A DNA stretch of 64,000 bases, taken from assembly GCA_947168065.1 (NCBI GenBank), contig CAMVKH010000001.1, positions 62,001 to 126,000 of the forward strand. Direction: 5' to 3'. Below are positions 1 through 64,000 of this stretch, one piece after another. The first letter of the stretch is position 1. Each line of letters opens with the position of its first letter. This DNA comes from an uncultured Bacteroidales bacterium (GTDB lineage: Bacteria; Bacteroidota; Bacteroidia; Bacteroidales; UBA932). The notes under the pieces are model-generated. The model searched no databases. It worked only from the letters and a program-made list of their open reading frames with translations, and had not been told where the DNA came from. The translations under genes were made by a program, and so were the position numbers.

Positions 1-1
1 T

Positions 2-181
2 CGTGACAAGAAGACGGGCGAATGGATGGATCCGGGCATCCACGGCTGGGTCTATCAAGAAACCGTCGTGCAGGAACGCGACGGCCGCTTCCGCTACACC
101 TTGAAAGCCGCGGAAGGGGAAATGGCCGACGCCCTGCTGCTAATCAGCTGCGATACGGAAGACAAGTCCCCGCTGAAATAA
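2..181 (+). CDS. C-terminal end of an unknown protein (5' cut by window edge)
   Basis: The frame is open from the window edge and encodes the last 59 residues before a TAA at 179-181, ending in DTEDKSPLK. The fragment is mixed polar and hydrophobic, with no transmembrane stretch and no motif I recognise. It ends 8 nt before the next ATG, so it is probably the upstream partner of the dehydrogenase in one operon. It is read in a different frame from the longer open frame starting at 22, which is only an upstream extension of the dehydrogenase frame. No function can be given from this fragment. Confidence 0.6.
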   Translation, partial: RDKKTGEWMDPGIHGWVYQETVVQERDGRFRYTLKAAEGEMADALLLISCDTEDKSPLK

Positions 182-189
182 AGAACGAC

Positions 190-972
190 ATGGATAAACT
201 GACTGGTAAGAAAGTACTGATCACTGGAGCCAGTTCCGGCATAGGGGCCGCCCTCGCCCGCGAATTCGCCCGCAGGGGCGCAGACCTGATCCTGCTGGCC
301 CGCAACCCGCAGCGGCTGGAAGCCGTCCGTCAGGAATGTCTGGGGCTCGGCGCCGGCGAAACCCGCCTGGTGCAGGCCGATACGACCGACTATCCCGCAA
401 TCGACGCCTTTGCCTCTTCCCTGGAAGGGCGCATCGATTTCCTGATTCTAAACGCCGGCATCTCCCAGCGTTCCCTGGCGATGGAAACGGCCGAAGAGGT
501 AGACCGCCGGGTCATGGAAGTAGATTTCTTCGCGCCTGTCCACCTGACCAAGGTCCTGCACGCCACCGGAAAGTGGGACGCTGACACGCACATCGCCGCC
601 ACCTCGTCGATCTCCGGCCTCTTCGGTTTTCCCCAACGTTCCGCCTACTGCGCAGCCAAACACGCCATCAAGGGCTTCTTCGAAGCGCTGAAACTGGAGA
701 CCGGCATGAACGTCACCCTCCTCTTTCCCGGCCGCATCAATACCCCCATCAGCCTGAGCGCCCTCGAAGGCGACGGCAGCGCACACGGCAAGATGGACCC
801 CGGCCAGGCCGGCGGCATGGACGCTGACACCTGCGCCCGCAAATGCGTCGACGGCATCGTCCGCGGCAAGCGTCAAGTCCGCGTCGGCGGCAAGGAAATG
901 ATCGCCTGCTTCGCCTACAAATGGTTCCCGGGACTGTTCTTCCGCCTTGCCGGAAAGGTCTCCGCCGTCTGA
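190..972 (+). CDS. SDR family NAD(P)-dependent oxidoreductase
   Basis: Classical short-chain dehydrogenase of 260 residues, the usual family length; soluble, Rossmann fold. The N-terminus has the cofactor motif TGASSGIG (residues 11-18), followed by the structural LNAGIS motif near 90 and a catalytic Ser in TSSISG with the YCAAK Tyr-Lys pair about 13 residues later. After that comes a PGRINTPIS segment of the kind that follows the active site. The frame is open back to position 22, but the ATG at 190 starts right before the Rossmann motif and follows the upstream stop by 8 nt, so it is preferred. The sequence resembles the DHRS7-like/fatty-acyl or sterol-type SDRs. The substrate cannot be predicted. 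Confidence 0.93.
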   Translation: MDKLTGKKVLITGASSGIGAALAREFARRGADLILLARNPQRLEAVRQECLGLGAGETRLVQADTTDYPAIDAFASSLEGRIDFLILNAGISQRSLAMETAEEVDRRVMEVDFFAPVHLTKVLHATGKWDADTHIAATSSISGLFGFPQRSAYCAAKHAIKGFFEALKLETGMNVTLLFPGRINTPISLSALEGDGSAHGKMDPGQAGGMDADTCARKCVDGIVRGKRQVRVGGKEMIACFAYKWFPGLFFRLAGKVSAV

Positions 973-1006
973 TCCCACCCTCAAGCAAGGATTCCGTTGA
1001 TTTTTT

Positions 1007-1037
1007 TTGGACACAAAAAGAAAAATATCTACATTTG
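1007..1037 (+). promoter_or_regulatory. Bacteroidota promoter for tRNA-Pro/tRNA-Ser
   Basis: TTG at 1007-1009, a 20-nt spacer, then TACATTTG at 1030-1037. This fits the TTG-N19-21-TAnnTTTG pattern of the Bacteroidota housekeeping sigma factor. Transcription would begin a few bases before the tRNA at 1048. Confidence 0.7.
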
Positions 1038-1047
1038 CGGTCCACTT

Positions 1048-1123
1048 CTGGATGTGGCGCAGTTGGTAGCGCACCTGGTTAGGGACCAGGAGGTCGCTGG
1101 TTCAAGTCCAGTCATCCAGACCA
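1048..1123 (+). tRNA. tRNA-Pro (anticodon AGG)
   Basis: A full cloverleaf can be drawn: acceptor CTGGATG/CATCCAG, D-stem GCGC/GCGC, anticodon stem CCTGG/CCAGG around the loop TTAGGGA, variable AGGTC, T-stem GCTGG/CCAGT (one G-T pair) around TTCAAGT, discriminator A and an encoded CCA. The C1-G72 pair with A73 and G37 after the anticodon is typical of bacterial tRNA-Pro. The anticodon at 1081-1083 reads AGG. This is rare in bacteria, which normally use GGG, TGG and CGG, and it would probably need deamination to inosine at position 34. Confidence 0.9.
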
Positions 1124-1124
1124 G

Positions 1125-1158
1125 AAGCATGGCCGCCGGAGGCTCGCCATGCTTTTTT
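1125..1158 (+). terminator. Rho-independent terminator after tRNA-Pro
   Basis: AAGCATGGC pairs with GCCATGCT around a loop rich in G and C, followed by a run of T up to 1158. It lies between the two tRNA genes, so it may separate or attenuate them; it ends 8 nt before tRNA-Ser starts. Confidence 0.7.
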
Positions 1159-1165
1159 CAACTTT

Positions 1166-1252
1166 GGTGAGTTGTCCGAGTGGTTGAAGGAGCCTGCCTC
1201 GAAAACAGGTGTGCGGGTGACCGTACCGGGGGTTCGAATCCCTCACTCACCG
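1166..1252 (+). tRNA. tRNA-Ser (anticodon CGA)
   Basis: Long-variable-arm (class II) tRNA. Acceptor GGTGAGT (1166-1172) pairs with ACTCACC (1245-1251), with discriminator G at 1252 and no encoded CCA. The anticodon loop CTCGAAA places CGA at 1200-1202, reading UCG serine codons. The extra arm spans about 1210-1230, and the T-loop is TTCGAAT. The anticodon stem has one C-A mismatch next to the loop. Confidence 0.9.
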
Positions 1253-1385
1253 CAACCTAGAATGGCATCGCAGCGCAGCTGCGGTGCTTTTTTGTTGAAA
1301 GGGGCGTCGAGAGCTTGCTCTCGTAAGACCCTTTCGGCAAAAAAGCACCAGCGGGCCGCAGGCCCGGGATGCCATTCCAGGTTGC
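1252..1385 (+). repeat. 134-bp nested palindrome directly after tRNA-Ser
   Basis: The outer arms 1252-1269 and 1368-1385 match at 17 of 18 positions. The inner arms 1283-1303 and 1329-1349 match at 19 of 21, and the core CGAGAGC-TT-GCTCTCG is perfect. The transcript would fold into one long hairpin starting at the last base of the tRNA. The inner arm also carries a T-run (GCTTTTTTG), so it may act as a terminator. It resembles the palindromes at 19284-19419 and 44476-44605 in architecture but not clearly in sequence. Confidence 0.75.
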
Positions 1386-1400
1386 AAGGGCCCCGCGGCG

Positions 1401-1658
1401 AGCGTCCAGGGAATGCGCAGCCCCCAGGGCGAGCACAATCCCGCCAGGGAATGCACAAGGCCCCCGGCCCGAGCACAATCCCGTCAGGGAATGCACAGGG
1501 CCCCCGGCCCGAGCACAATCCCGTCAGGGAATGCACAGGGCCCCCGGCCCGAGCACAATCCCGCCAGGGAATGCACAGGGCCCCCGGCCCGAGCACAATC
1601 CCGCCAGGGAATGCACAGGGCCCCCGGCCCGAGCACAATCCCCTAAAAAATGCGCAGG
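1401..1658. repeat. Minisatellite, 40-bp unit, about 6 copies
   Basis: The unit contains GGGAATGCACAGGG, CCCCCGGCCC and GAGCACAATCCCG in order. It recurs with an exact 40-bp period from 1441 to 1640, preceded by one diverged copy (1401-1440) and followed by a partial one. Copies 2-6 differ by only a few bases (for example CCGTCA/CCGCCA, ACAAGG/ACAGGG). Each unit can form a short GGGCC/GGCCC hairpin. Because 40 is not a multiple of 3, the repeat shifts frame at each copy, so the open frames crossing it are not credible genes. Confidence 0.9.
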
Positions 1659-1676
1659 AAGTCTATTTGTGTTTAA

Positions 1677-1979
1677 TCACCCTTCCGTCCTTATCCTTGA
1701 AGGCACCGCACAGATGGCGATCCAATCAATGAAGTTCCAAATTCCCAAACCTCCCAGCGTCAGAATCATAGCGATAGCGGACCCTGTTTTCCCAACGTAG
1801 AACCTGTGAGCGCCGAAAACGCCAAGGAACCAGCAAAGCAAAAAGGTGGCCAGCCAGTCCTTGTCACTTACAGCGACATTGTTTTCAACCAGTGGATCGG
1901 CGGCCAAGGAACCTCCGCATTTCGGGCAGAAGGTAGCCTCTTCAGACACTTCTGCGCCACAATGATTACAATACTTCAT
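1677..1979 (-). CDS. TM2-domain membrane protein with zinc ribbon; C-terminus frameshifted
   Basis: Small inner-membrane protein of 100 residues. The N-terminal zinc ribbon has two CxxC pairs (CNHCG and CPKCG, residues 4-21). After a short linker comes the TM2 domain: a first membrane helix in LATFLLCWFLGVFGAH, the RFYVGK turn, then a second helix ending in NFIDWIAI. TM2 proteins normally end with a GKFKDKDG-like tail. Here that tail is present in the neighbouring frame (CGAFKDKDGRVIKHK, stopping at 1663-1665), so a single-base indel near 1708-1716 has replaced the last 15 or so residues with CAVPSRIRTEG. The function of TM2 proteins in bacteria is unknown. Confidence 0.8.
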   Translation of the reverse strand: MKYCNHCGAEVSEEATFCPKCGGSLAADPLVENNVAVSDKDWLATFLLCWFLGVFGAHRFYVGKTGSAIAMILTLGGLGIWNFIDWIAICAVPSRIRTEG

Positions 1980-2045
1980 AATGAAAACAATGATAATTAG
2001 ATAATAGTCGTTTATCCTGTCCTGTGCCTCCCCAAGACGGTATTA

Positions 2046-2053
2046 CAAAGATA
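2046..2053 (-). promoter_or_regulatory. -7 element upstream of the TM2 gene
   Basis: On the minus strand this reads TATCTTTG, a perfect TAnnTTTG -7 element. It predicts a leader of about 60 nt before the TM2 start codon at 1979. An upstream TTG is present at a slightly short distance. Confidence 0.55.
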
Positions 2054-2417
2054 GTTTTTTGTCGGAATGGCAAGAAAACCTTGTAGCCATGAATTTAATC
2101 TTCCACGAAATCCATCGGTGCGCTGCTTTGTTCCTCTCGCGGCCACTTCTCGACGATAATCGCCCCTTTGATCGACGCGAAAGGAACGCACTGGCCGAAT
2201 CTTCGACCTCGCGTCAACCAAACAAGCTAAAACACGCTTCTGACAGACTTCTCCCTCCTCCCCGCTGCAATGTACACACCACATTATCAACACTTTACGC
2301 AAGTTGACCCCCATCAAAACGAAGGGGATCAACTTACGTAATCGCCTGACTGCCAAATGCGTCCGTTGCAGCGGAACGAAGAAGACGTTAGGACAGCGTC
2401 CCAAACCCTATCTCAAC
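2054..2417. other. Gene-free interval of 364 bp
   Basis: Open frames on both strands (up to 130 codons) cross this stretch but have no recognisable protein features, low-complexity arginine-rich or scrambled composition, and no promoter positioned for them. The only clear structure is the inverted repeat at 2296-2340. It may be a decayed gene or insertion remnant between the TM2 gene and hicB. Confidence 0.5.
2296..2340. repeat. 17-bp inverted repeat (hairpin)
   Basis: TACGCAAGTTGACCCCC (2296-2312) and the reverse complement of 2324-2340 match at 15 of 17 positions, with an 11-nt loop. No T-run follows on either strand, so it is not an obvious terminator. It may be part of a decayed mobile element. 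Confidence 0.6.
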
Positions 2418-2828
2418 TCAACGGGCAATCAGGCTCAAGGAAAGCAACTCCTCGCCACAACGATGCAAGGCAGTTTCAATCTTGAGCGCCTGTTTTTCTG
2501 AAATATAGACCCCTCCCGATTTATACTGCCTCAGTAAAGAGGCATTTACACCTGCCTTGGCCGCGAAACGGGTTGTATTGATATAATCGAAATAATCGAA
2601 AACAGAAGCAATGTCGTATCTATACTCGAATTCCACATTTTCAAGTTCATCCGGAAGTGGTTCACCTGCTTCAGCAAAAGCAGATCGTATTTCTGACAAT
2701 GACCGTTGAAAATCTGCCATCGCTTCGGCAACAGTCGCTCCATTGCCGACAATCGTGCTCTCCAGGTCAGGCGTATAGATACCAAATGTCCCGTCCTTCC
2801 CTTTCTCAATAAGTGCAATAGTCTTCAT
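2418..2828 (-). CDS. hicB: HicB-family antitoxin
   Basis: 136 residues with the two-part HicB layout. The N-terminal partial RNase-H-like fold (about residues 1-60) begins MKTIALIEKGKDGTFGIY and contains the GNGATVAEAMADF stretch typical of HicB. The C-terminal helix-turn-helix (about 80-125) includes FAAKAGVNASLLRQYKSGG. The antitoxin would bind HicA and repress the hicAB promoter. It starts 1 nt after the end of hicA on the same strand, the usual toxin-first order. The N-terminal half and HTH are both intact. Confidence 0.85.
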   Translation of the reverse strand: MKTIALIEKGKDGTFGIYTPDLESTIVGNGATVAEAMADFQRSLSEIRSAFAEAGEPLPDELENVEFEYRYDIASVFDYFDYINTTRFAAKAGVNASLLRQYKSGGVYISEKQALKIETALHRCGEELLSLSLIAR

Positions 2829-2829
2829 T

Positions 2830-2997
2830 TCAAAAACCTATCTGCTTTTTCAGTTTGTTGAATGTTCCTGTCTTCACCTCCTCAGAGCCATGTCTCGCAA
2901 TCTGAAGAACCCCTTTTCTGTCAGGATGACGATAAATATCGTGATTAGCTCCGCTGCGCCACTTGCGCCATCCGTATTCCTCGGCGATACGTCTCAA
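2830..2997 (-). CDS. hicA: HicA-family mRNA interferase toxin (possible early nonsense mutation)
   Basis: Reading the minus strand upstream of hicB gives about 55 residues: a first helix LRRIAEEYGW, the conserved GANHDIYRHPD strand with the catalytic His, and the tail GTFNKLKKQIGF. This is the double-stranded-RNA-binding-like fold of HicA (usually 55-70 residues, with a GSSHHIF/Y-type His motif). The natural-looking start ATG-AAG at 3007-3012 is followed by an in-frame TGA (3004-3006) and then AGT GAA TTG, so the expected MKxSEL opening is interrupted. Translation could start at the TTG at 2995-2997, as annotated, or the toxin may be dead. It is co-directional with hicB and 1 nt away from it. 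Confidence 0.72.
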   Translation of the reverse strand: MRRIAEEYGWRKWRSGANHDIYRHPDRKGVLQIARHGSEEVKTGTFNKLKKQIGF

Positions 2998-3030
2998 TTC
3001 ACTTCACTTCATAACCCACGTATCACAGCA

Positions 3031-3061
3031 CAAATATATAACATAATTGCTATATATCCAA
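3031..3061 (-). promoter_or_regulatory. hicAB promoter with palindromic operator candidate
   Basis: On the minus strand TTG (3059-3061), 20 nt, then TATATTTG (3031-3038). An AT-rich imperfect palindrome with TATATA at each end covers 3035-3056, between and over the promoter elements. That is where HicB-type autorepressors bind in other systems. The binding itself is inferred. Confidence 0.6.
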
Positions 3062-3159
3062 CTGTTTTTCTCTGCGAAGATAACACACCTCGCCCTCAAG
3101 AAAAAAACACGGAAGTGAGATTAACTGTTTTTTAAAGAAAATGCAGCGGAACAATCCGG

Positions 3160-3714
3160 TTACAGCCAGCCATGGAGTATCGTGGTATTGGCCACAACGG
3201 TCATGGAATTCATTTTCAGATGGCAGGTCGTTCCATCTTCCAGCGAAAAGGACAAGGAGACCTGACAGGGATATTCATTGCCCGCCTGAAAGAATTCTTT
3301 TGCGGAATCATAGGTGACCGATCCGCTGAAATGTACCTTCGTATCCTGCTGCAAATGGACCATAACCTCTTTATGAAGATTGGGTTCTCTTATTTCGGTG
3401 AAGAGCCTGACTTTGGTCTTGAAGGAGCCTCGGAATGTCAACCGGTTGTTCTTGAGCGTAAAACAGTCCTTAGGGATGAAAATGTTGATACAATCCCTCG
3501 GAGCCATAATACCTTCCGGTCCGCTAAAGCAGGCCATGCAGATGTTTCCTGCATCGTCCATTCCGAAAAAGCCTTTATTCTCGAATACCACTTCCTCGTT
3601 CCCATGGTAAAAATATGATCCCTCCACCTCATTCCACAACACTTCTGAACAGGAAGTTACCAGGATGAACGAGAAAGCGACAGCACACAATGTGAGAAAA
3701 AGGCGAGTCTTCAT
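3160..3714 (-). CDS. Hypothetical lipoprotein
   Basis: 184 residues. It starts MKTRLFLTLCAVAFSFILV and has a lipobox LVTSC with the acylated Cys near residue 22, so it is exported and lipid-anchored. The start is placed at the ATG at 3712-3714 because the signal peptide begins there; the frame stays open upstream to 3786 but that part lacks signal features. The mature part is beta-rich with scattered aromatic residues. I do not recognise the family. It looks like the small single-domain lipoproteins that are common and lineage-specific in Bacteroidales. It lies downstream of a truncated ORF on the same strand. Confidence 0.7.
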   Translation of the reverse strand: MKTRLFLTLCAVAFSFILVTSCSEVLWNEVEGSYFYHGNEEVVFENKGFFGMDDAGNICMACFSGPEGIMAPRDCINIFIPKDCFTLKNNRLTFRGSFKTKVRLFTEIREPNLHKEVMVHLQQDTKVHFSGSVTYDSAKEFFQAGNEYPCQVSLSFSLEDGTTCHLKMNSMTVVANTTILHGWL

Positions 3715-3793
3715 AGTCGTAGCGTATTTACAATAAAGATGCATCATCAGCCGGATTCTTGCGCAGCCAAGTGGGATTTCTTCCAAACTTTGG

Positions 3794-4060
3794 CTATTGA
3801 TACTCCAACCCCTTCACCGCCATTCCGATGTTGACGGGAATCCTGATCATTTTACCCATCGCCGAATAACGTTCGTAGCTGCTCTTGAAATAAAGCGCCG
3901 TGGCCATATGGAGGGCGCGGGGGTTCCGTTCCGTTTCGGGCGTTGCCAAGATTCTTTGCACGGCTTCTTCATCGGTGGCGACGATCTGCAACGCGATGAA
4001 ATACTTTCCAGGCTCCAGCAGAAGGGTCTCCTCCGGTTGAATGTCGTAATCCCTGGGCAA
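3794..4060 (-). pseudogene. 5'-truncated ORF, hypothetical
   Basis: The open frame encodes 88 residues beginning PRDYDIQPEETLLLEPGKYFIALQIV, but there is no ATG at the start: a TAA lies immediately before a TTG codon at 4058-4060. The first ATG is only at residue 52. The strand-like N-terminal part looks like the middle of a domain, so this is probably the surviving 3' part of a larger exported-protein gene, cut by the AT-rich sequence now serving the promoter of the next, divergent gene. A TTG start remains possible. The family is not recognised. Confidence 0.45.
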
Positions 4061-4095
4061 TTAAAACAAATAATTGGAAATTTATAAAAATATAG

Positions 4096-4125
4096 TTGCA
4101 TAGTTAAATTTTTTAGCTACCTTTG
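4096..4125 (+). promoter_or_regulatory. Promoter of the blaI/M56 operon
   Basis: TTG (4096-4098), exactly 19 nt, then TACCTTTG (4118-4125): a textbook Bacteroidota promoter, 19 nt upstream of the ATG at 4145. BlaI-type repressors usually bind around their own promoter, but I do not see an unambiguous dyad operator here. Confidence 0.75.
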
Positions 4126-4144
4126 CAGTAAAGATGGAAGAGTT

Positions 4145-4510
4145 ATGAAACGACTGACCAAGAAAGAGGAAATCATCATGGAGCACTTCTGGGAGAAGGG
4201 GCCGCTGTTTATCAGGGAGTTAAGGGAGTTATACCCGGAACCCAGACCGCATTTTTCCACCCTCTCCACGCAGGTGCGGACGCTTCAGGAGGAGGGGTTC
4301 ATCGACCACAAGTCCTATGGGCCCACCTATCAGTACTTCGCGAAGGTGACCAAGGAGGAGTACAAGCAGCGCTCACTCATCGGCCTTATCGACAAGTACT
4401 TCGACAATTCTTACCTGAGCGCCGTGTCGGCGCTGGTCAAGGAAGAGAAGATTACCATAGACCAGTTGAAAGAACTCATCGATCTGGTTGAAAAAGGAGA
4501 ACAGAAATGA
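4145..4510 (+). CDS. BlaI/MecI/CopY-family transcriptional repressor
   Basis: 121 residues, the usual length. The N-terminal winged helix-turn-helix begins MKRLTKKEEIIMEHFWEKGPLFIREL and continues with HFSTLSTQVRTLQEEGFI, the recognition helix region of the BlaI family. The C-terminal helices (about 80-121) would form the dimer and the site cleaved by the partner protease. It overlaps the M56 gene by 4 nt (ATGA), so the two are translationally coupled and form a repressor/sensor-protease pair. No beta-lactamase is next to them, so the inducer is unlikely to be simply a penicillin. Confidence 0.92.
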   Translation: MKRLTKKEEIIMEHFWEKGPLFIRELRELYPEPRPHFSTLSTQVRTLQEEGFIDHKSYGPTYQYFAKVTKEEYKQRSLIGLIDKYFDNSYLSAVSALVKEEKITIDQLKELIDLVEKGEQK

Positions 4511-6381
4511 TGGACTTCCTTCTATATGATGTCAAGGTAGCGGCGGCACTGTTGGTTTTCTACCTGTTTTACCGTTTCCTCCTGAAGAAGGAAACCTTCC
4601 ACAGGTTCAACCGGATCGTGCTGGTCGGGACTGCCGTGCTTCCATTCCTTCTGCCGCTGTGCATCATCACCATCCGCAAACCGATGGAGATGGCAACAAG
4701 CGCCACACCAGCCACAACACCCCCCGCCGGAGCATTACCGGAACTTTCCCCACAGGAAATACTGCCCGGGGCGGATGCTTCCGCTCCCTGGTGGCCGGTG
4801 GTGCTGACTCTCCTGTTCTGGGCAGGCGTCGCTTTTGTGTTGTCAAGGGTAATCATTTCCATCCTGTCGATCCTCCGCATCATCCACAACGGCGATCGTG
4901 TCCGGGAAGAGGATGGCTGCCACATCATCGTAACGGATCGGGACATCGACCCCTTCAGTTGGATGCGTTATATCGTCCTCTCCAGAAATGACTGGGAAGG
5001 CGACCACGCGCCTATCCTTGTGCATGAGAAGGCGCATATCGGCTTCGGTCATTCCATCGAAGTGCTTCTGGTAGACATACTTTCGGCCGTCCAGTGGTTC
5101 AATCCCGCCATCTGGATGCTACGGGCAGATCTTCAGGAACTCCATGAGTACGAGGCAGATGAAGCCGTACTCCGTGCCGGCGCCAATATCAAGGAATATC
5201 AATATCTACTCATAAGAAAAGCTGTCAGCAAGAGCGGCTACTCAGTTGCCAACAGCTTTAATCACAGTATCCTTAAAAATCGTATTACTATGATGTCAAA
5301 ATCCAGATCGCCCCTCGCGAGGGGCCTGCGGGTGCTTTATGTGCTCCCGCTCGTATGCATGGCCATAGGCCTGCAGGCAAGGACTGTCTATGTCCCCGTG
5401 GACAAAGATAGTGAAAAAAACGTTTCGGATGAAACAGAGACACTCTGTGGTTCCGTGTGGACTGGGAAAGATATCGGCAAACTGACCTTCTCCGAAGCCA
5501 CGTTTGAGATTCGAACAGAAGACGAACTGATAAGCGGGCATTATACCGCGGAAGGGGCAACCATCAAGTTCGTCTTCACGAATTACAGGAATGAAAAGAC
5601 CGGGAAGGAGAAAAAGGGCGAAGACGTACTCACCGGGAATCTTGAAGGAAACACCCTCATCATCCCTATCCCCAACGGGGAAATGGTTTTCACAAGGACC
5701 GGTCAGGGCACTGTCCAGAAAGAGGGATCCATCGCCTTGAACGTCCGGGCGGACGGTACCGTTGAAAGCGGCGGGAAAGTTCTTTCCCTGACCCAAATAA
5801 AAGATTTCGTAAAGACTGCCGGCGAAGGCAAACCGCAGACCGCCGTGGAGATCAAGGCAGAGGCCGATACGCGGATGGGGTACATTAACGACGTGAAGCA
5901 GGAATTACGCAGTATCAGCTCCGTGAAGATGAAGATACACTACCTCCCGCCTTTCGACCAGGACGGAAACAGCTATTTCATGCCTCCGTTCCCGGCCGAC
6001 AAAAGCGCAAAAGCCAAGGAAACGTCTCCGCGCGTGAACCAGAAAGATCTCTTTATCGTCCGCATCAACGCCAACGACAAGTATTTCTTTGGTGATGCGC
6101 CGCGCCAAGACGATGCGGAGATGCTCCGGGTCGGAAAGGATTTCCTGAAAAAGCATGGAAAAGACACCCGCTTCATCCTCCAGATGGACCGTGCAACCAG
6201 TTATGGAGCATACCGGCACATGCAAGACCTGTTGATGCGGATCTTCCTGGATGTGCGGGAAGAAAAAGCGCAATCCACCTACGGCAAAAGCCTGAAGGAG
6301 CTTTCCCCCGAAGAACTGGCACAAATCAACGACCTGGTTCCCCTCAGTATTTCCGAAACTGACATGAAGAAGAAAGGCTGA
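4507..6381 (+). CDS. BlaR1-like M56-family membrane metalloprotease with ExbD-like C-terminal region
   Basis: 624 residues. Membrane helices lie near residues 8-27, 37-56, 98-118 and 277-297. The zinc protease motif HEKAH is at residues 173-177, in the M56 position between helices 3 and 4, with a downstream ELHEYEAD supplying the third ligand. The remaining ~320 residues are predicted periplasmic. They are not a penicillin-binding domain: a central part has a strand-rich METEQ-like lipocalin look, and the last ~110 residues (around FILQMDRATSYGAYRHMQDL) resemble the periplasmic ExbD/TolR fold. It is coupled to the BlaI repressor, whose cleavage it presumably triggers. The signal it senses is unknown. 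Confidence 0.85.
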   Translation: MMDFLLYDVKVAAALLVFYLFYRFLLKKETFHRFNRIVLVGTAVLPFLLPLCIITIRKPMEMATSATPATTPPAGALPELSPQEILPGADASAPWWPVVLTLLFWAGVAFVLSRVIISILSILRIIHNGDRVREEDGCHIIVTDRDIDPFSWMRYIVLSRNDWEGDHAPILVHEKAHIGFGHSIEVLLVDILSAVQWFNPAIWMLRADLQELHEYEADEAVLRAGANIKEYQYLLIRKAVSKSGYSVANSFNHSILKNRITMMSKSRSPLARGLRVLYVLPLVCMAIGLQARTVYVPVDKDSEKNVSDETETLCGSVWTGKDIGKLTFSEATFEIRTEDELISGHYTAEGATIKFVFTNYRNEKTGKEKKGEDVLTGNLEGNTLIIPIPNGEMVFTRTGQGTVQKEGSIALNVRADGTVESGGKVLSLTQIKDFVKTAGEGKPQTAVEIKAEADTRMGYINDVKQELRSISSVKMKIHYLPPFDQDGNSYFMPPFPADKSAKAKETSPRVNQKDLFIVRINANDKYFFGDAPRQDDAEMLRVGKDFLKKHGKDTRFILQMDRATSYGAYRHMQDLLMRIFLDVREEKAQSTYGKSLKELSPEELAQINDLVPLSISETDMKKKG

Positions 6382-6437
6382 GCACCTCTCCGCCTGGCGC
6401 TTTGAAACGATTCAGCGCCACAAACAGATAGTGGCCG

Positions 6438-7292
6438 CTATAGGATGCCCGACAACGCTGCGCGGAACTCGGGCATCGGCGTTTGTGTCTCCCGCTCGAT
6501 AACGAGGGTGCGAAGGCCTGCATAGGGCATGATTTCCTCTTCAATGGCACTGAGCGGCCGGTCGGTGCCGAAATAGACCGGCGCGAAGCATTCCCAGAAC
6601 TTCCGGGCGAGTGCTTTCGGGAGATGGAAGACTTCAAGGATGAATTCCTCTGCACTCAGGCAGCAGCAGAGATAGACCATGGCCACGTCGAAGAGCGGGT
6701 AGCCGTAACAGAAATCGCCCAGGTCGATAAAATACCGCTTGTCTCCGGCAAAGATGGCGTTGCTGTACTGCAGGTCCCCGTGGATGGCGGTATCCGCATC
6801 CGGCGCTTCACGGATAAAGCGCTCCAGTTTATCCTTCTCTGCAGCCGTGAAGAAAGGATTTTCCGCCAGGAGCCGGCAATATCGGTCTTTCACGTTCTCA
6901 AACAAAGACGTATCCAAATGCACGGAATGCAGATCCCGGCACATGACAGCGAATTCGCCCGCGTATTTTCCGACGTTTCCGGGATCGTCCGACACGGCGC
7001 GGCTATAGGATTTCTTCCCTATGATCCGACGATAGCGGATTCCGCGACGGCCGTCTTCCGAGACGACGTAATCGCCGGGTTCCGGTGTCGGGATTCCCAA
7101 CTGGTAAACCATCCGGGACAGGCGCATCTCGTCGATGGACTGGAGCGTCTTCCCGGGATGGAAAAGTTTGAGGAGAACCGTCGGGTCGTCTTTCAGGTAA
7201 AAACTGTCACCGGTGGCACCGCCGCCATCGGGCACATAGTCCGTCAACTTGACCGGAATCGGTTTCGGATGGGTGGATTCCTTTTCTTCCAT
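6438..7292 (-). CDS. APH/choline-kinase-like phosphotransferase (TIGR02172-type)
   Basis: 284 residues with the protein-kinase-like fold of the aminoglycoside phosphotransferase superfamily. An N-terminal ATP-binding strand set contains VLLKLFHPG (Lys near residue 42). The catalytic loop is IHGDLQYSNAI (HGDxxxxN) near residue 190, and the metal-binding IDLGDFCYG follows about 15 residues later. The sequence fits the family first described from Fibrobacter and common in gut anaerobes. The substrate is unknown; resistance should not be assumed. It stands alone with its own promoter and diverges from the AbrB gene. Confidence 0.82.
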   Translation of the reverse strand: MEEKESTHPKPIPVKLTDYVPDGGGATGDSFYLKDDPTVLLKLFHPGKTLQSIDEMRLSRMVYQLGIPTPEPGDYVVSEDGRRGIRYRRIIGKKSYSRAVSDDPGNVGKYAGEFAVMCRDLHSVHLDTSLFENVKDRYCRLLAENPFFTAAEKDKLERFIREAPDADTAIHGDLQYSNAIFAGDKRYFIDLGDFCYGYPLFDVAMVYLCCCLSAEEFILEVFHLPKALARKFWECFAPVYFGTDRPLSAIEEEIMPYAGLRTLVIERETQTPMPEFRAALSGIL

Positions 7293-7311
7293 GTATCTGG
7301 TTTTTACTAGT

Positions 7312-7319
7312 CAAAGATA
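7312..7319 (-). promoter_or_regulatory. -7 element of the phosphotransferase gene
   Basis: Reads TATCTTTG on the minus strand, with a predicted start site about 16 nt before the ATG at 7292. Confidence 0.6.
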
Positions 7320-7357
7320 CGACACCCTGTTTATTTTTCAAAATAATAAAGAATAGT

Positions 7358-7365
7358 TATATTTG
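7358..7365 (+). promoter_or_regulatory. -7 element of the AbrB/acyltransferase operon
   Basis: TATATTTG lies 28 nt before the ATG at 7394, in AT-rich DNA between two divergent genes. The -33 TTG is not obvious (TTT only). Confidence 0.55.
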
Positions 7366-7393
7366 TGGGAAATATCCAACAAGTTTAACTTTT

Positions 7394-7603
7394 ATGCAGG
7401 AACACGAAGGCAAATACATCTTTGGCGTCGTCAAGGTCGGCGACAAAGGACAAATCGTCATTCCGCGCGATGCCCGCAAGGTTTATGACATCAAACCCGG
7501 TGACGCCCTGATCGTGCTGGGCGACCAGCGGGGCATCGCCATGCTGAAAACGGAAGTCTTCCAGAATGCCCTGGACCAGGCCATGGAGGGCCTTACGAAA
7601 TGA
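7394..7603 (+). CDS. AbrB/MazE/SpoVT-type DNA-binding protein
   Basis: 69 residues forming a single swapped-hairpin DNA-binding domain. The core VGDKGQIVIPRDARKVYDIKPGDALIV (about residues 15-42) is split here only by the family's KGQIVIP and PGD landmarks. Proteins of this kind dimerise and bind DNA as transition-state regulators or antitoxins. The short tail (VFQNALDQAMEGLTK) has no toxin-binding signature that I recognise. It overlaps the acyltransferase gene by 4 nt (ATGA), so it probably regulates that membrane enzyme. Confidence 0.88.
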   Translation: MQEHEGKYIFGVVKVGDKGQIVIPRDARKVYDIKPGDALIVLGDQRGIAMLKTEVFQNALDQAMEGLTK

Positions 7604-8694
7604 GAAAGCATTGGCTCGACAATCTGCGCTGGGTGACGGTTCTCCTGGTGCTGCTCTATCACGTTATCTATTTCTACAACAACAAAGGTGTCTTCGGGGG
7701 CATCGGCGGTTTCGGCGACGGGCCCCAGTATCAGGACGTGGTGATGTACATCCTCTACCCCTGGTTCATGCCGCTGCTGTTTCTGCTTGCGGGCATCAGT
7801 TCCCGCTACGCGCTGGAGAATCAGTCTGCCCGGGAGTGGTTCAAATCCCGCACCCGGAAGTTGCTGGTTCCCGGCACCATCGGTCTTTTCGTCATCCATT
7901 GGATCACAGGTTATTTCAATACGATAGTGGCGGCAAGGACCGGTACGTTTGAAGGAGTGCCCGCACTGGTACGGTATGGCATCATGGCCGTCAGCGGCAC
8001 CGGTCCCCTCTGGTTCATCCAGGACCTGTGGCTGTTCTCACTGCTTCTGCTCCTGATCCGCAAGCTGGACCCGAAGCACCGGTTCCACGAAGGGTGCGGC
8101 AAATTGAACATGGTCTGGATTATCCTGCTGGGAATCCTGTTCTGGGCCGGAGAGCAACTGCTGATCCGCAATCCCCGCCCGCAATCCGCAGATGGACTGT
8201 ACAACCTCTACAAACCCCTCTTCTATCTGATCCCGTTCCTGCTGGGGTATTTCGTATTCTCGCATCAGAACGTACAGGAGAAACTGGAAAAGTTCTGGAT
8301 TCCCCTCCTGGGCAGCGCCGTGGCTTCCGGGGCCGTGCTCATCATCACCACCTTCGGCCAGGACAACACCTCGCCCGCATACCTGTCCAGCCCCCTGAAC
8401 TGCCTCTACGGCTGGCTGATGTGCCTCGCCCTGATGGGCTGGTTCAAGGCCCGCTTCGACAAGACCAGCCCGTTTGCCGACTATATGACACGCAACAGTT
8501 ACGGTCTCTACATCATCCACTACCTGGTCGTCGCTAGCGTCGGTTATATGCTGAAAACCCATACCAATCTGCCCCCGGTCGCCATCTACGTCATCCTGGC
8601 CGTCGCCGTATTCAGCCTGTCGCCGCTGATCCACGAAATCCTCAAGCGCATCCCCTTCGTGAGATGGGCTGTACTTGGCATAAAAAAATCGTAG
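7600..8694 (+). CDS. Acyltransferase-3/OpgC-like integral membrane protein
   Basis: 364 residues with about ten hydrophobic helices. It opens MRKHWLDNLRWVTVLLVLLYHV, where the D-L-R and the intramembrane His are hallmarks of the acyltransferase-3 family, and has the RTRK/RKLLVP loop after helix 2. Such enzymes move acyl groups from the cytoplasm to extracytoplasmic sugars or lipids. The acceptor is unknown. It is translationally coupled to the AbrB-like gene. Its last 13 codons and the following 15 nt recur at 15677-15732. Confidence 0.85.
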   Translation: MRKHWLDNLRWVTVLLVLLYHVIYFYNNKGVFGGIGGFGDGPQYQDVVMYILYPWFMPLLFLLAGISSRYALENQSAREWFKSRTRKLLVPGTIGLFVIHWITGYFNTIVAARTGTFEGVPALVRYGIMAVSGTGPLWFIQDLWLFSLLLLLIRKLDPKHRFHEGCGKLNMVWIILLGILFWAGEQLLIRNPRPQSADGLYNLYKPLFYLIPFLLGYFVFSHQNVQEKLEKFWIPLLGSAVASGAVLIITTFGQDNTSPAYLSSPLNCLYGWLMCLALMGWFKARFDKTSPFADYMTRNSYGLYIIHYLVVASVGYMLKTHTNLPPVAIYVILAVAVFSLSPLIHEILKRIPFVRWAVLGIKKS

Positions 8695-8709
8695 TGAGTT
8701 TCTGATTAT
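8654..8709 (+). repeat. 56-bp duplicated segment, copy 1 (acyltransferase 3' end)
   Basis: It covers the codons for FVRWAVLGIKKS, the stop and 15 nt of the 3' flank. The second copy is at 15677-15732, with 52 of 56 bases identical. Confidence 0.85.
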
Positions 8710-8758
8710 CAGCACGATGTGCACCCCAGTTGATAGAGCCACCGACGCTGCGCAGAAC

Positions 8759-9292
8759 TCATTGCCCGGCAAGCCCCTTCCATCCGGATTGCTCAAAACG
8801 GACAAATGCATCGACAAGCGAATCCATCTCATCGGCAGAAAGACCAGGGCGCAGCAATTCCACGATCAGCGCTACAGCCATTTCGGCATATAGCCGAAAA
8901 AAAGACGCTGGAACGGCCAGGTCACCATGACGGTCCCGGGCCTGGTCCGCCAATTCCCGGACCAACTCGTCGTGAAGGCTTTCCGGGCCGCCGTCCTGCC
9001 GGCTGTCAAGCAGAAGCCGGAACGCCCGGCACTCCGCCAGGCCGGCAAAACGCAAATCCCTGTCCGTAAAACGGAGCGACGTGGCCCTGTTCAACAACAT
9101 GCTGCGCGCACTGGACGTCACCGCGGCAAAAAGTTCTTCCTTGGACGCGTAGTAATTGTATAGGTTGGCCAGGGACGTGTCCGCCAACTTGGCGATCTGT
9201 CGCATGGAGGCTTCCCGGAAACCCTTTCCGAGAAAGGCCGTCCGTGCGGCGCAGAGGATTCTCGCCCTTGTGCTATCGCCTGCATGTTCCAT
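8759..9292 (-). CDS. TetR/AcrR-family transcriptional regulator
   Basis: 177 residues. The N-terminal HTH (about 8-55) is typical: RARILCAARTAFLGKGF, then MRQIAKLADTSLANLYNYYASKEEL. The C-terminal ligand-binding part is short for the family (usually 190-210 in total) and has no assignable ligand. It is divergent from the outer-membrane barrel gene at 9452, separated by about 160 nt, so regulation of that transport/redox cluster is plausible but not shown. Confidence 0.9.
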   Translation of the reverse strand: MEHAGDSTRARILCAARTAFLGKGFREASMRQIAKLADTSLANLYNYYASKEELFAAVTSSARSMLLNRATSLRFTDRDLRFAGLAECRAFRLLLDSRQDGGPESLHDELVRELADQARDRHGDLAVPASFFRLYAEMAVALIVELLRPGLSADEMDSLVDAFVRFEQSGWKGLAGQ

Positions 9293-9423
9293 TTCAGACA
9301 GACAAAAATAGCGCGTTCCGCAGGGAGCGGCAATACCAATTTATGGTTATAATAAAGGCCTGAATGGCACCTGAACGCTGTTCATCGCTATTTTTGGGGA
9401 TTTCCGATTCAAAACCGGACTGA

Positions 9424-9431
9424 TATTTTTG
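9424..9431 (+). promoter_or_regulatory. -7 element of the barrel/imelysin operon
   Basis: TATTTTTG lies 20 nt before the ATG at 9452. No TTG is found at the standard distance, which suggests a promoter needing an activator, or a weaker one. Confidence 0.5.
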
Positions 9432-9451
9432 CAGCAGATTAAGTGGGATCC

Positions 9452-10726
9452 ATGAAACACGGAATATTGATCATATCCTTCCTGCTGCTGGCGTTTCAGG
9501 CAACAGCCCAGCATATTCCCTACGGAAGCAGGCTTACCGTCGGCGGGTACGGCGAAGTCGCGCTGACCCGCAATTTCTACAGCGACAACGTCTATCGATA
9601 CTCCTCGGCAGCGGCGCATCAGCATGAGCAGCACGGGCGATTCGACATCCCCCATGCCGTGGTCTATCTGGGCTATGATTTCGGAAAGGGGTGGACCATG
9701 CAGACCGAAATCGAGTTTGAGCATACCGGCACCGGCGGAGCCGTGGAGAAGGAATTCGAAGAGGCTGGCGAGTGGGAGACGGAGACCGAGAAAGGCGGCG
9801 AGGTGGAACTCGAACAGTTCTGGATACAAAAGAGTTTCTGCCCTGAATTCAACGTCCGCATGGGCCACATCGTGGTGCCTGTGGGCGGGCTGAACAACGC
9901 ACATGAGCCGCTGAATTTCTTCACGGTCTATCGGTCTGAAGGCGAATATACGATCCTGCCCAGCACCTGGCACGATACCGGCATCAGCTTGTGGGGCAGC
10001 ACGGCGCACTGGCGTTACGAAGCCATGGTCATAGCCGGGTTGGACGCCTATATGTTCAACACCGAGAACTTCGTCAAAAACGGGGCCGGCTCCCCCTTCG
10101 AGTTCAAGGCCGCCAACCAACTGGGATTCGCCGGACGTATCGACAACCGCTCGATAAGGAATCTGAGGATGTCCCTCAGCGGCTTTTATGGAAGAGCATT
10201 CAACAACACCTATCCCTATGAAGTGATTCCCGAGACCTCCCGCTACTACGGGGTCGTCGGACGCACGGCCATCGGCGCCTTCGACTTTGCATACACAGGC
10301 AGACACTTCATTGCAAGAGGCAACGCCGATTATGGCCACGTAGGCGACGCAACCGTCATCAGCAACATGAAACGCAACCGCAGCGCCAACAACGCCCCTT
10401 ACAAGAAATCTGCCGTAGGGAAAGGCGCATTTGCAGCCGGGGGTGAAGCCGGATACGACATCCTTTCTCTCTTCCGGCCCAAGGACGCAGAACGGCAGCT
10501 TTTTCTCTTTGGCAGATACGAGTATTATAATTCTTATATACCGGACCAAGGACAGGAAGCGGCCGAATGGACGGCCAGGCACCGCATCGCCGTCGGCCTC
10601 AACTATTTTCCGCTCCCCCAGATTGCGGTCAAGGCAGAGTATTCACACCGCTTCCTGAAAGCCGGCTACAACGATGAGCCCTCCATCAGTATCGGTATCT
10701 GCTACATGGCATTCTTCAAACGATAA
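9452..10726 (+). CDS. Outer-membrane porin-like beta-barrel protein
   Basis: 424 residues. A Sec signal peptide MKHGILIISFLLLAFQATAQ precedes a mature protein rich in alternating amphipathic strands with aromatic girdles and glycine turns, ending in SIGICYMAFFKR. The start is taken at 9452, since the GTG upstream at 9443 adds residues ahead of a complete signal peptide. The pattern resembles phosphate-selective or other general porins of Bacteroidota. Charged Glu-rich stretches (EFEEAGEWETETEKGGEVE, residues ~101-119) may line the pore or bind metal. It is followed 20 nt later by the imelysin gene and probably shares its transcript. Confidence 0.75.
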   Translation: MKHGILIISFLLLAFQATAQHIPYGSRLTVGGYGEVALTRNFYSDNVYRYSSAAAHQHEQHGRFDIPHAVVYLGYDFGKGWTMQTEIEFEHTGTGGAVEKEFEEAGEWETETEKGGEVELEQFWIQKSFCPEFNVRMGHIVVPVGGLNNAHEPLNFFTVYRSEGEYTILPSTWHDTGISLWGSTAHWRYEAMVIAGLDAYMFNTENFVKNGAGSPFEFKAANQLGFAGRIDNRSIRNLRMSLSGFYGRAFNNTYPYEVIPETSRYYGVVGRTAIGAFDFAYTGRHFIARGNADYGHVGDATVISNMKRNRSANNAPYKKSAVGKGAFAAGGEAGYDILSLFRPKDAERQLFLFGRYEYYNSYIPDQGQEAAEWTARHRIAVGLNYFPLPQIAVKAEYSHRFLKAGYNDEPSISIGICYMAFFKR

Positions 10727-10746
10727 TCAAGTAAACATTCATACGC

Positions 10747-11961
10747 ATGAAAAAGATTTGTAACCTTCTGCTGGCTGCGGCCTTCATTCTGTCCGCAGCA
10801 TCTTGCAACTCCCTCGATCCCAGCGCTGAAACCCAACAGGACAAAGCCCTGAAAGCGGCCGTGGAACAGTATGTGCCCGGTGTCATCTATAAGATTTACG
10901 GCAATCTGGCCGACGCATCGGAGACGCTTTACAATCAGCTTTCCGCCATGAAAGCGTCCGGCAGCTTCACACAGTCCCAGATCGACCAGGTATGCGCCAC
11001 CTTCCTGGAAGCACGCAAATGGTGGGAACAGAGCGAAGCTTTCCTTTATGGAGCCGCCACCGCTTACGGCATCGACCCGCACATCGACTCTTGGCCGCTG
11101 GACAAGGACAAACTGGCCAAGAGCTTGTCGAATGCCGAGACCATCGCAGACCTTGACGAAGAGGGCGCAGGCGCCGTGGATGAGGTCGGCGCCGCATCGC
11201 TCGGCTTCCACGGCATCGAATTCATCATCTTCCGGGATGGAAAGAACCGTACGGCTGCGGCCCTCAACGGCATTGAGGACGATGAAGCTTTCGCCGGCAG
11301 GAATGTAAGCGGCAAAAGCGAGATCATCTTTGCCGCCGCCGTCGCAGAAGATCTTCGCAACTACTGCTTCGAGCTTCAGGCTGCATGGGATCCCGACTGC
11401 CCGGCACAGCGCGTAGCGCTGGTCGAGGACGAACTCGAAATGAACACCACCATGGACAGCGGTCTGACTTATGGCGAAAACCTCCTCGAGACAGGAAACG
11501 CCGGCAGTACCTACCGCAACTGGTCGGAAGCCATTTCCTCCATCCTCGTGGCCGGATGCTCAAATATTTGCAATGAAGTGGCCAACACCAAGATAGGAAC
11601 CGCTCATTACGTAAGCAGCTCCGACTACGACCCCGATTACATCGAGTCGCCCTATTCCAAGAAATCCTACCAGGACTTCAAGGACAACATCCTCTCGATC
11701 CAATACAGTCTCTATGGCGCGCAAGGGGCTGTTTCGGCCGGGAGTGCTTCCATCGCGGCCTTCCTCAAAGACAACAAATGGGATAAGGCCGATGAACTGG
11801 AAAGCGCCCTCGCAGCAGCCGTCAAGTCGTTGGACGACGCCATGGCGAAAGGCGCCTTCGTGGACAATCCCACCTCCGCCGAGGCTGAAACCTGCATCAT
11901 GCGCATCAATGAACTGGACGCCCTCCTCAATGATGCGGCAGACTGGATTTCCAAACTGTAG
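10747..11961 (+). CDS. Imelysin-family (M75-like) lipoprotein
   Basis: 404 residues. The signal peptide ends in the lipobox SAASC (Cys near residue 20), giving a lipid-anchored envelope protein. The imelysin signature GxHxxE is present as G153-F-H155-G-I-E158, after DPHIDSWPLDKDKL, which is also typical. Imelysins were named as peptidases, but structural work links the family to iron-regulated, iron-uptake-associated proteins (IrpA, EfeO relatives). Its place between a porin and a di-heme oxidoreductase supports an iron or redox role. It is 6 nt before the next gene. Confidence 0.88.
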   Translation: MKKICNLLLAAAFILSAASCNSLDPSAETQQDKALKAAVEQYVPGVIYKIYGNLADASETLYNQLSAMKASGSFTQSQIDQVCATFLEARKWWEQSEAFLYGAATAYGIDPHIDSWPLDKDKLAKSLSNAETIADLDEEGAGAVDEVGAASLGFHGIEFIIFRDGKNRTAAALNGIEDDEAFAGRNVSGKSEIIFAAAVAEDLRNYCFELQAAWDPDCPAQRVALVEDELEMNTTMDSGLTYGENLLETGNAGSTYRNWSEAISSILVAGCSNICNEVANTKIGTAHYVSSSDYDPDYIESPYSKKSYQDFKDNILSIQYSLYGAQGAVSAGSASIAAFLKDNKWDKADELESALAAAVKSLDDAMAKGAFVDNPTSAEAETCIMRINELDALLNDAADWISKL

Positions 11962-11967
11962 CATTGT

Positions 11968-13737
11968 ATGAAAACTGCCACTTACTTACTGACTGCAGTC
12001 ATCGTGCTGGTCGCGGCAGCAGCCTGCGACCCGATAGACACGCCCGTCCCCCAAAGGGAATCCGATGCAAAATACGTCGGAAAAGCCGTTGGTAACTTTA
12101 CAGCGGAGGAATGGTATCCCGGCGGATTGCTGGGGACCACCGACAACATCACGGAAGGGTGCTATGAAGACGAGGCGCCTGCCGTGAGCGAGCAGGGGCT
12201 CATCACGCAATTCAACCACGGCGAGATGTTCTTTGAGCGCAATGTGACGCTCAACACGGCACCTTTCAAGGGCCTCGGTCCCGCCTCGGTGCGCAAGTCC
12301 TGCCTGGACTGCCACCCTGCATACGGACACGGGAAATGGCAAGCCACCTACGAGGCAAATACGGCCCGTTCATTTGGTAACGGTTATCTGCTGGTAGTCT
12401 ACTATGCCAATCAGCCCGGAAGCAACGACGGGGCCTATGTATCCGAAGTGACCGGCATGCCCCAGACGATGGCGGCAGATCCCTTCCTCCCTCCTATCGA
12501 CGAAAGCGGCATCTCTCTCTTATGGCTTCCAGTTACGGCCATGGAAAGCGGCCTTCCGATGAGATTTCCCGACGGTGAGGTTTACAGCCTCCAGTATCCG
12601 GAACTGACCATCGCCAAAGAAGCTTTCAATACCGATCCGAATCCTTATGACACTGCCCAGGAGAAGGGGCTGACCATGGGATTCCGGCTGGAATCCACCA
12701 TCGGGATCATCGGCACCGGACTTATTGACGCCCTCTCCGAGGACGCCATCCGCGAGCAATACCGGGCCGAAGCCCCGTACGTCGAACTCAATCCGGCATT
12801 CTGGGACAAAGCGGCCAACGACTTTGCCGCATCGGCCTTTTACAACAACTGGCAGGCCGGAGCCAACGGGGACGGCATCCTGGCTGACGGAAGCCATGTA
12901 GCACGCGGAGAATACAAGCCCGTCAAGCGTTTCACCTATGCCATGACCCGGGGAAGCCTCCAGGACGGCGCAGGGGCCAACGCTATCTGGAACATCACCA
13001 ACGTCTCCCGCCCCGACCGCCCCTATCTCTACACAACCGTCGCCTGGGCACGGAAAATGAGCGAAACCCCTTCTGTCATTTCGGCCATCCGCCAAGAAGG
13101 CAGCGCATCTCCCTATTTCGTTGACGTAAACAAAGACGGTTCCGTCACGGACGACGAAATAGCAGAGGCCGTGTTTGCCCTCCTGAGCCCCACTACCAAC
13201 CAGTTCGACAATCCCTACCACAACTTCGAGCCGGAAATGACGGCCGACCAGTTCTACGACTTCATGGTCTGGCACAGGGGCCTGTCCATCCCCCGCGCCC
13301 GAAACCTTCACGAGGAAGATGTCCAGCGAGGAAAGGAACTCTTCTCCGAAATGGGCTGTGCATCTTGCCACAGACCCTCCTGGAAGACAGGCGAGGACAA
13401 TTATTGGTCTCCCGCCATGAATGAAGGCAAACCCCTGCCGCGTTATGCGAACCAGACCATCTGGCCTTATTCCGACTTCATCCAGCACCGTCTGTACATG
13501 AAGAACGACATTCATGGCAGCTGGTGCCGCACCACGCCGCTCTGGGGCCGGGGCCTTTCCATGCTCAACACCGGCGCTTCGGACCGTCTCCATGACTGCC
13601 GGGCCCGCACTGTTGTGGAAGCCATCATGTGGCACGCCTACTCCCGACAGAGCGATGCCTATGGATCGGCCGAGAAGTTCTACAACCTTTCAAAGGAAGA
13701 CCGCGACGCAGTCGTAAAGTTCATCGAATCGATATGA
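11968..13737 (+). CDS. Di-heme oxidoreductase, DUF1111/thiol oxidoreductase family
   Basis: 589 residues, exported: MKTATYLLTAVIVLVAAAACDP contains a lipobox-like AAAC. Two covalent heme sites of type CxxCH are present, CLDCH (residues 112-116) and CASCH (464-468). In this family the two cytochrome c domains flank a long middle region, as here. The family is often found beside imelysin. The electron donor and acceptor are unknown. Heme attachment would need the cytochrome c synthase encoded immediately downstream. Confidence 0.88.
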   Translation: MKTATYLLTAVIVLVAAAACDPIDTPVPQRESDAKYVGKAVGNFTAEEWYPGGLLGTTDNITEGCYEDEAPAVSEQGLITQFNHGEMFFERNVTLNTAPFKGLGPASVRKSCLDCHPAYGHGKWQATYEANTARSFGNGYLLVVYYANQPGSNDGAYVSEVTGMPQTMAADPFLPPIDESGISLLWLPVTAMESGLPMRFPDGEVYSLQYPELTIAKEAFNTDPNPYDTAQEKGLTMGFRLESTIGIIGTGLIDALSEDAIREQYRAEAPYVELNPAFWDKAANDFAASAFYNNWQAGANGDGILADGSHVARGEYKPVKRFTYAMTRGSLQDGAGANAIWNITNVSRPDRPYLYTTVAWARKMSETPSVISAIRQEGSASPYFVDVNKDGSVTDDEIAEAVFALLSPTTNQFDNPYHNFEPEMTADQFYDFMVWHRGLSIPRARNLHEEDVQRGKELFSEMGCASCHRPSWKTGEDNYWSPAMNEGKPLPRYANQTIWPYSDFIQHRLYMKNDIHGSWCRTTPLWGRGLSMLNTGASDRLHDCRARTVVEAIMWHAYSRQSDAYGSAEKFYNLSKEDRDAVVKFIESI

Positions 13738-13753
13738 TTCCGAACCGAGTCAT

Positions 13754-15664
13754 ATGAAAAAATTATGTAAATACCTGTCTTACGGTTCAGTGGCGGCCCT
13801 CATCGTGATGATGGTGGCCGCCACCATCGTTGAAAGGATCAAGGGCACGCCTGTCGCGTTCGAATGGTTCTACCACAGCCCGCTGTTCATCATCCTTTGG
13901 GCCTTAGCTGCCGTGGCCGGGTTGCTTTACCTTGTACTTCGGGGAACCCCCCGCCGCATAGCGACAATGTCTCTCCATGTGGGTCTTGCCGTCATTCTTG
14001 CCGGAGCGCTGCTGACACACGTTTTCGGTGAAACCGGTTCTATCCATCTTCGCGAAGGGGAGGAGAAGGATGCCTTCGAGCGTGAAGACGGGACAGTTGC
14101 CGGACTTCCCTTCAGCATCCGTCTGGACGAATTCGCAATCGAATACCACCACGGCTCCAAGATGCCGTCCGACTACCGCTCCGAGATAGCCTTCCTCCCC
14201 AAGGGCGAGGCGGTTACGATTTCCATGAACAATATTGCCAAGTACAGCGGTTATCGCTTCTACCAGGCCGATTACGACGAGGACGGGCAGGGCAGCATCC
14301 TGGCCGTGAGCCATGACCCGTGGGGCGTGGGCGTAACCTATACCGGCTATCTCATCCTCCTGTTGTCCATGATCGGCTTTTTCTTTCAGAAGGATACGGC
14401 TTTCCGCAGATCCCTCAGGCGCGTGGCTTCCATGACGTCTGTTATCGCGTTGCTGCTGCTTCCCGGTTTCGAGGCTTCTGCCGCCCCGAAAGATGTCACC
14501 CGTGCCATGGGCGGGATGTATGTCTATTACGGCCACCGCGTTTGCCCGTTCGACACCTATCTGCAGGAAAAAGGGGCGGACGCGACCGTAGAATCGCTTG
14601 ACAAGATAAAGCTCTTTCCCCTGACAGATTCCACCGGAACTGTATCATGGTATGCCGCTTCAGACGATTTGCCGGAAGCGGTGTATGACAATGAAGACCT
14701 GTGGACCTTCATCCGGAAATCCCCTGAAGTGCTGCATCAGGCGCTTTCTTCCGGCAACGAAGACGATGCGTTGAAAGTCCTTCATGGCATCAGAGCCTAT
14801 CAGGAGAAGACTGCATCTTCCGTCATCCCCTCTGCGAAGAAAGTCAAGGCGGAGCGCCTGTACATCCATATTGCCCGTCCAAAGATACAGTTCATGCTCT
14901 GCTTGTCGCTTGGCGTCATCCTTTTCATCCTGGGCGGAGTCCTGATCACCAAGCGGAAGAAGTTCCCTGCCTGGGTGTTGCTCGCAGGAGCGACAGTGGC
15001 TCTGCTGATCTGGTTGTACCTGACCCTGGTCATCGGCCTCCGCTGGTATGTGTCAGGCACCGGGCCCTACGTGGGAAGGTATAATGTGATGATGCTCATG
15101 GCATGGTTTGCCACGCTGGCCATATTATTGCTTTACAGACGTTTCCCGCTGATTGAGCCGTTGGGGTTCCTCCTCGCCGGCTTCACGATGCTCCTGGCGA
15201 GCCGCGCAGGAGTCACCCCACAGATCATGCCCTTGATGCCGGTTCTGCAGTCCCCGCTGCTTTCCATCCACGTACTGTCGATGATGATGTCTTACACCCT
15301 GTTCGGACTGGTGGCTTTCAACGGTATCATGGGCGTGGCGGTCCCCTCTTCCGATGCACGGGAGAAACTCCGCGACGTAAGTCTGGTAGTGCTGTACCCG
15401 GCCGTGTTCCTCCTCACTTTCGGCACCTTCCTTGGCGCCGTATGGGCCAACATATCCTGGGGCAGCTACTGGGCCTGGGATCCGAAGGAGACATGGGCGC
15501 TCATCACCCTGCTCGTCTATTCTTTCACGCTGCATGATGGAAGCATCAGGCCATTCAGGAATCCGAAATTCTTCCACGCGTACTGCATCGCTGCATTCCT
15601 CGCCGTGATGATCACCTATTTCGGCGTGGGCCTTTTCTTCGGCGGAATGCACGCATACAGTTAA
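13754..15664 (+). CDS. CcsBA-type cytochrome c biogenesis protein (ResB-CcsA fusion)
   Basis: 636 residues. The N-terminal ResB/CcsB-like part (about 1-235) has three membrane helices and a periplasmic domain. The C-terminal CcsA part (about 370-636) has about eight helices and the heme-handling WWD-like signature WGSYWAWDPKETWALI, plus candidate heme-ligand His residues in IHVLSMMMSYTLF and HAYCIAAFL. This is the single-polypeptide system II synthase that attaches heme to CxxCH proteins in the periplasm. It lies 16 nt after the di-heme oxidoreductase, whose maturation is its obvious job. Confidence 0.93.
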   Translation: MKKLCKYLSYGSVAALIVMMVAATIVERIKGTPVAFEWFYHSPLFIILWALAAVAGLLYLVLRGTPRRIATMSLHVGLAVILAGALLTHVFGETGSIHLREGEEKDAFEREDGTVAGLPFSIRLDEFAIEYHHGSKMPSDYRSEIAFLPKGEAVTISMNNIAKYSGYRFYQADYDEDGQGSILAVSHDPWGVGVTYTGYLILLLSMIGFFFQKDTAFRRSLRRVASMTSVIALLLLPGFEASAAPKDVTRAMGGMYVYYGHRVCPFDTYLQEKGADATVESLDKIKLFPLTDSTGTVSWYAASDDLPEAVYDNEDLWTFIRKSPEVLHQALSSGNEDDALKVLHGIRAYQEKTASSVIPSAKKVKAERLYIHIARPKIQFMLCLSLGVILFILGGVLITKRKKFPAWVLLAGATVALLIWLYLTLVIGLRWYVSGTGPYVGRYNVMMLMAWFATLAILLLYRRFPLIEPLGFLLAGFTMLLASRAGVTPQIMPLMPVLQSPLLSIHVLSMMMSYTLFGLVAFNGIMGVAVPSSDAREKLRDVSLVVLYPAVFLLTFGTFLGAVWANISWGSYWAWDPKETWALITLLVYSFTLHDGSIRPFRNPKFFHAYCIAAFLAVMITYFGVGLFFGGMHAYS

Positions 15665-15676
15665 CAACGGGAAATT

Positions 15677-15732
15677 CCTTCGTGCGATGGGCCGTACTTG
15701 GTGTAAAAAAATCGTAGTGAGTTTCTGATTAT
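15677..15732 (+). pseudogene. Remnant tail of a second acyltransferase gene (56-bp duplicate, copy 2)
   Basis: This matches 8654-8709 at 52 of 56 bases and still reads FVRWAVLGVKKS then TAG. Of the four differences, three are synonymous (AGA/CGA, GCT/GCC, GGC/GGT) and one is a conservative Ile/Val. That pattern suggests two coding paralogues diverged under selection before the rest of this copy was lost. No upstream part of the gene remains between CcsBA and this tail. Confidence 0.75.
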
Positions 15733-15735
15733 TAC

Positions 15736-15743
15736 TATCTTTG
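15736..15743 (+). promoter_or_regulatory. -7 element of the PAS/MMPL operon
   Basis: TATCTTTG, 17 nt before the ATG at 15761, immediately downstream of the acyltransferase remnant. Confidence 0.6.
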
Positions 15744-15760
15744 TCGCTTTAAACGACAAA

Positions 15761-16111
15761 ATGAAAAGAGACTACTTCGAAGGCGCGGACGTGGCGGTCA
15801 CTGTCTGCGCCAAGGATGGAACCATATTGGATATGAACAGCAAGTCCCGGAAGACCTTCCTCAAGCCGGGGCAAGACGGGATTATCGGGCAAAACGTCCT
15901 GGACTGTCATCCCGAACCCGCCAGGAGCCTGCTCGACGATATGTTGAAGCATCCCCGCACGAATATCTATACGGTAGAAAAAGAGGGACTGAAGAAGCTT
16001 ATCTTCCAAACGCCGTGGTACGACGGCGATGACTATGCAGGGTTCATGGAACTCTCCATCGTCCTTCCGGAAAGCATCCCCAACCGGGTCCGCAAGCCCA
16101 AGGCGGAATGA
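15761..16111 (+). CDS. Single PAS-domain protein
   Basis: 116 residues made up of one PAS sensor fold: VTVCAKDGTILDMNSKSRKTF at the start, the GQNVLDCHPEPAR stretch (residues ~43-55) and a final pair of strands with WYDGDDYAGFMEL. This resembles the PAS module at the end of DUF438 proteins, where the CHP segment lies near the ligand pocket. There is no output domain, so it must act through a partner or by sequestering a ligand. It overlaps the MMPL transporter gene by 4 nt. Confidence 0.8.
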   Translation: MKRDYFEGADVAVTVCAKDGTILDMNSKSRKTFLKPGQDGIIGQNVLDCHPEPARSLLDDMLKHPRTNIYTVEKEGLKKLIFQTPWYDGDDYAGFMELSIVLPESIPNRVRKPKAE

Positions 16112-19100
16112 GCAACAAGTCCGGCTTCCTGGTTCGATGGCGGTATGCGCTGCTGGCACTGACGGCAGCGGCGGCACTCATTTCGGTGCTGCTGATTCCT
16201 CGTACGCGCATCAATGCCGACATGACCAGCAATCTGCCGGACGATTCGCCGATGCGGCATGGCATAACCCTCCTGGAGCAGTACTTCCCCCAGATGGACA
16301 TCCGTATGCAGACACTCCGCGTCATGTTTGTCGCGGAGCCTCCTGCCGACTCCCTGGATAACGCACTAGGGCAGATGCTGGAGGGCGCGCGCAAACTCGA
16401 TGTCCGGCAGAATGGATCTTACACGCTCTACCATTACATGCTCCCGCCCGAAATGGATGGGAAGGCCATCCAGGAAAGCATCCAGGACCGCTTCGGCGAC
16501 CGTGTCGAAGTGGAAGTGGAAGACAATTCCGGAATGCCCGACAACATCGTGATGATGATGGCGACCGGTGTCATCACCGGACTGCTGATCCTCTTCCTGA
16601 TGTGCCACTCGCTGATCGAGCCGCTCCTGATCCTGCTGACGCTGATCTTCGCCATCATGATCAATATGGGAACCAACGCGTTGCTGCCCAGCGTGCGGCT
16701 GATTACCCATACGCTTGCAGCCGTGCTGCAGCTGGTCCTGTCGATGGACTATGCCATCATCCTGCTGAACCGCTACAAGCAGCAGAGAAAGGACTTGGAG
16801 AAGGAGCAAGCCATGGTTGCAGCGATCCGCAGCGCCGCGCCCGCCATCCTGAGCAGCGGACTGACCACGATTGTGAGCCTGCTGATGCTCATCTTCATGC
16901 GGCTCAAGATCGGTGCTGATCTCGGCATTGTCCTTTCGAAAGGGGTTCTGTGCAGCCTGATCGCCACCTTCACTGTCCTCCCGTCGCTGATCCTGTTCTG
17001 CGACAAAGCGATCATGAAGGGACGCAAGCATGTCCCCCAGATCCCGACCGACGGGCTTGCCCGTTTCGAGCTGCGGTTCCGCCTTCCGCTCGCCATCCTG
17101 TTCATCGGATTGTTCGCAGGTTCCTGGTTCCTGCAGCGGCAGACCGAAATCTCCTATGCCATCGTCTGGCCTACACCCATTACCAAAGTGTTCCCGCCCG
17201 ACAACACCCTGCTGATGCTCTACCGGACGGATGACGAGCAGGCGATGATATCCCTGACCGACACGATCGCCAGCCTGGAGAAAGGCGTCACGTGCATCAA
17301 CTATCCTTCCATCGCCCTGAAACCCATGTCGACAGAAGAACTGGCCGCGCTCAGTCCGGAACTGGCATCCCAGGTTCCGCCCGAAGCGCTTGACCTGCTC
17401 TATTATGCAGCCTCCCACCCTGAGCGCGAAGAGCGGATGCGGATCGACGAACTCGAGCCCACCGCCAAATCGCTGCTTGACATGGCCGGACAGTTCCTGC
17501 CTGAAGAAGCCATGAAGGGGATCGCCTCCCGCTTCGACATGAAGCGGCTCATGAGGCAGTTGAGCTATGTCCCGCCGATGCCGTCCCTGATCCCGTCAGC
17601 GCCTGAAGCGGAAGCTGCCGACGACGAGGTTCCCCAGGCAGAGATCCCGGATCAGGCCGTCGATCAGGAGATGGAAGATTTCGTGGAAACCGTGGAAACA
17701 GAGCAGCCCGATGCAGCGGAGGCGCCTGTCCTTCAGCAGACCGATACCACCGCGAAATCCTTTACCATCACCTACGAGGACATCATGAAGCAGCGTACGG
17801 CGGCCGAAATGGCGGCGTTTTTCCATTTCGACAAACAGCAGATTTCCATGGTGTACCGCCTCGCCGGCGCAGGACGCAGGGGTCGTCCCGCGACGATGAA
17901 CATGGATGAATTCTTTACCGCCATCAACGACAAAGTGCTGGGAAACAAGCTCTACTCCGTAATGGTCCCGGCAGAATCAGCAGCACAGTTCCGGGAGATG
18001 CGCAAGGAAATCGACAAAATCATCCAAGCCGGTCCTACAAAGCCTGCGACGCCGGAAGAGCCTGCTAACCCTACCCCCGACAAGCCCGAAAAGCCTGCAG
18101 AAGGACCCACCCCTCACACAGGAACACCAGATAAGCCTGCCCATGACACGACGTCCGTCAAGCCTGTCCCGGAAGAGCATCCCGTCACGGTTCCTACCGT
18201 AGAAGAGGAGCCCGAGGTCCTTTCCCCGCTCGAGCAGCTGGCAGACATGGCATTCTCTGGGAAACGGTACTCTGCTGCACAGTGCTATAGCGCCTTGACC
18301 GCAGCAGGCGTCTCCGTCAAACGTGAAGAACTCGACCTGCTGTTCCTGTACCACGGATACAAGAATGCAAGGGATACCAGCACCCGGCTCTCGCTGATGC
18401 AGGTTGCCGATTACGTGAACCGGCTCGCTGAGAATCCGCTAATCCGGCAATACGCCGATTCGACGCAGCTTGCCGGACTGTCCGGCATCCGGGAGCGGCT
18501 TGAAGGCGAACTGGGTGCCCTGCGCAGCGATCCCTGGTCACTGGCCGTGATTACGAGCGGACTCCCCGTAGAGAGTGACCGGACCTTCGACTTCATCGAC
18601 CATATTCAGGAACGGTGCAAGGCCTCGCTCGGTGGTGAGACTTACCTGGTCGGCCACTCGCAGATGTACAAGGAAATCAAGGAAGGGTTCCCGAGGGAGC
18701 TGTTGGTACTGACCTTGCTCACGATCGCTGCACTCTTCCTGATCGTCGCCCTTACATTCCGTTCGTTGATCATACCCCTGCTGCTGATACCGACCGTACT
18801 CATGGCCGTGTGGCTCAACGTATTCGTCAGTGGACTGGGAGGCAACCACATTTTGTTCCTGGCCTATTTGATCGTGCAGAGCATCCTGATGGGCGCGACC
18901 ATCGACTATTCCATCCTCTTCACCCACTACTACTGCGATGCCCGCAAGACGATGGACCGCGGCGCTTCGCTGGCGACTGCCTATCGCGGAGCCATCCACG
19001 CCATCATGACCTCAGGCATGATCCTGGTCGCGGCACCCTGGCTTATGACGCTGGTCATTTCCGGAGAGATGATCATCTCGATCCTCCGCAGTATCTCAGC

Positions 19101-19182
19101 GGGAGCACTGGCCGCCATCCTCCTGATCCTGCTCGTCCTGCCAGGCGCGCTGGCCCTGATGGACAAGAGGATAACCAAATGA
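16108..19182 (+). CDS. MMPL/RND-superfamily exporter
   Basis: 1024 residues with two six-helix bundles (N-terminal around 10-390, C-terminal around 850-1024), each carrying the MMPL helix-4 motif: SMDYAIILLNRY and ATIDYSILFTHYY, where the Asp-Tyr pair relays protons. Between them is a large extracytoplasmic segment with long Pro-, Lys-, Glu-rich linkers (around residues 490-560 and 640-710), which is unusual and probably flexible or surface-reaching. Relatives export lipids, hopanoids or lipopeptides. The gene is translationally coupled to the PAS protein. Confidence 0.88.
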   Translation: MSNKSGFLVRWRYALLALTAAAALISVLLIPRTRINADMTSNLPDDSPMRHGITLLEQYFPQMDIRMQTLRVMFVAEPPADSLDNALGQMLEGARKLDVRQNGSYTLYHYMLPPEMDGKAIQESIQDRFGDRVEVEVEDNSGMPDNIVMMMATGVITGLLILFLMCHSLIEPLLILLTLIFAIMINMGTNALLPSVRLITHTLAAVLQLVLSMDYAIILLNRYKQQRKDLEKEQAMVAAIRSAAPAILSSGLTTIVSLLMLIFMRLKIGADLGIVLSKGVLCSLIATFTVLPSLILFCDKAIMKGRKHVPQIPTDGLARFELRFRLPLAILFIGLFAGSWFLQRQTEISYAIVWPTPITKVFPPDNTLLMLYRTDDEQAMISLTDTIASLEKGVTCINYPSIALKPMSTEELAALSPELASQVPPEALDLLYYAASHPEREERMRIDELEPTAKSLLDMAGQFLPEEAMKGIASRFDMKRLMRQLSYVPPMPSLIPSAPEAEAADDEVPQAEIPDQAVDQEMEDFVETVETEQPDAAEAPVLQQTDTTAKSFTITYEDIMKQRTAAEMAAFFHFDKQQISMVYRLAGAGRRGRPATMNMDEFFTAINDKVLGNKLYSVMVPAESAAQFREMRKEIDKIIQAGPTKPATPEEPANPTPDKPEKPAEGPTPHTGTPDKPAHDTTSVKPVPEEHPVTVPTVEEEPEVLSPLEQLADMAFSGKRYSAAQCYSALTAAGVSVKREELDLLFLYHGYKNARDTSTRLSLMQVADYVNRLAENPLIRQYADSTQLAGLSGIRERLEGELGALRSDPWSLAVITSGLPVESDRTFDFIDHIQERCKASLGGETYLVGHSQMYKEIKEGFPRELLVLTLLTIAALFLIVALTFRSLIIPLLLIPTVLMAVWLNVFVSGLGGNHILFLAYLIVQSILMGATIDYSILFTHYYCDARKTMDRGASLATAYRGAIHAIMTSGMILVAAPWLMTLVISGEMIISILRSISAGALAAILLILLVLPGALALMDKRITK

Positions 19183-19191
19183 TTTATTTAC

Positions 19192-19199
19192 TACCTTTG
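19192..19199 (+). promoter_or_regulatory. -7 element of tRNA-Ser(TGA)
   Basis: TACCTTTG, 12 nt before the tRNA, overlapping the short gap after the MMPL stop codon. Confidence 0.65.
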
Positions 19200-19210
19200 T
19201 ATTCCCATCC

Positions 19211-19295
19211 GGAGAGTTGGCCGAGTGGTCGATGGCGGCAGTCTTGAAAACTGTTAGGCGGCAACGCCTCAGGGGTTCGAATCCCTTACTCTCCG
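19211..19295 (+). tRNA. tRNA-Ser (anticodon TGA)
   Basis: Class II tRNA. Acceptor GGAGAGT (19211-19217) pairs with ACTCTCC (19288-19294), discriminator G at 19295, CCA not encoded. The anticodon loop CTTGAAA gives TGA at 19245-19247. A long variable arm lies around 19254-19270, and the T-loop is TTCGAAT. It reads UCA and related serine codons. Confidence 0.92.
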
Positions 19296-19419
19296 CAAAG
19301 TCCAAAAGAAATCTGCGCCAAGCTAACAAGCTTGAGCGCAGATTTCTTTTGTGACTTTGCAAAGCCCGCCGCAGGCGGGCTGGGATGTCGCGCAGCGACA
19401 ATCCCAAGGAGAGTAAGGC
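19284..19419. repeat. Composite palindrome starting inside the tRNA-Ser 3' end
   Basis: CCTTACTCTCC of the tRNA (19284-19294) is repeated inverted as GGAGAGTAAGG just before lspA. Inside lie a 66-bp near-perfect hairpin (19295-19318 with 19336-19360, core CAAGCT/AGCTTG) and two GC-rich hairpins, GCCCGCC-GCA-GGCGGGC and TGTCGC-GCA-GCGACA. The whole stretch has no open frame and sits between convergent genes (tRNA and lspA), so termination in both directions is one role. The tRNA-derived arm is odd for a plain terminator. Confidence 0.75.
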
Positions 19420-19429
19420 ATCAGCCGCC

Positions 19430-20041
19430 CTACTCCGCCTTCTCAGCTTTCTCAGCCTTCTCAGCTTTCTCCTCACTTTTGGCGAAGAACCGCCACTGGA
19501 ACAACAGCAGATAGATCGCCCCGCAGGTGATGCAGCTGTCGGCGAAATTGAAGATGGGCCGGAAGAAGATAATGTGACGGCCACCCCAGATGGGGAAACC
19601 GGCCGGAAGTGTCGTATCGATGATCGGGAAATAGAACATATCCACCACCCGTCCGTACAGGAATGGCGCATAGTCGAAGATGATGCCGTAAAACATCGAG
19701 TCGATCATGTTGCCGATGGCGCCGCACAGGATGGCTGCCAGACCGACGAGTACGCCGGTCGGCGTTTCAGGTTTCTTGAGCAGCCGGCGCATGTAGAAGA
19801 TGATCAGGACGATCAGCACCAGACGGCTCAGGCTGAGGACCAGTTTGCCCCACGTCTCACCGAACTGCAGGCCGAAGGCCATGCCGTTGTTTTCGATAAA
19901 CAGGAGCTGGAACCAGTTGCCGCAAACATGGATGCTCTCGCCGATCGCCATGTTTGTCTTGACCAGGATCTTGATGACCTGGTCGATAACCAGCAAAAGG
20001 ACGACAAGCAGCGTAATCCGCGCGCCTCTGGAGACTTTCAT
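19430..20041 (-). CDS. lspA: Lipoprotein signal peptidase (signal peptidase II)
   Basis: 203 residues with four membrane helices. The catalytic aspartates lie in the conserved IGNMID (first Asp) and FNFADSCI (second Asp) motifs; the N-terminal LLLVIDQVIKILV helix is also family-specific. It removes the signal peptide from prolipoproteins after lipidation; several lipoproteins are encoded in this window. Its C-terminus carries a short KAE-type tandem repeat (SEEKAEKAEKAEKAE), beyond the usual end of the protein. It lies 6 nt after the DksA-like gene. Confidence 0.95.
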   Translation of the reverse strand: MKVSRGARITLLVVLLLVIDQVIKILVKTNMAIGESIHVCGNWFQLLFIENNGMAFGLQFGETWGKLVLSLSRLVLIVLIIFYMRRLLKKPETPTGVLVGLAAILCGAIGNMIDSMFYGIIFDYAPFLYGRVVDMFYFPIIDTTLPAGFPIWGGRHIIFFRPIFNFADSCITCGAIYLLLFQWRFFAKSEEKAEKAEKAEKAE

Positions 20042-20047
20042 CGGATG

Positions 20048-20443
20048 TTACCGCTTGTTCTTCGCTTCGACGCTGAGGGTAGCGTGCGGAACCAGACGCA
20101 GACGCTCCTTGGGAATCAGCTTACCGGTTTCCCTGCAGATGCCATAGGTCTTGTTCTCGATACGGATCAGGGCAGCTTCCAGGTTCTGGATGAACTTGTA
20201 CTGACGGGCGGCCAGCTGGCTGGCCTCTTCCTTGGCCTGTGAAGCGGAGCCTTCTTCCAACACCTTGAACGAAGGAGAGGTGTCTTCCGTATCGTTGCTG
20301 CTGCTGTGGTCGATCTGAGCCTGCAGCATATTGTAGTCCCTGCGTGCCTTCTCAAGCTTCTGCAGGATCAGTTCCTTGAACTCCTGGAGCTCCTCGTCGC
20401 TATAGCGGACTTTCTCTACGGTTTCTTCTTTCTTCTCTTCCAT
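20048..20443 (-). CDS. TraR/DksA-family regulator
   Basis: 131 residues. A long N-terminal coiled coil (about 15-90, LQEFKELILQKLEKARRDY and following) leads to a degenerate zinc-finger region YGICRETGKLIPKERLRLVP. Only one Cys of the usual four is left, as in many Bacteroidota members. DksA-like proteins enter the RNA polymerase secondary channel and modulate rRNA and stress transcription. The start is the ATG at 20441-20443; the frame opens three codons earlier at a TTG. It is located between ileS and lspA on the same strand, an arrangement common in Bacteroidales. Confidence 0.9.
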   Translation of the reverse strand: MEEKKEETVEKVRYSDEELQEFKELILQKLEKARRDYNMLQAQIDHSSSNDTEDTSPSFKVLEEGSASQAKEEASQLAARQYKFIQNLEAALIRIENKTYGICRETGKLIPKERLRLVPHATLSVEAKNKR

Positions 20444-20482
20444 GGCTGACAATTTTTAATCCAACAGTCAAATATAACCTTT

Positions 20483-23400
20483 TTATTTCAATCTTACAAC
20501 AGCAATTGCGAGGGTTCCGTCTTCCCATTCGACCTCAACCGCTCCGGCAGGATCGGCTTCGAATCGGATGTCGCGGGCAAGGGTCTGCGCACAAACATAG
20601 CTCCCGAAGCGCTCCAGCGCATCCTGCAGCATGGTATTCGGTGCGATGACGACCTCGATACGGTCGGTCACCTCGAAGCCGGCGGCCTTTCGCAGATTCT
20701 GGATGCGGTTAACCAATTCGCGTGCCAGACCTTCTTTCCGGAGTTCATCGGTCAGTTCGACATCGAGCGCGATGGTCAGGGCGCCCTGGGAAGCGACCAG
20801 CCAGCCCGGCATGTCTTCCGACGAAATCTGGTAATCGCCGGGGGTGAGCGTCACGTCGCCGCCCGGGAGAGAAAGGGTATAGGACTCCCCTGCCGCTTCC
20901 GCGCGCTGGACGGAGGAAATCGTCGCCTGGTCGAGCGAAGCGAAGGCAGCTGCGATCTCTTTCATCCGCGGGCCATAGACCTTGCCCAGTGTCTTGAAAT
21001 TGGGTTTGATCTTCTTGGTCAGGATACCCTCGGTATTCTCGACGAATTCCATTTCCTTGACATTCACTTCGGCCAGGATCAGGTCTTTCACGGCGGAAAG
21101 CTGGGTCCGCACCTGCTCCGAGATTACGGGCACGACCATCTTCTTCAGCGGCTGGCGGACAGGAATACCCACTTTCTTGCGGAGGGCAAGCACCATCGAA
21201 GTCGCGGTCTGGGAGAGGCTCACGCGCTCTTCCAGCGCCGCGTCGATCAGGCTTTCATCGGGAGAGGGCATCTGCACGAAGTGGACTGAACAGCCCTCCA
21301 CGGGATGGCAGGGTGCCGTCAGGTCGAGATAGAGCCGGTCGGCGAAGAAAGGCGCGATGGGCGCCATCAGCACGGCCACGTTGTACAGTGCAGCGTAGAG
21401 CGTCTGGTAGGCGGCCTGTTTGTCGGCAGTCATGGCGCCGGCCCAGTAACGTTTGCGGTTCAGGTGGACATACCAGTTGGAGAGGTCGTCGCAGACGAAA
21501 CTCTCGATCAGACGGCCCGCCGTCTTGATATCGTAATCTTCATAAGCGGCGCGAACATCGCGGATCAGGCTGTTCAGGCGGGAGACGATCCAGCGGTCGA
21601 TCTCAGTGAGCGATCCTTGGTCCGGCGTCTGAGGCGTCCAGCCGTCGATGTTGGCGTAGAGAGCGAAGAAGGCGTAGGTGTTGTAGAGCGTGCCGAAGAA
21701 CTTGCGGCGCACCTCATCCACGCCGGCCTCGTCGAACTTGAGGTTGTCCCACGGCTCTGCGTTGGTCAGCATATACCAGCGGAGCGCGTCGGCGCCATAG
21801 GTATCGAGTGCCTTGAACGGATCGACCGCATTGCCCAGGCGCTTGCTCATCTTGTTGCCCGCCTTGTCGAGCACCAGGCCGTTCGAGATGACCCGCTTGA
21901 ACGCAGGTGTCCCGCTGACCATGGTATGGATGGCATGCAGGGTATAGAACCAGCCGCGCGTCTGGTCGACGCCCTCGGCGATGAAATCGGCGGTGGCGCC
22001 GAATCGCTCGCTGCCGAGGTTACGCAGGCCTTCCTGGGCGTACGGCATCGCACCGGAATCGAACCACACGTCGATCAGGTCGCTCTCGCGGACCATCTTG
22101 CGGCCGGTAGGCGACACGAGGAAGATCTGGTCCATATAAGGACGGTGGAGGTCGATGCGCTCGTAATTCTCCAGACTCGGGTCTTTCGGATCGAATCCCT
22201 TGTCTTTCATCGGGTTGCTGGGCATGATACCCGCAGCCACGGCTTTTTCGATCTCGGCATAGAGCTCGGCGGCCGAACCGATGCAGATCTCCTCCTTTCC
22301 GTCTTCGGTACGCCAGATCGGGAGCGGCGTGCCCCAGAAACGGCTGCGGCTCAGGTTCCAGTCCTGGATGTTCTCCAGCCACTGGCCGAAACGGCCCGTT
22401 CCGGTCGAAGCCGGGCGCCAGGTGATCTGGCGGTTGAGCGCCACCATCTCGTCTTTCACGGCCGTGGCCTTGATGAACCACGAATCCAGGGGATAATAGA
22501 GCACGGGAAGGTCGGTCCGCCAGCTGTGCGGATAGCTGTGTACGTGCTTCTGTACCTTGAATGCGCGACCGTCAGCCTTCATCATCACGCAGAGGTCGAT
22601 GTCGAGCGTCCCTTCTTCATCCACGTGCTCGAAGTATTGTTTGTAGCCCGCTTTCACGTAGCGGCCCGCATATTCCTTGTAAGAGGGGTCCACATTCTCC
22701 TTCACGTAGTCGGGATCCAGGTCTTCCAGGCGGCAGAAACGTCCCTGGCGGTCCACCTGGGCCTGCGGGTTGCCGTCCTTGTCGATCGGAAGGATGCCGC
22801 AAATGCCTGCGGCGGCGGCGACGCGCTTGTCGTCGGCACCGAAGGTCGGAGCGATGTGGACGATACCGGTACCGTCTTCCGTGGTCACATAGTCGCCGGG
22901 GATGACGCGGAAAGCGTCGCCCTGCGGTTTGAACCAGGGAATCAACTGCTTGTAGCGGATGCCGACAAGGTCGCGGCCTTTGCAGGAACCCTCAAGCACC
23001 TCGAAAGGAATCTTGCCCTTGGGATTGAACCAGGCACCGACCAGGTCGCGGGCGACAATATAGACAGCCTCCTTGCCCGAGTAGGGATTGGCTGAGCGGA
23101 CGCGCACGTAGTCGATGTCGGGGCCGACGCAAAGTGCCGTGTTCGAAGGAAGGGTCCAGGGCGTCGTCGTCCAGGCCAGGATGCAGAGAGGCAGGCCGTC
23201 CACGAAGAAACGCTCCGAGGCCGCGTCGCGGACCACCTCGAACTGCACCGTAGCGGTCGTATCGGACACGTCCTTGTAGCAGCCGGGCTGGTTGAGTTCG
23301 TGCGAACTCAGGCCCGTTCCGTCGGTCGGCGAATACGGCTGGATGGTAAAGCCCTTGTAGAGCAAGCCCTTGTCGTAAATCTTGCGAAGCAGGTACCAGA

Positions 23401-23875
23401 GCGTCTCGATGTAACGGTTGTCGTAGGTGATATACGGGTCGTCCATGTCCACCCAGTAGCCGATCCGGTCCGTGAGGGAAGCCCATTCCTTCGTGTATTT
23501 CATCACCTCCTTGCGGCAGGTGGCATTGTATTCGGCTACCGAGATCTTCGTGCCGATGTCGGCCTTGGTGATGCCGAGTTTCTTCTCCACGCCCAACTCC
23601 ACGGGAAGGCCGTGCGTATCCCACCCGGCCTTGCGTTCGACATGATAGCCCGTCTGGGTCTTGTAGCGGCACACAGCGTCCTTGATGGACCGTGCCATCA
23701 CGTGGTGGATACCGGGCATTCCATTGGCGGAAGGCGGACCTTCAAAGAAGATGAACTTCGGAGCTCCTTCGCTCATTTTCAGAACGTTGCGGAAAGTATT
23801 ATCGTTTTCCCACTTGGCCCGGATCTCATTGCCCACGGCCACCAGGTCCAGCTTTTTATATTCGGCAAAACTCAT
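20483..23875 (-). CDS. ileS: Isoleucyl-tRNA synthetase
   Basis: 1130 residues, class Ia. The ATP-binding HIGH-type motif appears as GIHHVMAR (residues 55-62, with PPSANGMPG before it), and the KMSKR loop as KMSKRLGN near residue 675. Between them is the CP1 editing domain (about 190-400) with TTPWTLPSNTALCVGP, the part that hydrolyses mischarged Val-tRNA. The anticodon-binding helical domain and a C-terminal extension follow. It is the first gene of an ileS-dksA-lspA minus-strand unit, 39 nt from the DksA-like gene. Confidence 0.97.
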   Translation of the reverse strand: MSFAEYKKLDLVAVGNEIRAKWENDNTFRNVLKMSEGAPKFIFFEGPPSANGMPGIHHVMARSIKDAVCRYKTQTGYHVERKAGWDTHGLPVELGVEKKLGITKADIGTKISVAEYNATCRKEVMKYTKEWASLTDRIGYWVDMDDPYITYDNRYIETLWYLLRKIYDKGLLYKGFTIQPYSPTDGTGLSSHELNQPGCYKDVSDTTATVQFEVVRDAASERFFVDGLPLCILAWTTTPWTLPSNTALCVGPDIDYVRVRSANPYSGKEAVYIVARDLVGAWFNPKGKIPFEVLEGSCKGRDLVGIRYKQLIPWFKPQGDAFRVIPGDYVTTEDGTGIVHIAPTFGADDKRVAAAAGICGILPIDKDGNPQAQVDRQGRFCRLEDLDPDYVKENVDPSYKEYAGRYVKAGYKQYFEHVDEEGTLDIDLCVMMKADGRAFKVQKHVHSYPHSWRTDLPVLYYPLDSWFIKATAVKDEMVALNRQITWRPASTGTGRFGQWLENIQDWNLSRSRFWGTPLPIWRTEDGKEEICIGSAAELYAEIEKAVAAGIMPSNPMKDKGFDPKDPSLENYERIDLHRPYMDQIFLVSPTGRKMVRESDLIDVWFDSGAMPYAQEGLRNLGSERFGATADFIAEGVDQTRGWFYTLHAIHTMVSGTPAFKRVISNGLVLDKAGNKMSKRLGNAVDPFKALDTYGADALRWYMLTNAEPWDNLKFDEAGVDEVRRKFFGTLYNTYAFFALYANIDGWTPQTPDQGSLTEIDRWIVSRLNSLIRDVRAAYEDYDIKTAGRLIESFVCDDLSNWYVHLNRKRYWAGAMTADKQAAYQTLYAALYNVAVLMAPIAPFFADRLYLDLTAPCHPVEGCSVHFVQMPSPDESLIDAALEERVSLSQTATSMVLALRKKVGIPVRQPLKKMVVPVISEQVRTQLSAVKDLILAEVNVKEMEFVENTEGILTKKIKPNFKTLGKVYGPRMKEIAAAFASLDQATISSVQRAEAAGESYTLSLPGGDVTLTPGDYQISSEDMPGWLVASQGALTIALDVELTDELRKEGLARELVNRIQNLRKAAGFEVTDRIEVVIAPNTMLQDALERFGSYVCAQTLARDIRFEADPAGAVEVEWEDGTLAIAVVRLK

Positions 23876-23904
23876 GTCTTGGTGCGCTTGTAATCATTTT
23901 GAAT

Positions 23905-23934
23905 TTGCAAAGATACGATAATTCACTAATTTTG
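23905..23934. promoter_or_regulatory. Overlapping divergent promoters for ileS and cvpA
   Basis: On the plus strand TTG (23905-23907), 19 nt, TAATTTTG (23927-23934) points to cvpA. On the minus strand the complement of 23908-23915 reads TATCTTTG and serves ileS. The two -7 elements are interleaved, so the polymerases should compete. Confidence 0.65.
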
Positions 23935-23960
23935 GGCTGCGCAAAGAAAAAACTCTCTTT

Positions 23961-24461
23961 ATGGGTGTCATCGATATCGTCATCGTATGCTTTTTCCTGC
24001 CGGCTCTCTTCTTCGGCATCAAGAACGGAATGGTCAAGCAGCTGGTCGCGCTGGCCGTCATCTATTTCGGCATCGTCCTCTCGCTGCGCTTCGCTACGCC
24101 GGTCTCGCAATGGGTTCTGGAGCACGTCAAAATGACGGAATTCTGGGCGAAAGCCGTTTCCTTCATCCTGATTTTTTTTGCAGTTGCGCTGGTATTAAGT
24201 TTATTTGGCCGGATCATCGAAAAAATTATTAAGATTACGCTGCTCGGATGGCTCAACAAACTGCTCGGCGTCGTCATGACGTTTATCTTGACGATCCTGT
24301 TGCTCTCGGTCGTCGTGTACCTCGTCGATTCAGCCAATAACCTCCTGGAATTCATACCGAAAGAGAAACTGGAAGAGTCGCGCTTCTACCCTGCCCTGCT
24401 CCAGCTTTCCCAGGAGGTCTTCCCGCATTTCAAGGAGCTTTTCTCCAAGGGAGAAATTTAA
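23961..24461 (+). CDS. cvpA: CvpA-family membrane protein
   Basis: 166 residues with four predicted membrane helices. It starts MGVIDIVIVCFFLPALFFGIKNG, which is the CvpA/colicin V production signature (a short helix, then the G-x-K/R-G loop). CvpA was named for its requirement in colicin V production in E. coli but is widespread and acts in envelope stability. It happens to lie just upstream of the bacteriocin locus, separated by about 100 nt and a possible independent promoter, so the association may be chance. Confidence 0.88.
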   Translation: MGVIDIVIVCFFLPALFFGIKNGMVKQLVALAVIYFGIVLSLRFATPVSQWVLEHVKMTEFWAKAVSFILIFFAVALVLSLFGRIIEKIIKITLLGWLNKLLGVVMTFILTILLLSVVVYLVDSANNLLEFIPKEKLEESRFYPALLQLSQEVFPHFKELFSKGEI

Positions 24462-24492
24462 ATTTTTCCATTTTCGCCCGCCGGCGAAGATT

Positions 24493-24523
24493 TTGCTTTT
24501 CTGCAGGCCCGAATCCATTTTTG
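24493..24523 (+). promoter_or_regulatory. Candidate promoter of the bacteriocin operon
   Basis: TTG (24493-24495), 20 nt, CATTTTTG (24516-24523): the spacing is right but the -7 element has one mismatch (CA for TA). It is located 38 nt before the small gene at 24561. Confidence 0.35.
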
Positions 24524-24560
24524 CTGCTGAACTTTGCTCCCGGAAACAGAACCCGAGCAA

Positions 24561-24716
24561 ATGGAACGCGGACATAGCATACAACGCCTGACCGAACAGG
24601 ATGTGGCAGCCTGGAATCTTCTGCCTTTTTCCCGAACTTCTTCCGGCTTTCTTTATGCATTTCTGCTTGCGGCTACCCTCGGGCTGTCCATCCTGTCGGT
24701 CATTTTATTCATATAG
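24561..24716 (+). CDS. Small single-helix membrane protein; candidate bacteriocin immunity protein
   Basis: 51 residues: a polar N-terminus MERGHSIQRLTEQDVAAWNL, then a Ser/Thr/Gly-containing linker and one long hydrophobic helix (about 29-51, ending ILSVILFI). There is no Gly-Gly motif, so it is not an export substrate of the neighbouring transporter. Codon choice looks like that of the surrounding genes. It is the first gene before the C39 transporter, 83 nt away on the same strand. Immunity proteins of two-peptide bacteriocins are often small membrane proteins next to the structural genes, so immunity is the best guess, without direct evidence. Confidence 0.55.
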   Translation: MERGHSIQRLTEQDVAAWNLLPFSRTSSGFLYAFLLAATLGLSILSVILFI

Positions 24717-24799
24717 CAAGCGCGAGGGAGCGTGCGTGAGATGGTCTTGTGGGCGAGAAGACACGTGCGGGAGAGCTCCCTCTTTTTACCTGGAATACG

Positions 24800-26866
24800 A
24801 TGAAAACAGCCATCAGACAACACGACGTATCCGACTGTGCAGCTGCCTGCATGGCTTCCGTGGCACGACACCACGGACAAGATATCCCCTTGTCGGTCAT
24901 CCGGGAGGCTTCAGGCACATCCAGCGCGGGAACCAGCATCAAAGGTATCCTGGACGCCTGCCCGCAGATCGGCTTCCGCGCCGCAGCCTTCAAGTCCGAC
25001 GACAAACAGCTTGAAAGCCTGTGCGGCATCCAGGATCCCGTCATCCTGCACATCGTCAATGCCCGCGGTGACCTGCATTTCGTCGTTCTGGAGGGTCTGG
25101 CGGGCCGATATGCCCGCGTCATGGATCCGGAATACGGCAAGGTCAGGCGCATCCCCACGCAAGAACTGCGGGAAGCCTGGACGGGTTACCTGGTCACCAT
25201 GGTTCCGGACCCGGACCTTGCCGGGGAGCCGGGCCCGAGCAGCGGGAAGAAGGATCTGACCTCCTGCCTGAGGCTGATTCCGGGAAAGGAATATGTCCTG
25301 ATGATGGCCGGTTCGGTCGTCTATATCGTTGCCGGCATCTGCACCGCCCTCTTCCTGCAGCACATCATCGACAAGGTCCTGCCCGCGGGCGACCTGCACG
25401 GGCTGGCGGCTACCGGCATCCTGATGCTCGCCGTCATGCTCTGCACACTGCTGGTCGGCTACGGACGTGTCATCTACGCCCTCCGGCTGACCATCTCGCT
25501 CGACAGCCAGCTCATCCTCCGATACCTCAGACACCTGTTCCGGCTGCCGGCCTCGTTCTTCTCCCGGCGCGGCACCGGGGAACTCAATGCCCGGATCAGC
25601 GATGCGGCCAAGGTCCGGTCGTTTCTCATCGACGGCCTTTCGACCCTCCTGACCAGCAGCCTGATCCTGGCCGTCTCGTTTACCCTGATGTTCACCACCC
25701 ACTGGCGGCTCTCCCTGCTTATGCTGACATTCATCCCTATCTACCTGATCCTGTATCTGGTGGCCGACAGGGTGAACACCCGGGTAAACCGAGACATCAT
25801 CGAACAGTCCGCCGCCTTCGAGGAGCGGACCGTGGAAGGCATCACGGCCGTCCGGACGGTCCGTTACTTCGGACAGGGAGAACGGCTGCTCCGTAACATT
25901 GAAAAAGAATATGTGCTGCTCGCCCACAGGCTTTTCCGGGGCGGACGCTGGGCAGGCGGCTTCGCCTCGGCTGCCGACGGCATCGCCAAAATGCTGACGC
26001 TCACGCTGCTGACAGCCGGATCGATGTATATCTTCGCCGGATCCCTTACGGTCGGTGCATTGGTTTCCTTCTACTCGCTGACCGCCTGGTTTTCCGCGCC
26101 GCTCGGCGACCTTGTCAAACTCAACGACAATCTGACGGAAGCCCGCATCGCCTGGGAGCGCCTCAGCGACATCACCCAGCTGCCGCCGGAAGAGACCGGA
26201 ATCGGCGATTTCTGTCCGAAAGCGGGCGACGACCTGATCTTCGACCATATCGATTTCTCCTATCCCGGAGCGCCCCCGCTCCTGCAGGATTTCTGTCTCA
26301 CACTCCAGGCGGGACGCATCACGGCCGTCCAGGGACCGAGCGGTTGCGGAAAAAGCTCACTGGCCGCCCTGCTGATGCGCGACTACACGGTCCGGCACGG
26401 TGTCATCCGGCTCGGGCCGCACGACATCCGCCTTTTCTCGCTCGAATCCTGGCGCCGCTTCGTATCGATCGTCCCGCAGGAGCCGCAGCTCCTGAGCGGA
26501 TCCATCCTCGAAAACGTGGCGTGCCTGGACCCTGATCCCGACGTGGAAAAGGTCGTCCGCCTGCTGGAAGAACTGGACCTGGGTCCTATGGTGCGCGAGC
26601 TGCCGATGGGCCTTTTCACCCGGATCGGCGAACGGGGCTGTCTGCTCTCCGGCGGACAGCGGCAGCGCATCGCCCTGGCCCGCGCCCTTTACCGGGAGCC
26701 GAAGGTCCTGATTCTCGATGAAGTCACATCCTCCCTGGATGAGGCATCGCAACGCTGCCTGCTCGAACGGGTCCGGCGCTTCCGCGACGAGGGCGGCACA
26801 GTGATGATGATCACCCACAAGAAAGACAATGCCGCCCTGGCCGACCACATCGTGACACTATCGTAG
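24800..26866 (+). CDS. Peptidase C39-containing ABC exporter (bacteriocin maturation and export)
   Basis: 688 residues. The N-terminal C39 protease (about 1-135) has a complete triad: Cys13 in VSDCAAAC with the preceding Gln7, His93 in GDLHFVVL and Asp109 in VMDPEYG. Six membrane helices occupy about 160-450. The nucleotide-binding domain has Walker A GPSGCGKS at 512-519, signature LSGGQRQR and Walker B VLILDEV. Such PCAT transporters cut Gly-Gly leaders on the cytoplasmic side and export the mature peptide. The start is the ATG at 24800, as upstream codons to 24749 lack a start and do not belong to the domain. Two Gly-Gly peptides, TolC and HlyD follow directly. Confidence 0.93.
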   Translation: MKTAIRQHDVSDCAAACMASVARHHGQDIPLSVIREASGTSSAGTSIKGILDACPQIGFRAAAFKSDDKQLESLCGIQDPVILHIVNARGDLHFVVLEGLAGRYARVMDPEYGKVRRIPTQELREAWTGYLVTMVPDPDLAGEPGPSSGKKDLTSCLRLIPGKEYVLMMAGSVVYIVAGICTALFLQHIIDKVLPAGDLHGLAATGILMLAVMLCTLLVGYGRVIYALRLTISLDSQLILRYLRHLFRLPASFFSRRGTGELNARISDAAKVRSFLIDGLSTLLTSSLILAVSFTLMFTTHWRLSLLMLTFIPIYLILYLVADRVNTRVNRDIIEQSAAFEERTVEGITAVRTVRYFGQGERLLRNIEKEYVLLAHRLFRGGRWAGGFASAADGIAKMLTLTLLTAGSMYIFAGSLTVGALVSFYSLTAWFSAPLGDLVKLNDNLTEARIAWERLSDITQLPPEETGIGDFCPKAGDDLIFDHIDFSYPGAPPLLQDFCLTLQAGRITAVQGPSGCGKSSLAALLMRDYTVRHGVIRLGPHDIRLFSLESWRRFVSIVPQEPQLLSGSILENVACLDPDPDVEKVVRLLEELDLGPMVRELPMGLFTRIGERGCLLSGGQRQRIALARALYREPKVLILDEVTSSLDEASQRCLLERVRRFRDEGGTVMMITHKKDNAALADHIVTLS

Positions 26867-26877
26867 GAACAAAAATA

Positions 26878-26891
26878 TCCGTGCGCACGGA
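26878..26891. promoter_or_regulatory. Perfect 14-bp palindrome before the bacteriocin peptide genes
   Basis: TCCGTGCGCACGGA is a perfect inverted repeat in the 81-nt gap between the transporter stop and the first peptide start, followed by AAAAA. It could be an operator for peptide expression or a processing/pausing hairpin that sets the peptide-to-transporter ratio. The stem is too short and lacks a T-run for a strong terminator. Confidence 0.45.
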
Positions 26892-26947
26892 AAAAGGTCA
26901 TTTCCAGACACCTGAAAGGATGGAAACCACAAAAAAAACGCTAACCG

Positions 26948-27142
26948 ATGGAAGAAACATTACTGTATGGACGAGGTTGGAGAGAACTGACTTCTTCCGA
27001 GCTCCAGATCCGGGGCGGAACCGACAAGAACATCTTCGTCAAGGTATTCGAGAAGATCCGCAACCTGATCGACACGATTGCGGATTATCTGCCGAATCTC
27101 CTGAAGGGAATCAAGGATGGATTTTTTGGATCAAGCAGTTAG
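26948..27142 (+). CDS. Gly-Gly-leader bacteriocin precursor, peptide A
   Basis: 64 residues. The leader is residues 1-24, ending SSELQIRGG, which resembles the LSxxELxxIxGG consensus with the E-L pair one residue closer to the cut. Cleavage after Gly24 gives a 40-residue peptide starting TDKNIFVKVFEK: amphipathic, with regularly spaced Ile/Leu/Phe and Lys/Asp, near-neutral (six basic, five acidic) and without Cys. Near its end is GIKDG, a GxxxG motif. This layout fits one half of a class IIb (two-peptide) pore-forming bacteriocin. It starts 81 nt after the C39 transporter and ends 18 nt before peptide B. Confidence 0.82.
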   Translation: MEETLLYGRGWRELTSSELQIRGGTDKNIFVKVFEKIRNLIDTIADYLPNLLKGIKDGFFGSSS

Positions 27143-27145
27143 AAG

Positions 27146-27153
27146 AAAGGAGG
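27146..27153 (+). promoter_or_regulatory. Strong Shine-Dalgarno site of peptide B
   Basis: AAAGGAGG, 7 nt before the ATG at 27161, matches the 16S tail almost fully. Most genes in this window have no such site, so it supports the small ORF being translated and perhaps at a high level. Confidence 0.7.
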
Positions 27154-27160
27154 ACTAGAC

Positions 27161-27316
27161 ATGAGAACCGTAGCAATCAACGAGGCCGCTCTCGTCTGGG
27201 GCGGCGTGGACAAAAAAGCACAGGACGCCCTCTATACGATCGGCTACATCCTGGGTGTAATCGCACGTTTTATCGGCGCCCTTTTCCTGTTCAAGAAGGA
27301 TAAACCGACTGCCTGA
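27161..27316 (+). CDS. Gly-Gly-leader bacteriocin precursor, peptide B
   Basis: 51 residues. The very short leader MRTVAINEAALVWGG (15 residues, Glu at -8, Val at -4, Gly-Gly at -2/-1) suits C39 cleavage. The 36-residue mature peptide starts VDKKAQDALYTIGYILG, with a GYILG (GxxxG) motif in a hydrophobic helix and a basic C-terminus LFKKDKPTA; net charge about +3, no Cys. Together with peptide A it looks like a complementary pair: a short cationic membrane-spanning helix and a longer amphipathic helix. It is too short for routine gene finders. An intrinsic terminator follows 12 nt after the stop. Confidence 0.82.
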   Translation: MRTVAINEAALVWGGVDKKAQDALYTIGYILGVIARFIGALFLFKKDKPTA

Positions 27317-27328
27317 CAAGCGAAGACC

Positions 27329-27354
27329 GGGGCTCTCCCGAGAGAGCCCCTTTT
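27329..27354 (+). terminator. Terminator/attenuator after the peptide genes
   Basis: GGGGCTCTC, loop CCGA, GAGAGCCCC, then TTTT. It lies between the peptide genes and the TolC gene, which starts 5 nt later. It probably lets the peptides be made in excess over TolC and HlyD while allowing some read-through. Confidence 0.8.
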
Positions 27355-27358
27355 CTCT

Positions 27359-28660
27359 ATGGAAAAACGGATCCTGACATTGATACTCCTCCTCGCGGCA
27401 GGCTGGCTGCAGGCACAGGAAGCCTGGCCGCTCGAGCGCTGCATCCAGTATGCCCTGGAACACAACACCGGCATCCGGGAACAACGCATCCAGATCGATC
27501 TCCGGAAGGCGGAACTCCGCCAGATGCAGACGGGTCACCTGCCCGTGCTGCGCGCCGGCGTAGCCCAGGAATTCAACTGGGGCCGGAGCGTGGACATGCA
27601 GGAACTGGTGATTATCAAAAACAAACTCACGCAGGCTACCGGCGCTACGCTGACCGCCACAGCTACGCTGTTCGAAGGTTTTGCGCAACATTACGGCCGG
27701 CTGGCGGCCAAAAAGGCCGTCGAGGCCGCACGGCAGGATGCCCGTTCGCAGGACGAGGCCCTGACCATCGACGTCACCCGCGCCTATCTGCAACTGATGC
27801 TGGCCAGACAGATCCTCTCCTACACGGAAGAGAGCCTCTCCGCCATCGTCCTGCAGCGGGAGCGCACGGCCCTGATGGTGGAAGCCGGCAGCCAGCCAAA
27901 GACAGCCCTGAGTGAGATCGAGGCACAGGTAGCCGCTGAAAAAGCCGCCATGGTGGAAGCGTCCTGCCGGGTGCGTACCGCCACACTGGCATTGACACGG
28001 CTGATGAATCTTCCGCCCGGTGCGGCATTCGCCGCCGGTGACGCCTTCGAGCAGGAAGAGGTCCTGTCGCGTGTTCCGCTCATCTCTGAAACGCAAATGG
28101 ACGACTATATCCGGCAAGCACCGGAACTCCTCAGTGCCCAGGCTTCGCTCGAACGCTTGAGCCACCAGCAGACCCGGGTCCAGGCAGCTTTCCTGCCGAG
28201 TCTGCGGCTCTCGGCCAGTTATGGAACCTACTACAGCAGTGCTGCCGGACAGCCTTTCCGTACCCAGATTGACGAGAACCGAAACCCTTCGCTCAGTCTC
28301 CAGCTCGATATTCCGATATTCCAGGCATTTCAAGCCGCTTCCCAACTCCGGAAAAGCCGCCTCGCCTGCGACCTCGCCCGCCTGGGCGTGGAAAAAGTCC
28401 GTACGCAGCTGGCCGACCGGATCCGCAGCGCAGCCATCGAAGCGGACAACTGCTGCCAGCAATATCTCTCCTCCGAAGAGACCCTGCGGGCCATGGAGAG
28501 TCTGCTCGCGGTCATGGAGGCCAAATACAATCTGGGCGCAGCATCGGCCGTGGACTACATCCTGGCCCGCAACCATCATTTCAAGGCGGTTTCGGACTAC
28601 CTGCAGGCGAAATGGCAATACCTGTTCCAGCTCAAGCTGCTGGAGCGCTATCGCTTATGA
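27359..28660 (+). CDS. TolC-family outer-membrane efflux protein
   Basis: 433 residues. Signal peptide MEKRILTLILLLAAGWLQAQ, then the TolC repeat pattern: long coiled-coil helices with LERCIQYALEHN at the start of repeat 1 and FLPSLRLSASYGTYYS leading into the second barrel half. It would form the outer-membrane trimer channel. Its position directly after the peptide genes and its 4-nt overlap with the HlyD gene make it the outer-membrane part of the bacteriocin exporter. Confidence 0.9.
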   Translation: MEKRILTLILLLAAGWLQAQEAWPLERCIQYALEHNTGIREQRIQIDLRKAELRQMQTGHLPVLRAGVAQEFNWGRSVDMQELVIIKNKLTQATGATLTATATLFEGFAQHYGRLAAKKAVEAARQDARSQDEALTIDVTRAYLQLMLARQILSYTEESLSAIVLQRERTALMVEAGSQPKTALSEIEAQVAAEKAAMVEASCRVRTATLALTRLMNLPPGAAFAAGDAFEQEEVLSRVPLISETQMDDYIRQAPELLSAQASLERLSHQQTRVQAAFLPSLRLSASYGTYYSSAAGQPFRTQIDENRNPSLSLQLDIPIFQAFQAASQLRKSRLACDLARLGVEKVRTQLADRIRSAAIEADNCCQQYLSSEETLRAMESLLAVMEAKYNLGAASAVDYILARNHHFKAVSDYLQAKWQYLFQLKLLERYRL

Positions 28661-29817
28661 AAACATTCAAAGACTTGCCCCGAAGCGGGAAACTGATGCT
28701 GGCAGCCGCAGGGGTGCTCGTGTTGCTGCTCCTGATCCGGCCGGGGCGGAACACCCGCACCGAAGTTTCGGTCTGCCAGCCGGAGCGGCGCGACCTGGTC
28801 GAATCCGTTCCCGCTTCGGGAACCGTCCGCCCGGTCGTCGAAGTCAAGATCTCGCCCGACGTCTCGGGCGAAGTAGTGGAAATCTGCGCCAAGGAAGGCG
28901 ACCACGTCGAAGCAGGCGACCTCATCCTCCGGATCCGGCCTGACCTCTACCTCTCCCAGGTAGAGCAGGCCAGCGCCTCGCTCGGCACGCTGCGGGCCCA
29001 ATTTGCCCGGCAGCGGGCGGAAGAACGCCAGGCACGGGCCAACCACGAACGGAACCAGCGCCTGTTTGAGCTCAATGCCATTTCAGCTGCCGAGCTCCAG
29101 CACTCCCGCACAGAACTCGACATCGCCCACAGCGGCCTGCAGGCGGCCGAATTCGCCGTCCGCAGCGGCGAGGCACAACTCAAGGAAGCCCGGGAGAACC
29201 TGCTCAAAACCACCCTTTACGCCCCGATGGACGGCATTATCTCCCGCATGGACGTAGAGAAGGGCGAGCGAGTCGTCGGAACCAGCCAGATGCCTGGTAC
29301 CGAGCTGTTCCGCATTGCCGATTTCAGCCGGATGGAAGTGGTGGCCGATGTCGGAGAGAGCGACATCGTACGCATCGAGACGCGCGACAGCGTCGAGGTT
29401 GAGATCGACGCCTATCCGCGGCGGAAGTTCCGCGGTGTGGTGACCCAGATTGCAAACTCGGCAAAAGTTGCTAACTTTGAAGTCCGGATCGAGCTGCTGC
29501 CCGACTCGCTGAAGTTCCTTCCCGGCATGTCGGCCGCCGTGCGGATCATCACGGACCGGCGCTGCGCCTGTATGACCCTTCCGCTTGAAAGCATCTTCCT
29601 TCGCGACAAAGACCCTTTCGTCTGGACCGTGGATCAAGATGACAAGGCCAGGGCCGTCGGCGTGAACACCGGCATCCAGGACCTGGACCGGATTGAAATC
29701 CGGGACGGTCTCTCCGAAGACCAGCGGGTCGTCGTCGGCCCGACAGATGCCGTCGGCGAGAAACTCAAAGAAGGACAGAAGCTCAAACCGACCGCCAAGA
29801 TACTGCACCATGAGTGA
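28657..29817 (+). CDS. HlyD/RND-type periplasmic adaptor
   Basis: 386 residues: an N-terminal membrane helix (about 13-31, LMLAAAGVLVLLLLI), a lipoyl/barrel-sandwich domain with VSGEVVEICAKEGDHVEAGD (its halves flank the hairpin), an alpha-hairpin (about 100-190), and beta-barrel/membrane-proximal domains. The start is the ATG at 28657, overlapping the TolC stop. The frame upstream belongs to TolC. It would bridge the C39 ABC exporter and TolC. It overlaps tsaB by 8 nt, so a housekeeping tRNA-modification gene has become the last gene of this operon. Confidence 0.9.
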   Translation: MKTFKDLPRSGKLMLAAAGVLVLLLLIRPGRNTRTEVSVCQPERRDLVESVPASGTVRPVVEVKISPDVSGEVVEICAKEGDHVEAGDLILRIRPDLYLSQVEQASASLGTLRAQFARQRAEERQARANHERNQRLFELNAISAAELQHSRTELDIAHSGLQAAEFAVRSGEAQLKEARENLLKTTLYAPMDGIISRMDVEKGERVVGTSQMPGTELFRIADFSRMEVVADVGESDIVRIETRDSVEVEIDAYPRRKFRGVVTQIANSAKVANFEVRIELLPDSLKFLPGMSAAVRIITDRRCACMTLPLESIFLRDKDPFVWTVDQDDKARAVGVNTGIQDLDRIEIRDGLSEDQRVVVGPTDAVGEKLKEGQKLKPTAKILHHE

Positions 29818-30487
29818 ACGAATCCTGATGATTGAAACCAGCACGGAAAGCTGTTCCGTGGCTGTCTGCGACGGCAAGGCCATCCTGGCCAGCCGCCTCG
29901 ACGAAACGCCTCGCCAGCAGTCCTCGATGCTGGTCCCCTATATCGTAGATGTCCTCCGGGAAGCCGGGCTGGAGAGCCGTGACCTCGACGCCGTGGCCGT
30001 CAGCGAAGGCCCCGGCTCATACACCGGTCTCCGCGTGGGCGTATCCACCGCCAAAGGCTACTGTTTCGGAGCGGGCAAACCGCTGATCGGTGTCGATACG
30101 CTCCAGATCCTCGCCTGCCAGGCAGAAGGGTCTTACGACCGTATCATAGCCATGATCGACGCCCGAAGGATGGAAGTCTATGCCGCCCCCTTCGACGGTT
30201 CAACCCGCAAGACAGGTCCCACCGAAGCCGTCATCCTCGATGCCGACAGCTACCGGAAAGAACTCGATGAAGGCACCGTACTCTTCATCGGCACGGGTAT
30301 CCGCAAATTCCAGGACATCTGCCACCACCCCAACGCTTCCTTCCGGGAGTGTCCGCCCATGGCTTCCGCCATGGCCGCACCGGCGCTGGAAGCCCTGCAA
30401 AAAAAAGAGTTCAAAGACATTGCGTACTTTGAACCCTTCTATCTGAAAGAATTCGTGGCCGGCGTGACCAAGCACGCCGTTCTCTGA
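29810..30487 (+). CDS. tsaB: tRNA threonylcarbamoyladenosine biosynthesis protein TsaB
   Basis: 225 residues with the ASKHA actin-like fold. It opens MSERILMIETSTESCSVAV and has the family motif SEGPGSYTGLRVG near residue 65. TsaB scaffolds TsaD in making the t6A modification at position 37 of ANN-decoding tRNAs. The start at 29810 overlaps the end of the HlyD gene; the frame extends upstream but only inside HlyD. Confidence 0.93.
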   Translation: MSERILMIETSTESCSVAVCDGKAILASRLDETPRQQSSMLVPYIVDVLREAGLESRDLDAVAVSEGPGSYTGLRVGVSTAKGYCFGAGKPLIGVDTLQILACQAEGSYDRIIAMIDARRMEVYAAPFDGSTRKTGPTEAVILDADSYRKELDEGTVLFIGTGIRKFQDICHHPNASFRECPPMASAMAAPALEALQKKEFKDIAYFEPFYLKEFVAGVTKHAVL

Positions 30488-30498
30488 ACTCCCGCCTG

Positions 30499-31638
30499 TT
30501 ACAGCGCCTTGCGCACGATCTGCTCCAGCGCGTCTTTCTCGAACACGTCGGTACCCAGGATCTCACCGTCCCTTCCGATCACGAACATAGTGGGGATACG
30601 GGTGACGTTGTAGGTAGCCACAGCGGGTGAGTCGACACCCAGTCCGTCGTTGACGTTGATCCAGGGAAGGTTCTGGCTGCGGACGGTCGAGGCCCAGACA
30701 CCCTTGTCGATATCAAGGCTCACCTGATAGACTTCCAGGCCCTGGGCATGGTATTTCTTGTACAGGTCGACCAGGTCGACGTTGAACAGTTTATGTTCGG
30801 TCTGCCCCACGCTCCAGAACGAAAGCACGATCACCTTGCCGTCCAGTTCGGACAACCGGCGGGTCTGGCCTTCCATATCGGGGAGCATGAGTTCTGGGAA
30901 ATTGATCACCACGACATCGCCGAGACGGGAGGAGAGTTCCATGTTGCGGGCACGGGAATCGACCTCGTCGCGAAGCGCCGTCAGGAACTCCGATTTCGGA
31001 TAGACCGACGAGAGCGAATCCCGCACAGCCTGAAGGATCACGAAATCGCTCTCCTGGCCGAAGACAGGCAGATCGTCCCCGAACTTCTGGAACGCGATCA
31101 CGGCGGAAGTGATGGAGTGCGGATGCGTGACCATGTATTTGATTGCACTGCGCTTGTAATCGATATACAGCTTGCTCAGCTGCTGGTTGACCTCCTTGAC
31201 TTTGGCTTCGGGCGTCTCGTCCGTGATGCTGGCGGTCAGGTTGCGGATCTGGTCGGAAGCCCGGGCATAGGCTTCATTGACTTCCTGGAACAGCGTGGAT
31301 TCTTCAGAACCTTCAACCGAGAAACGGCCTTCCTGCGGCACGACGACCGTGACCTGGTCGGACGGAAGCAGGATCAGCGAAGCGATGGGGCTTCCTTCGC
31401 GGTACAGGTAGTAGAAATACGGTTCGTTGCCCTTGAGTCTGACCTTGTAGTTGAACTGGCCGGCACCGTCGGTACGGATCGTATCGATGGTCTGGAGGCG
31501 GTTGTAATTGAGTTTCTCCAGGACGATGGCGGTGTTGGGCGCTCCTTCGATGGTGGCGCTGATGCGGGCCGTCGAAGCCTGGTCGCAGGCCGTGACGACC
31601 AAGGCAAGGGCGAGCAGACAGAAAAAGAGTCTTTTCAT
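30499..31638 (-). CDS. Thioredoxin-fold lipoprotein lacking CxxC (TlpA-like, DUF4369-like N-terminus)
   Basis: 379 residues. The signal peptide MKRLFFCLLALALVVTAC ends in a lipobox. The N-terminal beta domain (about 25-130) resembles DUF4369, then comes a helical linker, then a thioredoxin fold from about 240. In the expected active site (FWxxWCxPC) the sequence is SFWSVGQTEHKLFN, so both redox Cys are gone. It may have kept only a binding or structural role. A second possible start, MRPLP at 31653, overlaps the HIT stop codon by 4 nt and would add 5 residues. It is in an operon with HIT and greA. Confidence 0.82.
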   Translation of the reverse strand: MKRLFFCLLALALVVTACDQASTARISATIEGAPNTAIVLEKLNYNRLQTIDTIRTDGAGQFNYKVRLKGNEPYFYYLYREGSPIASLILLPSDQVTVVVPQEGRFSVEGSEESTLFQEVNEAYARASDQIRNLTASITDETPEAKVKEVNQQLSKLYIDYKRSAIKYMVTHPHSITSAVIAFQKFGDDLPVFGQESDFVILQAVRDSLSSVYPKSEFLTALRDEVDSRARNMELSSRLGDVVVINFPELMLPDMEGQTRRLSELDGKVIVLSFWSVGQTEHKLFNVDLVDLYKKYHAQGLEVYQVSLDIDKGVWASTVRSQNLPWINVNDGLGVDSPAVATYNVTRIPTMFVIGRDGEILGTDVFEKDALEQIVRKAL

Positions 31639-31649
31639 AGGAAGCGGTC

Positions 31650-32048
31650 TCATTGGTTGAATGCCTCGGAAATGGCGGTCGCGATGGCGGCGAAGCGCTC
31701 GGGGGAAAGCTGTTTTTTCTCCTTGCGGAAATCCATATCCCCTTCGGTCTGGAGCGGGACCAGATGGATGTGCGCGTGCGGCACTTCCATGCCCAGGACG
31801 GCTACGCCCACCCGCTTGCACGGGACGGCGGCGCGGACGGCCTTCGCCACGCGGGCGGCGAACTGCCAGAGTCCGGCATAGGTCTCGTCGTCAAGGTCGA
31901 AGATGTAGTCCACCTCTTTCTTGGGAATCACGAGGGTATGTCCCTCCGTCAGGGGATTGATGTCGAGGAAGGCGTAGTAGTTCTCGTCTTCGGCGACTTT
32001 CCACGACGGGATTTCGCCCGCCACGATACGGCTGAAAATGGATGCCAT
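31650..32048 (-). CDS. HIT-family (histidine triad) nucleotide hydrolase
   Basis: 132 residues with the triad HAHIHLVP (His-x-His-x-His-x-x) near residue 97 and the opening SIFSRIVAGEIPS, typical of the HINT/Hit branch that hydrolyses nucleoside phosphoramidates or similar adenylated compounds. It is 2 nt after greA, and its stop overlaps a possible start of the thioredoxin-fold gene. Confidence 0.93.
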   Translation of the reverse strand: MASIFSRIVAGEIPSWKVAEDENYYAFLDINPLTEGHTLVIPKKEVDYIFDLDDETYAGLWQFAARVAKAVRAAVPCKRVGVAVLGMEVPHAHIHLVPLQTEGDMDFRKEKKQLSPERFAAIATAISEAFNQ

Positions 32049-32050
32049 GG

Positions 32051-32521
32051 CTAGATCGAGATTTCGAGGATTTCAAACTTGATGACGCCGGAAGGGACCG
32101 TGACGGGAACGACCTCGCCTTTGCGGTGGCCCATCAGGGCTTTTCCGATGGGGGTGGTCATGGCGAGTTTCCCTTCCAGGATGTTCGCCTCGCTTTCTCC
32201 GACGAAAGTGTAGGATACCGTAGCGCCGGTGCCCAGGTTCTTCAGCTTGACTTTCGTCAGCATCTGGACCGTCTCGGTATTGATTTTCGACTCGTCGATC
32301 ACCTTGGCGTTGGCGATCAGGTCCTGCATCTTGCTGATCTTGAGTTCAAGCATGCCCTGTGCTTCGCGTGCGGCGTCGTATTCGGCATTCTCCGAAAGGT
32401 CGCCCTTGTCACGCGCTTCGGCGATCGCCCGCGAGATGACGGGGCGCTCGGCGATCATGGCTGCCAGTTCTTCGCGCAGTTTATCGAGTCCTTCTTGTGT
32501 AACGTAATGTGATTCTCCCAT
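32051..32521 (-). CDS. greA: Transcription elongation factor GreA
   Basis: 156 residues: an N-terminal coiled coil (about 1-75, YVTQEGLDKLREELAAM and the acidic tip around AEYDAAREAQ) and a C-terminal FKBP-like domain ending SGVIKFEILEISI. It stimulates RNA cleavage in backtracked polymerase. The start is the ATG at 32519-32521; an in-frame TTG three codons upstream (32530) overlaps the promoter and is not used here. Confidence 0.95.
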   Translation of the reverse strand: MGESHYVTQEGLDKLREELAAMIAERPVISRAIAEARDKGDLSENAEYDAAREAQGMLELKISKMQDLIANAKVIDESKINTETVQMLTKVKLKNLGTGATVSYTFVGESEANILEGKLAMTTPIGKALMGHRKGEVVPVTVPSGVIKFEILEISI

Positions 32522-32527
32522 TTTATA

Positions 32528-32535
32528 CAAAGTTA
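32528..32535 (-). promoter_or_regulatory. greA -7 element (leader almost absent)
   Basis: TAACTTTG on the minus strand, ending 7 nt before the ATG. With the usual distance, transcription would start within about 3 nt of the start codon, so the mRNA may be leaderless. Confidence 0.5.
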
Positions 32536-32608
32536 AAAAGAAAAGAATCCCATCCTTGTGGGACCCTTTCCGTGTTCGTTATTTTGTGCAAATATACGGC
32601 TTTTTTCT

Positions 32609-33499
32609 TTAATACCCAATTATCTGAGCCGCTTTTTGACAATCCTTGGCCAACTGCAGGCTGAGCTGTTCGAGCGATGCGAAACGCCGCTCTTCCCGCA
32701 GCCGGGCGATGAATTCGATGCGCAGGTCCAAGCCGTAGATATCCTGGTCAAAGTCGAGGATATGCGTCTCGATGGTAAGGGCGTTCCCCTGCCCTACGGT
32801 GGGCCGGACACCGATATTGCAGACCCCTTTGCATCGCTGGCCGAGCACGTCCACCCATACGGCATAGACGCCGCCCGCGGGGACGAGTTTCAGGGGTTCG
32901 TAGAGCTGCATGTTGGCTGTCGGGAAGCCCAGCTTGCGGCCGATCTTGTTGCCGGCCACCACGACGCCGCAGAGACTGTAGCGATACCCGAGCATGGCCT
33001 CGGCTGCAGCGATGTCGCCCTCGCAGAGCGCAGCACGGATTTTCGTCGAACTGACGGCACCATCTCCTGCCGAAAAGGCTTCGACGCGTATCGGTTCGAC
33101 GCCGCAGCGCGCCACGACTTCCATCATCTGCTCCGGCGAATCGAAGCTGTCGTGGCCGAGCCGATGGTCGTAGCCGAGAATGAGCGTCGTCACGCCCAGC
33201 TGCTTGACCAGGTATTCGCGGACAAACTCCTCAGCCCCCAATTGGCTGAAAGCCCGGGTAAAGGGAAGGATCTCGAAACGGTCCACGCCATAGGAGAGGC
33301 AGCGCTCGCGCTTCTCCCGGAGCGAAGTCAGCAGCCGCAGACGGTCGGCATCCTGCTGCAGTACGCTGCGCGGATGCGGCCAGAAAGTGACCAGCAGGCT
33401 CTCCTGCCCCCGCTGACGGGCGATGGCGCACATCTGACCGATCACCTGCTTGTGACCCAGATGTACGCCATCGAAAAAACCGGTTGCCGCTACAGCCAT
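32609..33499 (-). CDS. ribF: Bifunctional riboflavin kinase/FAD synthetase
   Basis: 296 residues. The N-terminal FAD synthetase domain starts almost at once with GFFDGVHLGHKQVI (the nucleotidyltransferase GxFDGxHxGH motif; the first G-T is replaced by ATGF), and the SSTKIR motif lies near 155. The C-terminal riboflavin kinase has GRKLGFPTANM and the catalytic EAIL-type segment. It converts riboflavin to FMN and FAD. The usual 10-15 residues before the motif are missing because the gene overlaps the end of the glycogen fusion gene by 10 nt. Confidence 0.92.
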   Translation of the reverse strand: MAVAATGFFDGVHLGHKQVIGQMCAIARQRGQESLLVTFWPHPRSVLQQDADRLRLLTSLREKRERCLSYGVDRFEILPFTRAFSQLGAEEFVREYLVKQLGVTTLILGYDHRLGHDSFDSPEQMMEVVARCGVEPIRVEAFSAGDGAVSSTKIRAALCEGDIAAAEAMLGYRYSLCGVVVAGNKIGRKLGFPTANMQLYEPLKLVPAGGVYAVWVDVLGQRCKGVCNIGVRPTVGQGNALTIETHILDFDQDIYGLDLRIEFIARLREERRFASLEQLSLQLAKDCQKAAQIIGY

Positions 33500-36400
33500 T
33501 TCACCAGTTCGAAATCCTGCCGGTGCGGCAGGGCGGGGTTCCAGGCGAAGAGCCGGGCCGCTGCCTCGTAGGTACCGGAGAACTCCGGTACGATCTCCGC
33601 ACGCCAGGTGGCGACACCGTTTTCAAACGATGCCAACTTGAAATCGTAGAGCGCCACGATATGGTGCTCACCCTTGGCATTCTGCTCTGTCAGGATGACT
33701 TCCGCACCCAGGTCTTCCGGATCGAGGTCACCGATACGGACCTTGAGCTCAGTGTTATAGGCCTGGCCGAGCGTCATCGTGGTACGAAGGTTTTCAGGAC
33801 GGCTGTACGAGACGATTTCGATATGGTCCCACTCGCGGCGGACGCGTTTCTTCCAGAAAGCGATGTCGCGTGCAAGGGCGAAATCGTCGGCCAGCAGTTT
33901 TTCGGCCCGTTCCTTGAGCGGCTCGTAGTACTTGTTGCAGTAGTCCGAGAGCATGCGGTTGGTGGTGAAGTTGCAGGCCACCATCGCCACCGTGTTCTTG
34001 ATGGTCTCCACCCAGTTCTTGGAGATGCCCTTGGCATCCTTGTCGTAGAAGCAAGGCACGATCTCGGTCTCGATGATATTGTAGATGGTCGATGAATCGA
34101 GGTCATCCTGGAAGGACTGGTTGTCGTAGGTACGCTCCATCTTCAGGGCCCAGCCGGCGCCCGGCTTGTAGCCTTCCACCCACCATCCGTCCAGCACGGA
34201 GAAGTGCATCACACCGTTCATCACAGCCTTCTCGCCGCTGGTACCGGAGGCTTCCTGCGGACGGGTCGGGTTGTTCATCCAGACGTCGACGCCCTGGACG
34301 AGCAACTTGGCGATGGAGATGTCGTAGTTCGGCACGAACACGATCTTGCCCAGGAACTGCGGCATCTTGGAGATATCGATGATGCGTTTGATCAGGTCCT
34401 GACCGGCGCGGTCGGCGGGATGGGCCTTGCCGGCGAAAAGGAACTGCACGGGACGATCCGGATTGTTGACGATGTCATTCAAACGGTCCAGATTGCTGAA
34501 CAGCAGCGTAGCCCGCTTATAGGTGGCGAAGCGCCGCGCGAAGCCGATGGTCAGCACGTCGTCACGCAGGGTCTCGCGGATCTTGACGATCTCGTGCGGC
34601 GAGTAGTGGCTCGTCAGGGTGGTGTCGGCCATTACTTCCTTAACCTTGTCTATCAGACGCTTGCGCAGTGTCTGGCGGGTATGCCAGATCTTCTCGTCGG
34701 GCACTTCGTAGATACCTTCGAAGCAGCGCTTGTCGTAGTGGTGTGTCTGGAATTCCTTGCCGAAGACCTTGGCGTGGATCTCTTTCCACTCGGGGGCCGT
34801 CCACGTGGGATAGTGGACGCCGTTGGTGACGGAGCTCACATTGAGTTCTTCCGGCAGGTAGCCCGGCCACATCGGCGCGAAGATCTTCTGGCTCACGCGG
34901 CCGTGCAGCCAGCTGACGCCGTTGATCTCCTGCGAGAGATTGGCGGCCAGGAAACTCATGGAGAACTTCTCGGCAGGGTCCTCGGGATGGATCTTGCCCA
35001 GGCCCATGAAGGTGTTCCAGTCGATCTTCATCCGCTCGGGGTAGTGCGAGATATAGATACGCAGCAGGTCTTCCGTGAAGGCGTCATGTCCGGCCGGAAC
35101 CGGGGTGTGCGTGGTGAAGAGCGAAGAGGCGCGCACCACTTCCAGTGCCTCCGGATAGGAAAGATTGTCGTTCTGGATGTACTCGCGCAGGCGTTCGAAA
35201 CCGCAGAAAGCGGCGTGGCCTTCGTTGCAGTGGTACACGTCGGCCTCGATGCCGAGCGCGCGCAGGGCGCGGACACCGCCCACACCGAGCAACAGTTCCT
35301 GTTTGAGGCGGTTCTCCCAGTCACCGCCGTAGAGTTGATGGGTTACCTGGCGGTCTTCGGGGAGATTGTCTTCGTAGTCGGTGTCGAGCAGGAAGAGATC
35401 GGTGCGGCCTACCTCGACCTTCCAGATACGGGCATTGATATTACGGCCCGGGAAGGCTACGCTGATTTTCAGCCAGTTGCCCTGGGCGTCATGCACCGGG
35501 GAAGCCGGAATCTTCGTAAAATCCTGCGGTTCATAGTCGGCAATCTGGTCGCCGTAGGCCGACAGGCGCTGGGTGAAGTAACCGTGACGGTACAGCAGGC
35601 CGATCGCCGTCATGTTGACTTTCATATCGGAGGCTTCCTTCAGGTAGTCGCCGGCCAGGATACCCAGACCGCCGGAATAGATCTTCAGCGACGTGTCGAT
35701 ACCGTACTCCATGCAGAAGTAGGCCACGCGGGCACCCTTGCGGGAAGCCTTTTCATCCATATAGGCCTTGAACTCCTCGTACACGGCGTCCATCCGGACA
35801 AGGAACGAAGGATCCTGTTCCAGTTTGCGGTACTGCTTGAGCGGAATCTTGTCGAGCAGCAGGAGCGGATTGCCGCCGGTCTGTTTCCACAGCGCGGCAT
35901 CAATCCCGCTGAACAGGTCGATGGCCGACTGATTCCAGCACCACCAGAGATTCTTGGCCAGGGCGTCGAGGGGACGGAGCCGCTCGGGCAACTCGCGGCT
36001 GATGAAGACACTCGACCAGGAAGGCTGACCGGCCGCATACCGCGGAGAAGGATGCAGGTGGTCGTCGGGAATCTCGGTAAAGACCTTGCGTGAAGCCTGC
36101 ACCTTGCTGATGGCCTCGGTATAGGCTTCCTTATAATAGACGATGTTGTTGCGCCACAGGGCAACTTCAGAAATCTCCTTGGCATTCTGCCGCCAGGCTG
36201 CCGCCGTGCCGGAATCCAGTCCGGCAGCCTCCACGATCCGGTCCGCGACCTGCAAAACGACATCCGCATAGTTGGCGTCGTTGCGCTCGATCACCTGGAT
36301 GCCCGGATGCGGCTCTTTACAGTGCTCGCGCACCCAGAGGCCGAAGCCGGCCAGCGAGGTGGTCGTGGTCGGCACGCTGAAGGCGAGCGACTCGAGCGGT

Positions 36401-37722
36401 GTATAGCCCCAGGGCTCATAATACGACGGGAACACGGTCAGGTCCATACCCGGAATCAGGTCGTAATAGCGCATGTTGAAGATGCCGTCGTCGCCGTTCA
36501 GGTAGGTCGGCACGAAGAACACGTGCACCTTGCTTCCCGGCTTATTGTCGAGCTTGAGCTCCCGGAAACGGCGCATGACGATATCGTAGTCATCCATCAG
36601 ATAGTGAGTGGTCTGGGTGGTGTGTGCGCCCGCGCTTCCGCCCAGTTTGGCAAGAAGTTCCTTGTCAGGGCCGTTGTTGCCCGAAGGGACCATCACGAAG
36701 GCCAGGATATGGCGTCCGGCGCCCTTTCCGTCATTGATCCGGCCGAGTGCGTCGAGGAATACATCGATACCTTTGTTGCTGTATTCGTAGCGGCCGCCGA
36801 TGGCGACCAGCAGGTCGTTGTCATCGAAGTTCTCACCGGCCATGGCAGAGGCCACCTCCAGCAGTTTGGCGCGGGCCGCAGCGCGGCATTCGTCGTAGTG
36901 CTCCGCATCGGGAGTAAAACTGTTTTCAAAGCCGTTGGGCGTGATGACGTCGCAGTCGCGGCCGAGGAACTGCTTGCACTCGAGGGCCGTGATCTGGCTG
37001 ACGGTCGTGAATACGTCGGAAGCCGTAGCGGACGCCTTCTCAAGCGAATGGCGGGCCACGACGCCGTACTCGTGGGACAGTCGGTCAGCGTCCAGGTTCT
37101 CGAGTCCGTCGTAAAGCGGGATGTTCTTCCCGGCTACGCAACGGCCGATGACCGTGGCGTGCGTGGTGAAGATCGTGCCGATGGGGAGATTCGCCATCTT
37201 GAGGTAGAGCAGGCCGGCGCCGGTCATCCATTCGTGGAACTGGGCAACGACCTTGTCGTGCGGTTTGACGTTGTAGCGCACGAAACTCTCGATCACCTTT
37301 CCGGCCGCATAACCGAAGAGGGCCGATTCGACATAATCCCAGCCGCCGCTGATGGAGTCCACGCCAAAGCGCTTCCAGAGCTCGGTCAGGATCTGGTCCT
37401 TGTTCCCGATGAAGGTCGTGAAGTCGACCAGGATGGCCACAGGCTCTCCGGCGACGTTCCAGTGGCCGACGCGGAGGCGGAGCCCCTCTTTCGCCGCGGC
37501 CATGCGCCACGAGCGGAACAGCATCGGATCTTCCTTGAATTCCGGGTTCTGGTCTACGTCGCGCCAGACATCAGGACCGATATGGATATGGTGGTTTTTC
37601 TTGAATGAAGTGCCCAGAAAGAGGGCTTTGGTGGCAATAACGGTGTGGATTCCGCCTACCTTGTTGCAAACTTCCCAACTGGTCTCGAACAGGTAGTCGG
37701 GCATCGTAAAATCATGATTCAT
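33490..37722 (-). CDS. Fused GT3 glycogen synthase and alpha-glucan phosphorylase
   Basis: 1410 residues with two enzymes. Residues 1-550 match the GT3 (eukaryote-like, UDP-glucose-using) glycogen synthase: FETSWEVCNKVGGIHTVIATK at the start, FHEWMTGAGLLYL and YEPWGYTPLESLAF near the end of this half. Residues from about 570 match TIGR02094-type GT35 phosphorylases (LRPLDALAKNLWWCWN; ARVAYFCMEYGID; PTRPQEASGTSGEKAVMNG near the PLP site). One half builds and the other breaks glycogen. The fusion recurs in some Bacteroidales. It is the last large gene of the glycogen cluster, 4 nt from the GH57 gene. Confidence 0.93.
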   Translation of the reverse strand: MNHDFTMPDYLFETSWEVCNKVGGIHTVIATKALFLGTSFKKNHHIHIGPDVWRDVDQNPEFKEDPMLFRSWRMAAAKEGLRLRVGHWNVAGEPVAILVDFTTFIGNKDQILTELWKRFGVDSISGGWDYVESALFGYAAGKVIESFVRYNVKPHDKVVAQFHEWMTGAGLLYLKMANLPIGTIFTTHATVIGRCVAGKNIPLYDGLENLDADRLSHEYGVVARHSLEKASATASDVFTTVSQITALECKQFLGRDCDVITPNGFENSFTPDAEHYDECRAAARAKLLEVASAMAGENFDDNDLLVAIGGRYEYSNKGIDVFLDALGRINDGKGAGRHILAFVMVPSGNNGPDKELLAKLGGSAGAHTTQTTHYLMDDYDIVMRRFRELKLDNKPGSKVHVFFVPTYLNGDDGIFNMRYYDLIPGMDLTVFPSYYEPWGYTPLESLAFSVPTTTTSLAGFGLWVREHCKEPHPGIQVIERNDANYADVVLQVADRIVEAAGLDSGTAAAWRQNAKEISEVALWRNNIVYYKEAYTEAISKVQASRKVFTEIPDDHLHPSPRYAAGQPSWSSVFISRELPERLRPLDALAKNLWWCWNQSAIDLFSGIDAALWKQTGGNPLLLLDKIPLKQYRKLEQDPSFLVRMDAVYEEFKAYMDEKASRKGARVAYFCMEYGIDTSLKIYSGGLGILAGDYLKEASDMKVNMTAIGLLYRHGYFTQRLSAYGDQIADYEPQDFTKIPASPVHDAQGNWLKISVAFPGRNINARIWKVEVGRTDLFLLDTDYEDNLPEDRQVTHQLYGGDWENRLKQELLLGVGGVRALRALGIEADVYHCNEGHAAFCGFERLREYIQNDNLSYPEALEVVRASSLFTTHTPVPAGHDAFTEDLLRIYISHYPERMKIDWNTFMGLGKIHPEDPAEKFSMSFLAANLSQEINGVSWLHGRVSQKIFAPMWPGYLPEELNVSSVTNGVHYPTWTAPEWKEIHAKVFGKEFQTHHYDKRCFEGIYEVPDEKIWHTRQTLRKRLIDKVKEVMADTTLTSHYSPHEIVKIRETLRDDVLTIGFARRFATYKRATLLFSNLDRLNDIVNNPDRPVQFLFAGKAHPADRAGQDLIKRIIDISKMPQFLGKIVFVPNYDISIAKLLVQGVDVWMNNPTRPQEASGTSGEKAVMNGVMHFSVLDGWWVEGYKPGAGWALKMERTYDNQSFQDDLDSSTIYNIIETEIVPCFYDKDAKGISKNWVETIKNTVAMVACNFTTNRMLSDYCNKYYEPLKERAEKLLADDFALARDIAFWKKRVRREWDHIEIVSYSRPENLRTTMTLGQAYNTELKVRIGDLDPEDLGAEVILTEQNAKGEHHIVALYDFKLASFENGVATWRAEIVPEFSGTYEAAARLFAWNPALPHRQDFELVKWL

Positions 37723-37726
37723 AGAG

Positions 37727-38944
37727 TCAATTCAGGTTTTTTGCCTTCTTTGCAGATTTCAGTTTTTCATTGACGCGCAGCTCGAAGTCGGCCAGGACGT
37801 TCATGTAGTTGATAAAGGCCTCATAGGGCGTGTCGTAGGGGTTGAAGTAGCTGTGGACGCTGCCGTCGGAGAAGAACTTCGTGCACATGTAGTAGAAGTG
37901 GTCGCTCTCCTGCAGCTTGCGGAAAACACTGATCAGGTTGTCGTCCTTGGTCTTGTAAACATCGGCCTCCAGGGCGTAGAGCTTGTTGAACGCTTCCTCC
38001 TGCAGTTCGTTGCCCAGCCAGGCGCTGGTGTCGCGCTCCTCGTCGGCCCAGGAGATCGGGAACGGAACGTGGAGCGGTGCCACGGGCTGATAGCGCTGCG
38101 CGGCCTCGGAAGGCGTGCAGAAATCCAGCTTGCGGGACAGGATCGCGGCAGGTACGGCATTCAGGAAATCGAAGATGCCGCTGGCACTGCGCTGGTGCTC
38201 ACCGAAGGTCTCGTAGTCCATGAAGAGGTTCAGCACATCGTCTTTCTCCAGGGCGGAGAGGGCCCAGTCGGCGAACTTGTCGGCCGTCAGCGGCCAGCCG
38301 TTCCACGCTTTGTTCGAGAAACGGAAGGCGATGTCGTCGCTCAGGTTGAAGTTGCGCAGCAGGAGCTTCAGGCGCGGGTTGATGGCGTTCACATAGACGA
38401 AGTTGGGGCTCTTCCAACCCAGGATGTGCTTGGCGCCCTCGGTCAGCATCACCCCATAGCCCATCTCGGCCACGGCGGCGCCGATGGCGTCGGAGTAGAT
38501 GAGCTCGGTGTTGCGGAACACGGTGGGCTTGACGCCGAACAAGCGCTTGGTCAGGTCGGCGTGCTGCTTGACCTGCTTCTTGAACTCCGTCATCGAGGAG
38601 AGCGAAGCGAGCGAATGGGAATAGGTCTCGGCCAGGAATTCCACGCAGCCGGTGTCGGCGAGCGACTTGAAACTGTCGATCACCTCAGGGGCATAGCGTT
38701 CAAACTGCTCGATGGCGACACCCGAGATGGAGAAGGCCACCTTGAAGGCGCCGTTGTGCCGCAGGATGAGGTCGTGCAGCAGCCGGTTGGCCGGCAGGTA
38801 GCAGCGTTCCGCCACCCGGCGCACGATGGTCCGGTTGGAGAAATCGTCGAGATAATGGTAGTCGTTGCCGATGTCGAAGAAGCGGAACTGCCGCAGACGG
38901 TCGGGCTGGTGGACCTGGAAGTAGAAACAAACTGACTTATTCAT
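37727..38944 (-). CDS. GH57-family alpha-amylase-like protein
   Basis: 405 residues, (beta/alpha)7-barrel type. It starts MNKSVCFYFQVHQPDRLRQF, the GH57 opening in which HQP is motif 1. An ETYSHSLASL segment and MDYETFGEH match the later conserved motifs holding active-site acids. The start is placed at 38944, just before HQP; the longer frame to 38983 adds residues overlapping the neighbouring gene's spacer. It probably debranches or hydrolyses alpha-glucans in the cytoplasm. Confidence 0.9.
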   Translation of the reverse strand: MNKSVCFYFQVHQPDRLRQFRFFDIGNDYHYLDDFSNRTIVRRVAERCYLPANRLLHDLILRHNGAFKVAFSISGVAIEQFERYAPEVIDSFKSLADTGCVEFLAETYSHSLASLSSMTEFKKQVKQHADLTKRLFGVKPTVFRNTELIYSDAIGAAVAEMGYGVMLTEGAKHILGWKSPNFVYVNAINPRLKLLLRNFNLSDDIAFRFSNKAWNGWPLTADKFADWALSALEKDDVLNLFMDYETFGEHQRSASGIFDFLNAVPAAILSRKLDFCTPSEAAQRYQPVAPLHVPFPISWADEERDTSAWLGNELQEEAFNKLYALEADVYKTKDDNLISVFRKLQESDHFYYMCTKFFSDGSVHSYFNPYDTPYEAFINYMNVLADFELRVNEKLKSAKKAKNLN

Positions 38945-38957
38945 ATCGTTACTTTTT

Positions 38958-40247
38958 TTATTTTCCGCTGACGGCCGATTCATAAACCCGCTTCACCTTG
39001 ACGGCGGCGCTGTCCCATTTGAGATTGTCGACTTCCTCGCGGCCTTTCTCCGCGGCCAGACTGGAGAGTGCCGGGTAATTGAGGAGTCCGTACATCGCGT
39101 CGGCCAGGGCGTTGACGTCCCAGAAGTCGACTTTGATGGCATACTTGAGCACTTCGGCCACGCCCGACTGTTTCGAAATGATGGTCGGCACGTCGGTCTT
39201 CATCGCCTCGAGCGGCGAGATGCCGAAGGGTTCGGAGACCGAAGGCATCACATAGACATCGGAGAGGGCGAACATCTTCTGGACGTCGTCTCCGCGCAGG
39301 AATCCCGTGAAGTAGAATCGGTCGGCGATGCCGAGCTTCGCCACGTAGCGGACGCAGCGGTTCATCATGTCACCGCTGCCGGCCATCACGAAGCGGGTGT
39401 CCGGACAGACCTTGAGCACCTTGGCGGCCGCCTCGATGAAATACTCGGGGCCTTTCTGGAAGGTGATGCGGCCCAGGAAGGTGATGACCTTGTCTTTCAC
39501 GCCGCGGTTGACCGAAATCTTTTCCCGGCCGGAGAAATCCACGGCATTGTGGACCGTCACGACCTTCTCGGGATCGATGCCGTATTTGTTGATGACGATG
39601 TTGCGGGTCAGGTCACTCACCGTGATGACCTTGTCGGCTTCGAGCATGCCCTGCCGTTCGATGGCATAGACGCGCGTATCGATGTTGTCGGCGCTGCCGC
39701 GGTCAAAAGAGGTGGCGTGCACGTGGATGACCAGCGGCTTGCCGGACACACGCTTGGCGGCAATGCCGGCCAGATAGGTAAGCCAGTCGTGAGCGTGGAT
39801 CACGTCGAACTCCTGCTCGGCCGCGATCGCTCCGGCTACCATGGCGTAGCGGGAGACCTCTTCCATGAGGTTCTTGCCGTATTTGCCGGAGAATTTGTAT
39901 TTCTGGCGGAACCAGAACTTGAACTCCTCGGCCTGGCTGCGCTGTTCCTCCTCCACCAGCTCGGTGAAGTCGGTCGGGTCGATGTAGGGATGCAGGTTGG
40001 AGCCCACGCGCAGGAACTGGACCTTTCCGAGGAACTCTTCGATGTCGTGGCACGTGTCATAGACGGCCACGTCGCTGGCATTGATGATGCGCACGGCGCT
40101 CTGGTCTTCGTCACCGCTCGCGGACGGCATGACGAAAAGCACATCCACGCCGCAATGGGCCAGGCCCTTGGTCATGCCATAGCAGGCTGTTCCCAGACCG
40201 CCCGCGATATGGGGCGGAAATTCCCAGCCGAACATCAGGACTCTCAT
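38958..40247 (-). CDS. GT4-family glycosyltransferase, probably glycogen-linked
   Basis: 429 residues, GT-B fold. MRVLMFGWEFPPHIAGGLGTAC gives the N-terminal nucleotide-sugar entry loop; GRITFQKGPEYFIEAAAKVL and MPSVSEPFGISPLEAM (E-x7-E region) mark the C-terminal donor site. It is conserved next to GH57 and debranching genes in Bacteroidales glycogen loci and may prime or extend glucan chains. It overlaps the debranching gene by 4 nt. Confidence 0.88.
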   Translation of the reverse strand: MRVLMFGWEFPPHIAGGLGTACYGMTKGLAHCGVDVLFVMPSASGDEDQSAVRIINASDVAVYDTCHDIEEFLGKVQFLRVGSNLHPYIDPTDFTELVEEEQRSQAEEFKFWFRQKYKFSGKYGKNLMEEVSRYAMVAGAIAAEQEFDVIHAHDWLTYLAGIAAKRVSGKPLVIHVHATSFDRGSADNIDTRVYAIERQGMLEADKVITVSDLTRNIVINKYGIDPEKVVTVHNAVDFSGREKISVNRGVKDKVITFLGRITFQKGPEYFIEAAAKVLKVCPDTRFVMAGSGDMMNRCVRYVAKLGIADRFYFTGFLRGDDVQKMFALSDVYVMPSVSEPFGISPLEAMKTDVPTIISKQSGVAEVLKYAIKVDFWDVNALADAMYGLLNYPALSSLAAEKGREEVDNLKWDSAAVKVKRVYESAVSGK

Positions 40248-42184
40248 AGCGATTCCTCCTTATCCTTATATTGCTTGATCAGATATTTCACCCTGAGGAT
40301 CTCCGCCACGCTGAGAGCGGAGTTGATGGCACCGTGCGGGTTGTACGGCGGGTCGCCATCGTAGATCTCGGCTACGGCCGCGATGCCGTGGATGTTCAGG
40401 TCTTCCTGGAAGCCGTCGACCAGCTCCTGCGCCTTGCGCACGAACGAAGGACCGAAGAGCTTGAAACTGGCATCGGCATAGGCACCCAGCAGCCAGGGGC
40501 GCGTACAGCCGTTGTGGGTGGCGGTGTCACGCTCGATCTGGTTGCCGTCGTAGCGGGAGCGGTAGAGCGGATTCTTCGGCGACAGCGTGCGGATGCCGCG
40601 CGTGGTCACCAGTTCGCGGGAGACGGCGTGCAGGATCTCGGCCTGCACTTCCTCGGACACGGGGCTGTAGGCCAGCGAGCAGGCATACAGCTGGTTGGGA
40701 CGGGTAAAGACATTCTGTCCGTTCTCGTCCACGTAGTCAGCCAGGTGTCTGCGGGCTTCGACCCAGAACAGGTCGAAGAAGCAGGCTTCGATGGCCGACT
40801 TGACTTCCTGGCAACGCCGGGTGAAGGCACCGGGTTTCCCATAGCGGGTCTCCATCTCCAAGGCGAAGCACACAGCGTTGTACCACAGGCAGTTAGTCTC
40901 CACCTGGTAGCCACGGCGTTCGGTCACGGGCTTGCCGTCGATGTAGGCGTTCATCCAGCTCAGGGCCACACCCGGTTTCTCTGCCCAGAGCAGGCCGTTG
41001 TCGTGGAGCCTCACTTCGGGGCGGCCGCCCATGTAGCTTTCGACCACCTTCTTGAGGAACTTGCCATATTTCTTCCAGGCACCTGCCTCGTCGCCGGTAA
41101 AGCGGGCCAGCTGCTGCACCGCCTCGGTCAGGCGGAGCGGAGATTCTACCTGGTTGCTTCCCTGGAGGAAAGCGTCGGTATTTTCGGTGATCAGGTCAGA
41201 AAGGATCTTCTCGAACAGTTTGGCGTCACCCTTGTTGCAGAGCGTCAGGCCCGGCAGGGCGATGCAGGTCTCGCGCATGCCGCCGATCTCGTGCCACGAG
41301 AAGCCGGTGCAGATACGGGAAAATTTCCCTTTCGTGGCGAAATTCTGCTCGGCTGCGGCCTTCAGGCAGTTGTCGTAGTTGTCGCGCGGCATCCGGCGCT
41401 TGGTCTCGCGGGTAAACTGGGCCTTGAGGTTCTGGGGCGGAAGGGGCGTGGTCGAAGCGGAGAAAACGACGCTCTCCCCTTTCTTGAGCGGCATCTCGAA
41501 AAAGCCCGGGACCAGCAGGTCTTCCTGGCAGTCGAAACCGCGGCGGTATTCTTCCTTATAGACGACATTCCTGTACCAGTCGGGGACATGGATGTATTCG
41601 CAGGGCTTGGAGAGCTGCAGGTTCAGATCCGGGAAGTCGCGGTACATGCAGAACGACACGCCGCCCTCGATGTTCTTGTAATGGGTGTCGGCGTCCGCAT
41701 TGGCCACGGTCAGCGCATGGATGCTCCGGAAGGCCAGATAGGGCTTGAGCCGGAGTACCGTATGGGAGTGCGCATCCAGCAGCGTGTAGCGGATCATCAG
41801 CTGTTCGCTGCCCGCTGCGAAGAGGATTTCTTTCCTGAAGAGCATGCCGCCCACCCGGTAGGTGATCACCGGGAAGGGATCCATCTCGAAATCCACGATA
41901 TACTTGTGGCCACGGGGTTCGTACACGTCGCCATAGCAATGGATGCCCAGGTTGAAAGGCATGCCGTGCTGGAACAGGGTCTCGTCGAGTGCCGACAGGA
42001 GCATGTAGCGGTGTCCGCCGAACTTCTCGATCGGAACGGCGAAAAGGCCGTGGTACTTGCGGGTGTTGCAGCACACGATCGTCGTGTTGCAGTAGCCGCC
42101 GGCCCGGTTGGTCGCGAGAAGCTCCCGCTTGAGGGAGTACTCGAGGTTCACGAGTTCCGCCTTGTTGAATTGCAAATAAGCCAT
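40244..42184 (-). CDS. Glycogen debranching enzyme (amylo-alpha-1,6-glucosidase type)
   Basis: 646 residues. The N-terminal domain (about 1-230) contains LLATNRAGGYCNTTIV and CNTRKYHGLF, characteristic of bacterial/archaeal GDE N-termini. The C-terminal (alpha/alpha)6 part contains HDNGLLWAEKPGVALSWMNA, with the catalytic acids of GH133. It removes 1,6-linked branch stubs, opposing the branching enzyme upstream. Confidence 0.9.
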   Translation of the reverse strand: MAYLQFNKAELVNLEYSLKRELLATNRAGGYCNTTIVCCNTRKYHGLFAVPIEKFGGHRYMLLSALDETLFQHGMPFNLGIHCYGDVYEPRGHKYIVDFEMDPFPVITYRVGGMLFRKEILFAAGSEQLMIRYTLLDAHSHTVLRLKPYLAFRSIHALTVANADADTHYKNIEGGVSFCMYRDFPDLNLQLSKPCEYIHVPDWYRNVVYKEEYRRGFDCQEDLLVPGFFEMPLKKGESVVFSASTTPLPPQNLKAQFTRETKRRMPRDNYDNCLKAAAEQNFATKGKFSRICTGFSWHEIGGMRETCIALPGLTLCNKGDAKLFEKILSDLITENTDAFLQGSNQVESPLRLTEAVQQLARFTGDEAGAWKKYGKFLKKVVESYMGGRPEVRLHDNGLLWAEKPGVALSWMNAYIDGKPVTERRGYQVETNCLWYNAVCFALEMETRYGKPGAFTRRCQEVKSAIEACFFDLFWVEARRHLADYVDENGQNVFTRPNQLYACSLAYSPVSEEVQAEILHAVSRELVTTRGIRTLSPKNPLYRSRYDGNQIERDTATHNGCTRPWLLGAYADASFKLFGPSFVRKAQELVDGFQEDLNIHGIAAVAEIYDGDPPYNPHGAINSALSVAEILRVKYLIKQYKDKEESL

Positions 42185-42208
42185 TGTCTCACGTACAGTT
42201 TAATCGCG

Positions 42209-42216
42209 CAAATTTA
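42209..42216 (-). promoter_or_regulatory. -7 element upstream of the debranching-GT4-GH57-synthase unit
   Basis: TAAATTTG on the minus strand, with a leader of about 20 nt to the ATG at 42184. It lies in the 52-nt gap after glgB, giving the four downstream genes their own promoter in addition to any read-through. Confidence 0.5.
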
Positions 42217-42236
42217 AGAAAAACTAAGATATCTTA

Positions 42237-44210
42237 TCATATCTTCTTAAGTACCTGAACCGTCCGGCTCGGAAGATACAGATAGAGCTGGTCCGCGCCC
42301 GCTTCGGGTCGCGTCAGATGGCGCACGGAAGCGTCGTTGCGGCCGAATCCGCCAAATTCCTTCGCATCGCTGTCGAGGACGACCTGGTAGGTGCCAGCCG
42401 GGACGGCGAATCCATAATTGTCGAAAGAATGTTCCGGATTGAAATTGAAAGCGAACACCAGGCCTGCCCGCTCCAGGAGCAGAACCTTCTTTTCCTCGTC
42501 GCTGCGCAGGCAGACGGGCGGGACGGACAGAAGAGTACTCTCCCGCGCCAGCGCGAGCATTGCCTGCTCGAAGCGCCACAGGCCCCGGTACCGGAGATTG
42601 GGATTGTCGACCAGAGACCATTGGCGGCGGGCGTAGAAGTACGACCAATTGTTGCCTTCCCGCGGGAAATCGATCCACTCGGGGTGTCCGAATTCGTTGC
42701 CCATGAATGTCAGGTAGCCGTCGCCCGCCGTGGCCAGCGTGACAAGACGGATCATCTTGTGCAGGGCGATGCCCCGGTCGACCACCAGATTCTGCGAGGT
42801 ACAGTTCATAGCCGTGTACATCTCCTTGTCAATCAGGCGGAAGATGATCGTCTTGTCGCCTACCAGCGCCTGGTCGTGGCACTCGGCGTAGCTGATGGTC
42901 CGCTCGTCGGCCCGTTTGCCTGAGAGTTCCCACCATATCTCGCCCATGCTCCAGTCCCAGTCGCTGCGCTCCTTGATCCACTTGATCCAGTGGTCGGCCA
43001 CGCCCATGCTCATCCGATAGTCGAAACCGATGCCGCCGTCGCGCAGCGGGGCGGCCAGGCCGGGCATGCCCGACATGTCTTCGGCAATCGTGAAAGCGTT
43101 CCGGTTCATTTCGTGCACCAGCACGTTGGCAAGGCCCAGGTAGGTAATCGCATCTTCGTCCTGACCACCGTCGAAATAGCAGGGATACCCGTTGAAATCA
43201 CGCTCCAGCCCGTGGTCGTAGTAGAGCATGCTCGTCACCCCGTCAAAACGGAAGCCGTCAAGGCAGTATTCCTCCATCCAGTACTTGAGATTGGACAGCA
43301 GGAAATGCAGGGTCTGGCCCTTTCCGTAGTCGAAGCAGCGCGAGCCCCACGCGGGATGCTCGCCGCGGGGACCTTCGTGGAAATACGTGGTGTAAGAGCC
43401 GTCCAGGCGGCTGAGGCCTTCCACCTCGTTCTTCACGGCGTGGCTGTGGACCACGTCCATGATCACGGCGATACCGGCCTGATGGGCCGCATCGACCAGT
43501 GCCTTGAACTCTTCGGGCGTGCCGAAACGGCTGCTCAGCGCAAAGAAATTCGACACCTGATAGCCAAAGCTTCCGTAGTAGGGATGCTCCTGCAAGGCCA
43601 TGATCTGCAGTGTATTATAACCCGTTTCAATGACACGGGGAAGCACTTGTTCGCGGAACTCCGTGAACGAAGCGACCTTCTGCGCTTCGGAACTCATGCC
43701 GATATGGACTTCGTAGATGAGCGGATTAGCAATCTTCGGACCGCGCTTCTTCCGCCAGCGGTACGGCTTTTCCGGTGCCCAGACCTGCGCGCAGAAAACC
43801 TTGCTTTCAGGGTCCTGCACACAGCGCGTGGCATAGGCGGGGATGCGTTCTCCCCCGCCGCCGGGCCATTCGACATACCATTTGTACAGGTCGCCGTGGG
43901 CTATTTTCTCTTCCGGCACCCGGAGCTCCCAGTTCCCGCCGCCGAGGGGCTTGAGCGCCCACTCGTCGCTGCGGCGCCAGCCGTTGAAATCACCGGTCAG
44001 GTAGATCTTCGTGGCATTGGGCGCCCACTCGCGGAACACCCACGCGCCCGCCTCCCGGTGCAGGCAATAATACATCGCACCGTTGACGGCGTCCCTCAAG
44101 GGTTTCCCGTAGCCTGCGATTTCCTGCTTGCGGATGATGATCTGCTGGTTACGGCGTTCGACGATTTTCCCGTACGGTTCCAGCCACGGGTCTTTCTTCC
44201 ATATTTTCAT
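42237..44210 (-). CDS. glgB: 1,4-alpha-glucan branching enzyme
   Basis: 657 residues, GH13. An N-terminal CBM48 (about 50-150: FREWAPNATKIYLTGDFNGW) is followed by the TIM barrel: MDVVHSHA, the nucleophile in GFRFDGVTSM, the acid in IAEDMSGMPG and the AECHDQ site. A C-terminal beta-sandwich follows. It makes 1,6 branches in glycogen. This is the eukaryote-like branch (similar to GBE1), which fits the GT3 synthase in the same cluster. Confidence 0.95.
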   Translation of the reverse strand: MKIWKKDPWLEPYGKIVERRNQQIIIRKQEIAGYGKPLRDAVNGAMYYCLHREAGAWVFREWAPNATKIYLTGDFNGWRRSDEWALKPLGGGNWELRVPEEKIAHGDLYKWYVEWPGGGGERIPAYATRCVQDPESKVFCAQVWAPEKPYRWRKKRGPKIANPLIYEVHIGMSSEAQKVASFTEFREQVLPRVIETGYNTLQIMALQEHPYYGSFGYQVSNFFALSSRFGTPEEFKALVDAAHQAGIAVIMDVVHSHAVKNEVEGLSRLDGSYTTYFHEGPRGEHPAWGSRCFDYGKGQTLHFLLSNLKYWMEEYCLDGFRFDGVTSMLYYDHGLERDFNGYPCYFDGGQDEDAITYLGLANVLVHEMNRNAFTIAEDMSGMPGLAAPLRDGGIGFDYRMSMGVADHWIKWIKERSDWDWSMGEIWWELSGKRADERTISYAECHDQALVGDKTIIFRLIDKEMYTAMNCTSQNLVVDRGIALHKMIRLVTLATAGDGYLTFMGNEFGHPEWIDFPREGNNWSYFYARRQWSLVDNPNLRYRGLWRFEQAMLALARESTLLSVPPVCLRSDEEKKVLLLERAGLVFAFNFNPEHSFDNYGFAVPAGTYQVVLDSDAKEFGGFGRNDASVRHLTRPEAGADQLYLYLPSRTVQVLKKI

Positions 44211-44401
44211 CAGGCTTCCTCCTTCATCAGTTTTTCGGTTTCTTCCTGGCTGCCGCGCACATAGTCACGGCACCACCGGATCAACTCCATCGCTTTCTTC
44301 ACATCGGCGCCGATCGACGCCAAATCCCGCTCCGGATCCTCGATCCGGGCAATCAATGCCTCCAGTTCGGCATAGACTTCTTCGTATTTTTTCTCTTTCA
44401 T
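44210..44401 (-). CDS. xseB: Exodeoxyribonuclease VII small subunit
   Basis: 63 residues, within the normal 60-80. The family motif is KYEEVYAELEALIARIEDPE followed by DLASIGADVKKAMELI, a helical hairpin. The start is the ATG at 44399-44401 rather than the TTG two codons upstream. It directly abuts glgB (stop and start codons share a base), so a DNA-repair gene leads the glycogen transcript. Confidence 0.93.
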   Translation of the reverse strand: MKEKKYEEVYAELEALIARIEDPERDLASIGADVKKAMELIRWCRDYVRGSQEETEKLMKEEA

Positions 44402-44423
44402 GGACAACCCATTGTAAATCTTT

Positions 44424-44454
44424 CAAATCTACAGAATAATTCTGACAAATCCAA
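44424..44454 (-). promoter_or_regulatory. Promoter of xseB-glgB with small dyad
   Basis: Minus strand: TTG (44452-44454), 20 nt, TAGATTTG (44424-44431). In the spacer CAGAATAATTCTG (44432-44444) is a palindrome with 6-bp arms, a possible operator site. Confidence 0.6.
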
Positions 44455-44475
44455 ACCCCGGTCGCTATCTATTGC

Positions 44476-44605
44476 AAGAACGCTGCGTTGCAGGTATCCG
44501 TCAAAAACCTTCGCTTCGCTCATCCCTCCCAGCTTCGCTGGGCCCCATTCACACGGCCATGGGCGGCCATGGGTTTTTGACGGATACCTGCAGCGCAGTG
44601 TTCTT
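44476..44605. repeat. Long inverted repeat between xseA and xseB
   Basis: The arms 44476-44510 and 44571-44605 match at 32 of 35 positions around a 60-nt spacer, which itself holds the hairpin CCCAGC-TTCG-CTGGG and a doubled GGCCATGGGC. It separates xseA from xseB, which are usually adjacent. No T-run is present. Confidence 0.8.
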
Positions 44606-44611
44606 ACGTCA

Positions 44612-45799
44612 TCATTCGGGCTTGACCTTGCTGACTTCGGCTTCGACGGAGCCGTCGCGGAAGAGGAGGGTGAGGCGGTCGCCGGGAATGAAGGCGGCTG
44701 CGCGGTCGGTGCGGTGGCCGTCTTTGAGGGCGATCAGGAAGCCGCGGTCGAGGGCGCGGCGGGGGTCGGCGGCTTCGACGCGGCGCTCGAGCAGGTCGAG
44801 GGCGTGCAGGGCATCGGCGTGCCGGTCGAGCACGGCGTGTACCAGCCTGATTTTGAGTGCTTCAAGAGCACCGAGCTGCGCCGTGGCATGGGTGCGGACG
44901 GCCAGATGGAGCCGCTGGACCAGGGTGTCGAGCCGCCAGGCCTCGCCCGCGAAGCGGTCGAGGAGCCAGTCGGCGAGCGCGGTGGGCGTTTTGACGTGGG
45001 TGTGCGCCACCATGTCCACTATGTGGAAATCGTGGTCATGGCCGATGCCCGTCAGGACGGGGAGCGGGAATTGCGCCACGTTGACCGCGAGTTCATAGTC
45101 GTCGAAACAGACCAGATCCATGGCTCCGCCACCGCCGCGAAGGATCAGCACGGCGTCGAAAGAATCTGCTTCTGCGGCTATCTGATCGAGGGCGCCGATG
45201 ATGCTTTCAGGAGCCGCATCGCCTTGCATCACAGCCGGAAAGAGTTGCAGCCGGAAGCGGAAACCATATTCGTTCCCCTCGAGCTGACGCCGGAAATCGC
45301 GCCAGCCAGCAGCCGTCGGGCTCGAGACGACGGCCAGTCGCCGCGGGAGAAGCGGAAGCGACAGCTGTGCGTTCATATCGAACATACCTTCCGCTTCGAG
45401 CCGGGCGATGGTGCGCTGCCGCGCCAGTTCCAGTTCGCCGACGGTAAAGGACGGGTCTATGTCGTAGATTACGAGCGAAAGGCCGTAAAGGACCGAATAG
45501 CTTACCTGAACCCGCACAAGGACCGACAGGCCCGGCGCCAGGGACCGGCCGGTCTGGGCCTCGAAATACGGTTTGACCATCCGCCAGGTCGAGGCCCAGA
45601 CGACAGCCGACGCCCTGGCCAGCAGGGCGTTCGAGCCCGGGTCTTTCTCGACCAGGGTCAGATAGCAGTGCCCGGAAGGGTTCTGCTTGAGTTCGCTGAT
45701 TTCGGCCTGCAGCCAGACAGACTCGAAGAAATGGTCTTCCAGATGACGCTTCACCTGCTCCTGCAGGGCCAGTAAGCCGATGGGATTCTTCTCCTCCAT
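44612..45799 (-). CDS. xseA: Exodeoxyribonuclease VII large subunit
   Basis: 395 residues. The N-terminal OB fold is VWLQAEISELKQNPSGHCYL; the catalytic core has VSSPTAAGWRDF and the ILRGGGGAMDLVCFDD and TGIGHDHDFHIVD segments, all hallmark XseA motifs. The C-terminal coiled-coil region is shorter than in E. coli (456 residues), as in many Bacteroidota. It degrades single-stranded DNA with the XseB subunit. Confidence 0.95.
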   Translation of the reverse strand: MEEKNPIGLLALQEQVKRHLEDHFFESVWLQAEISELKQNPSGHCYLTLVEKDPGSNALLARASAVVWASTWRMVKPYFEAQTGRSLAPGLSVLVRVQVSYSVLYGLSLVIYDIDPSFTVGELELARQRTIARLEAEGMFDMNAQLSLPLLPRRLAVVSSPTAAGWRDFRRQLEGNEYGFRFRLQLFPAVMQGDAAPESIIGALDQIAAEADSFDAVLILRGGGGAMDLVCFDDYELAVNVAQFPLPVLTGIGHDHDFHIVDMVAHTHVKTPTALADWLLDRFAGEAWRLDTLVQRLHLAVRTHATAQLGALEALKIRLVHAVLDRHADALHALDLLERRVEAADPRRALDRGFLIALKDGHRTDRAAAFIPGDRLTLLFRDGSVEAEVSKVKPE

Positions 45800-45818
45800 A
45801 TCCACAATTCACTGTTGA

Positions 45819-45858
45819 CAAATATACGGTAAAAATTCGATATTATTTCGTACTTTTG
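45819..45858. promoter_or_regulatory. Divergent promoters of xseA and engB
   Basis: 45819-45826 reads TATATTTG on the minus strand (xseA, about 16-nt leader). 45851-45858 is TACTTTTG on the plus strand, 22 nt before engB. Confidence 0.6.
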
Positions 45859-45879
45859 CATCAATAATCCTCCGTCGCC

Positions 45880-46476
45880 ATGATCATCAAGCAGGCACTT
45901 TTCGCCGGAAGCAGCCAGCACACGGACCAGAAGCCGAAGACCCGTCATCCGGAATTCGCCTTCATCGGACGGAGCAATGTCGGCAAATCTTCCCTGATCA
46001 ACCGCCTCTGCGGCCAAAACGGCCTTGCACACACCTCTTCAACGCCTGGTAAAACCCAGCTGGTCAACCATTTCCTGATCAACGATTCCTGGTATCTGGT
46101 CGACCTGCCCGGCTACGGCTACGCGAAGATGGGCAAGAAAGGGCGCGAAAAGCTGCAGGAGATCATCGGCGACTACATCCTCCATTCGGAAGACCTCGTC
46201 CTGCTCTTCGTCCTGCTCGACGCCCGCCACGACCTGCAGACTATCGACCGCGATTTCATTACCGAGCTCGGAGAGGAAGGTATCCCCTTCGCCCTGATCT
46301 ACACCAAGTGCGACAAGTTGGGCGTCAACGCCCTCAAGGCGCAGGTGGAACGCAACGCCGCCACCCTGCTCGAATCCTGGGAAGAACTCCCGCCCACCTT
46401 CTGCAGCTCGGCCGAGACCGGACAGGGCCGCCAGGAGATCCTCGACTACATCGGAACCATCCTCAACAACCTATAA
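45880..46476 (+). CDS. engB: Ribosome biogenesis GTPase EngB/YsxC
   Basis: 198 residues, TRAFAC GTPase. P-loop GRSNVGKSS (residues ~31-39), switch STPGKTQ, G3 DLPGYGYAK, G4 TKCDK. It helps assemble the large ribosomal subunit. The prs gene starts 16 nt after its stop. Confidence 0.95.
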   Translation: MIIKQALFAGSSQHTDQKPKTRHPEFAFIGRSNVGKSSLINRLCGQNGLAHTSSTPGKTQLVNHFLINDSWYLVDLPGYGYAKMGKKGREKLQEIIGDYILHSEDLVLLFVLLDARHDLQTIDRDFITELGEEGIPFALIYTKCDKLGVNALKAQVERNAATLLESWEELPPTFCSSAETGQGRQEILDYIGTILNNL

Positions 46477-46492
46477 AAAACTTCTCGACTTC

Positions 46493-47443
46493 ATGGAAGA
46501 ATACGATCACAAACTGAAGATCTTCGCCTGCAGCGAATCCCGCACCTTCGCCCAGAAGATAGCAGAAAGACTCAACACCCAGCTCGGCGATTCCGAGCTC
46601 ACCGTCTTCAGCGACGGCGAATTCCAGCCGCAGTTCACCGAAAGCGTCCGTGGCGCCACGGTATTCATCGTCCAGAGCACCAACCCGCCAGCCGACACCC
46701 TCTTTGAACTCCTTCTGATGATCGACGCCGCCCGCCGCGCCTCCGCCTACAAGGTGATCGCCGTGATCCCCTACTTCGGTTGGGCCCGCCAGGACCGCAA
46801 GGACCGCCCGCGCGTGTCCATCGCTTCCAAACTCGTGGCCAACATGCTGACCGCCGCCGGATGCGACCGCGTGATGACCTGCGAACTCCACGCCGCCCAG
46901 ATCCAGGGCTTCTTCGACATCCCCGTCGACCACCTCTGGGCCAGCTCGATCTTCATTCCCTATATCCAGGCCATGAATCTGGAGAACCTCTCGATCGCTT
47001 CGCCTGACATGGGCGGTGCCAAGAAGGCCAACGTCTATGCCCGCCACCTCAACGCCCCGCTGATCATCTGCCACAAGGACCGCTCGAAAGCCAACGTGGT
47101 GGGCAGCATGACCGCCATCGGCGAAATCGAGGGCCGCAACGTAGTGATCGTCGACGACATGGTCGATACCGCCGGCACCATCACCAAGTGCGCCGAGGTG
47201 CTGATGGAACGCGGCGCGCGCAGCGTCCGCGCCGTCTGCACCCACCCGATCCTCTCCGGACCGGCCTATGACCGGATCTACGCCTCCCCCATCCAGGAAT
47301 TCATCGTCGCCGACACCGTCCCGCTCAAGGAAGACAAGGACAACTCGAAGTTCACCGTCCTCTCCATGACCGGTCTGTTCGCCGACGTAATCGACCGCAT
47401 CTATCACAACGAACCGGTCAGCGACCTGTTCATCAGAAGCTAA
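46493..47443 (+). CDS. prs: Ribose-phosphate pyrophosphokinase
   Basis: 316 residues, the normal class I length. Contains FSDGEFQPQFTESVRG, the flexible loop YFGWARQDRKDRPR and the PRPP-binding VIVDDMVDTAGT. It makes PRPP for nucleotide, histidine and NAD synthesis, which fits the nadE gene directly downstream (9-nt gap). Confidence 0.96.
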   Translation: MEEYDHKLKIFACSESRTFAQKIAERLNTQLGDSELTVFSDGEFQPQFTESVRGATVFIVQSTNPPADTLFELLLMIDAARRASAYKVIAVIPYFGWARQDRKDRPRVSIASKLVANMLTAAGCDRVMTCELHAAQIQGFFDIPVDHLWASSIFIPYIQAMNLENLSIASPDMGGAKKANVYARHLNAPLIICHKDRSKANVVGSMTAIGEIEGRNVVIVDDMVDTAGTITKCAEVLMERGARSVRAVCTHPILSGPAYDRIYASPIQEFIVADTVPLKEDKDNSKFTVLSMTGLFADVIDRIYHNEPVSDLFIRS

Positions 47444-47452
47444 ACCGCAACC

Positions 47453-48298
47453 ATGATCCTTGAACCGCATCTCGACATCGCCGGCGTCCACGACACTCTT
47501 GTCGGCAAGATCAGACAGTACTTCGCCACGGCCGGCATGAAGAAGGCCGTCCTGGGCCTTTCCGGCGGCATCGATTCGGCCATCGTGGCAGCCCTGGCCG
47601 TCGACGCCCTGGGTCCGGACAACGTCCACGGCATCCTGATGCCCTCGGAATTCTCCTCCCTGAGTTCGGTCACCGACTCCATCGAGCTGGCCAACAATCT
47701 GGGAATGAGCTATGACATCGTCCCCATCGAAAAGATCTACAAGCGGGCGATGATCGAGATGATCCGGTTCTTCGAACTGGGCAAGTGGAGCGTTGCCCAG
47801 GAAAACCTCCAGGCCCGCATCCGCGGCACCATCCTGATGACCTGGTCGAACCGCTTCAACGCCTTGCTGCTGAACACGTCCAACAAGAGTGAACTCTTCA
47901 CGGGCTACGGCACCCTGTACGGCGACTTGTGCGGTGCCATGATGGTCATCGCCGACCTCTACAAAGTGCAGGTTTACGAACTGTCGCACTACGAGAACAC
48001 GCTGCACGGAAAGGAAGTGATCCCGGAATCGATCCTGACCAAGGCCCCCTCCGCAGAGCTGCGTCCGAACCAGAAAGACACCGACTCGCTGCCCGAATAC
48101 GAGCAGCTCGACCCGGTCCTCCACGCCCTCTGCGAGGAAGGTCTCACCCCCGAGGAAGTCGTGGCACGCGGCACCGACGCCGCGCTGGTCGAACGGATCG
48201 TGAAGCTCAAGAAAGGCGCCGCCTTCAAAGTCCTGCAGATCCCGCCCGTGCTGACGGTCGGGAAACATCCCATCGTCCCGGAATTCAAACAAATCTGA
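47453..48298 (+). CDS. nadE: NAD+ synthase (ammonia-dependent)
   Basis: 281 residues. The P-loop-like pyrophosphatase motif LGLSGGIDSAIVAA is near residue 30; NTSNKSELFTGYGTLYGD is the signature of NH3-dependent NAD synthases. There is no nitrilase (glutaminase) domain, so free ammonia is the nitrogen source. It converts deamido-NAD to NAD+. Confidence 0.95.
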   Translation: MILEPHLDIAGVHDTLVGKIRQYFATAGMKKAVLGLSGGIDSAIVAALAVDALGPDNVHGILMPSEFSSLSSVTDSIELANNLGMSYDIVPIEKIYKRAMIEMIRFFELGKWSVAQENLQARIRGTILMTWSNRFNALLLNTSNKSELFTGYGTLYGDLCGAMMVIADLYKVQVYELSHYENTLHGKEVIPESILTKAPSAELRPNQKDTDSLPEYEQLDPVLHALCEEGLTPEEVVARGTDAALVERIVKLKKGAAFKVLQIPPVLTVGKHPIVPEFKQI

Positions 48299-48311
48299 GT
48301 ACGACCGCCCG

Positions 48312-48596
48312 ATGACAACCTTCCTCCTGGCCCTCCTTCTCCTGGCGATGGGCGTCGCTGCCATGGCCGTCACCATCCTGGTCAAGAAGGACGGCAAATT
48401 CCCCGACGGTGAGATCTCCCACAACAAGGAGCTCCGCCGCCAGGGCATCATCTGCGCCAAGGAGGAGGAACTGCGGCTCTGGAAAAAACGCAATCCCAAA
48501 GCCGTCCTGAAAGGACGCCGCCCCGATACCTGCCCGCCCGGCGGCTGCGACGCGTGCGCATTCTCCGAACCCGAAAACCAACAGGAACCATGCTAG
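48312..48596 (+). CDS. Small membrane protein with C-terminal Cys cluster
   Basis: 94 residues: one N-terminal membrane helix (FLLALLLLAMGVAAMAVTILV), then a soluble tail with KKDGKFPDGEISHNKELRRQGI and CPPGGCDACAF. The layout resembles the short Cys-rich membrane proteins of Bacteroidota, in which a GKFP...H...N...L...GI.C pattern follows one helix. The CxxxxCxxC group could bind a metal or Fe-S cluster; this is inferred. It overlaps the scpB-like gene by 7 nt. Confidence 0.75.
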   Translation: MTTFLLALLLLAMGVAAMAVTILVKKDGKFPDGEISHNKELRRQGIICAKEEELRLWKKRNPKAVLKGRRPDTCPPGGCDACAFSEPENQQEPC

Positions 48597-49390
48597 TCAA
48601 CTCCACCATCCAAGACCGGATCTGCCTGATCGAAATGCAGAACGGCGAACATTTCAACTGCTTGAGCGAAGTGATGTGCCGGGAACTGGCCGAAGCCATC
48701 GTGAAAGCTTATCAGGACGAGTGCGTCGGCATCGTCATCAAAGCGCAGTGCTACAAGGGCGTATGGAGCGCCGGCCATGACATTCACGAATTACCCCAGA
48801 CCGGTGACGACCCGCTGGCTTACAACGTTCCGATGGAAAAGCTGCTCCGCTGCGTCCAGGATACCCCGATCCCCGTCATCGCCTGTGTGGACGGAACGGT
48901 CTGGGGCGGCGCCTGCGACCTCTGCCTGTCGTGCGACATGATCGTCAGCACCGACACGGCCACCTTCGCCATCACCCCCGCCAAGATCGGCATCCCTTAC
49001 AACGCCTCGGGCATCATGCACTTCATCAACCAGTTGGGCATCAACAAGGCTCGCGAGATGTTCTTCCTGGCCCAGCCCATCACAGCCCTCGACGCCCTGA
49101 ACGTGGGTTTGATCAACCGCGTCGCCAAACCCGAAGACCTCGGCCGGATGCTGGAAGAGCAGTTCCTCGCTCCGCTGCGCCGCAACAGCATCATGTCGAT
49201 CAGCGCCATCAAGCGCCAGTTCCGCGCCCTGAGCAAAGCCTCCAACGTGATTCCTTCGGAAAGCTTCGAACGCATCAACGCCTACCGCACCAAGGTGTAC
49301 AAGGGCGCCGACTACCTAGAAGGCATCCGTTCTTTCCTCGAAAAACGGCCGCCCGAGTACAAAGGCAAAGCCTCCGACCTGGACGACTGA
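48590..49390 (+). CDS. scpB: Methylmalonyl-CoA decarboxylase-like enoyl-CoA hydratase family protein
   Basis: 266 residues, crotonase fold. It is closer to E. coli ScpB than to generic hydratases: it shares SAGHDIHELP, the GTVWGGACDL oxyanion segment (EGSVWGGAFE in ScpB), IGIPYNASGI, PITALDALNVGLIN, SESFERINAYR and FLEKRPP. ScpB decarboxylates methylmalonyl-CoA to propionyl-CoA, a step relevant to propionate production from succinate. The start is the ATG at 48590; upstream frame belongs to the previous gene. Confidence 0.85.
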   Translation: MLVNSTIQDRICLIEMQNGEHFNCLSEVMCRELAEAIVKAYQDECVGIVIKAQCYKGVWSAGHDIHELPQTGDDPLAYNVPMEKLLRCVQDTPIPVIACVDGTVWGGACDLCLSCDMIVSTDTATFAITPAKIGIPYNASGIMHFINQLGINKAREMFFLAQPITALDALNVGLINRVAKPEDLGRMLEEQFLAPLRRNSIMSISAIKRQFRALSKASNVIPSESFERINAYRTKVYKGADYLEGIRSFLEKRPPEYKGKASDLDD

Positions 49391-49406
49391 TCCGGTTTCG
49401 GAAGAC

Positions 49407-51332
49407 TTATTTCCGCTTTGTCACGAACCTGAAGAAAGGGTCGATGGATTTGCGGTCGGTGAAGCGGGCGATGTAGGCCAGATCGCCCAGGTCGTCTGAG
49501 AGGGCGGCTGGAACGCGGTCGCACATACAGATGGCGTTTCCGTAGCGGGCCATCACTTCTTCATGGGAATGCACATACGCGTATGCGTCGCGGCGGGATG
49601 CGTATGCGCAGTAATACTGGTCACCGAAATCCTTGCGCCGCTCGTCGAAGGCCACCATATCGGCCCAGATCTGGTAGACGTCGGTCGAGTGGGCGTAATT
49701 CATCATATCGGGGGTGTAGCCGCCCGGCGGGCGCATGTTCACTTCCAGACCGACGTAGTCGCCTTTGCGGCCGAGCCCTTCACGGTCGCGGTCCAGCTGG
49801 AAGAACTCCAGGTGGACGAAACGGCTGGGCGTACCGAACGCCCTGACGGTACGGCGGCCGATCCGGGCCAGTTTGGCAGGCACGGTCTTGTTGATCCAAT
49901 AGGTAGTGTCGAGGTTCCCGTGAACGATGTCCATGACGGGCTCCGTGAACATGGAGTTGTTTTCAAAGACAGGCTCCATGCGGGAATTGTAGATGGCGTC
50001 GTAGCTCAGCAGCTGGCCGGTGATGAACTCTTCGACGACAAAGCCGGCATAATCGGGATGGGCGTCAAACCAGGCGTCCAGCTCGATATCGCTGCTGAGT
50101 TTGAAGGTGCCGCAGGCGCCCATGCCGCTGTCGGGTTTGGCAATCACCGGGTAGCCTGTCTGCGCAGTGAACGCCTTGACCGCTTCGCGGCCTTCGGAGC
50201 ACTTGATCTGCCGGGCGGTCGGAATACCGCCCAGGGCGTAGTATTTCTTCATCTCGCTCTTGTTGCGGATGGCGGACACGCGGTCGCTGCCGATGCCGGT
50301 CGTCACGCCGAAGGCGGACCGCAGGCGGGCATCCTGCTCAAGCCAGTATTCGTTGTTCGATTCGATCCAGTCGATCTTGCCGTACTTGTGGGCGAACCAG
50401 GCTACGCCGCGGTACACCTCGTCGTAGTTTTCCAGGCTGTTCACCTTATAATAATCCGTGAGATTCTGGCGCAGCTCCCACGGGAGATTCTCGTAGTCCG
50501 TGTCCGCAATACCCAGCACGTTCACGCCGTTGCGCTTCGCGCCGGCGCAGAACTGCCAATAGGTATGGGGGAAATGAGGGGATATGAATACCAGGTTCAT
50601 AAAAGGATAGGATTGATTTTCTTCACAAATGCGGTGCATCGAGCCGTTGGCGATGACATACGCCTCGCCCCGCAGCTCGCTGCGCCCGTTTTCTATCTTG
50701 ATAAATCCTCCGTCAGGGATGGTATAAAAGCGGTGGAACCAGCTGTCGGGGAATAGGATGTCTTCAAACAGGCGTTTGCCGTACATTTCCATGTCCCGCA
50801 CCTGATAGAGATGCGGAATCAGGTTGATATCGGTCAGGCCCAAGCCTTTCAGCCAACGGCGGTAATTCGGGTCGATGGCCTCGTCGGCGAATTCCGGATG
50901 GGCATACACCCTGTCGGCACAGTTCATCGAGCCCGCGCTGCAGCCCATCACCACGCCCGGGAAATCACGCAGCAGCTCCTTGAGACCGATCTCGTGCAGG
51001 AACCGGTTCTGCGTGGGCACGTGTCCTCCGCAGAGAATCACCCAGTCGGCTTGCCTGACCAGTTCGGCAGTCCGGTGTGCGTTACGTCGGTCCAGCATCG
51101 TGACGGAAGCGGTTTCGATGCCGGAGCGGTGGATGCACAGCCCCATTCCTTTTTCCACGGAATCGGTGAAACCCCGGTCGTCCGGCGCGGCGCTCACCAG
51201 CAGCACGCGCGGCGCCCTGCGTCCACCCGTAACCTTCTGTAACGCAGCACGGATCTCGTTGAGAAATCCGTTGTCGTCCGTAAAATGATCGTCCCCGTAT
51301 CGCGTGGGACTTCCAGTCAGGAACAGTGTCAT
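49407..51332 (-). CDS. Fusion of peptidase S51-like (class I GATase-like) domain and ATP-grasp ligase
   Basis: 641 residues. Residues 1-230 resemble peptidase S51 (dipeptidase E/cyanophycinase): LILCGGHVPTQNRFL-like, the nucleophile elbow VMGCSAGSMN, and a downstream IPHLYQ that would hold the His. Residues ~240-600 form a PreATP/ATP-grasp region: YALGGIPTARQIKCSEGREAV, PVIAKPDSGMGACGTF, FVVEEFITGQLLSYD and a metal-binding GLEVNMRPPGGYTPDM. One half could make and the other cut an acyl-amino acid or peptide-like bond. Substrates are unknown. It stands alone between opposing neighbours. Confidence 0.8.
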   Translation of the reverse strand: MTLFLTGSPTRYGDDHFTDDNGFLNEIRAALQKVTGGRRAPRVLLVSAAPDDRGFTDSVEKGMGLCIHRSGIETASVTMLDRRNAHRTAELVRQADWVILCGGHVPTQNRFLHEIGLKELLRDFPGVVMGCSAGSMNCADRVYAHPEFADEAIDPNYRRWLKGLGLTDINLIPHLYQVRDMEMYGKRLFEDILFPDSWFHRFYTIPDGGFIKIENGRSELRGEAYVIANGSMHRICEENQSYPFMNLVFISPHFPHTYWQFCAGAKRNGVNVLGIADTDYENLPWELRQNLTDYYKVNSLENYDEVYRGVAWFAHKYGKIDWIESNNEYWLEQDARLRSAFGVTTGIGSDRVSAIRNKSEMKKYYALGGIPTARQIKCSEGREAVKAFTAQTGYPVIAKPDSGMGACGTFKLSSDIELDAWFDAHPDYAGFVVEEFITGQLLSYDAIYNSRMEPVFENNSMFTEPVMDIVHGNLDTTYWINKTVPAKLARIGRRTVRAFGTPSRFVHLEFFQLDRDREGLGRKGDYVGLEVNMRPPGGYTPDMMNYAHSTDVYQIWADMVAFDERRKDFGDQYYCAYASRRDAYAYVHSHEEVMARYGNAICMCDRVPAALSDDLGDLAYIARFTDRKSIDPFFRFVTKRK

Positions 51333-51404
51333 ACAGGGCGCAAAGATAAAGAAAAAAAATCCCGGTCTGTCCTGGTTGACCGCTCAGTCCATCATTTATC
51401 CATC

Positions 51405-51466
51405 TCATGGACCGAGCGTCCGAATAAAGGGTGCTACGCGGGCAATCTTGGACGCTCGGTCCACGA
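51405..51466. repeat. REP-like 62-bp inverted unit, left of the RAYT gene
   Basis: TCATGGACCGAGCGTCC (51405-51421) and its near-perfect inverse (51450-51466) around a 28-nt loop. The consensus arm is TCGTGGAYYGAGCGTCC. A degenerate extra half site lies at 51481-51492 and another near 51378-51390. The same unit, with the same 28-nt loop, lies right of the gene at 52861-52922. Confidence 0.85.
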
Positions 51467-51544
51467 GGCAGCACATCCATTGACTGAGCGTCGAGTAAGG
51501 CAGCGCAAAAAGCCCTTCCGGAGGGATATCGCAGCCATACACAG

Positions 51545-52480
51545 CTACAAGCAGAGGCAGCGGCGCAGTTGCGCTTCGTACGTCCTTTTGTGGCGAGCTT
51601 TCCATAGATTTCGCCGGATCAGGTCATAAAGGAATTCGCGCTGAGTCAGAGATGTCTCGTAGATGGAGACGCCATGACAGTATTTCGGCAGACAGGTTTC
51701 ATCGATCAGCGCACACAATTCCAGATCGGAAATCAGGGTGGGATCGAATCTTCCCTTTCCATTTTGCAACAGTTGGCCAATGTCAAAGTCCGGCGTTCCC
51801 TGCTCAATGAGTTCCAGCGTGATGAGCGGGGATTCGGATTCTTCGTCGCGCTGCTCTTTCAGCAACATCTCATCGCCGAGCCGGTTCATCTGATAGAGAT
51901 AGTTCCGCGGCGTGATGTAGTAGGATTCGACCAGCGCGACGTCAAGGACGTCTTCCCTGAGCAGGAGACCGGAAGTGTCCATCCGGTAAGAGGCGGGAAT
52001 CTTGTTGCCGTGGGGCAGGTATTTGTAGCGCTGAGAGTCGGGCAGGAGGGCAACAGGCCGGTCTTTTCCGAGTTGCTTGGAAAAGTAGGCATTGGCTGAG
52101 CAGTACGGATATCCGAACGGCGTGGCGGCAAGGCCATGATGGAGTCCCTGCCGATTCACGTAATTGAGCGCTGCCATTGTATGGTGGAAACCTTCCACCG
52201 GCAATTTGAAACAGAATTTCTCTGCCAACCTTCCCGACCGCTTGTGCCGGGCGTTGAAATAGCGAGTAAAAGCCAGACGGTAGCGTCTCATCACTTCATC
52301 CGGCGCATCGGACTGCGCCAGATGATGGAGATGCGTAGTGGTGAAACCGTCGGCCAACAGCCGCGAGTCGGTTTCCAGTATGGCCAGGGCCAGACAGTTG
52401 AAGCCGCGGATCAAGTCGGCTTCGTTCCGAAACATTACCTCGTTGTGTGAGGAAAGGGAGATGTGAAAGGTCTTCCGCAT
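51545..52480 (-). CDS. REP-associated tyrosine transposase-like (RAYT, Y1/IS200-like) protein
   Basis: 311 residues. The HUH motif of Y1 nucleases appears as H50-L-H52 in TTTHLHH; then RRYRLAFTRYFNARHKRSGRL matches the FTRYFNxRxxRxGRLW block, and ALNYVNRQGLHHGL matches the YIHxNPVRAGL block, whose Tyr is the candidate nucleophile. The longer C-terminal third (about 180-311) is not in classical IS200 and is a Bacteroidota feature. No second inverted-repeat pair typical of a DDE element is seen. The palindromic units on both sides are probably its DNA substrate. Confidence 0.75.
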   Translation of the reverse strand: MRKTFHISLSSHNEVMFRNEADLIRGFNCLALAILETDSRLLADGFTTTHLHHLAQSDAPDEVMRRYRLAFTRYFNARHKRSGRLAEKFCFKLPVEGFHHTMAALNYVNRQGLHHGLAATPFGYPYCSANAYFSKQLGKDRPVALLPDSQRYKYLPHGNKIPASYRMDTSGLLLREDVLDVALVESYYITPRNYLYQMNRLGDEMLLKEQRDEESESPLITLELIEQGTPDFDIGQLLQNGKGRFDPTLISDLELCALIDETCLPKYCHGVSIYETSLTQREFLYDLIRRNLWKARHKRTYEAQLRRCLCL

Positions 52481-52716
52481 TGCATTTCGTTTTTCAGGTT
52501 ACACAAATCTTTCGCACAATTCGTCCGCCGCGTTCCACCGCCACAGTCGAAATGCCAGATACAAATATACGATAATCCTCGCAGGTTTTACCTGCTCTCG
52601 GCAATGATTGGTTTAACGTTTTATTGGGAGGGGGCGTCTCCCATCGGAGTCGACCTGCGGATTAAATGATTGTCACTGTCGCAGATTGGTTTCACGAGTC
52701 TGCCTCTCGATGCTCC

Positions 52717-52831
52717 ATAATAAAGATTGCGGCGCGCTGGTGATAAAGATTACGGCGCGCTGGTGATAAAGATTGCGGCGCGCCGGTGATAAAGATTGCG
52801 GCGCGCCGGTGATAAAGATTGCGGCGCGCTG
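52717..52831. repeat. 23-bp tandem repeat, 5 copies
   Basis: Unit GGTGATAAAGATTGCGGCGC plus GCT or GCC. Copies differ at one or two bases. The unit contains the palindrome GGCGCGCC or close to it, so several 8-bp AscI-like sites lie 23 bp apart. Its right end merges into the first REP-like half site. Confidence 0.88.
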
Positions 52832-52833
52832 GT

Positions 52834-52949
52834 GGACGCTCGAGCTATGGATTTGCCTTTTCGTAGATTGAGCGTCCAAAAAGGGCGACGTAACCGTTCT
52901 TTTTCGGACGCTCAATCCACGAGATAGATACAGTATGGACCGAGCGTCC
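52834..52949. repeat. REP-like cluster, right of the RAYT gene
   Basis: A full 62-bp unit at 52861-52922 (arms TCGTAGATTGAGCGTCC and its inverse, 28-nt loop) with an extra half site on each side: GGACGCTCGAGCT at 52834-52846 and GGACCGAGCGTCC at 52937-52949. The half sites match the arms of the left unit. Confidence 0.85.
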
Positions 52950-52990
52950 AGGCTCAAAAAGAAGACGTGAGAGACTGATCGGGAGATGGC

Positions 52991-53039
52991 GATCGGCTGT
53001 TCGTGGAGGCCGATCGGCTGCTCGTGGAGGCCGATCGGC
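52991..53039. repeat. 21-bp tandem repeat, about 2.3 copies
   Basis: GATCGGCTGTTCGTGGAGGC plus C, repeated at 52991, 53012 and partly at 53033. It includes TCGTGGA, the first seven bases of the REP-like arm, so it may derive from it. Confidence 0.75.
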
Positions 53040-53108
53040 AGAGACAACCAGGCAAGGAAAACCGGCAGATTGGATCAGGGTAGTGCCAGCTGGCGAGGAT
53101 GCGGAGCG

Positions 53109-53349
53109 GGTGCGGATGCAAGGGCTGGGTCAGGCACTGGCACTGGAGTGGGCACTGGCACTTGGGCAGGCGCTGGCGAAGGCGCGAGGGCGCACTGGAG
53201 TGGGCGCTGGCACTTGGGCAGGCGCTGGCGAAGGCGCGAGGGCGCACTGGCGAGGGCACTGGCACTGGAGCAGGCGAGGGCGAAGGCGCGAGGGCGCACT
53301 GGCGAGGGCACTGGCACTTGGGCAGGCGCTGGCGAGGGCGCGAGGGCGC
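53109..53349. repeat. GC-rich tandem repeat, 52-bp unit, nearly 4 copies
   Basis: CTTGGGCAGG or CTGGAGCAGG recurs at 53161, 53213, 53265 and 53317, an exact 52-bp period. Inside each unit are GGCGAAGGCGCGAGGGCGCA and GGGCACTGGCA-like blocks, which partly repeat among themselves. It ends exactly at the lptB stop codon. The period is not a multiple of 3. Confidence 0.9.
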
Positions 53350-54098
53350 TATTCCGGACGGTCGTGGAGGACGGCCTTGCGGAGCTCGAAGTTCTGGCCA
53401 AGGTATTTCTTACGGACTTCCGGGTTGTCGGCCAGCTGCTGGGCTGTGCCGCTTTCGAGGATGGAGCCTTCGTAGAGCAAGTAGGCACGGTCGGTGATGG
53501 CCAGGGTTTCGTGGACGTTGTGGTCGGTGATGATCACGCCGATGTTCATCGTCTTGAGTTTGGCGATGATGTGCTGGATGTCTTCCACGGCAATCGGGTC
53601 GACGCCGGCGAAGGGCTCGTCGAGCAGGATGAACTTCGGATTGATGGCCAGCGCCCGGGCGATCTCGCAGCGGCGGCGCTCACCGCCGGAAAGCTGTACG
53701 CCCTGGCTCTTACGCACTTTTTGCAGACCGAATTCCTCGATCAGGGTCTCGAGTCGCTGGAGGCGGTATTCCTTGTCAAACCCGGCCATCTCCATAACCG
53801 AGAGGATGTTGTTTTCTACGGTCATGGTCCGGAAGACAGAGGCTTCCTGGGCGAGATATCCCACGCCTTTCTGGGCGCGCTTGTACATCGGGAGGCCGGT
53901 GATCTCTTCTTCCCCGAGGAAAATGCGGCCGGCATTGGGCTTGATCAGGCCGGTGATCATATAGAAGCTGGTGGTTTTGCCGGCGCCGTTGGGGCCGAGC
54001 AGGCCCACGATCTCGCCTTGTTCCACTTCGATCGACACGCCCTTGACGACCGTGCGTTTGCCGTATTTTTTGACCAGGTTGGTACAGAACAGTTTCAT
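53349..54098 (-). CDS. lptB: LPS export ABC transporter ATP-binding protein
   Basis: 249 residues. Walker [15 protein letters not shown]-loop [19 protein letters not shown], signature [16 protein letters not shown], Walker [15 protein letters not shown]-loop ITDHNV. The match to LptB is close through the whole length. It powers LPS removal from the inner membrane with LptFG. It follows dnaX by 2 nt; its stop abuts the 52-bp tandem repeat. Confidence 0.95.
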
Positions 54099-54100
54099 CG

Positions 54101-55801
54101 TCAGTTGATTTCCAATTCAAAATCCTTCTTCAGTGCATTGAATTCGGGCGAATTCTCCTGCAAATACTTTGCCTTTTCCGACGGCATATACATACCGCGG
54201 GGCGTTTCATCGGCCTGCTTGACATCGACCACGAGCCGGATGGCGCCGTCGCCGAGTTTCTTCTGAAGGAAGGACTCCAGGCGGGGACGGCAGTTGCGGT
54301 CGATCCAGTCTTTCTGGGCGAGGTTGCCCACGGTGAAGTGGATTTCCTTGTCCGAGAGCGTGGGTGTGGCCTGCGAAAGGGCAGAGGAAAGGCGGGGCAT
54401 CTTCGCTTCGCTGGCGGCCAGGGCCGTCCAGGCTTCCTGGAGCGTGGCCGGATCGGGCGCCGGCTTTTCTGCGGCTTCGACTTCCGTCTGGGCCGCGGCG
54501 ACAGGTTCATGCTTCGCTTCGGCCATCATAGCCTTGATCGACAGGCCCGTAGGCTTCGACGGCCGGGAAGGCTGAGGCGCAGGGCTGTTGACGACAGGCT
54601 GCGGCTCTGCGGGTTTTGCCTCCACTGGTTTTGGCGCTGCTGGTCTCGGCTCCGCAACTTTCTGTTCTGCCGGTCTCGGCTCCGCGGCACTGGCGCCGGC
54701 CGAGAGGTTCGCGGTGAGATTGCAGAGTTTCATCAGGGCGAACTCGATGAGCAGGCGCGGGTTGCCGCTCTGCTTGTATGCCGCCTCGCAGTTGGAGGTG
54801 ATGCTCAGGGCTTCGAAAAGGAAGCCCATCGGGCAGCGGCTTGCGTATTCAAGGTAGCGCTTGGCCACGGTGGGAGCCAGATGGAGCAGCGTTCGCGAGG
54901 CTTCGTTCTTGCAGACGATCAGGTCGCGGAAATGGGTGCTCAGACCGCCGATGAAACTCTGGGCGTTGAAGCCCTTGGAAAGGATCTCGTCGAAGGTCAG
55001 CATGGCGTGGGCATAGTCGCCGGAAAGGAAATGGTCCGTCAGGTTGAAATAGTAGTCGTAGTCGAGCACGCCCAGGTTGCGGATCACCTGTTCGTAGGTC
55101 ACTTCCTTGCCGCAGAAGGCTACGGTCTGGTCGAAGAGCGTCAGTGCGTCGCGCATAGCGCCGTCGGCTTTCTGGGCGATGATATGCATGGCCTCCTCGC
55201 TCATCGTGACGCCTTCCTTGGCGGCGATGGCTTTCATGTTGCGCACCATGTCTTCGATGCCGATGCGGTTGAAGTCGAAGGTCTGGCAGCGCGACAGGAT
55301 GGTGGGAAGGATCTTGTGTTTCTCGGTGGTGGCCAGGATGAAGATGGCGTGGGCCGGCGGTTCCTCAAGGGTCTTGAGGAAGGCGTTGAAGGCCTGTTGC
55401 GAGAGCATGTGCACCTCGTCGATGATATAGACGCTGTAGCGTCCTACCTGCGGAGGGATGCGCACCTTGTCGGTCAGGGCGCGGATGTCGTCGACCGAGT
55501 TGTTGGAGGCGGCGTCGAGTTCGTGGATGCTGTAGGAACGGCCTTCCGCGAACGAGCGGCAGGATTCACATTCACCGCACGGCTCCAGGTCGGGCCCGGG
55601 ATTGCTGCAGTTGATGGTCTTGGCGAAGATGCGGGCGGCACTGGTCTTGCCCACGCCGCGAGGACCGCAGAACAGGTAGGCGTGCGCGAGCTGGCCCCGC
55701 TGGATCGAGTTCTTGAGCGTCCGGGCGATGTTTTCCTGGCCCAGCAGCGTCTCGAAACTGTTGGGGCGATATTTCCGGGCAGATACGATGAATTGTTCCA
55801 T
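54101..55801 (-). CDS. dnaX: DNA polymerase III subunits gamma and tau
   Basis: 566 residues. The clamp-loader ATPase has Walker [17 protein letters not shown], a zinc module [17 protein letters not shown], a DEVH-type Walker B ([10 protein letters not shown]) and sensor 1 ILATTEKHK. After domain III (to about 370) comes a low-complexity Ala/Pro/Glu/Lys linker with repeated AEPRPA-type units, then a tau-like C-terminal domain. No slippery A-run was looked for exhaustively. The gene is divergent from the M16 peptidase. Confidence 0.96.
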
Positions 55802-55807
55802 AGCCTA

Positions 55808-55836
55808 CAAATGTACGAATAAAATGTCTATTTTTG
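55808..55836. promoter_or_regulatory. Back-to-back dnaX and M16 promoters
   Basis: 55808-55815 reads TACATTTG on the minus strand (dnaX); 55829-55836 is TATTTTTG on the plus strand (M16). Each predicted start lies within about 1-4 nt of its start codon, so both mRNAs may be leaderless. The whole intergenic gap is 39 nt. Confidence 0.5.
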
Positions 55837-55840
55837 CCCC

Positions 55841-57079
55841 ATGATTCATACAAAAACTTTCGCCTGCGGCCTTCAATTCGCTTTCCGCCGTACCCGGTCG
55901 CAGGTGGCCTACTCCGCCCTGGCCATCAAGTCGGGCACCCGCAACGAACCGGAAGCCTTCAGCGGCATCGCCCATATGACCGAACACATGCTCTTCAAGG
56001 GCACGGTCCGGCGCACCCCGCAGCAGATCAGCAACCGTCTCGAGATGCTGGGCGGCGAACTCAATGCCTATACGGCAAAGGAAGAAACGGTGCTTTACTC
56101 CACCGTCCTGAGGGAAGACACGGCCAAGGCCGTGGATCTGCTTTTCGAGCTGGCCTTCACTTCCACCTATCCGCAGAAGGAACTCGACAAGGAACGCTGC
56201 GTCGTCATCGACGAGATCAATATGTATAAGGATTCTCCTTCGGAGTGCATCTTCGAGGAGTTCGAGCGGATGCTCTTCGAGCCCAGCCCGCTCGCCCGCC
56301 CCATCCTCGGCACGACGAAAAGCCTCAAAAAGATCGATTCAGCAGCCCTGCAGTCCTACGTCCGGGAGAATTTCCGGCCGGAGAACATGTGCATCGCCAT
56401 CGTGGGCAACCTCACGCCCCAGCGGGCCGAAAAGATCGCCCTCCAGGCTGTCGCCAAGTATATCCCAGCTGATTATCAGCCCGCTCCTGCTGCAGCCCGG
56501 CCCGAGGCCGCGTCCCTGGCAACCAGCCCCCGCTTCCAGAAGGAAGTGGCCAAGAAGAACCACCAGATCAACTGCATCATCGGCACCACCGTCTTTTCCT
56601 ACTATGACCCGCGACGGATGGACCTGATCCTGCTGGCCAACCTGCTCGGCGGCCCCGGTGCCAACTCCCGTCTCAACCAGCGCCTGCGCGAAAAGAACGC
56701 CCTGGTCTATGCCATCGACGCTTCGTTCACCCAGTTCGCCGACGCCGGGAGCTTCCTGATCTATTTCGGCTGCGAAAAGCCCAACGTCGAGCGCTGCATC
56801 ACGCTCGTGCACGAAGAAGTCGCGCGGCTGCGTGAAAAGCCGCTTACCGAAAGCGCCCTGCGCGCCGCCAAGAAACAGTTGCTGGGCCAGCTGGCCGTCT
56901 CTTCCGACAATGGCGAAGCACAGGCCCTGGCGATGGCCAAGAGCATGCTGGTCTTCGGCGAGGTAATGCCCGACGAGGAAGTCCGCCGCCGCATCGAAGC
57001 CATCACGCCCGAAAGCCTTCAGAAGGTAGCGCAGGACGTGCTCGCCGAAGAACGTCTTTCCACTTTGATTTTCAAATAA
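55841..57079 (+). CDS. M16-family zinc peptidase (processing-peptidase-like)
   Basis: 412 residues. The inverted zinc motif HxxEH is H45-M-T-E48-H49, in GIAHMTEHMLFKG, and the distal Glu ligand is in VVIDEINMYKDSPSE about 75 residues later. The C-terminal half is the non-catalytic M16 repeat (NRTLVYAIDASF-like region). It ends 1 nt before the methyltransferase gene. There is no signal peptide, so it is probably cytoplasmic. The substrate is unknown. Confidence 0.92.
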   Translation: MIHTKTFACGLQFAFRRTRSQVAYSALAIKSGTRNEPEAFSGIAHMTEHMLFKGTVRRTPQQISNRLEMLGGELNAYTAKEETVLYSTVLREDTAKAVDLLFELAFTSTYPQKELDKERCVVIDEINMYKDSPSECIFEEFERMLFEPSPLARPILGTTKSLKKIDSAALQSYVRENFRPENMCIAIVGNLTPQRAEKIALQAVAKYIPADYQPAPAAARPEAASLATSPRFQKEVAKKNHQINCIIGTTVFSYYDPRRMDLILLANLLGGPGANSRLNQRLREKNALVYAIDASFTQFADAGSFLIYFGCEKPNVERCITLVHEEVARLREKPLTESALRAAKKQLLGQLAVSSDNGEAQALAMAKSMLVFGEVMPDEEVRRRIEAITPESLQKVAQDVLAEERLSTLIFK

Positions 57080-57080
57080 G

Positions 57081-57707
57081 ATGGACGAACTGGAACGCTA
57101 TATGCTGGAGAACTCGACGCCGCAGAGCGAGACGCTCGCGTGGCTGGAGCGGGAATCGTGGCTGCGGACGAGCCACGGCCGACAGATCGCCGGGCCGACA
57201 CTCGGCGCACTGCTGCGCCATATCGTCCTGATGCTCAAGCCCCTGAGGATTCTGGAAATCGGCACTTTCTCGGGCTATGCGACGCTCTGGATGGCCGGAG
57301 CCCTGCCGCCCGGAGGCCGCATCGATACGTTGGAAATCAACGACGAGATGGAAGACCTCATCCGCGAGGGACTTTCCCGCGCCGGTGTCGCGGACCGCGT
57401 GCGCCTGGCCATCGGCGACGCGCTCGAAATCCTGCCGGCGCTCGAACCCGGCTATGACCTGGCATACATCGACGGCAACAAAAGGGATTACGTAGCCTAC
57501 TACCAATCTGTGATCGACCTGGTCCGCCCCGGCGGCTGGATCCTGGCCGACAACGTGCTCTGGGACGGCCAGGTCGTCACCGGCGACCCGCGCAGCCAGC
57601 AGACCCGCAGCATCCAGGCCTTCAACGACCTGGTAGCCGGCGACGAGCGCGTCGAAAATTTTATCCTCCCCCTGCGCGACGGCCTGAACATCATCCGGAA
57701 AAAATAA
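57081..57707 (+). CDS. Class I SAM-dependent O-methyltransferase
   Basis: 208 residues, catechol-O-methyltransferase-like. The SAM-binding motif I is ILEIGTFSGYATLWMA, the acidic ligand is in IDTLEIND and the metal/substrate motif is AYIDGNKRDY, followed by the WILADNVLWDGQV segment of this family. The substrate is unknown. It is 1 nt after the M16 gene, so the two are co-transcribed. Confidence 0.92.
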   Translation: MDELERYMLENSTPQSETLAWLERESWLRTSHGRQIAGPTLGALLRHIVLMLKPLRILEIGTFSGYATLWMAGALPPGGRIDTLEINDEMEDLIREGLSRAGVADRVRLAIGDALEILPALEPGYDLAYIDGNKRDYVAYYQSVIDLVRPGGWILADNVLWDGQVVTGDPRSQQTRSIQAFNDLVAGDERVENFILPLRDGLNIIRKK

Positions 57708-57708
57708 T

Positions 57709-57716
57709 TACCTTTG
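57709..57716 (+). promoter_or_regulatory. mscL -7 element
   Basis: TACCTTTG, starting 1 nt after the methyltransferase stop and 39 nt before the mscL ATG at 57756. Confidence 0.6.
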
Positions 57717-57755
57717 TCTGACCCGTCGGGACTTTTAACCTAAAACATCAATATT

Positions 57756-58181
57756 ATGGGACTTATCAAGGAATTCAAGGAATTCGCCCTCAAGGGTAAT
57801 GTGATGGACATGGCTGTCGGTGTGGTCATCGGCGGTGCGTTCGGCAAGATCGTCTCCTCGCTGGTCGCCGACATCATCATGCCGCTGGTCGGTGCCCTCC
57901 TCGGCAACGTGGACTTCACGAAACTGGCCGTCACCCTCCGCAAGGAAGTGCTCGACGCCGCCGGCGAAGTCATCAAGCCGGCCGTCAACCTCACCTACGG
58001 CAACTTCATCCAGGCCGCCGTCGACTTCTGCATCATCGCCCTCTGTATCTTCTTCGTGCTCAAGGGCATCAACAAGCTGAACAAGAAGAAGGAAGAACCC
58101 GCTCCGGCACCCGCCGAACCGGTCATCCCCGAAGACATCCAGCTCCTGCGCGAAATCCGCGACGAACTGAAGAAGAAGTAA
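57756..58181 (+). CDS. mscL: Large-conductance mechanosensitive channel
   Basis: 141 residues. The N-terminal amphipathic helix and TM1 give [23 protein letters not shown], the best conserved part of MscL; TM2 is [18 protein letters not shown], followed by a charged cytoplasmic helix bundle with a Pro/Ala linker. The homopentamer opens under membrane tension to release solutes on osmotic downshock. Confidence 0.96.
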
Positions 58182-58207
58182 AAGCTTGCAAGACACAAAC
58201 TTTATGG

Positions 58208-58238
58208 GCGCCCGGCGAATCAGCCGGGCGCTTTTTTT
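58208..58238 (+). terminator. Intrinsic terminator after mscL
   Basis: GCGCCCGGC, loop GAATCA, GCCGGGCGC, then seven T. A strong hairpin isolating mscL from the mraZ cluster. Confidence 0.9.
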
Positions 58239-58257
58239 GCGCCTGTTGATAACTTTT

Positions 58258-58293
58258 GTGGAAAAAATTGGAAATATTTGTAAGAAAGTGGAA
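58258..58293 (+). promoter_or_regulatory. MraZ box: four 10-bp-phased direct repeats
   Basis: GTGGAA, TTGGAA, TTGTAA and GTGGAA start at 58258, 58268, 58278 and 58288, exactly one helical turn apart. MraZ in other bacteria binds 3-4 such direct repeats (a TGG core with 5-nt spacing) in its own promoter. The third repeat contains the promoter's -33 TTG. Confidence 0.75.
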
Positions 58294-58302
58294 AATTATT
58301 TA

Positions 58303-58310
58303 TACCTTTG
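58303..58310 (+). promoter_or_regulatory. -7 element of the mraZ division/cell-wall cluster
   Basis: TACCTTTG, 33 nt before the mraZ ATG at 58343. TTG at 58278-58280 lies 22 nt upstream, a little further than normal, and sits inside the MraZ box. Confidence 0.7.
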
Positions 58311-58342
58311 CTTCACACATCACTAAACGCATATAGGATTTG

Positions 58343-58789
58343 ATGGCAAAGTTTATCGGATGCTACAAGGCTAAGGTCGACGACAAGGGAAGGCTGATCT
58401 TCCCGGCCGCCTTCAAATCCAGTATGGGCGAAGGTGCCAACCTTCGCTTCGTAGTCAAAAAGTCTCTCTTCGCAGAGTGCCTCGAAATGTACGCCTACGA
58501 TGAGTGGGAAAGAGATTCGGAAGCTGTCAGAAGCCGTTTGAACTTCTTCAATCCGGAACACGCAGCCTTCTGGCGGGAGTATATGAGAGGCACTGCGGAC
58601 GTAGAGCCTGACGGCAAGCTGGGACGCATGACGATTCCCAAGGCGCTGCTCGAAAAGGCCGGCATCGGCAAGGATGTCGTCTTCGCGGGCAACAACCACC
58701 TGATCGAAATCTGGGACAAGGAGAAGTACGAGGCCAGGGAAATGAAGAGCGAGGATTTCGTCGCGCTGGCCGAAAAGATTCTCGGTTAG
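58343..58789 (+). CDS. mraZ: Transcriptional regulator MraZ
   Basis: 148 residues: two tandem AbrB-like repeats. The first has YKAKVDDKGRLIFPAAFK (residues ~8-25) and the second GKLGRMTIPKALLEKAGI (~92-109). MraZ forms a ring-shaped oligomer and represses the dcw cluster by binding the direct repeats upstream. The start is the ATG at 58343; the TTG before it would only add one residue. It is followed after 15 nt by rsmH, as in most bacteria. Confidence 0.95.
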   Translation: MAKFIGCYKAKVDDKGRLIFPAAFKSSMGEGANLRFVVKKSLFAECLEMYAYDEWERDSEAVRSRLNFFNPEHAAFWREYMRGTADVEPDGKLGRMTIPKALLEKAGIGKDVVFAGNNHLIEIWDKEKYEAREMKSEDFVALAEKILG

Positions 58790-58804
58790 CGGAGGACGCC
58801 GGTC

Positions 58805-59674
58805 ATGTCTGCCTACCACACGCCTGTCCTGCTCGAAGAGAGCATCACAGCGCTCGCAATCCGCGAAGACGGCGTCTACGTGGATGCGACCTTCGGAGGA
58901 GGCGGCCACAGTCGCGAGATTCTCAACCGCCTCGGACCCAAAGGAAGGCTGATCGCCTTCGACCGGGACGAAGAAGCGCTGGCCAATGCGCCCGACGACG
59001 GGAGACTGACCCTGGTGCACGGAGACTTCCGTTTCGTGCACAACTTTGTAAAGTACCACGGCTGCGCTTCCGTGGACGGAATCCTGGCGGACCTGGGCGT
59101 ATCGTCCCACCAGTTCGACACCGCAGAGCGGGGATTCTCCTTCCGATTCGAAGACGCGCCGCTGGACATGCGGATGAACCATCACGCACAACTGAGTGCG
59201 TCGGATATAGTAAATAGTTATAGTGGGGAAGACCTGGAGAGGATCTTCCGACTTTACGGGGAGGTAGAAAACAGCAGGAGGCTGGCCGAACTGATTGTAA
59301 GCGGCCGCGAGAGAAGCCCGTTGAAGACCACGCAAGATTTAGGCAGAGCGATTGCACCTGTTCTGCCTAAATTTTTGGAGCACAAGTATCTGGCTAAAGT
59401 ATACCAGGCTCTTCGGATTGAAGTCAATGGCGAGATGACTTCCCTGGAGGGGTTTATGAAAGGGGCCATGCGGGCGCTTGGGCAAGGAGCGCGGCTGGCC
59501 GTGATAACGTACCATTCCTTAGAGGACCGCATCGTCAAGAACGCAATCAGGGAGGGCTGCCAGCAGAAACTGCTGACACGCGTTGCCAAGAAACCGATTC
59601 TTCCTTCCGAGGAAGAAATTTCTTTGAACACGCGCGCGCGCAGTGCGAAACTGAGAGTGGCCGAGAGGCTGTGA
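58805..59674 (+). CDS. rsmH: 16S rRNA (cytosine1402-N4)-methyltransferase
   Basis: 289 residues. HTPVLLEESITAL at the start, SAM motif VDATFGGGGHSREIL, then the DGILADLGVSSHQFD and RGFSFRFEDAPLDMRM signatures, and AVITYHSLEDRIVK near the C-terminus. It methylates C1402 of 16S rRNA in the decoding centre. Confidence 0.96.
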   Translation: MSAYHTPVLLEESITALAIREDGVYVDATFGGGGHSREILNRLGPKGRLIAFDRDEEALANAPDDGRLTLVHGDFRFVHNFVKYHGCASVDGILADLGVSSHQFDTAERGFSFRFEDAPLDMRMNHHAQLSASDIVNSYSGEDLERIFRLYGEVENSRRLAELIVSGRERSPLKTTQDLGRAIAPVLPKFLEHKYLAKVYQALRIEVNGEMTSLEGFMKGAMRALGQGARLAVITYHSLEDRIVKNAIREGCQQKLLTRVAKKPILPSEEEISLNTRARSAKLRVAERL

Positions 59675-59683
59675 CATGCGGAA

Positions 59684-60025
59684 ATGAGCGGAAAAATCAA
59701 GCACATCGTTGACAAACTGATCAGCTATCTGAGTGGAGACAAGCTGATCGAGTGGGGTGTGGACCGCCAGCTCGGTTTCATTTTCTACATCTTCGTCATC
59801 ATCTGTATCTCCATCGCCTGGAGCCTGATGGTGGAACAGAACCTCGTCCAGGTGCAGCGGAACGAACGGGCGCTGCAGGAGCTGCGCATCAGCTACCAGC
59901 AGCGCACCCTCGACCTGGTAGGCATGAACAACAGGACCAAGATCGACGGCATGCTCAAGGCGAGCGGCTCGCAGCTGCACGCGCCCACGGAGCCGGCCCA
60001 GCGGATCGTCCTTGAAAAACAATAA
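59684..60025 (+). CDS. FtsL-like cell-division protein
   Basis: 113 residues. One membrane helix (about 31-48, FIFYIFVIICISIAWSLM) followed by a coiled-coil stretch (VQRNERALQELRISYQQR) in the periplasm. There is little sequence identity to E. coli FtsL, as usual for Bacteroidota, but the size, topology and position between rsmH and ftsI are those of FtsL. It would bridge FtsB/FtsQ and FtsWI. Confidence 0.85.
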   Translation: MSGKIKHIVDKLISYLSGDKLIEWGVDRQLGFIFYIFVIICISIAWSLMVEQNLVQVQRNERALQELRISYQQRTLDLVGMNNRTKIDGMLKASGSQLHAPTEPAQRIVLEKQ

Positions 60026-60029
60026 CGGA

Positions 60030-62081
60030 ATGCAGGCCAACATCAAGAAAATCGGCGTCTTCTACCTGCTCTTCGTGTTGCTCGCGATCGTTTCGGTCGC
60101 GCAGATCATCAACCTGCAGTTCATCCACAAACCCGGCCGCAGCTACACCACCAAGACCGTCCGGGAAGACGTCCTCCCCTGCACCCGCGGCAGCATCCTG
60201 GCCGACGACGGCCGCTACCTGGCCTTCTCCATTCCGGAATACCGCATGGGCATGGACTGCGTCCAGCCCGACTCCGCCGTCTTCGCCAAAGGCATCGACT
60301 CGCTAGCCATCTGCCTGGCCGACTTCTACAAGGACAAGAAAGCCGCCCAATACAAGAAAGAGATCGTGGAACGCCGCAAGGAAGGCCTTTCCGGCGGTCG
60401 CCGCTATATGTTCCTCAACCGCCGTCTGCTGACCTACCAGGAGATGAAACTGGTCTCCTCCTTCCCCATCCTCCGTGAAGGCCGCGCCCGCGGCGGACGC
60501 GATGAGGTGAAGGTCGACCACCGCACCTATCCCTACGGCCGCCTGGGCTTCCGTACCCTCGGTTACATCAAGGACCAGAGCGAGATTCCGACCATCGGCA
60601 TCGAAGGCAGCTGCGACACCATCCTGCGCGGCACCGACGGCCTGCAGCCGATGCGCCTGACCGAAGGCCGCAACTGGATCGTGGACACCGACCGGGAAAC
60701 CATCCAGCCCGTGGACGGCATCGACGTACAGCTCACCCTCGACATCGACATGCAGGACATGGCGCAGAACGCCCTGATCAGCGTGCTGAGCAAGACCACC
60801 GAGGTACACGCCGGCACTGTCGTGGTGATGGATGTGGCCACCGGCGAAGTCAAGGCCATGGTCAACCTGGAGAAAGACGGCAAGGGCGGTTTCGATGAAA
60901 CCTACAACTACGCCATCGGACGCAAGGGCGAACCGGGCTCCGTGTTCAAGTGCGCGACCCTGACCACCCTGCTCGAAGACAAGAAAGTCACCCTCGATAC
61001 GGAGATTCCGGCCATCGTGACCTGGAACTACGGCGGCGGCAAGCCGTTCGTAGACCACTATCTCGACCGCTACAGCACGATTTCCGTCAAGCGCGGCTTC
61101 GAAATCTCCTCGAACAATGTGTTCCGTATCCTGGCAGCCCGCAACTACGACAAGAATCCGAAGGAGTTCCTCGACAAGCTCACCAACGAACGGCGCATCA
61201 CCTACGACTTCCCGTTCGAACTCAACGGCATGGCCAAGGCCAACCTGAAAGATCCGGAAGTCACCACGGGAAGGGCCGCCTGGAACATGAAGGACCTCCC
61301 GCAGATAGCCATGGGCTACACCGTGGAGATCACCCCGCTCCATACGCTGAACTTCTACAACGCCATCGCCAACGAAGGCGTGATGATGCGCCCCCATCTG
61401 GTGCGCAATTACCAGAAGGATGGTCAGATCCTCCAGGAATTCAAGCCCGAGAAGATCGGAACCGTCTGCAGCAAGGAGACGGCGCACGAAGTCTGGAAGG
61501 CCATGCGCGGCGTGGTTGAATCGGAAGGCGGCACGGGCTACCGCGTATTCAAGGGCTGTCCTGTGGGCGTAGCCGGCAAGACGGGCACAGCCCGTATCGT
61601 GTTCCCCAACACCGGACGCTACGAAGACCGGGCCGGCCACAAGATGCACCAGGCCACCTTCGTAGGTTTCTTCCCCTCCGACGCTCCCAAATACTCGATG
61701 ATCGTAGTGGTCTATTCCGAACCGACTTTCGGCAACTTCTACGGCGCCACCTGGAGCGGCCCTGTGTTCCGCCAGGTCGCCGAACAGATCTACGCCAACT
61801 CGATCGACTGGCAGGAACCGCTCCCCCGCAAGGGTGCGATGCCCGAAGGCGACGACTACCTGATGCTCCAGGGCCGCGAAGACATCCGGCTCGGCCTGGT
61901 GCCCAACGTCAAGGGCCTGGGCCTGCGTGAAGCGGTCGCCCTGCTCGAGAAAGCGGATTACGAAGTTTCCTTCGAAGGCCACGGTGTCGTGGCCAGCCAG
62001 ACGCCGGCCCCGGGCGACACGGCCCGTTCCCGTCAGATTACCCTCATCCTCAAAGAACAGTATACCCATGAGACTCAATAA
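60030..62081 (+). CDS. ftsI: Peptidoglycan transpeptidase FtsI (PBP) with PASTA domain
   Basis: 683 residues. An N-terminal helix (about 6-25), a dimerisation/pedestal domain, then the transpeptidase: nucleophile S304-V-F-K307 in EPGSVFK, SxN at 361-363 (SNN) and KTG at 517-519. The end has one PASTA domain (VPNVKGLGLREAVALLEKADY). The start is the ATG at 60030; the frame opens at a TTG 18 nt earlier, overlapping the FtsL-like gene. It makes the septal cross-links. The last 14 nt overlap murE. Confidence 0.95.
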   Translation: MQANIKKIGVFYLLFVLLAIVSVAQIINLQFIHKPGRSYTTKTVREDVLPCTRGSILADDGRYLAFSIPEYRMGMDCVQPDSAVFAKGIDSLAICLADFYKDKKAAQYKKEIVERRKEGLSGGRRYMFLNRRLLTYQEMKLVSSFPILREGRARGGRDEVKVDHRTYPYGRLGFRTLGYIKDQSEIPTIGIEGSCDTILRGTDGLQPMRLTEGRNWIVDTDRETIQPVDGIDVQLTLDIDMQDMAQNALISVLSKTTEVHAGTVVVMDVATGEVKAMVNLEKDGKGGFDETYNYAIGRKGEPGSVFKCATLTTLLEDKKVTLDTEIPAIVTWNYGGGKPFVDHYLDRYSTISVKRGFEISSNNVFRILAARNYDKNPKEFLDKLTNERRITYDFPFELNGMAKANLKDPEVTTGRAAWNMKDLPQIAMGYTVEITPLHTLNFYNAIANEGVMMRPHLVRNYQKDGQILQEFKPEKIGTVCSKETAHEVWKAMRGVVESEGGTGYRVFKGCPVGVAGKTGTARIVFPNTGRYEDRAGHKMHQATFVGFFPSDAPKYSMIVVVYSEPTFGNFYGATWSGPVFRQVAEQIYANSIDWQEPLPRKGAMPEGDDYLMLQGREDIRLGLVPNVKGLGLREAVALLEKADYEVSFEGHGVVASQTPAPGDTARSRQITLILKEQYTHETQ

Positions 62082-63528
62082 AGTATTGCAAGGCATCGAT
62101 GTAGTGGCCACCCGCGGTGACCTGGAACGCGAGATCGAAGAACTGACCTTCGACTCACGCACCTGCCGCCCCGGTTCGCTGTTCATCGCCGTACCCGGCA
62201 CGGAAGCCGACGGACACCGGTTCATCGGCAAAGCCGTCGAAGCCGGCGCCACGGCCATCATCTACCAGAACGACACGCCCGGTCTGGAAGCGATGGAAGG
62301 CGTCACGCTGGTGAAAGTAGCCGACAGCCGCCGCGCCCTGGCGCTGGCCGCCGACAACTGGTTCGACCACCCTTCCGGCAAACTGCATCTGGTGGGCATC
62401 ACCGGAACCAACGGTAAGACGACCACCGTCACGCTGCTCTACAACCTGTTCACCGACCTGGGCTGGAGCTGCGGCCTGATCTCCACCATCGCCAACTACA
62501 TCGACGGCGAGCGGCTGGAGACCTCCCACACCACCCCCGACCCCATCGAACTCAACAGCCTGCTCGCCCGGATGGCGGACAAGGGCTGCTCCTACTGCTT
62601 CATGGAGGTCAGTTCCCATTCCGTGGACCAGGAGCGGATCGCCGGCCTGGAATTCAAGGTCGCCATCTTCTCCAACCTGACGCACGACCATCTGGACTAC
62701 CACAAGACCTTCGCCGCCTACCGCGACTGCAAGAAGCGCTTCTTCGACAATCTCCCGAAAAGCGCCTATGCACTCGTGAATGTCGACGACCGCAACGGCG
62801 AGGTCATGGTGCAGAACACCGTTGCCCAGGTGCGGACCTATGCCTGCAAACGCATGGCCGATTTCCGCTGCAAGATCGTGGAGGAGAGCCTGGAAGGAAT
62901 GCTCGTAAGCATCGACGGCACCCAGGTCTGGACCCGCTTCATCGGCGCGCACAACGCCTACAACCTGCTGGCTGTCTATGCGACGGCCGTGCTGCTGGGC
63001 GCCAAACCCGAGGAAGTGCTGGTCAAGATGAGTGCGCTCGGACCCGTGGCCGGCCGGCTCGACTTCCTGCGCGGCGGCAACGACCTGACGGCTGTCGTGG
63101 ATTACTCCCACACGCCCGATGCCCTGGAGAACGCACTGCGCACGCTCCGCGAAACAGCCCGCGACCGGATGCTGGTCTGCGTCTTCGGCTGCGGAGGCAA
63201 CCGCGACCGCACCAAGCGCCCCGAGATGGGGGCCATCGCGGCCAAGTATGCCGACCGCGTCGTGGTCACTTCCGACAATCCGCGCCACGAGGATCCGGAC
63301 GAGATCATCCGTGAGATCCGCGCCGGCATGGACACGGCCGCCCGTGCGAAGAGCCTCTTCCTGACCGACCGCCGGGAAGCTATCCGCGCGGCGCTGATGA
63401 CCGCTCCCCAAGGCGCCGTCATCCTGGTGGCCGGCAAGGGACACGAAGACTACCAGATCATCGGCGACGTGAAGACCCACTTCGACGACAAGGAAGTGAT
63501 TGCGGAAACCTTTGAAGAAATGAAATAA
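62068..63528 (+). CDS. murE: UDP-N-acetylmuramoyl-tripeptide synthetase
   Basis: 486 residues. Domain 1 (1-90, LTFDSRTCRPGSLFIAVPG); ATP-binding GITGTNGKTTTVTLL near residue 110; the substrate loop ETSHTTPDP; and VDYSHTPDALENAL in the C-terminal domain. Near 400 the DNPRHEDPDEII motif marks specificity for meso-diaminopimelate (DNPR). It adds the third amino acid to the peptidoglycan precursor in the cytoplasm. Confidence 0.95.
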   Translation: MRLNKVLQGIDVVATRGDLEREIEELTFDSRTCRPGSLFIAVPGTEADGHRFIGKAVEAGATAIIYQNDTPGLEAMEGVTLVKVADSRRALALAADNWFDHPSGKLHLVGITGTNGKTTTVTLLYNLFTDLGWSCGLISTIANYIDGERLETSHTTPDPIELNSLLARMADKGCSYCFMEVSSHSVDQERIAGLEFKVAIFSNLTHDHLDYHKTFAAYRDCKKRFFDNLPKSAYALVNVDDRNGEVMVQNTVAQVRTYACKRMADFRCKIVEESLEGMLVSIDGTQVWTRFIGAHNAYNLLAVYATAVLLGAKPEEVLVKMSALGPVAGRLDFLRGGNDLTAVVDYSHTPDALENALRTLRETARDRMLVCVFGCGGNRDRTKRPEMGAIAAKYADRVVVTSDNPRHEDPDEIIREIRAGMDTAARAKSLFLTDRREAIRAALMTAPQGAVILVAGKGHEDYQIIGDVKTHFDDKEVIAETFEEMK

Positions 63529-63540
63529 AGGAGAAAGGAC

Positions 63541-64000
63541 ATGCTCTATCACCTGTTTGAATACCTGAACAATGCGGGGATCGACTTCCCGGGCGCCGGC
63601 CTGATGCAATACATCTCGTTCCGTGCCATCAGCTGCGCCGTAATCGCCATCCTCACCTCGATGCTCGTGGGCAAGAAGATCATCGACCGGCTGCAGAAGA
63701 AGCAGATCGGCGAGACCATCCGCGACCTCGGCCTGGAAGGCCAGCTCCAGAAGAAAGGCACCCCCACGATGGGCGGCATCATCATCCTGATCTCCATCCT
63801 GGTCCCGATCCTGCTATTCGGCAACCTGGCCAACACCAACGTGCAGCTGCTGATCCTGACGACGGTGTGGCTCGGCGCCCTGGGCTTCATCGACGACTAC
63901 ATCAAAGTATTCAAGCACAACAAGGAAGGCCTCAACGGCAAATACAAGATCGTCGGGCAGGTGCTGCTCGGTCTGATCGTGGGCCTTACCCTCTACTTCA
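63541..64000 (+). CDS. mraY: Phospho-N-acetylmuramoyl-pentapeptide-transferase (3' end cut by window)
   Basis: The first 153 residues are visible. It begins [20 protein letters not shown], contains [13 protein letters not shown] and [20 protein letters not shown], the conserved MraY loops with the catalytic Asp pair. It makes lipid I at the inner membrane. An AAAGGAG-like site lies just before the ATG. It is 12 nt after murE. Confidence 0.95.

Follow-up and report, generated by a model that had tools for sequence, protein, structure and literature searches.

The class IIb two-peptide bacteriocins, represented by lactococcin G, plantaricin EF, and thermophilin 13, combine an adjacent pair of Gly-Gly-leader peptides with a C39 exporter, GxxxG-type motifs, and amphipathic helices. 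The locus analyzed here, in a 64,000-nt stretch of DNA (the window) from the genus Bact-11 / Ca. Cacconaster of the family UBA932, resembles them in each of these respects, with the helices being predicted ones, and in one genus it shares a CPBP-type gene as well. It differs in residing in Gram-negative Bacteroidota, in its core inheritance, and in giving no significant sequence match to class IIb systems; here, moreover, a structured RNA precedes the peptide genes, a resident TolC and adaptor follow them, and no adjoining regulator genes were seen. Class II microcins, which follow colicin V type export, are single peptides described mainly in Enterobacterales and use an HlyD-type adaptor, whereas this locus encodes a pair together with an RND/MacA-type adaptor. 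The likeness to microcins lies in the Gly-Gly leader, the C39 ABC exporter (PCAT), and the logic of an adaptor acting with TolC, as set out in one account (PMC10352776).

The Caulobacter Cdz system (CdzC/CdzD/CdzI) provides a Gram-negative parallel, with a small GxxxG pair, type I secretion, and a small membrane protein close by (PMC5380434). CdzC (86 aa) and CdzD (84 aa) possess extended glycine zippers and N termini likened to RTX signals, and CdzI has three predicted transmembrane segments and a demonstrated role in immunity (PMC5380434); by comparison, the mature peptides encoded by our type of locus span 28-51 aa across 44 loci, each has a single short motif, and immunity is only proposed for its small open reading frame (smORF). 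Bacteroidetocins likewise come from Bacteroidales and, according to two reports (PMC6671954, PMC8546649), share the Gly-Gly leader, the C39 ABC exporter, and the lack of an obvious immunity gene. They are lone 42-aa peptides with four cysteines, and their loci also encode a thiol oxidoreductase along with a protein of five TM segments. In contrast, the locus here encodes a pair that is mostly cysteine-free (one of 44 A peptides and six of 44 B peptides contain cysteine, and the window's mature pair has none), and no oxidoreductase gene lies between cvpA and tsaB in the window. The system had been put forward as apparently undescribed, which agrees with the open-licence literature: among the matches listed, no title or opening of an abstract names a two-peptide system of Bacteroidota.

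Organization of the locus and its exporter

The preliminary description of this DNA listed a small membrane protein gene, an exporter, two Gly-Gly-leader genes, a terminator, TolC, and HlyD, and all parts were recovered on the plus strand in the order smORF, C39 ABC exporter, pepA, pepB, hairpin, tolC, adaptor. The conserved left neighbor, present in 34 of 35 genus loci, is a minus-strand gene (20483..23875) that we take to be ileS from its sequence and the known features of that family. Between it and the smORF lies a plus-strand cvpA-like gene (23961..24461; Pfam Colicin_V E 4.1e-25; 33/35 genus loci), a conserved neighbor whose name counts for nothing as bacteriocin evidence. On the right, tsaB (29810..30487, plus strand; TIGR03725 E 6.5e-50) is conserved in 33 of the 35 loci, the remaining two of which stop at contig ends.

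The smORF (24561..24716) encodes 51 aa with a single C-terminal hydrophobic segment. It is followed by the exporter gene (24800..26866, with an alternative GTG start at 24749), which matches Pfam C39 (E 1.8e-24), ABC_membrane (5.1e-40), and ABC_tran (4.3e-26), and whose best solved relatives are chains named "ABC-type bacteriocin transporter" (E 5.8e-97). The C39 peptidase domain occupies exporter residues 4-137 (24809..25210), and its triad is intact as first described, with catalytic residues Q7, C13, H93, and D109 invariant in 47/47 aligned exporters (10 of the 57 exporter-bearing stretches were left out of the alignment).

Downstream of the peptide genes are a tolC-type outer-membrane channel gene (27359..28660; Pfam OEP E 1e-37) and a periplasmic adaptor gene (28657..29817). 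The adaptor had been called HlyD, but its score against type_I_hlyD TIGR01843 is 61.9, under the cut-off of 208.65, while it passes RND_mfp TIGR01730 with 197.9 (cut-off 94.9) and is better termed RND/MacA-like. In other Bacteroidales families a tolC-adaptor-tsaB block occurs without the C39 exporter, and in seven genomes A and B are followed directly by tsaB, with no adjacent tolC or adaptor. TolC and the adaptor belong to this older block, and because it occurs elsewhere without the peptides, their role in export is presumptive. The terms "operon" and "self-contained" are likewise not upheld, as the block is separable from the peptide genes in those families and in the seven genomes, and no immunity gene could be firmly assigned.

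An intercistronic hairpin with a T-rich tail (27329..27350) lies 3' of pepB and may represent a partial terminator or an mRNA 3' end. It had been read as an internal terminator; the hairpin itself is conserved across the rumen clade, but the T-tail is poor in many relatives, and "internal hairpin" is for that reason the safer term. The Bacteroidales -7 box motif TAnnTTTG occurs in the 400 nt preceding the exporter in 1 of 34 loci, none of the 34 has it in the gap between exporter and pepA, and no promoter was assigned.

Conservation and possible roles of the peptide pair

The pepA gene (26948..27142) encodes a 64-aa precursor comprising a leader (26948-27019) and a mature peptide of 40 aa, with GxxxG at 27107-27121; the 51-aa pepB precursor (27161..27316) has its leader at 27161-27205, a mature peptide of 36 aa, and GxxxG at 27242-27256. 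The preliminary description proposed looking for the same gene order in relatives, and exporter-A-B is present in 45 of 57 exporter-bearing stretches (the window and L032-L087). Three of the remaining 12 (L056, L070, and L074) end less than 600 nt past the exporter, and nine carry more distant C39 exporters. Among 40 further loci selected by a match to the pepA model, all have an exporter before A and a Gly-Gly frame after it, and 39 also hit the pepB model with E values no higher than 6.2e-5, L208 being the exception.

Gly-Gly was a component of the search rule for peptide genes, and GxxxG was required in the first locus set, except for two B peptides without the motif that were added later. 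No motif filter was applied to the 40 pepA-chosen loci, in which strict GxxxG occurs in 36/40 A and 24/40 B peptides, and the relaxed forms, GxxxG/A for A and G/AxxxG for B, are present in 40/40 each; the paired Gly-Gly-leader peptides with GxxxG-type motifs noted in the window are conserved. In one genus, three of five B leaders end in Ala-Gly. An in-frame TGA in the pepA matches of one genus was dismissed, since in the copies read it is the gene's own stop codon, past which the search had continued.

Across 15 loci, pN/pS is 0.154 for mature B and 0.315 for mature A (ileS, 0.182; exporter, 0.352), and both mature peptides are under purifying selection. The possibility had been raised that the peptides would lack conservation in relatives or have frames broken by indels; this check did not refute the proposal, and what was found is a conserved pair under purifying selection. 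Both mature peptides are also amphipathic, with helical moments of 0.62 for A and 0.52 for B versus 0.38 and 0.36 for shuffles. AF2 places a helix at residues 16-61 of pepA with low confidence (mean pLDDT 63.8) and one at residues 18-46 of pepB that is confident across residues 21-40. Net charge is positive for B in 41, for A in 25, and for A+B in 41 of 44 loci, with the A+B charge spanning -9 to +10. Searches of A and B against Pfam and NCBIfam bacteriocin families returned no match at a useful score; the NCBIfam lactococcin G model matched 2 of 44 A members (best E 0.034, not significant), and no bacteriocin chain was among the PDB matches of either peptide.

We lean toward a core two-peptide secretion locus whose products would act on other bacteria much as class IIb two-peptide bacteriocins do. 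The C39 domain of the exporter would cut both leaders after Gly-Gly during export, and the resident TolC and adaptor would take the peptides across the envelope. The helices of A and B could then pair via their GxxxG-type faces, and the heterodimer would insert in the target membrane. The many mature A peptides that carry no positive charge, the peptides without strict GxxxG, the seven genomes with no adjacent tolC or adaptor, and the uneven occurrence of the smORF speak against this reading.

A close full-length exporter was found in 37 of 40 genus genomes; in the others (G007, G012, and G020) the region is probably unassembled, because full tsaB is missing there too. The locus is core and vertically inherited within the genus. 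In the family UBA932, a pepA match was obtained in 12 of the 25 genera sampled and none in 13, and the relatives recovered are nearly all metagenome genomes. The pepA model gave no matches at E 0.001 in 294 other genomes of the class. Weak pepB-model matches in nine of these 294 each lay inside a frame of 323-375 aa and were judged to be chance. With respect to a mobile-element origin, no pepB relative was confirmed in IMG/VR or phage records. Bacteriocins are usually accessory, and core vertical inheritance coupled with strong purifying selection is unusual for one; such conservation poses the question of why a bacteriocin-like pair is retained genus-wide.

Rather than a weapon, the two peptides could form a secreted signal or serve in kin recognition, using the same export route and read by cells of their own group. 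Core status, with the exporter in nearly all genus genomes, strong conservation of mature B, and the lack of a firm immunity gene would all suit such a role. We nevertheless regard it as unlikely, as no kinase, regulator, or receptor gene was seen adjoining the locus, and two amphipathic helices that pair, are 28-51 residues long, and bear GxxxG-type faces would seem to fit membrane insertion better than receptor binding. Action on the producer's own population, as programmed lysis or autolysis comparable to that of the gonococcal Nap peptides, appears rather improbable. A Gram-negative bacterium is reported to make Gly-Gly peptides by which its own cells are lysed (PMC11798529), bacteroidetocins inhibit their own producers according to another report (PMC6671954), and these loci share no universal immunity gene. 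However, the Nap island is described as horizontally acquired, unlike the core locus here, and the exporter precedes the pair in 40/40 pepA-chosen loci. A structural or envelope role, or an effect on the animal host, is highly improbable: its being core to the genus and kept in 12 family genera would be consistent with it, but searches against structural-protein families and solved chains gave nothing useful, and the other 13 genera sampled gave no pepA match.

A core system that exports peptides in pairs would help to define these mostly uncultured gut bacteria, and narrow-spectrum agents against gut bacteria might be drawn from it. Among the literature matches listed, UBA932 appears in work on the guts of cattle, yak, horse, and other animals.

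A structured RNA 5' of pepA

The exporter-pepA gap contains an RNA hairpin (26878..26891) with a self-complementary GCGC loop and an H-type pseudoknot (26895..26926; S1 26895-26898/26910-26913, S2 26901-26906/26921-26926) whose 3' end lies 21 nt before the pepA ATG. The preliminary description made no mention of structured RNA in this gap. Both parts show compensatory changes and are supported by covariation; the sequence of the stems is free to change, with near-conservation limited to S1 and the hairpin loop. Across 34 genus loci, a covariance model built nearly entirely from other genera placed its 22 best matches at this site directly 5' of pepA, but it missed 11 of the loci. A pseudoknot descriptor score of at least 20 was reached by 79 of 84 pepA 5' regions, but also by 24/44 pepB, 23/44 mid-ABC, and 27/44 post-pepB control regions and by 14-27 of 84 dinucleotide shuffles. 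The descriptor on its own was therefore set aside as non-discriminating, and the case is built on covariation together with the covariance model. Folding the window's sequence by itself gave a z of only -1.57, by a method blind to pseudoknots. Rfam identified three tRNAs only in the whole window, and within 26800-27000 two snoRNA matches (E 3.4 and 7.6), far under gathering scores and upstream of the element. The pepA 5' RNA element is new, has no Rfam match, and is the strongest new result of this analysis.

The 5' RNA and the 3' hairpin may together allow the peptide segment to be expressed or stabilized at a level different from that of the exporter. More tentatively, at what we judge slightly short of an even chance, UBA932 may possess an ancestral two-peptide membrane-active system, core in the genus, with its own dedicated RNA family, lacking known relatives, controlling the peptide genes; a bacteriocin-like pair would then have become a permanent, RNA-regulated trait rather than an accessory weapon. 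A compact H-type pseudoknot with covarying stems near a start codon could also suggest a ligand-sensing riboswitch instead of a fixed expression-setting structure. We consider this very doubtful, as stems so free to vary offer no obvious fixed ligand pocket, and a scan of 37 genus and 24 other-family genomes showed no further copy ahead of any other gene, an absence that carries little weight because the search overlooked most pepA copies too. Two off-locus matches to the RNA model lay inside a coding region and were rejected. The pepA RNA is a good example of a pseudoknot associated with a single small-peptide operon.

Immunity candidates and distant exporters

No dedicated immunity gene was firmly identified at the locus. 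The smORF (pN/pS 0.665, 11 loci) is a weak immunity candidate. It has no match at E 1 in G004 and G008 and no credible one in G027, genomes that are 60-89% complete and in which the peptides are intact, and the g15 and g5 loci that were read have none at the upstream position; the case for it as an immunity protein is weakened by its having no credible match in some peptide-carrying genomes. In one genus, a CPBP/Rce1-type membrane protein is encoded between pepB and tolC in 5/5 loci read (Pfam PF02517 E 1.5e-15 to 2.2e-13 in the three tested), and one report ascribes a probable self-immunity role to such proteins at bacteriocin loci (PMC10059821), which favors the bacteriocin reading.

A plasmid search with the exporter returned 3731 matching records, every one at less than 60% identity; the matches listed (8 of the 3731) are all C39 exporters of rhizobial plasmids at 35%. 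In one of these records, an adaptor and a transposase are annotated beside the exporter, along with hypothetical proteins that include a 53-aa one.

Gene content of the locus and the peptide pair

The interval between cvpA and tsaB carries, all on the + strand, a 51-aa membrane ORF (24561-24716), a C39-protease ABC exporter (24800-26866), two Gly-Gly-leader peptide genes, pepA (26948-27142) and pepB (27161-27316), a hairpin, tolC (27359-28660) and a periplasmic adaptor gene (28657-29817). This putative system most likely works like a two-peptide bacteriocin; we do not file it as a member of that class because it has no sequence match. The pairing of Gly-Gly-leader genes with a C39 exporter, proposed in the preliminary description, recurs well beyond the window. 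Peptides A and B both lie behind the exporter in 45 of 57 exporter-bearing stretches (the window and L032-L087), and the remaining 12 comprise three that stop less than 600 nt from the exporter and nine with other, more distant C39 exporters. In a second set of 40 further loci, selected by match to a pepA model, every locus has an exporter ahead of A and a Gly-Gly reading frame behind it, and a pepB model also matched in 39 (E 6.2e-5 or better). The C39 catalytic residues, described as intact, are invariant in 47/47 exporters, and the nearest solved full-length relatives are bacteriocin-transporter chains. In the window's own genome, which is 77% complete, a single C39 domain scores above the Pfam threshold and pepA is matched once.

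The GxxxG motif of class IIb bacteriocins holds in both peptides in a relaxed form. Glycine invariance in our first alignments is partly built in because the first reading filtered on GxxxG; in the 40 further loci, read without that filter, the strict motif is present in 36 A and 24 B peptides, and G/A variants are present in all 40 of each. Both peptides are amphipathic beyond shuffles, and AlphaFold predicts B as a confident helix spanning its motif and A as a weak helix. Across 15 loci, mature B is constrained similarly to ileS (pN/pS 0.154 vs 0.182) and mature A about equally to the exporter (0.315 vs 0.352), these values being relative since synonymous sites are far diverged. Named pepB relatives come from Bacteroidales or Bacteroidia genomes, nearly all MAGs by title, several titled as from rumen, omasum or horse samples, and include five 'Candidatus Cacconaster' species. 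A statement in PMC8957277 equates Cacconaster with GTDB genus Bact-11, family UBA932.

RNA structures flanking the peptide genes

The gap between the exporter gene and pepA contains a hairpin and an H-type pseudoknot (window 26878-26926, +) marked by strong covariation, a structure missing from the elements listed in the preliminary description. When 31 family sequences were aligned on sequence alone, 81.2% of cells paired vs 69.0 +/- 1.0 in shuffles, 67 cells had changed on both sides vs 22.0 +/- 4.0, both-side change was present in 15 of 16 pairs, and none of five measures was reached by any of 500 shuffles. Sliding the partners by 1-3 columns, which keeps the relatedness among sequences that shuffling does not, gave at most 44.1% paired and at most 24 cells changed on both sides. 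A genus alignment agrees (89.7% vs 79.9% paired; 29 vs 9.3 both-side changes), with one of the five measures, further pair types, not above shuffles there. Stem S1 of the pseudoknot is only 67.7% paired in the 31-sequence alignment, partly from a visible, uncorrected register shift; RNAalifold found the hairpin and stem S2 unaided in another alignment. A descriptor found the pseudoknot in 80 loci, and in 73 of them its last stem stops 15-25 nt upstream of the pepA start. By eye, the hairpin centre is often self-complementary (GCGC, TGCA, GGCC, CCGG or CGCG; e.g., L072, L196, L198, L200, L212), and a DNA palindrome and a kissing-loop dimer are both possible.

A covariance model of the hairpin and S2, built from the 31 aligned family sequences (one from this genus), was run against 34 other genus loci (404 kb). 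With E up to 5 it gave 25 hits, of which 23, including the best 22, lie just 5' of pepA on the same strand (in L056 as judged from a pepA fragment); 15 of these have E below 0.1, and several of the other eight fall short of significance by themselves. No hit fell at the pepA site in 11 of the 34 loci, among them L032, whose RNA is near-identical to the window copy. In whole genomes the model matched 13 of 61, at pepA in 11 (one, G026, from the training set), and the window's own copy was not among the hits; the window RNA therefore rests on alignments, as the model missed both it and L032. Two off-locus hits among the 61 genomes were rejected as further copies, lying inside a coding gene. No Rfam family matches this RNA, and the term "pseudoknot" was not found among the matches listed in open-licence PMC literature.

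The internal terminator proposed after pepB corresponds to a hairpin that most members of the rumen clade carry and whose T-tail is weak in many. In that clade pepA and pepB are therefore bracketed by RNA structures, and the pepAB message may be processed or separately stabilised.

Export partners, inheritance and possible roles

The adaptor, first described as HlyD, is RND/MacA-like by NCBIfam. Together, tolC, the adaptor gene and tsaB (29810-30487) form a three-gene block (window 27359-30487, +) also seen in L246 and L248-L254, from several Bacteroidales families. Among loci read from the 28 best-matching of 58 non-family genomes, an adaptor relative adjoins tsaB in 10; tolC is also present in eight of these regions, absent from L245 and beyond judgement in L247, which begins too close to tell, and none of the ten matched the exporter or the window's peptides. 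Read most simply, the exporter and peptides lie next to an older tolC-adaptor pair that they may use. In the 40 further loci tolC lies within about 2.5 kb in 33, tsaB directly follows pepB in six, and L183 has neither arrangement. Those six and G053 all belong to genus g15; searches of four of the seven genomes turned up only distant adaptors and TolCs, located elsewhere in the genome.

Of 40 genus genomes, 37, with the window's own among them, encode a close full-length exporter homologue (49-100% identity); the region is probably unassembled in the other three (G007, G012, G020), as full tsaB is missing there too. The pepA model matched 142/249 family genomes in 12/25 genera (E 0.01) and 0/294 other genomes of the class (E 0.001). 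The locus is thus core to the genus, patchily distributed across the family and unseen beyond it in these searches. Its neighbours are steady across 35 genus loci (ileS 34, cvpA 33, tsaB 33, the two without tsaB stopping at contig ends), and protein distances of each locus gene correlate with those of ileS at Mantel r 0.51-0.64 (30 loci), similar to cvpA (0.575), with tsaB at 0.71. Empty sites exist, as cvpA directly adjoins tsaB in family genomes G054 and G100; G046 has a CvpA-like reading frame (identified by eye) lined up with tolC, adaptor and tsaB, and lacks exporter and peptides there. Next to cvpA (L074), G055 carries an exporter of only 36% identity, preceded by a 397-aa reading frame; three other short Gly-Gly-leader reading frames lie upstream of tolC in this genome (L148, 37-786).

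Given this core inheritance, possible roles also include a secreted pair acting as a signal or in a self-directed function. No two-peptide system from Bacteroidota appears among the matches listed in open-licence PMC literature. Of the immunity candidates, the 51-aa membrane ORF lacks a credible match in some genomes that carry the peptides, and in each of the five loci read from genus g21 (L080, L151-L154) a CPBP/Rce1-type membrane protein gene separates pepB from tolC (Pfam-confirmed in 3/3 tested). A passage in PMC10059821 terms such a protein likely involved in self-immunity. The B leaders of g21 end in Ala-Gly, not Gly-Gly, in three of the five loci.

Elsewhere in the window (1048-1123) lies a predicted tRNA-Pro with anticodon AGG, which is uncommon in bacteria.
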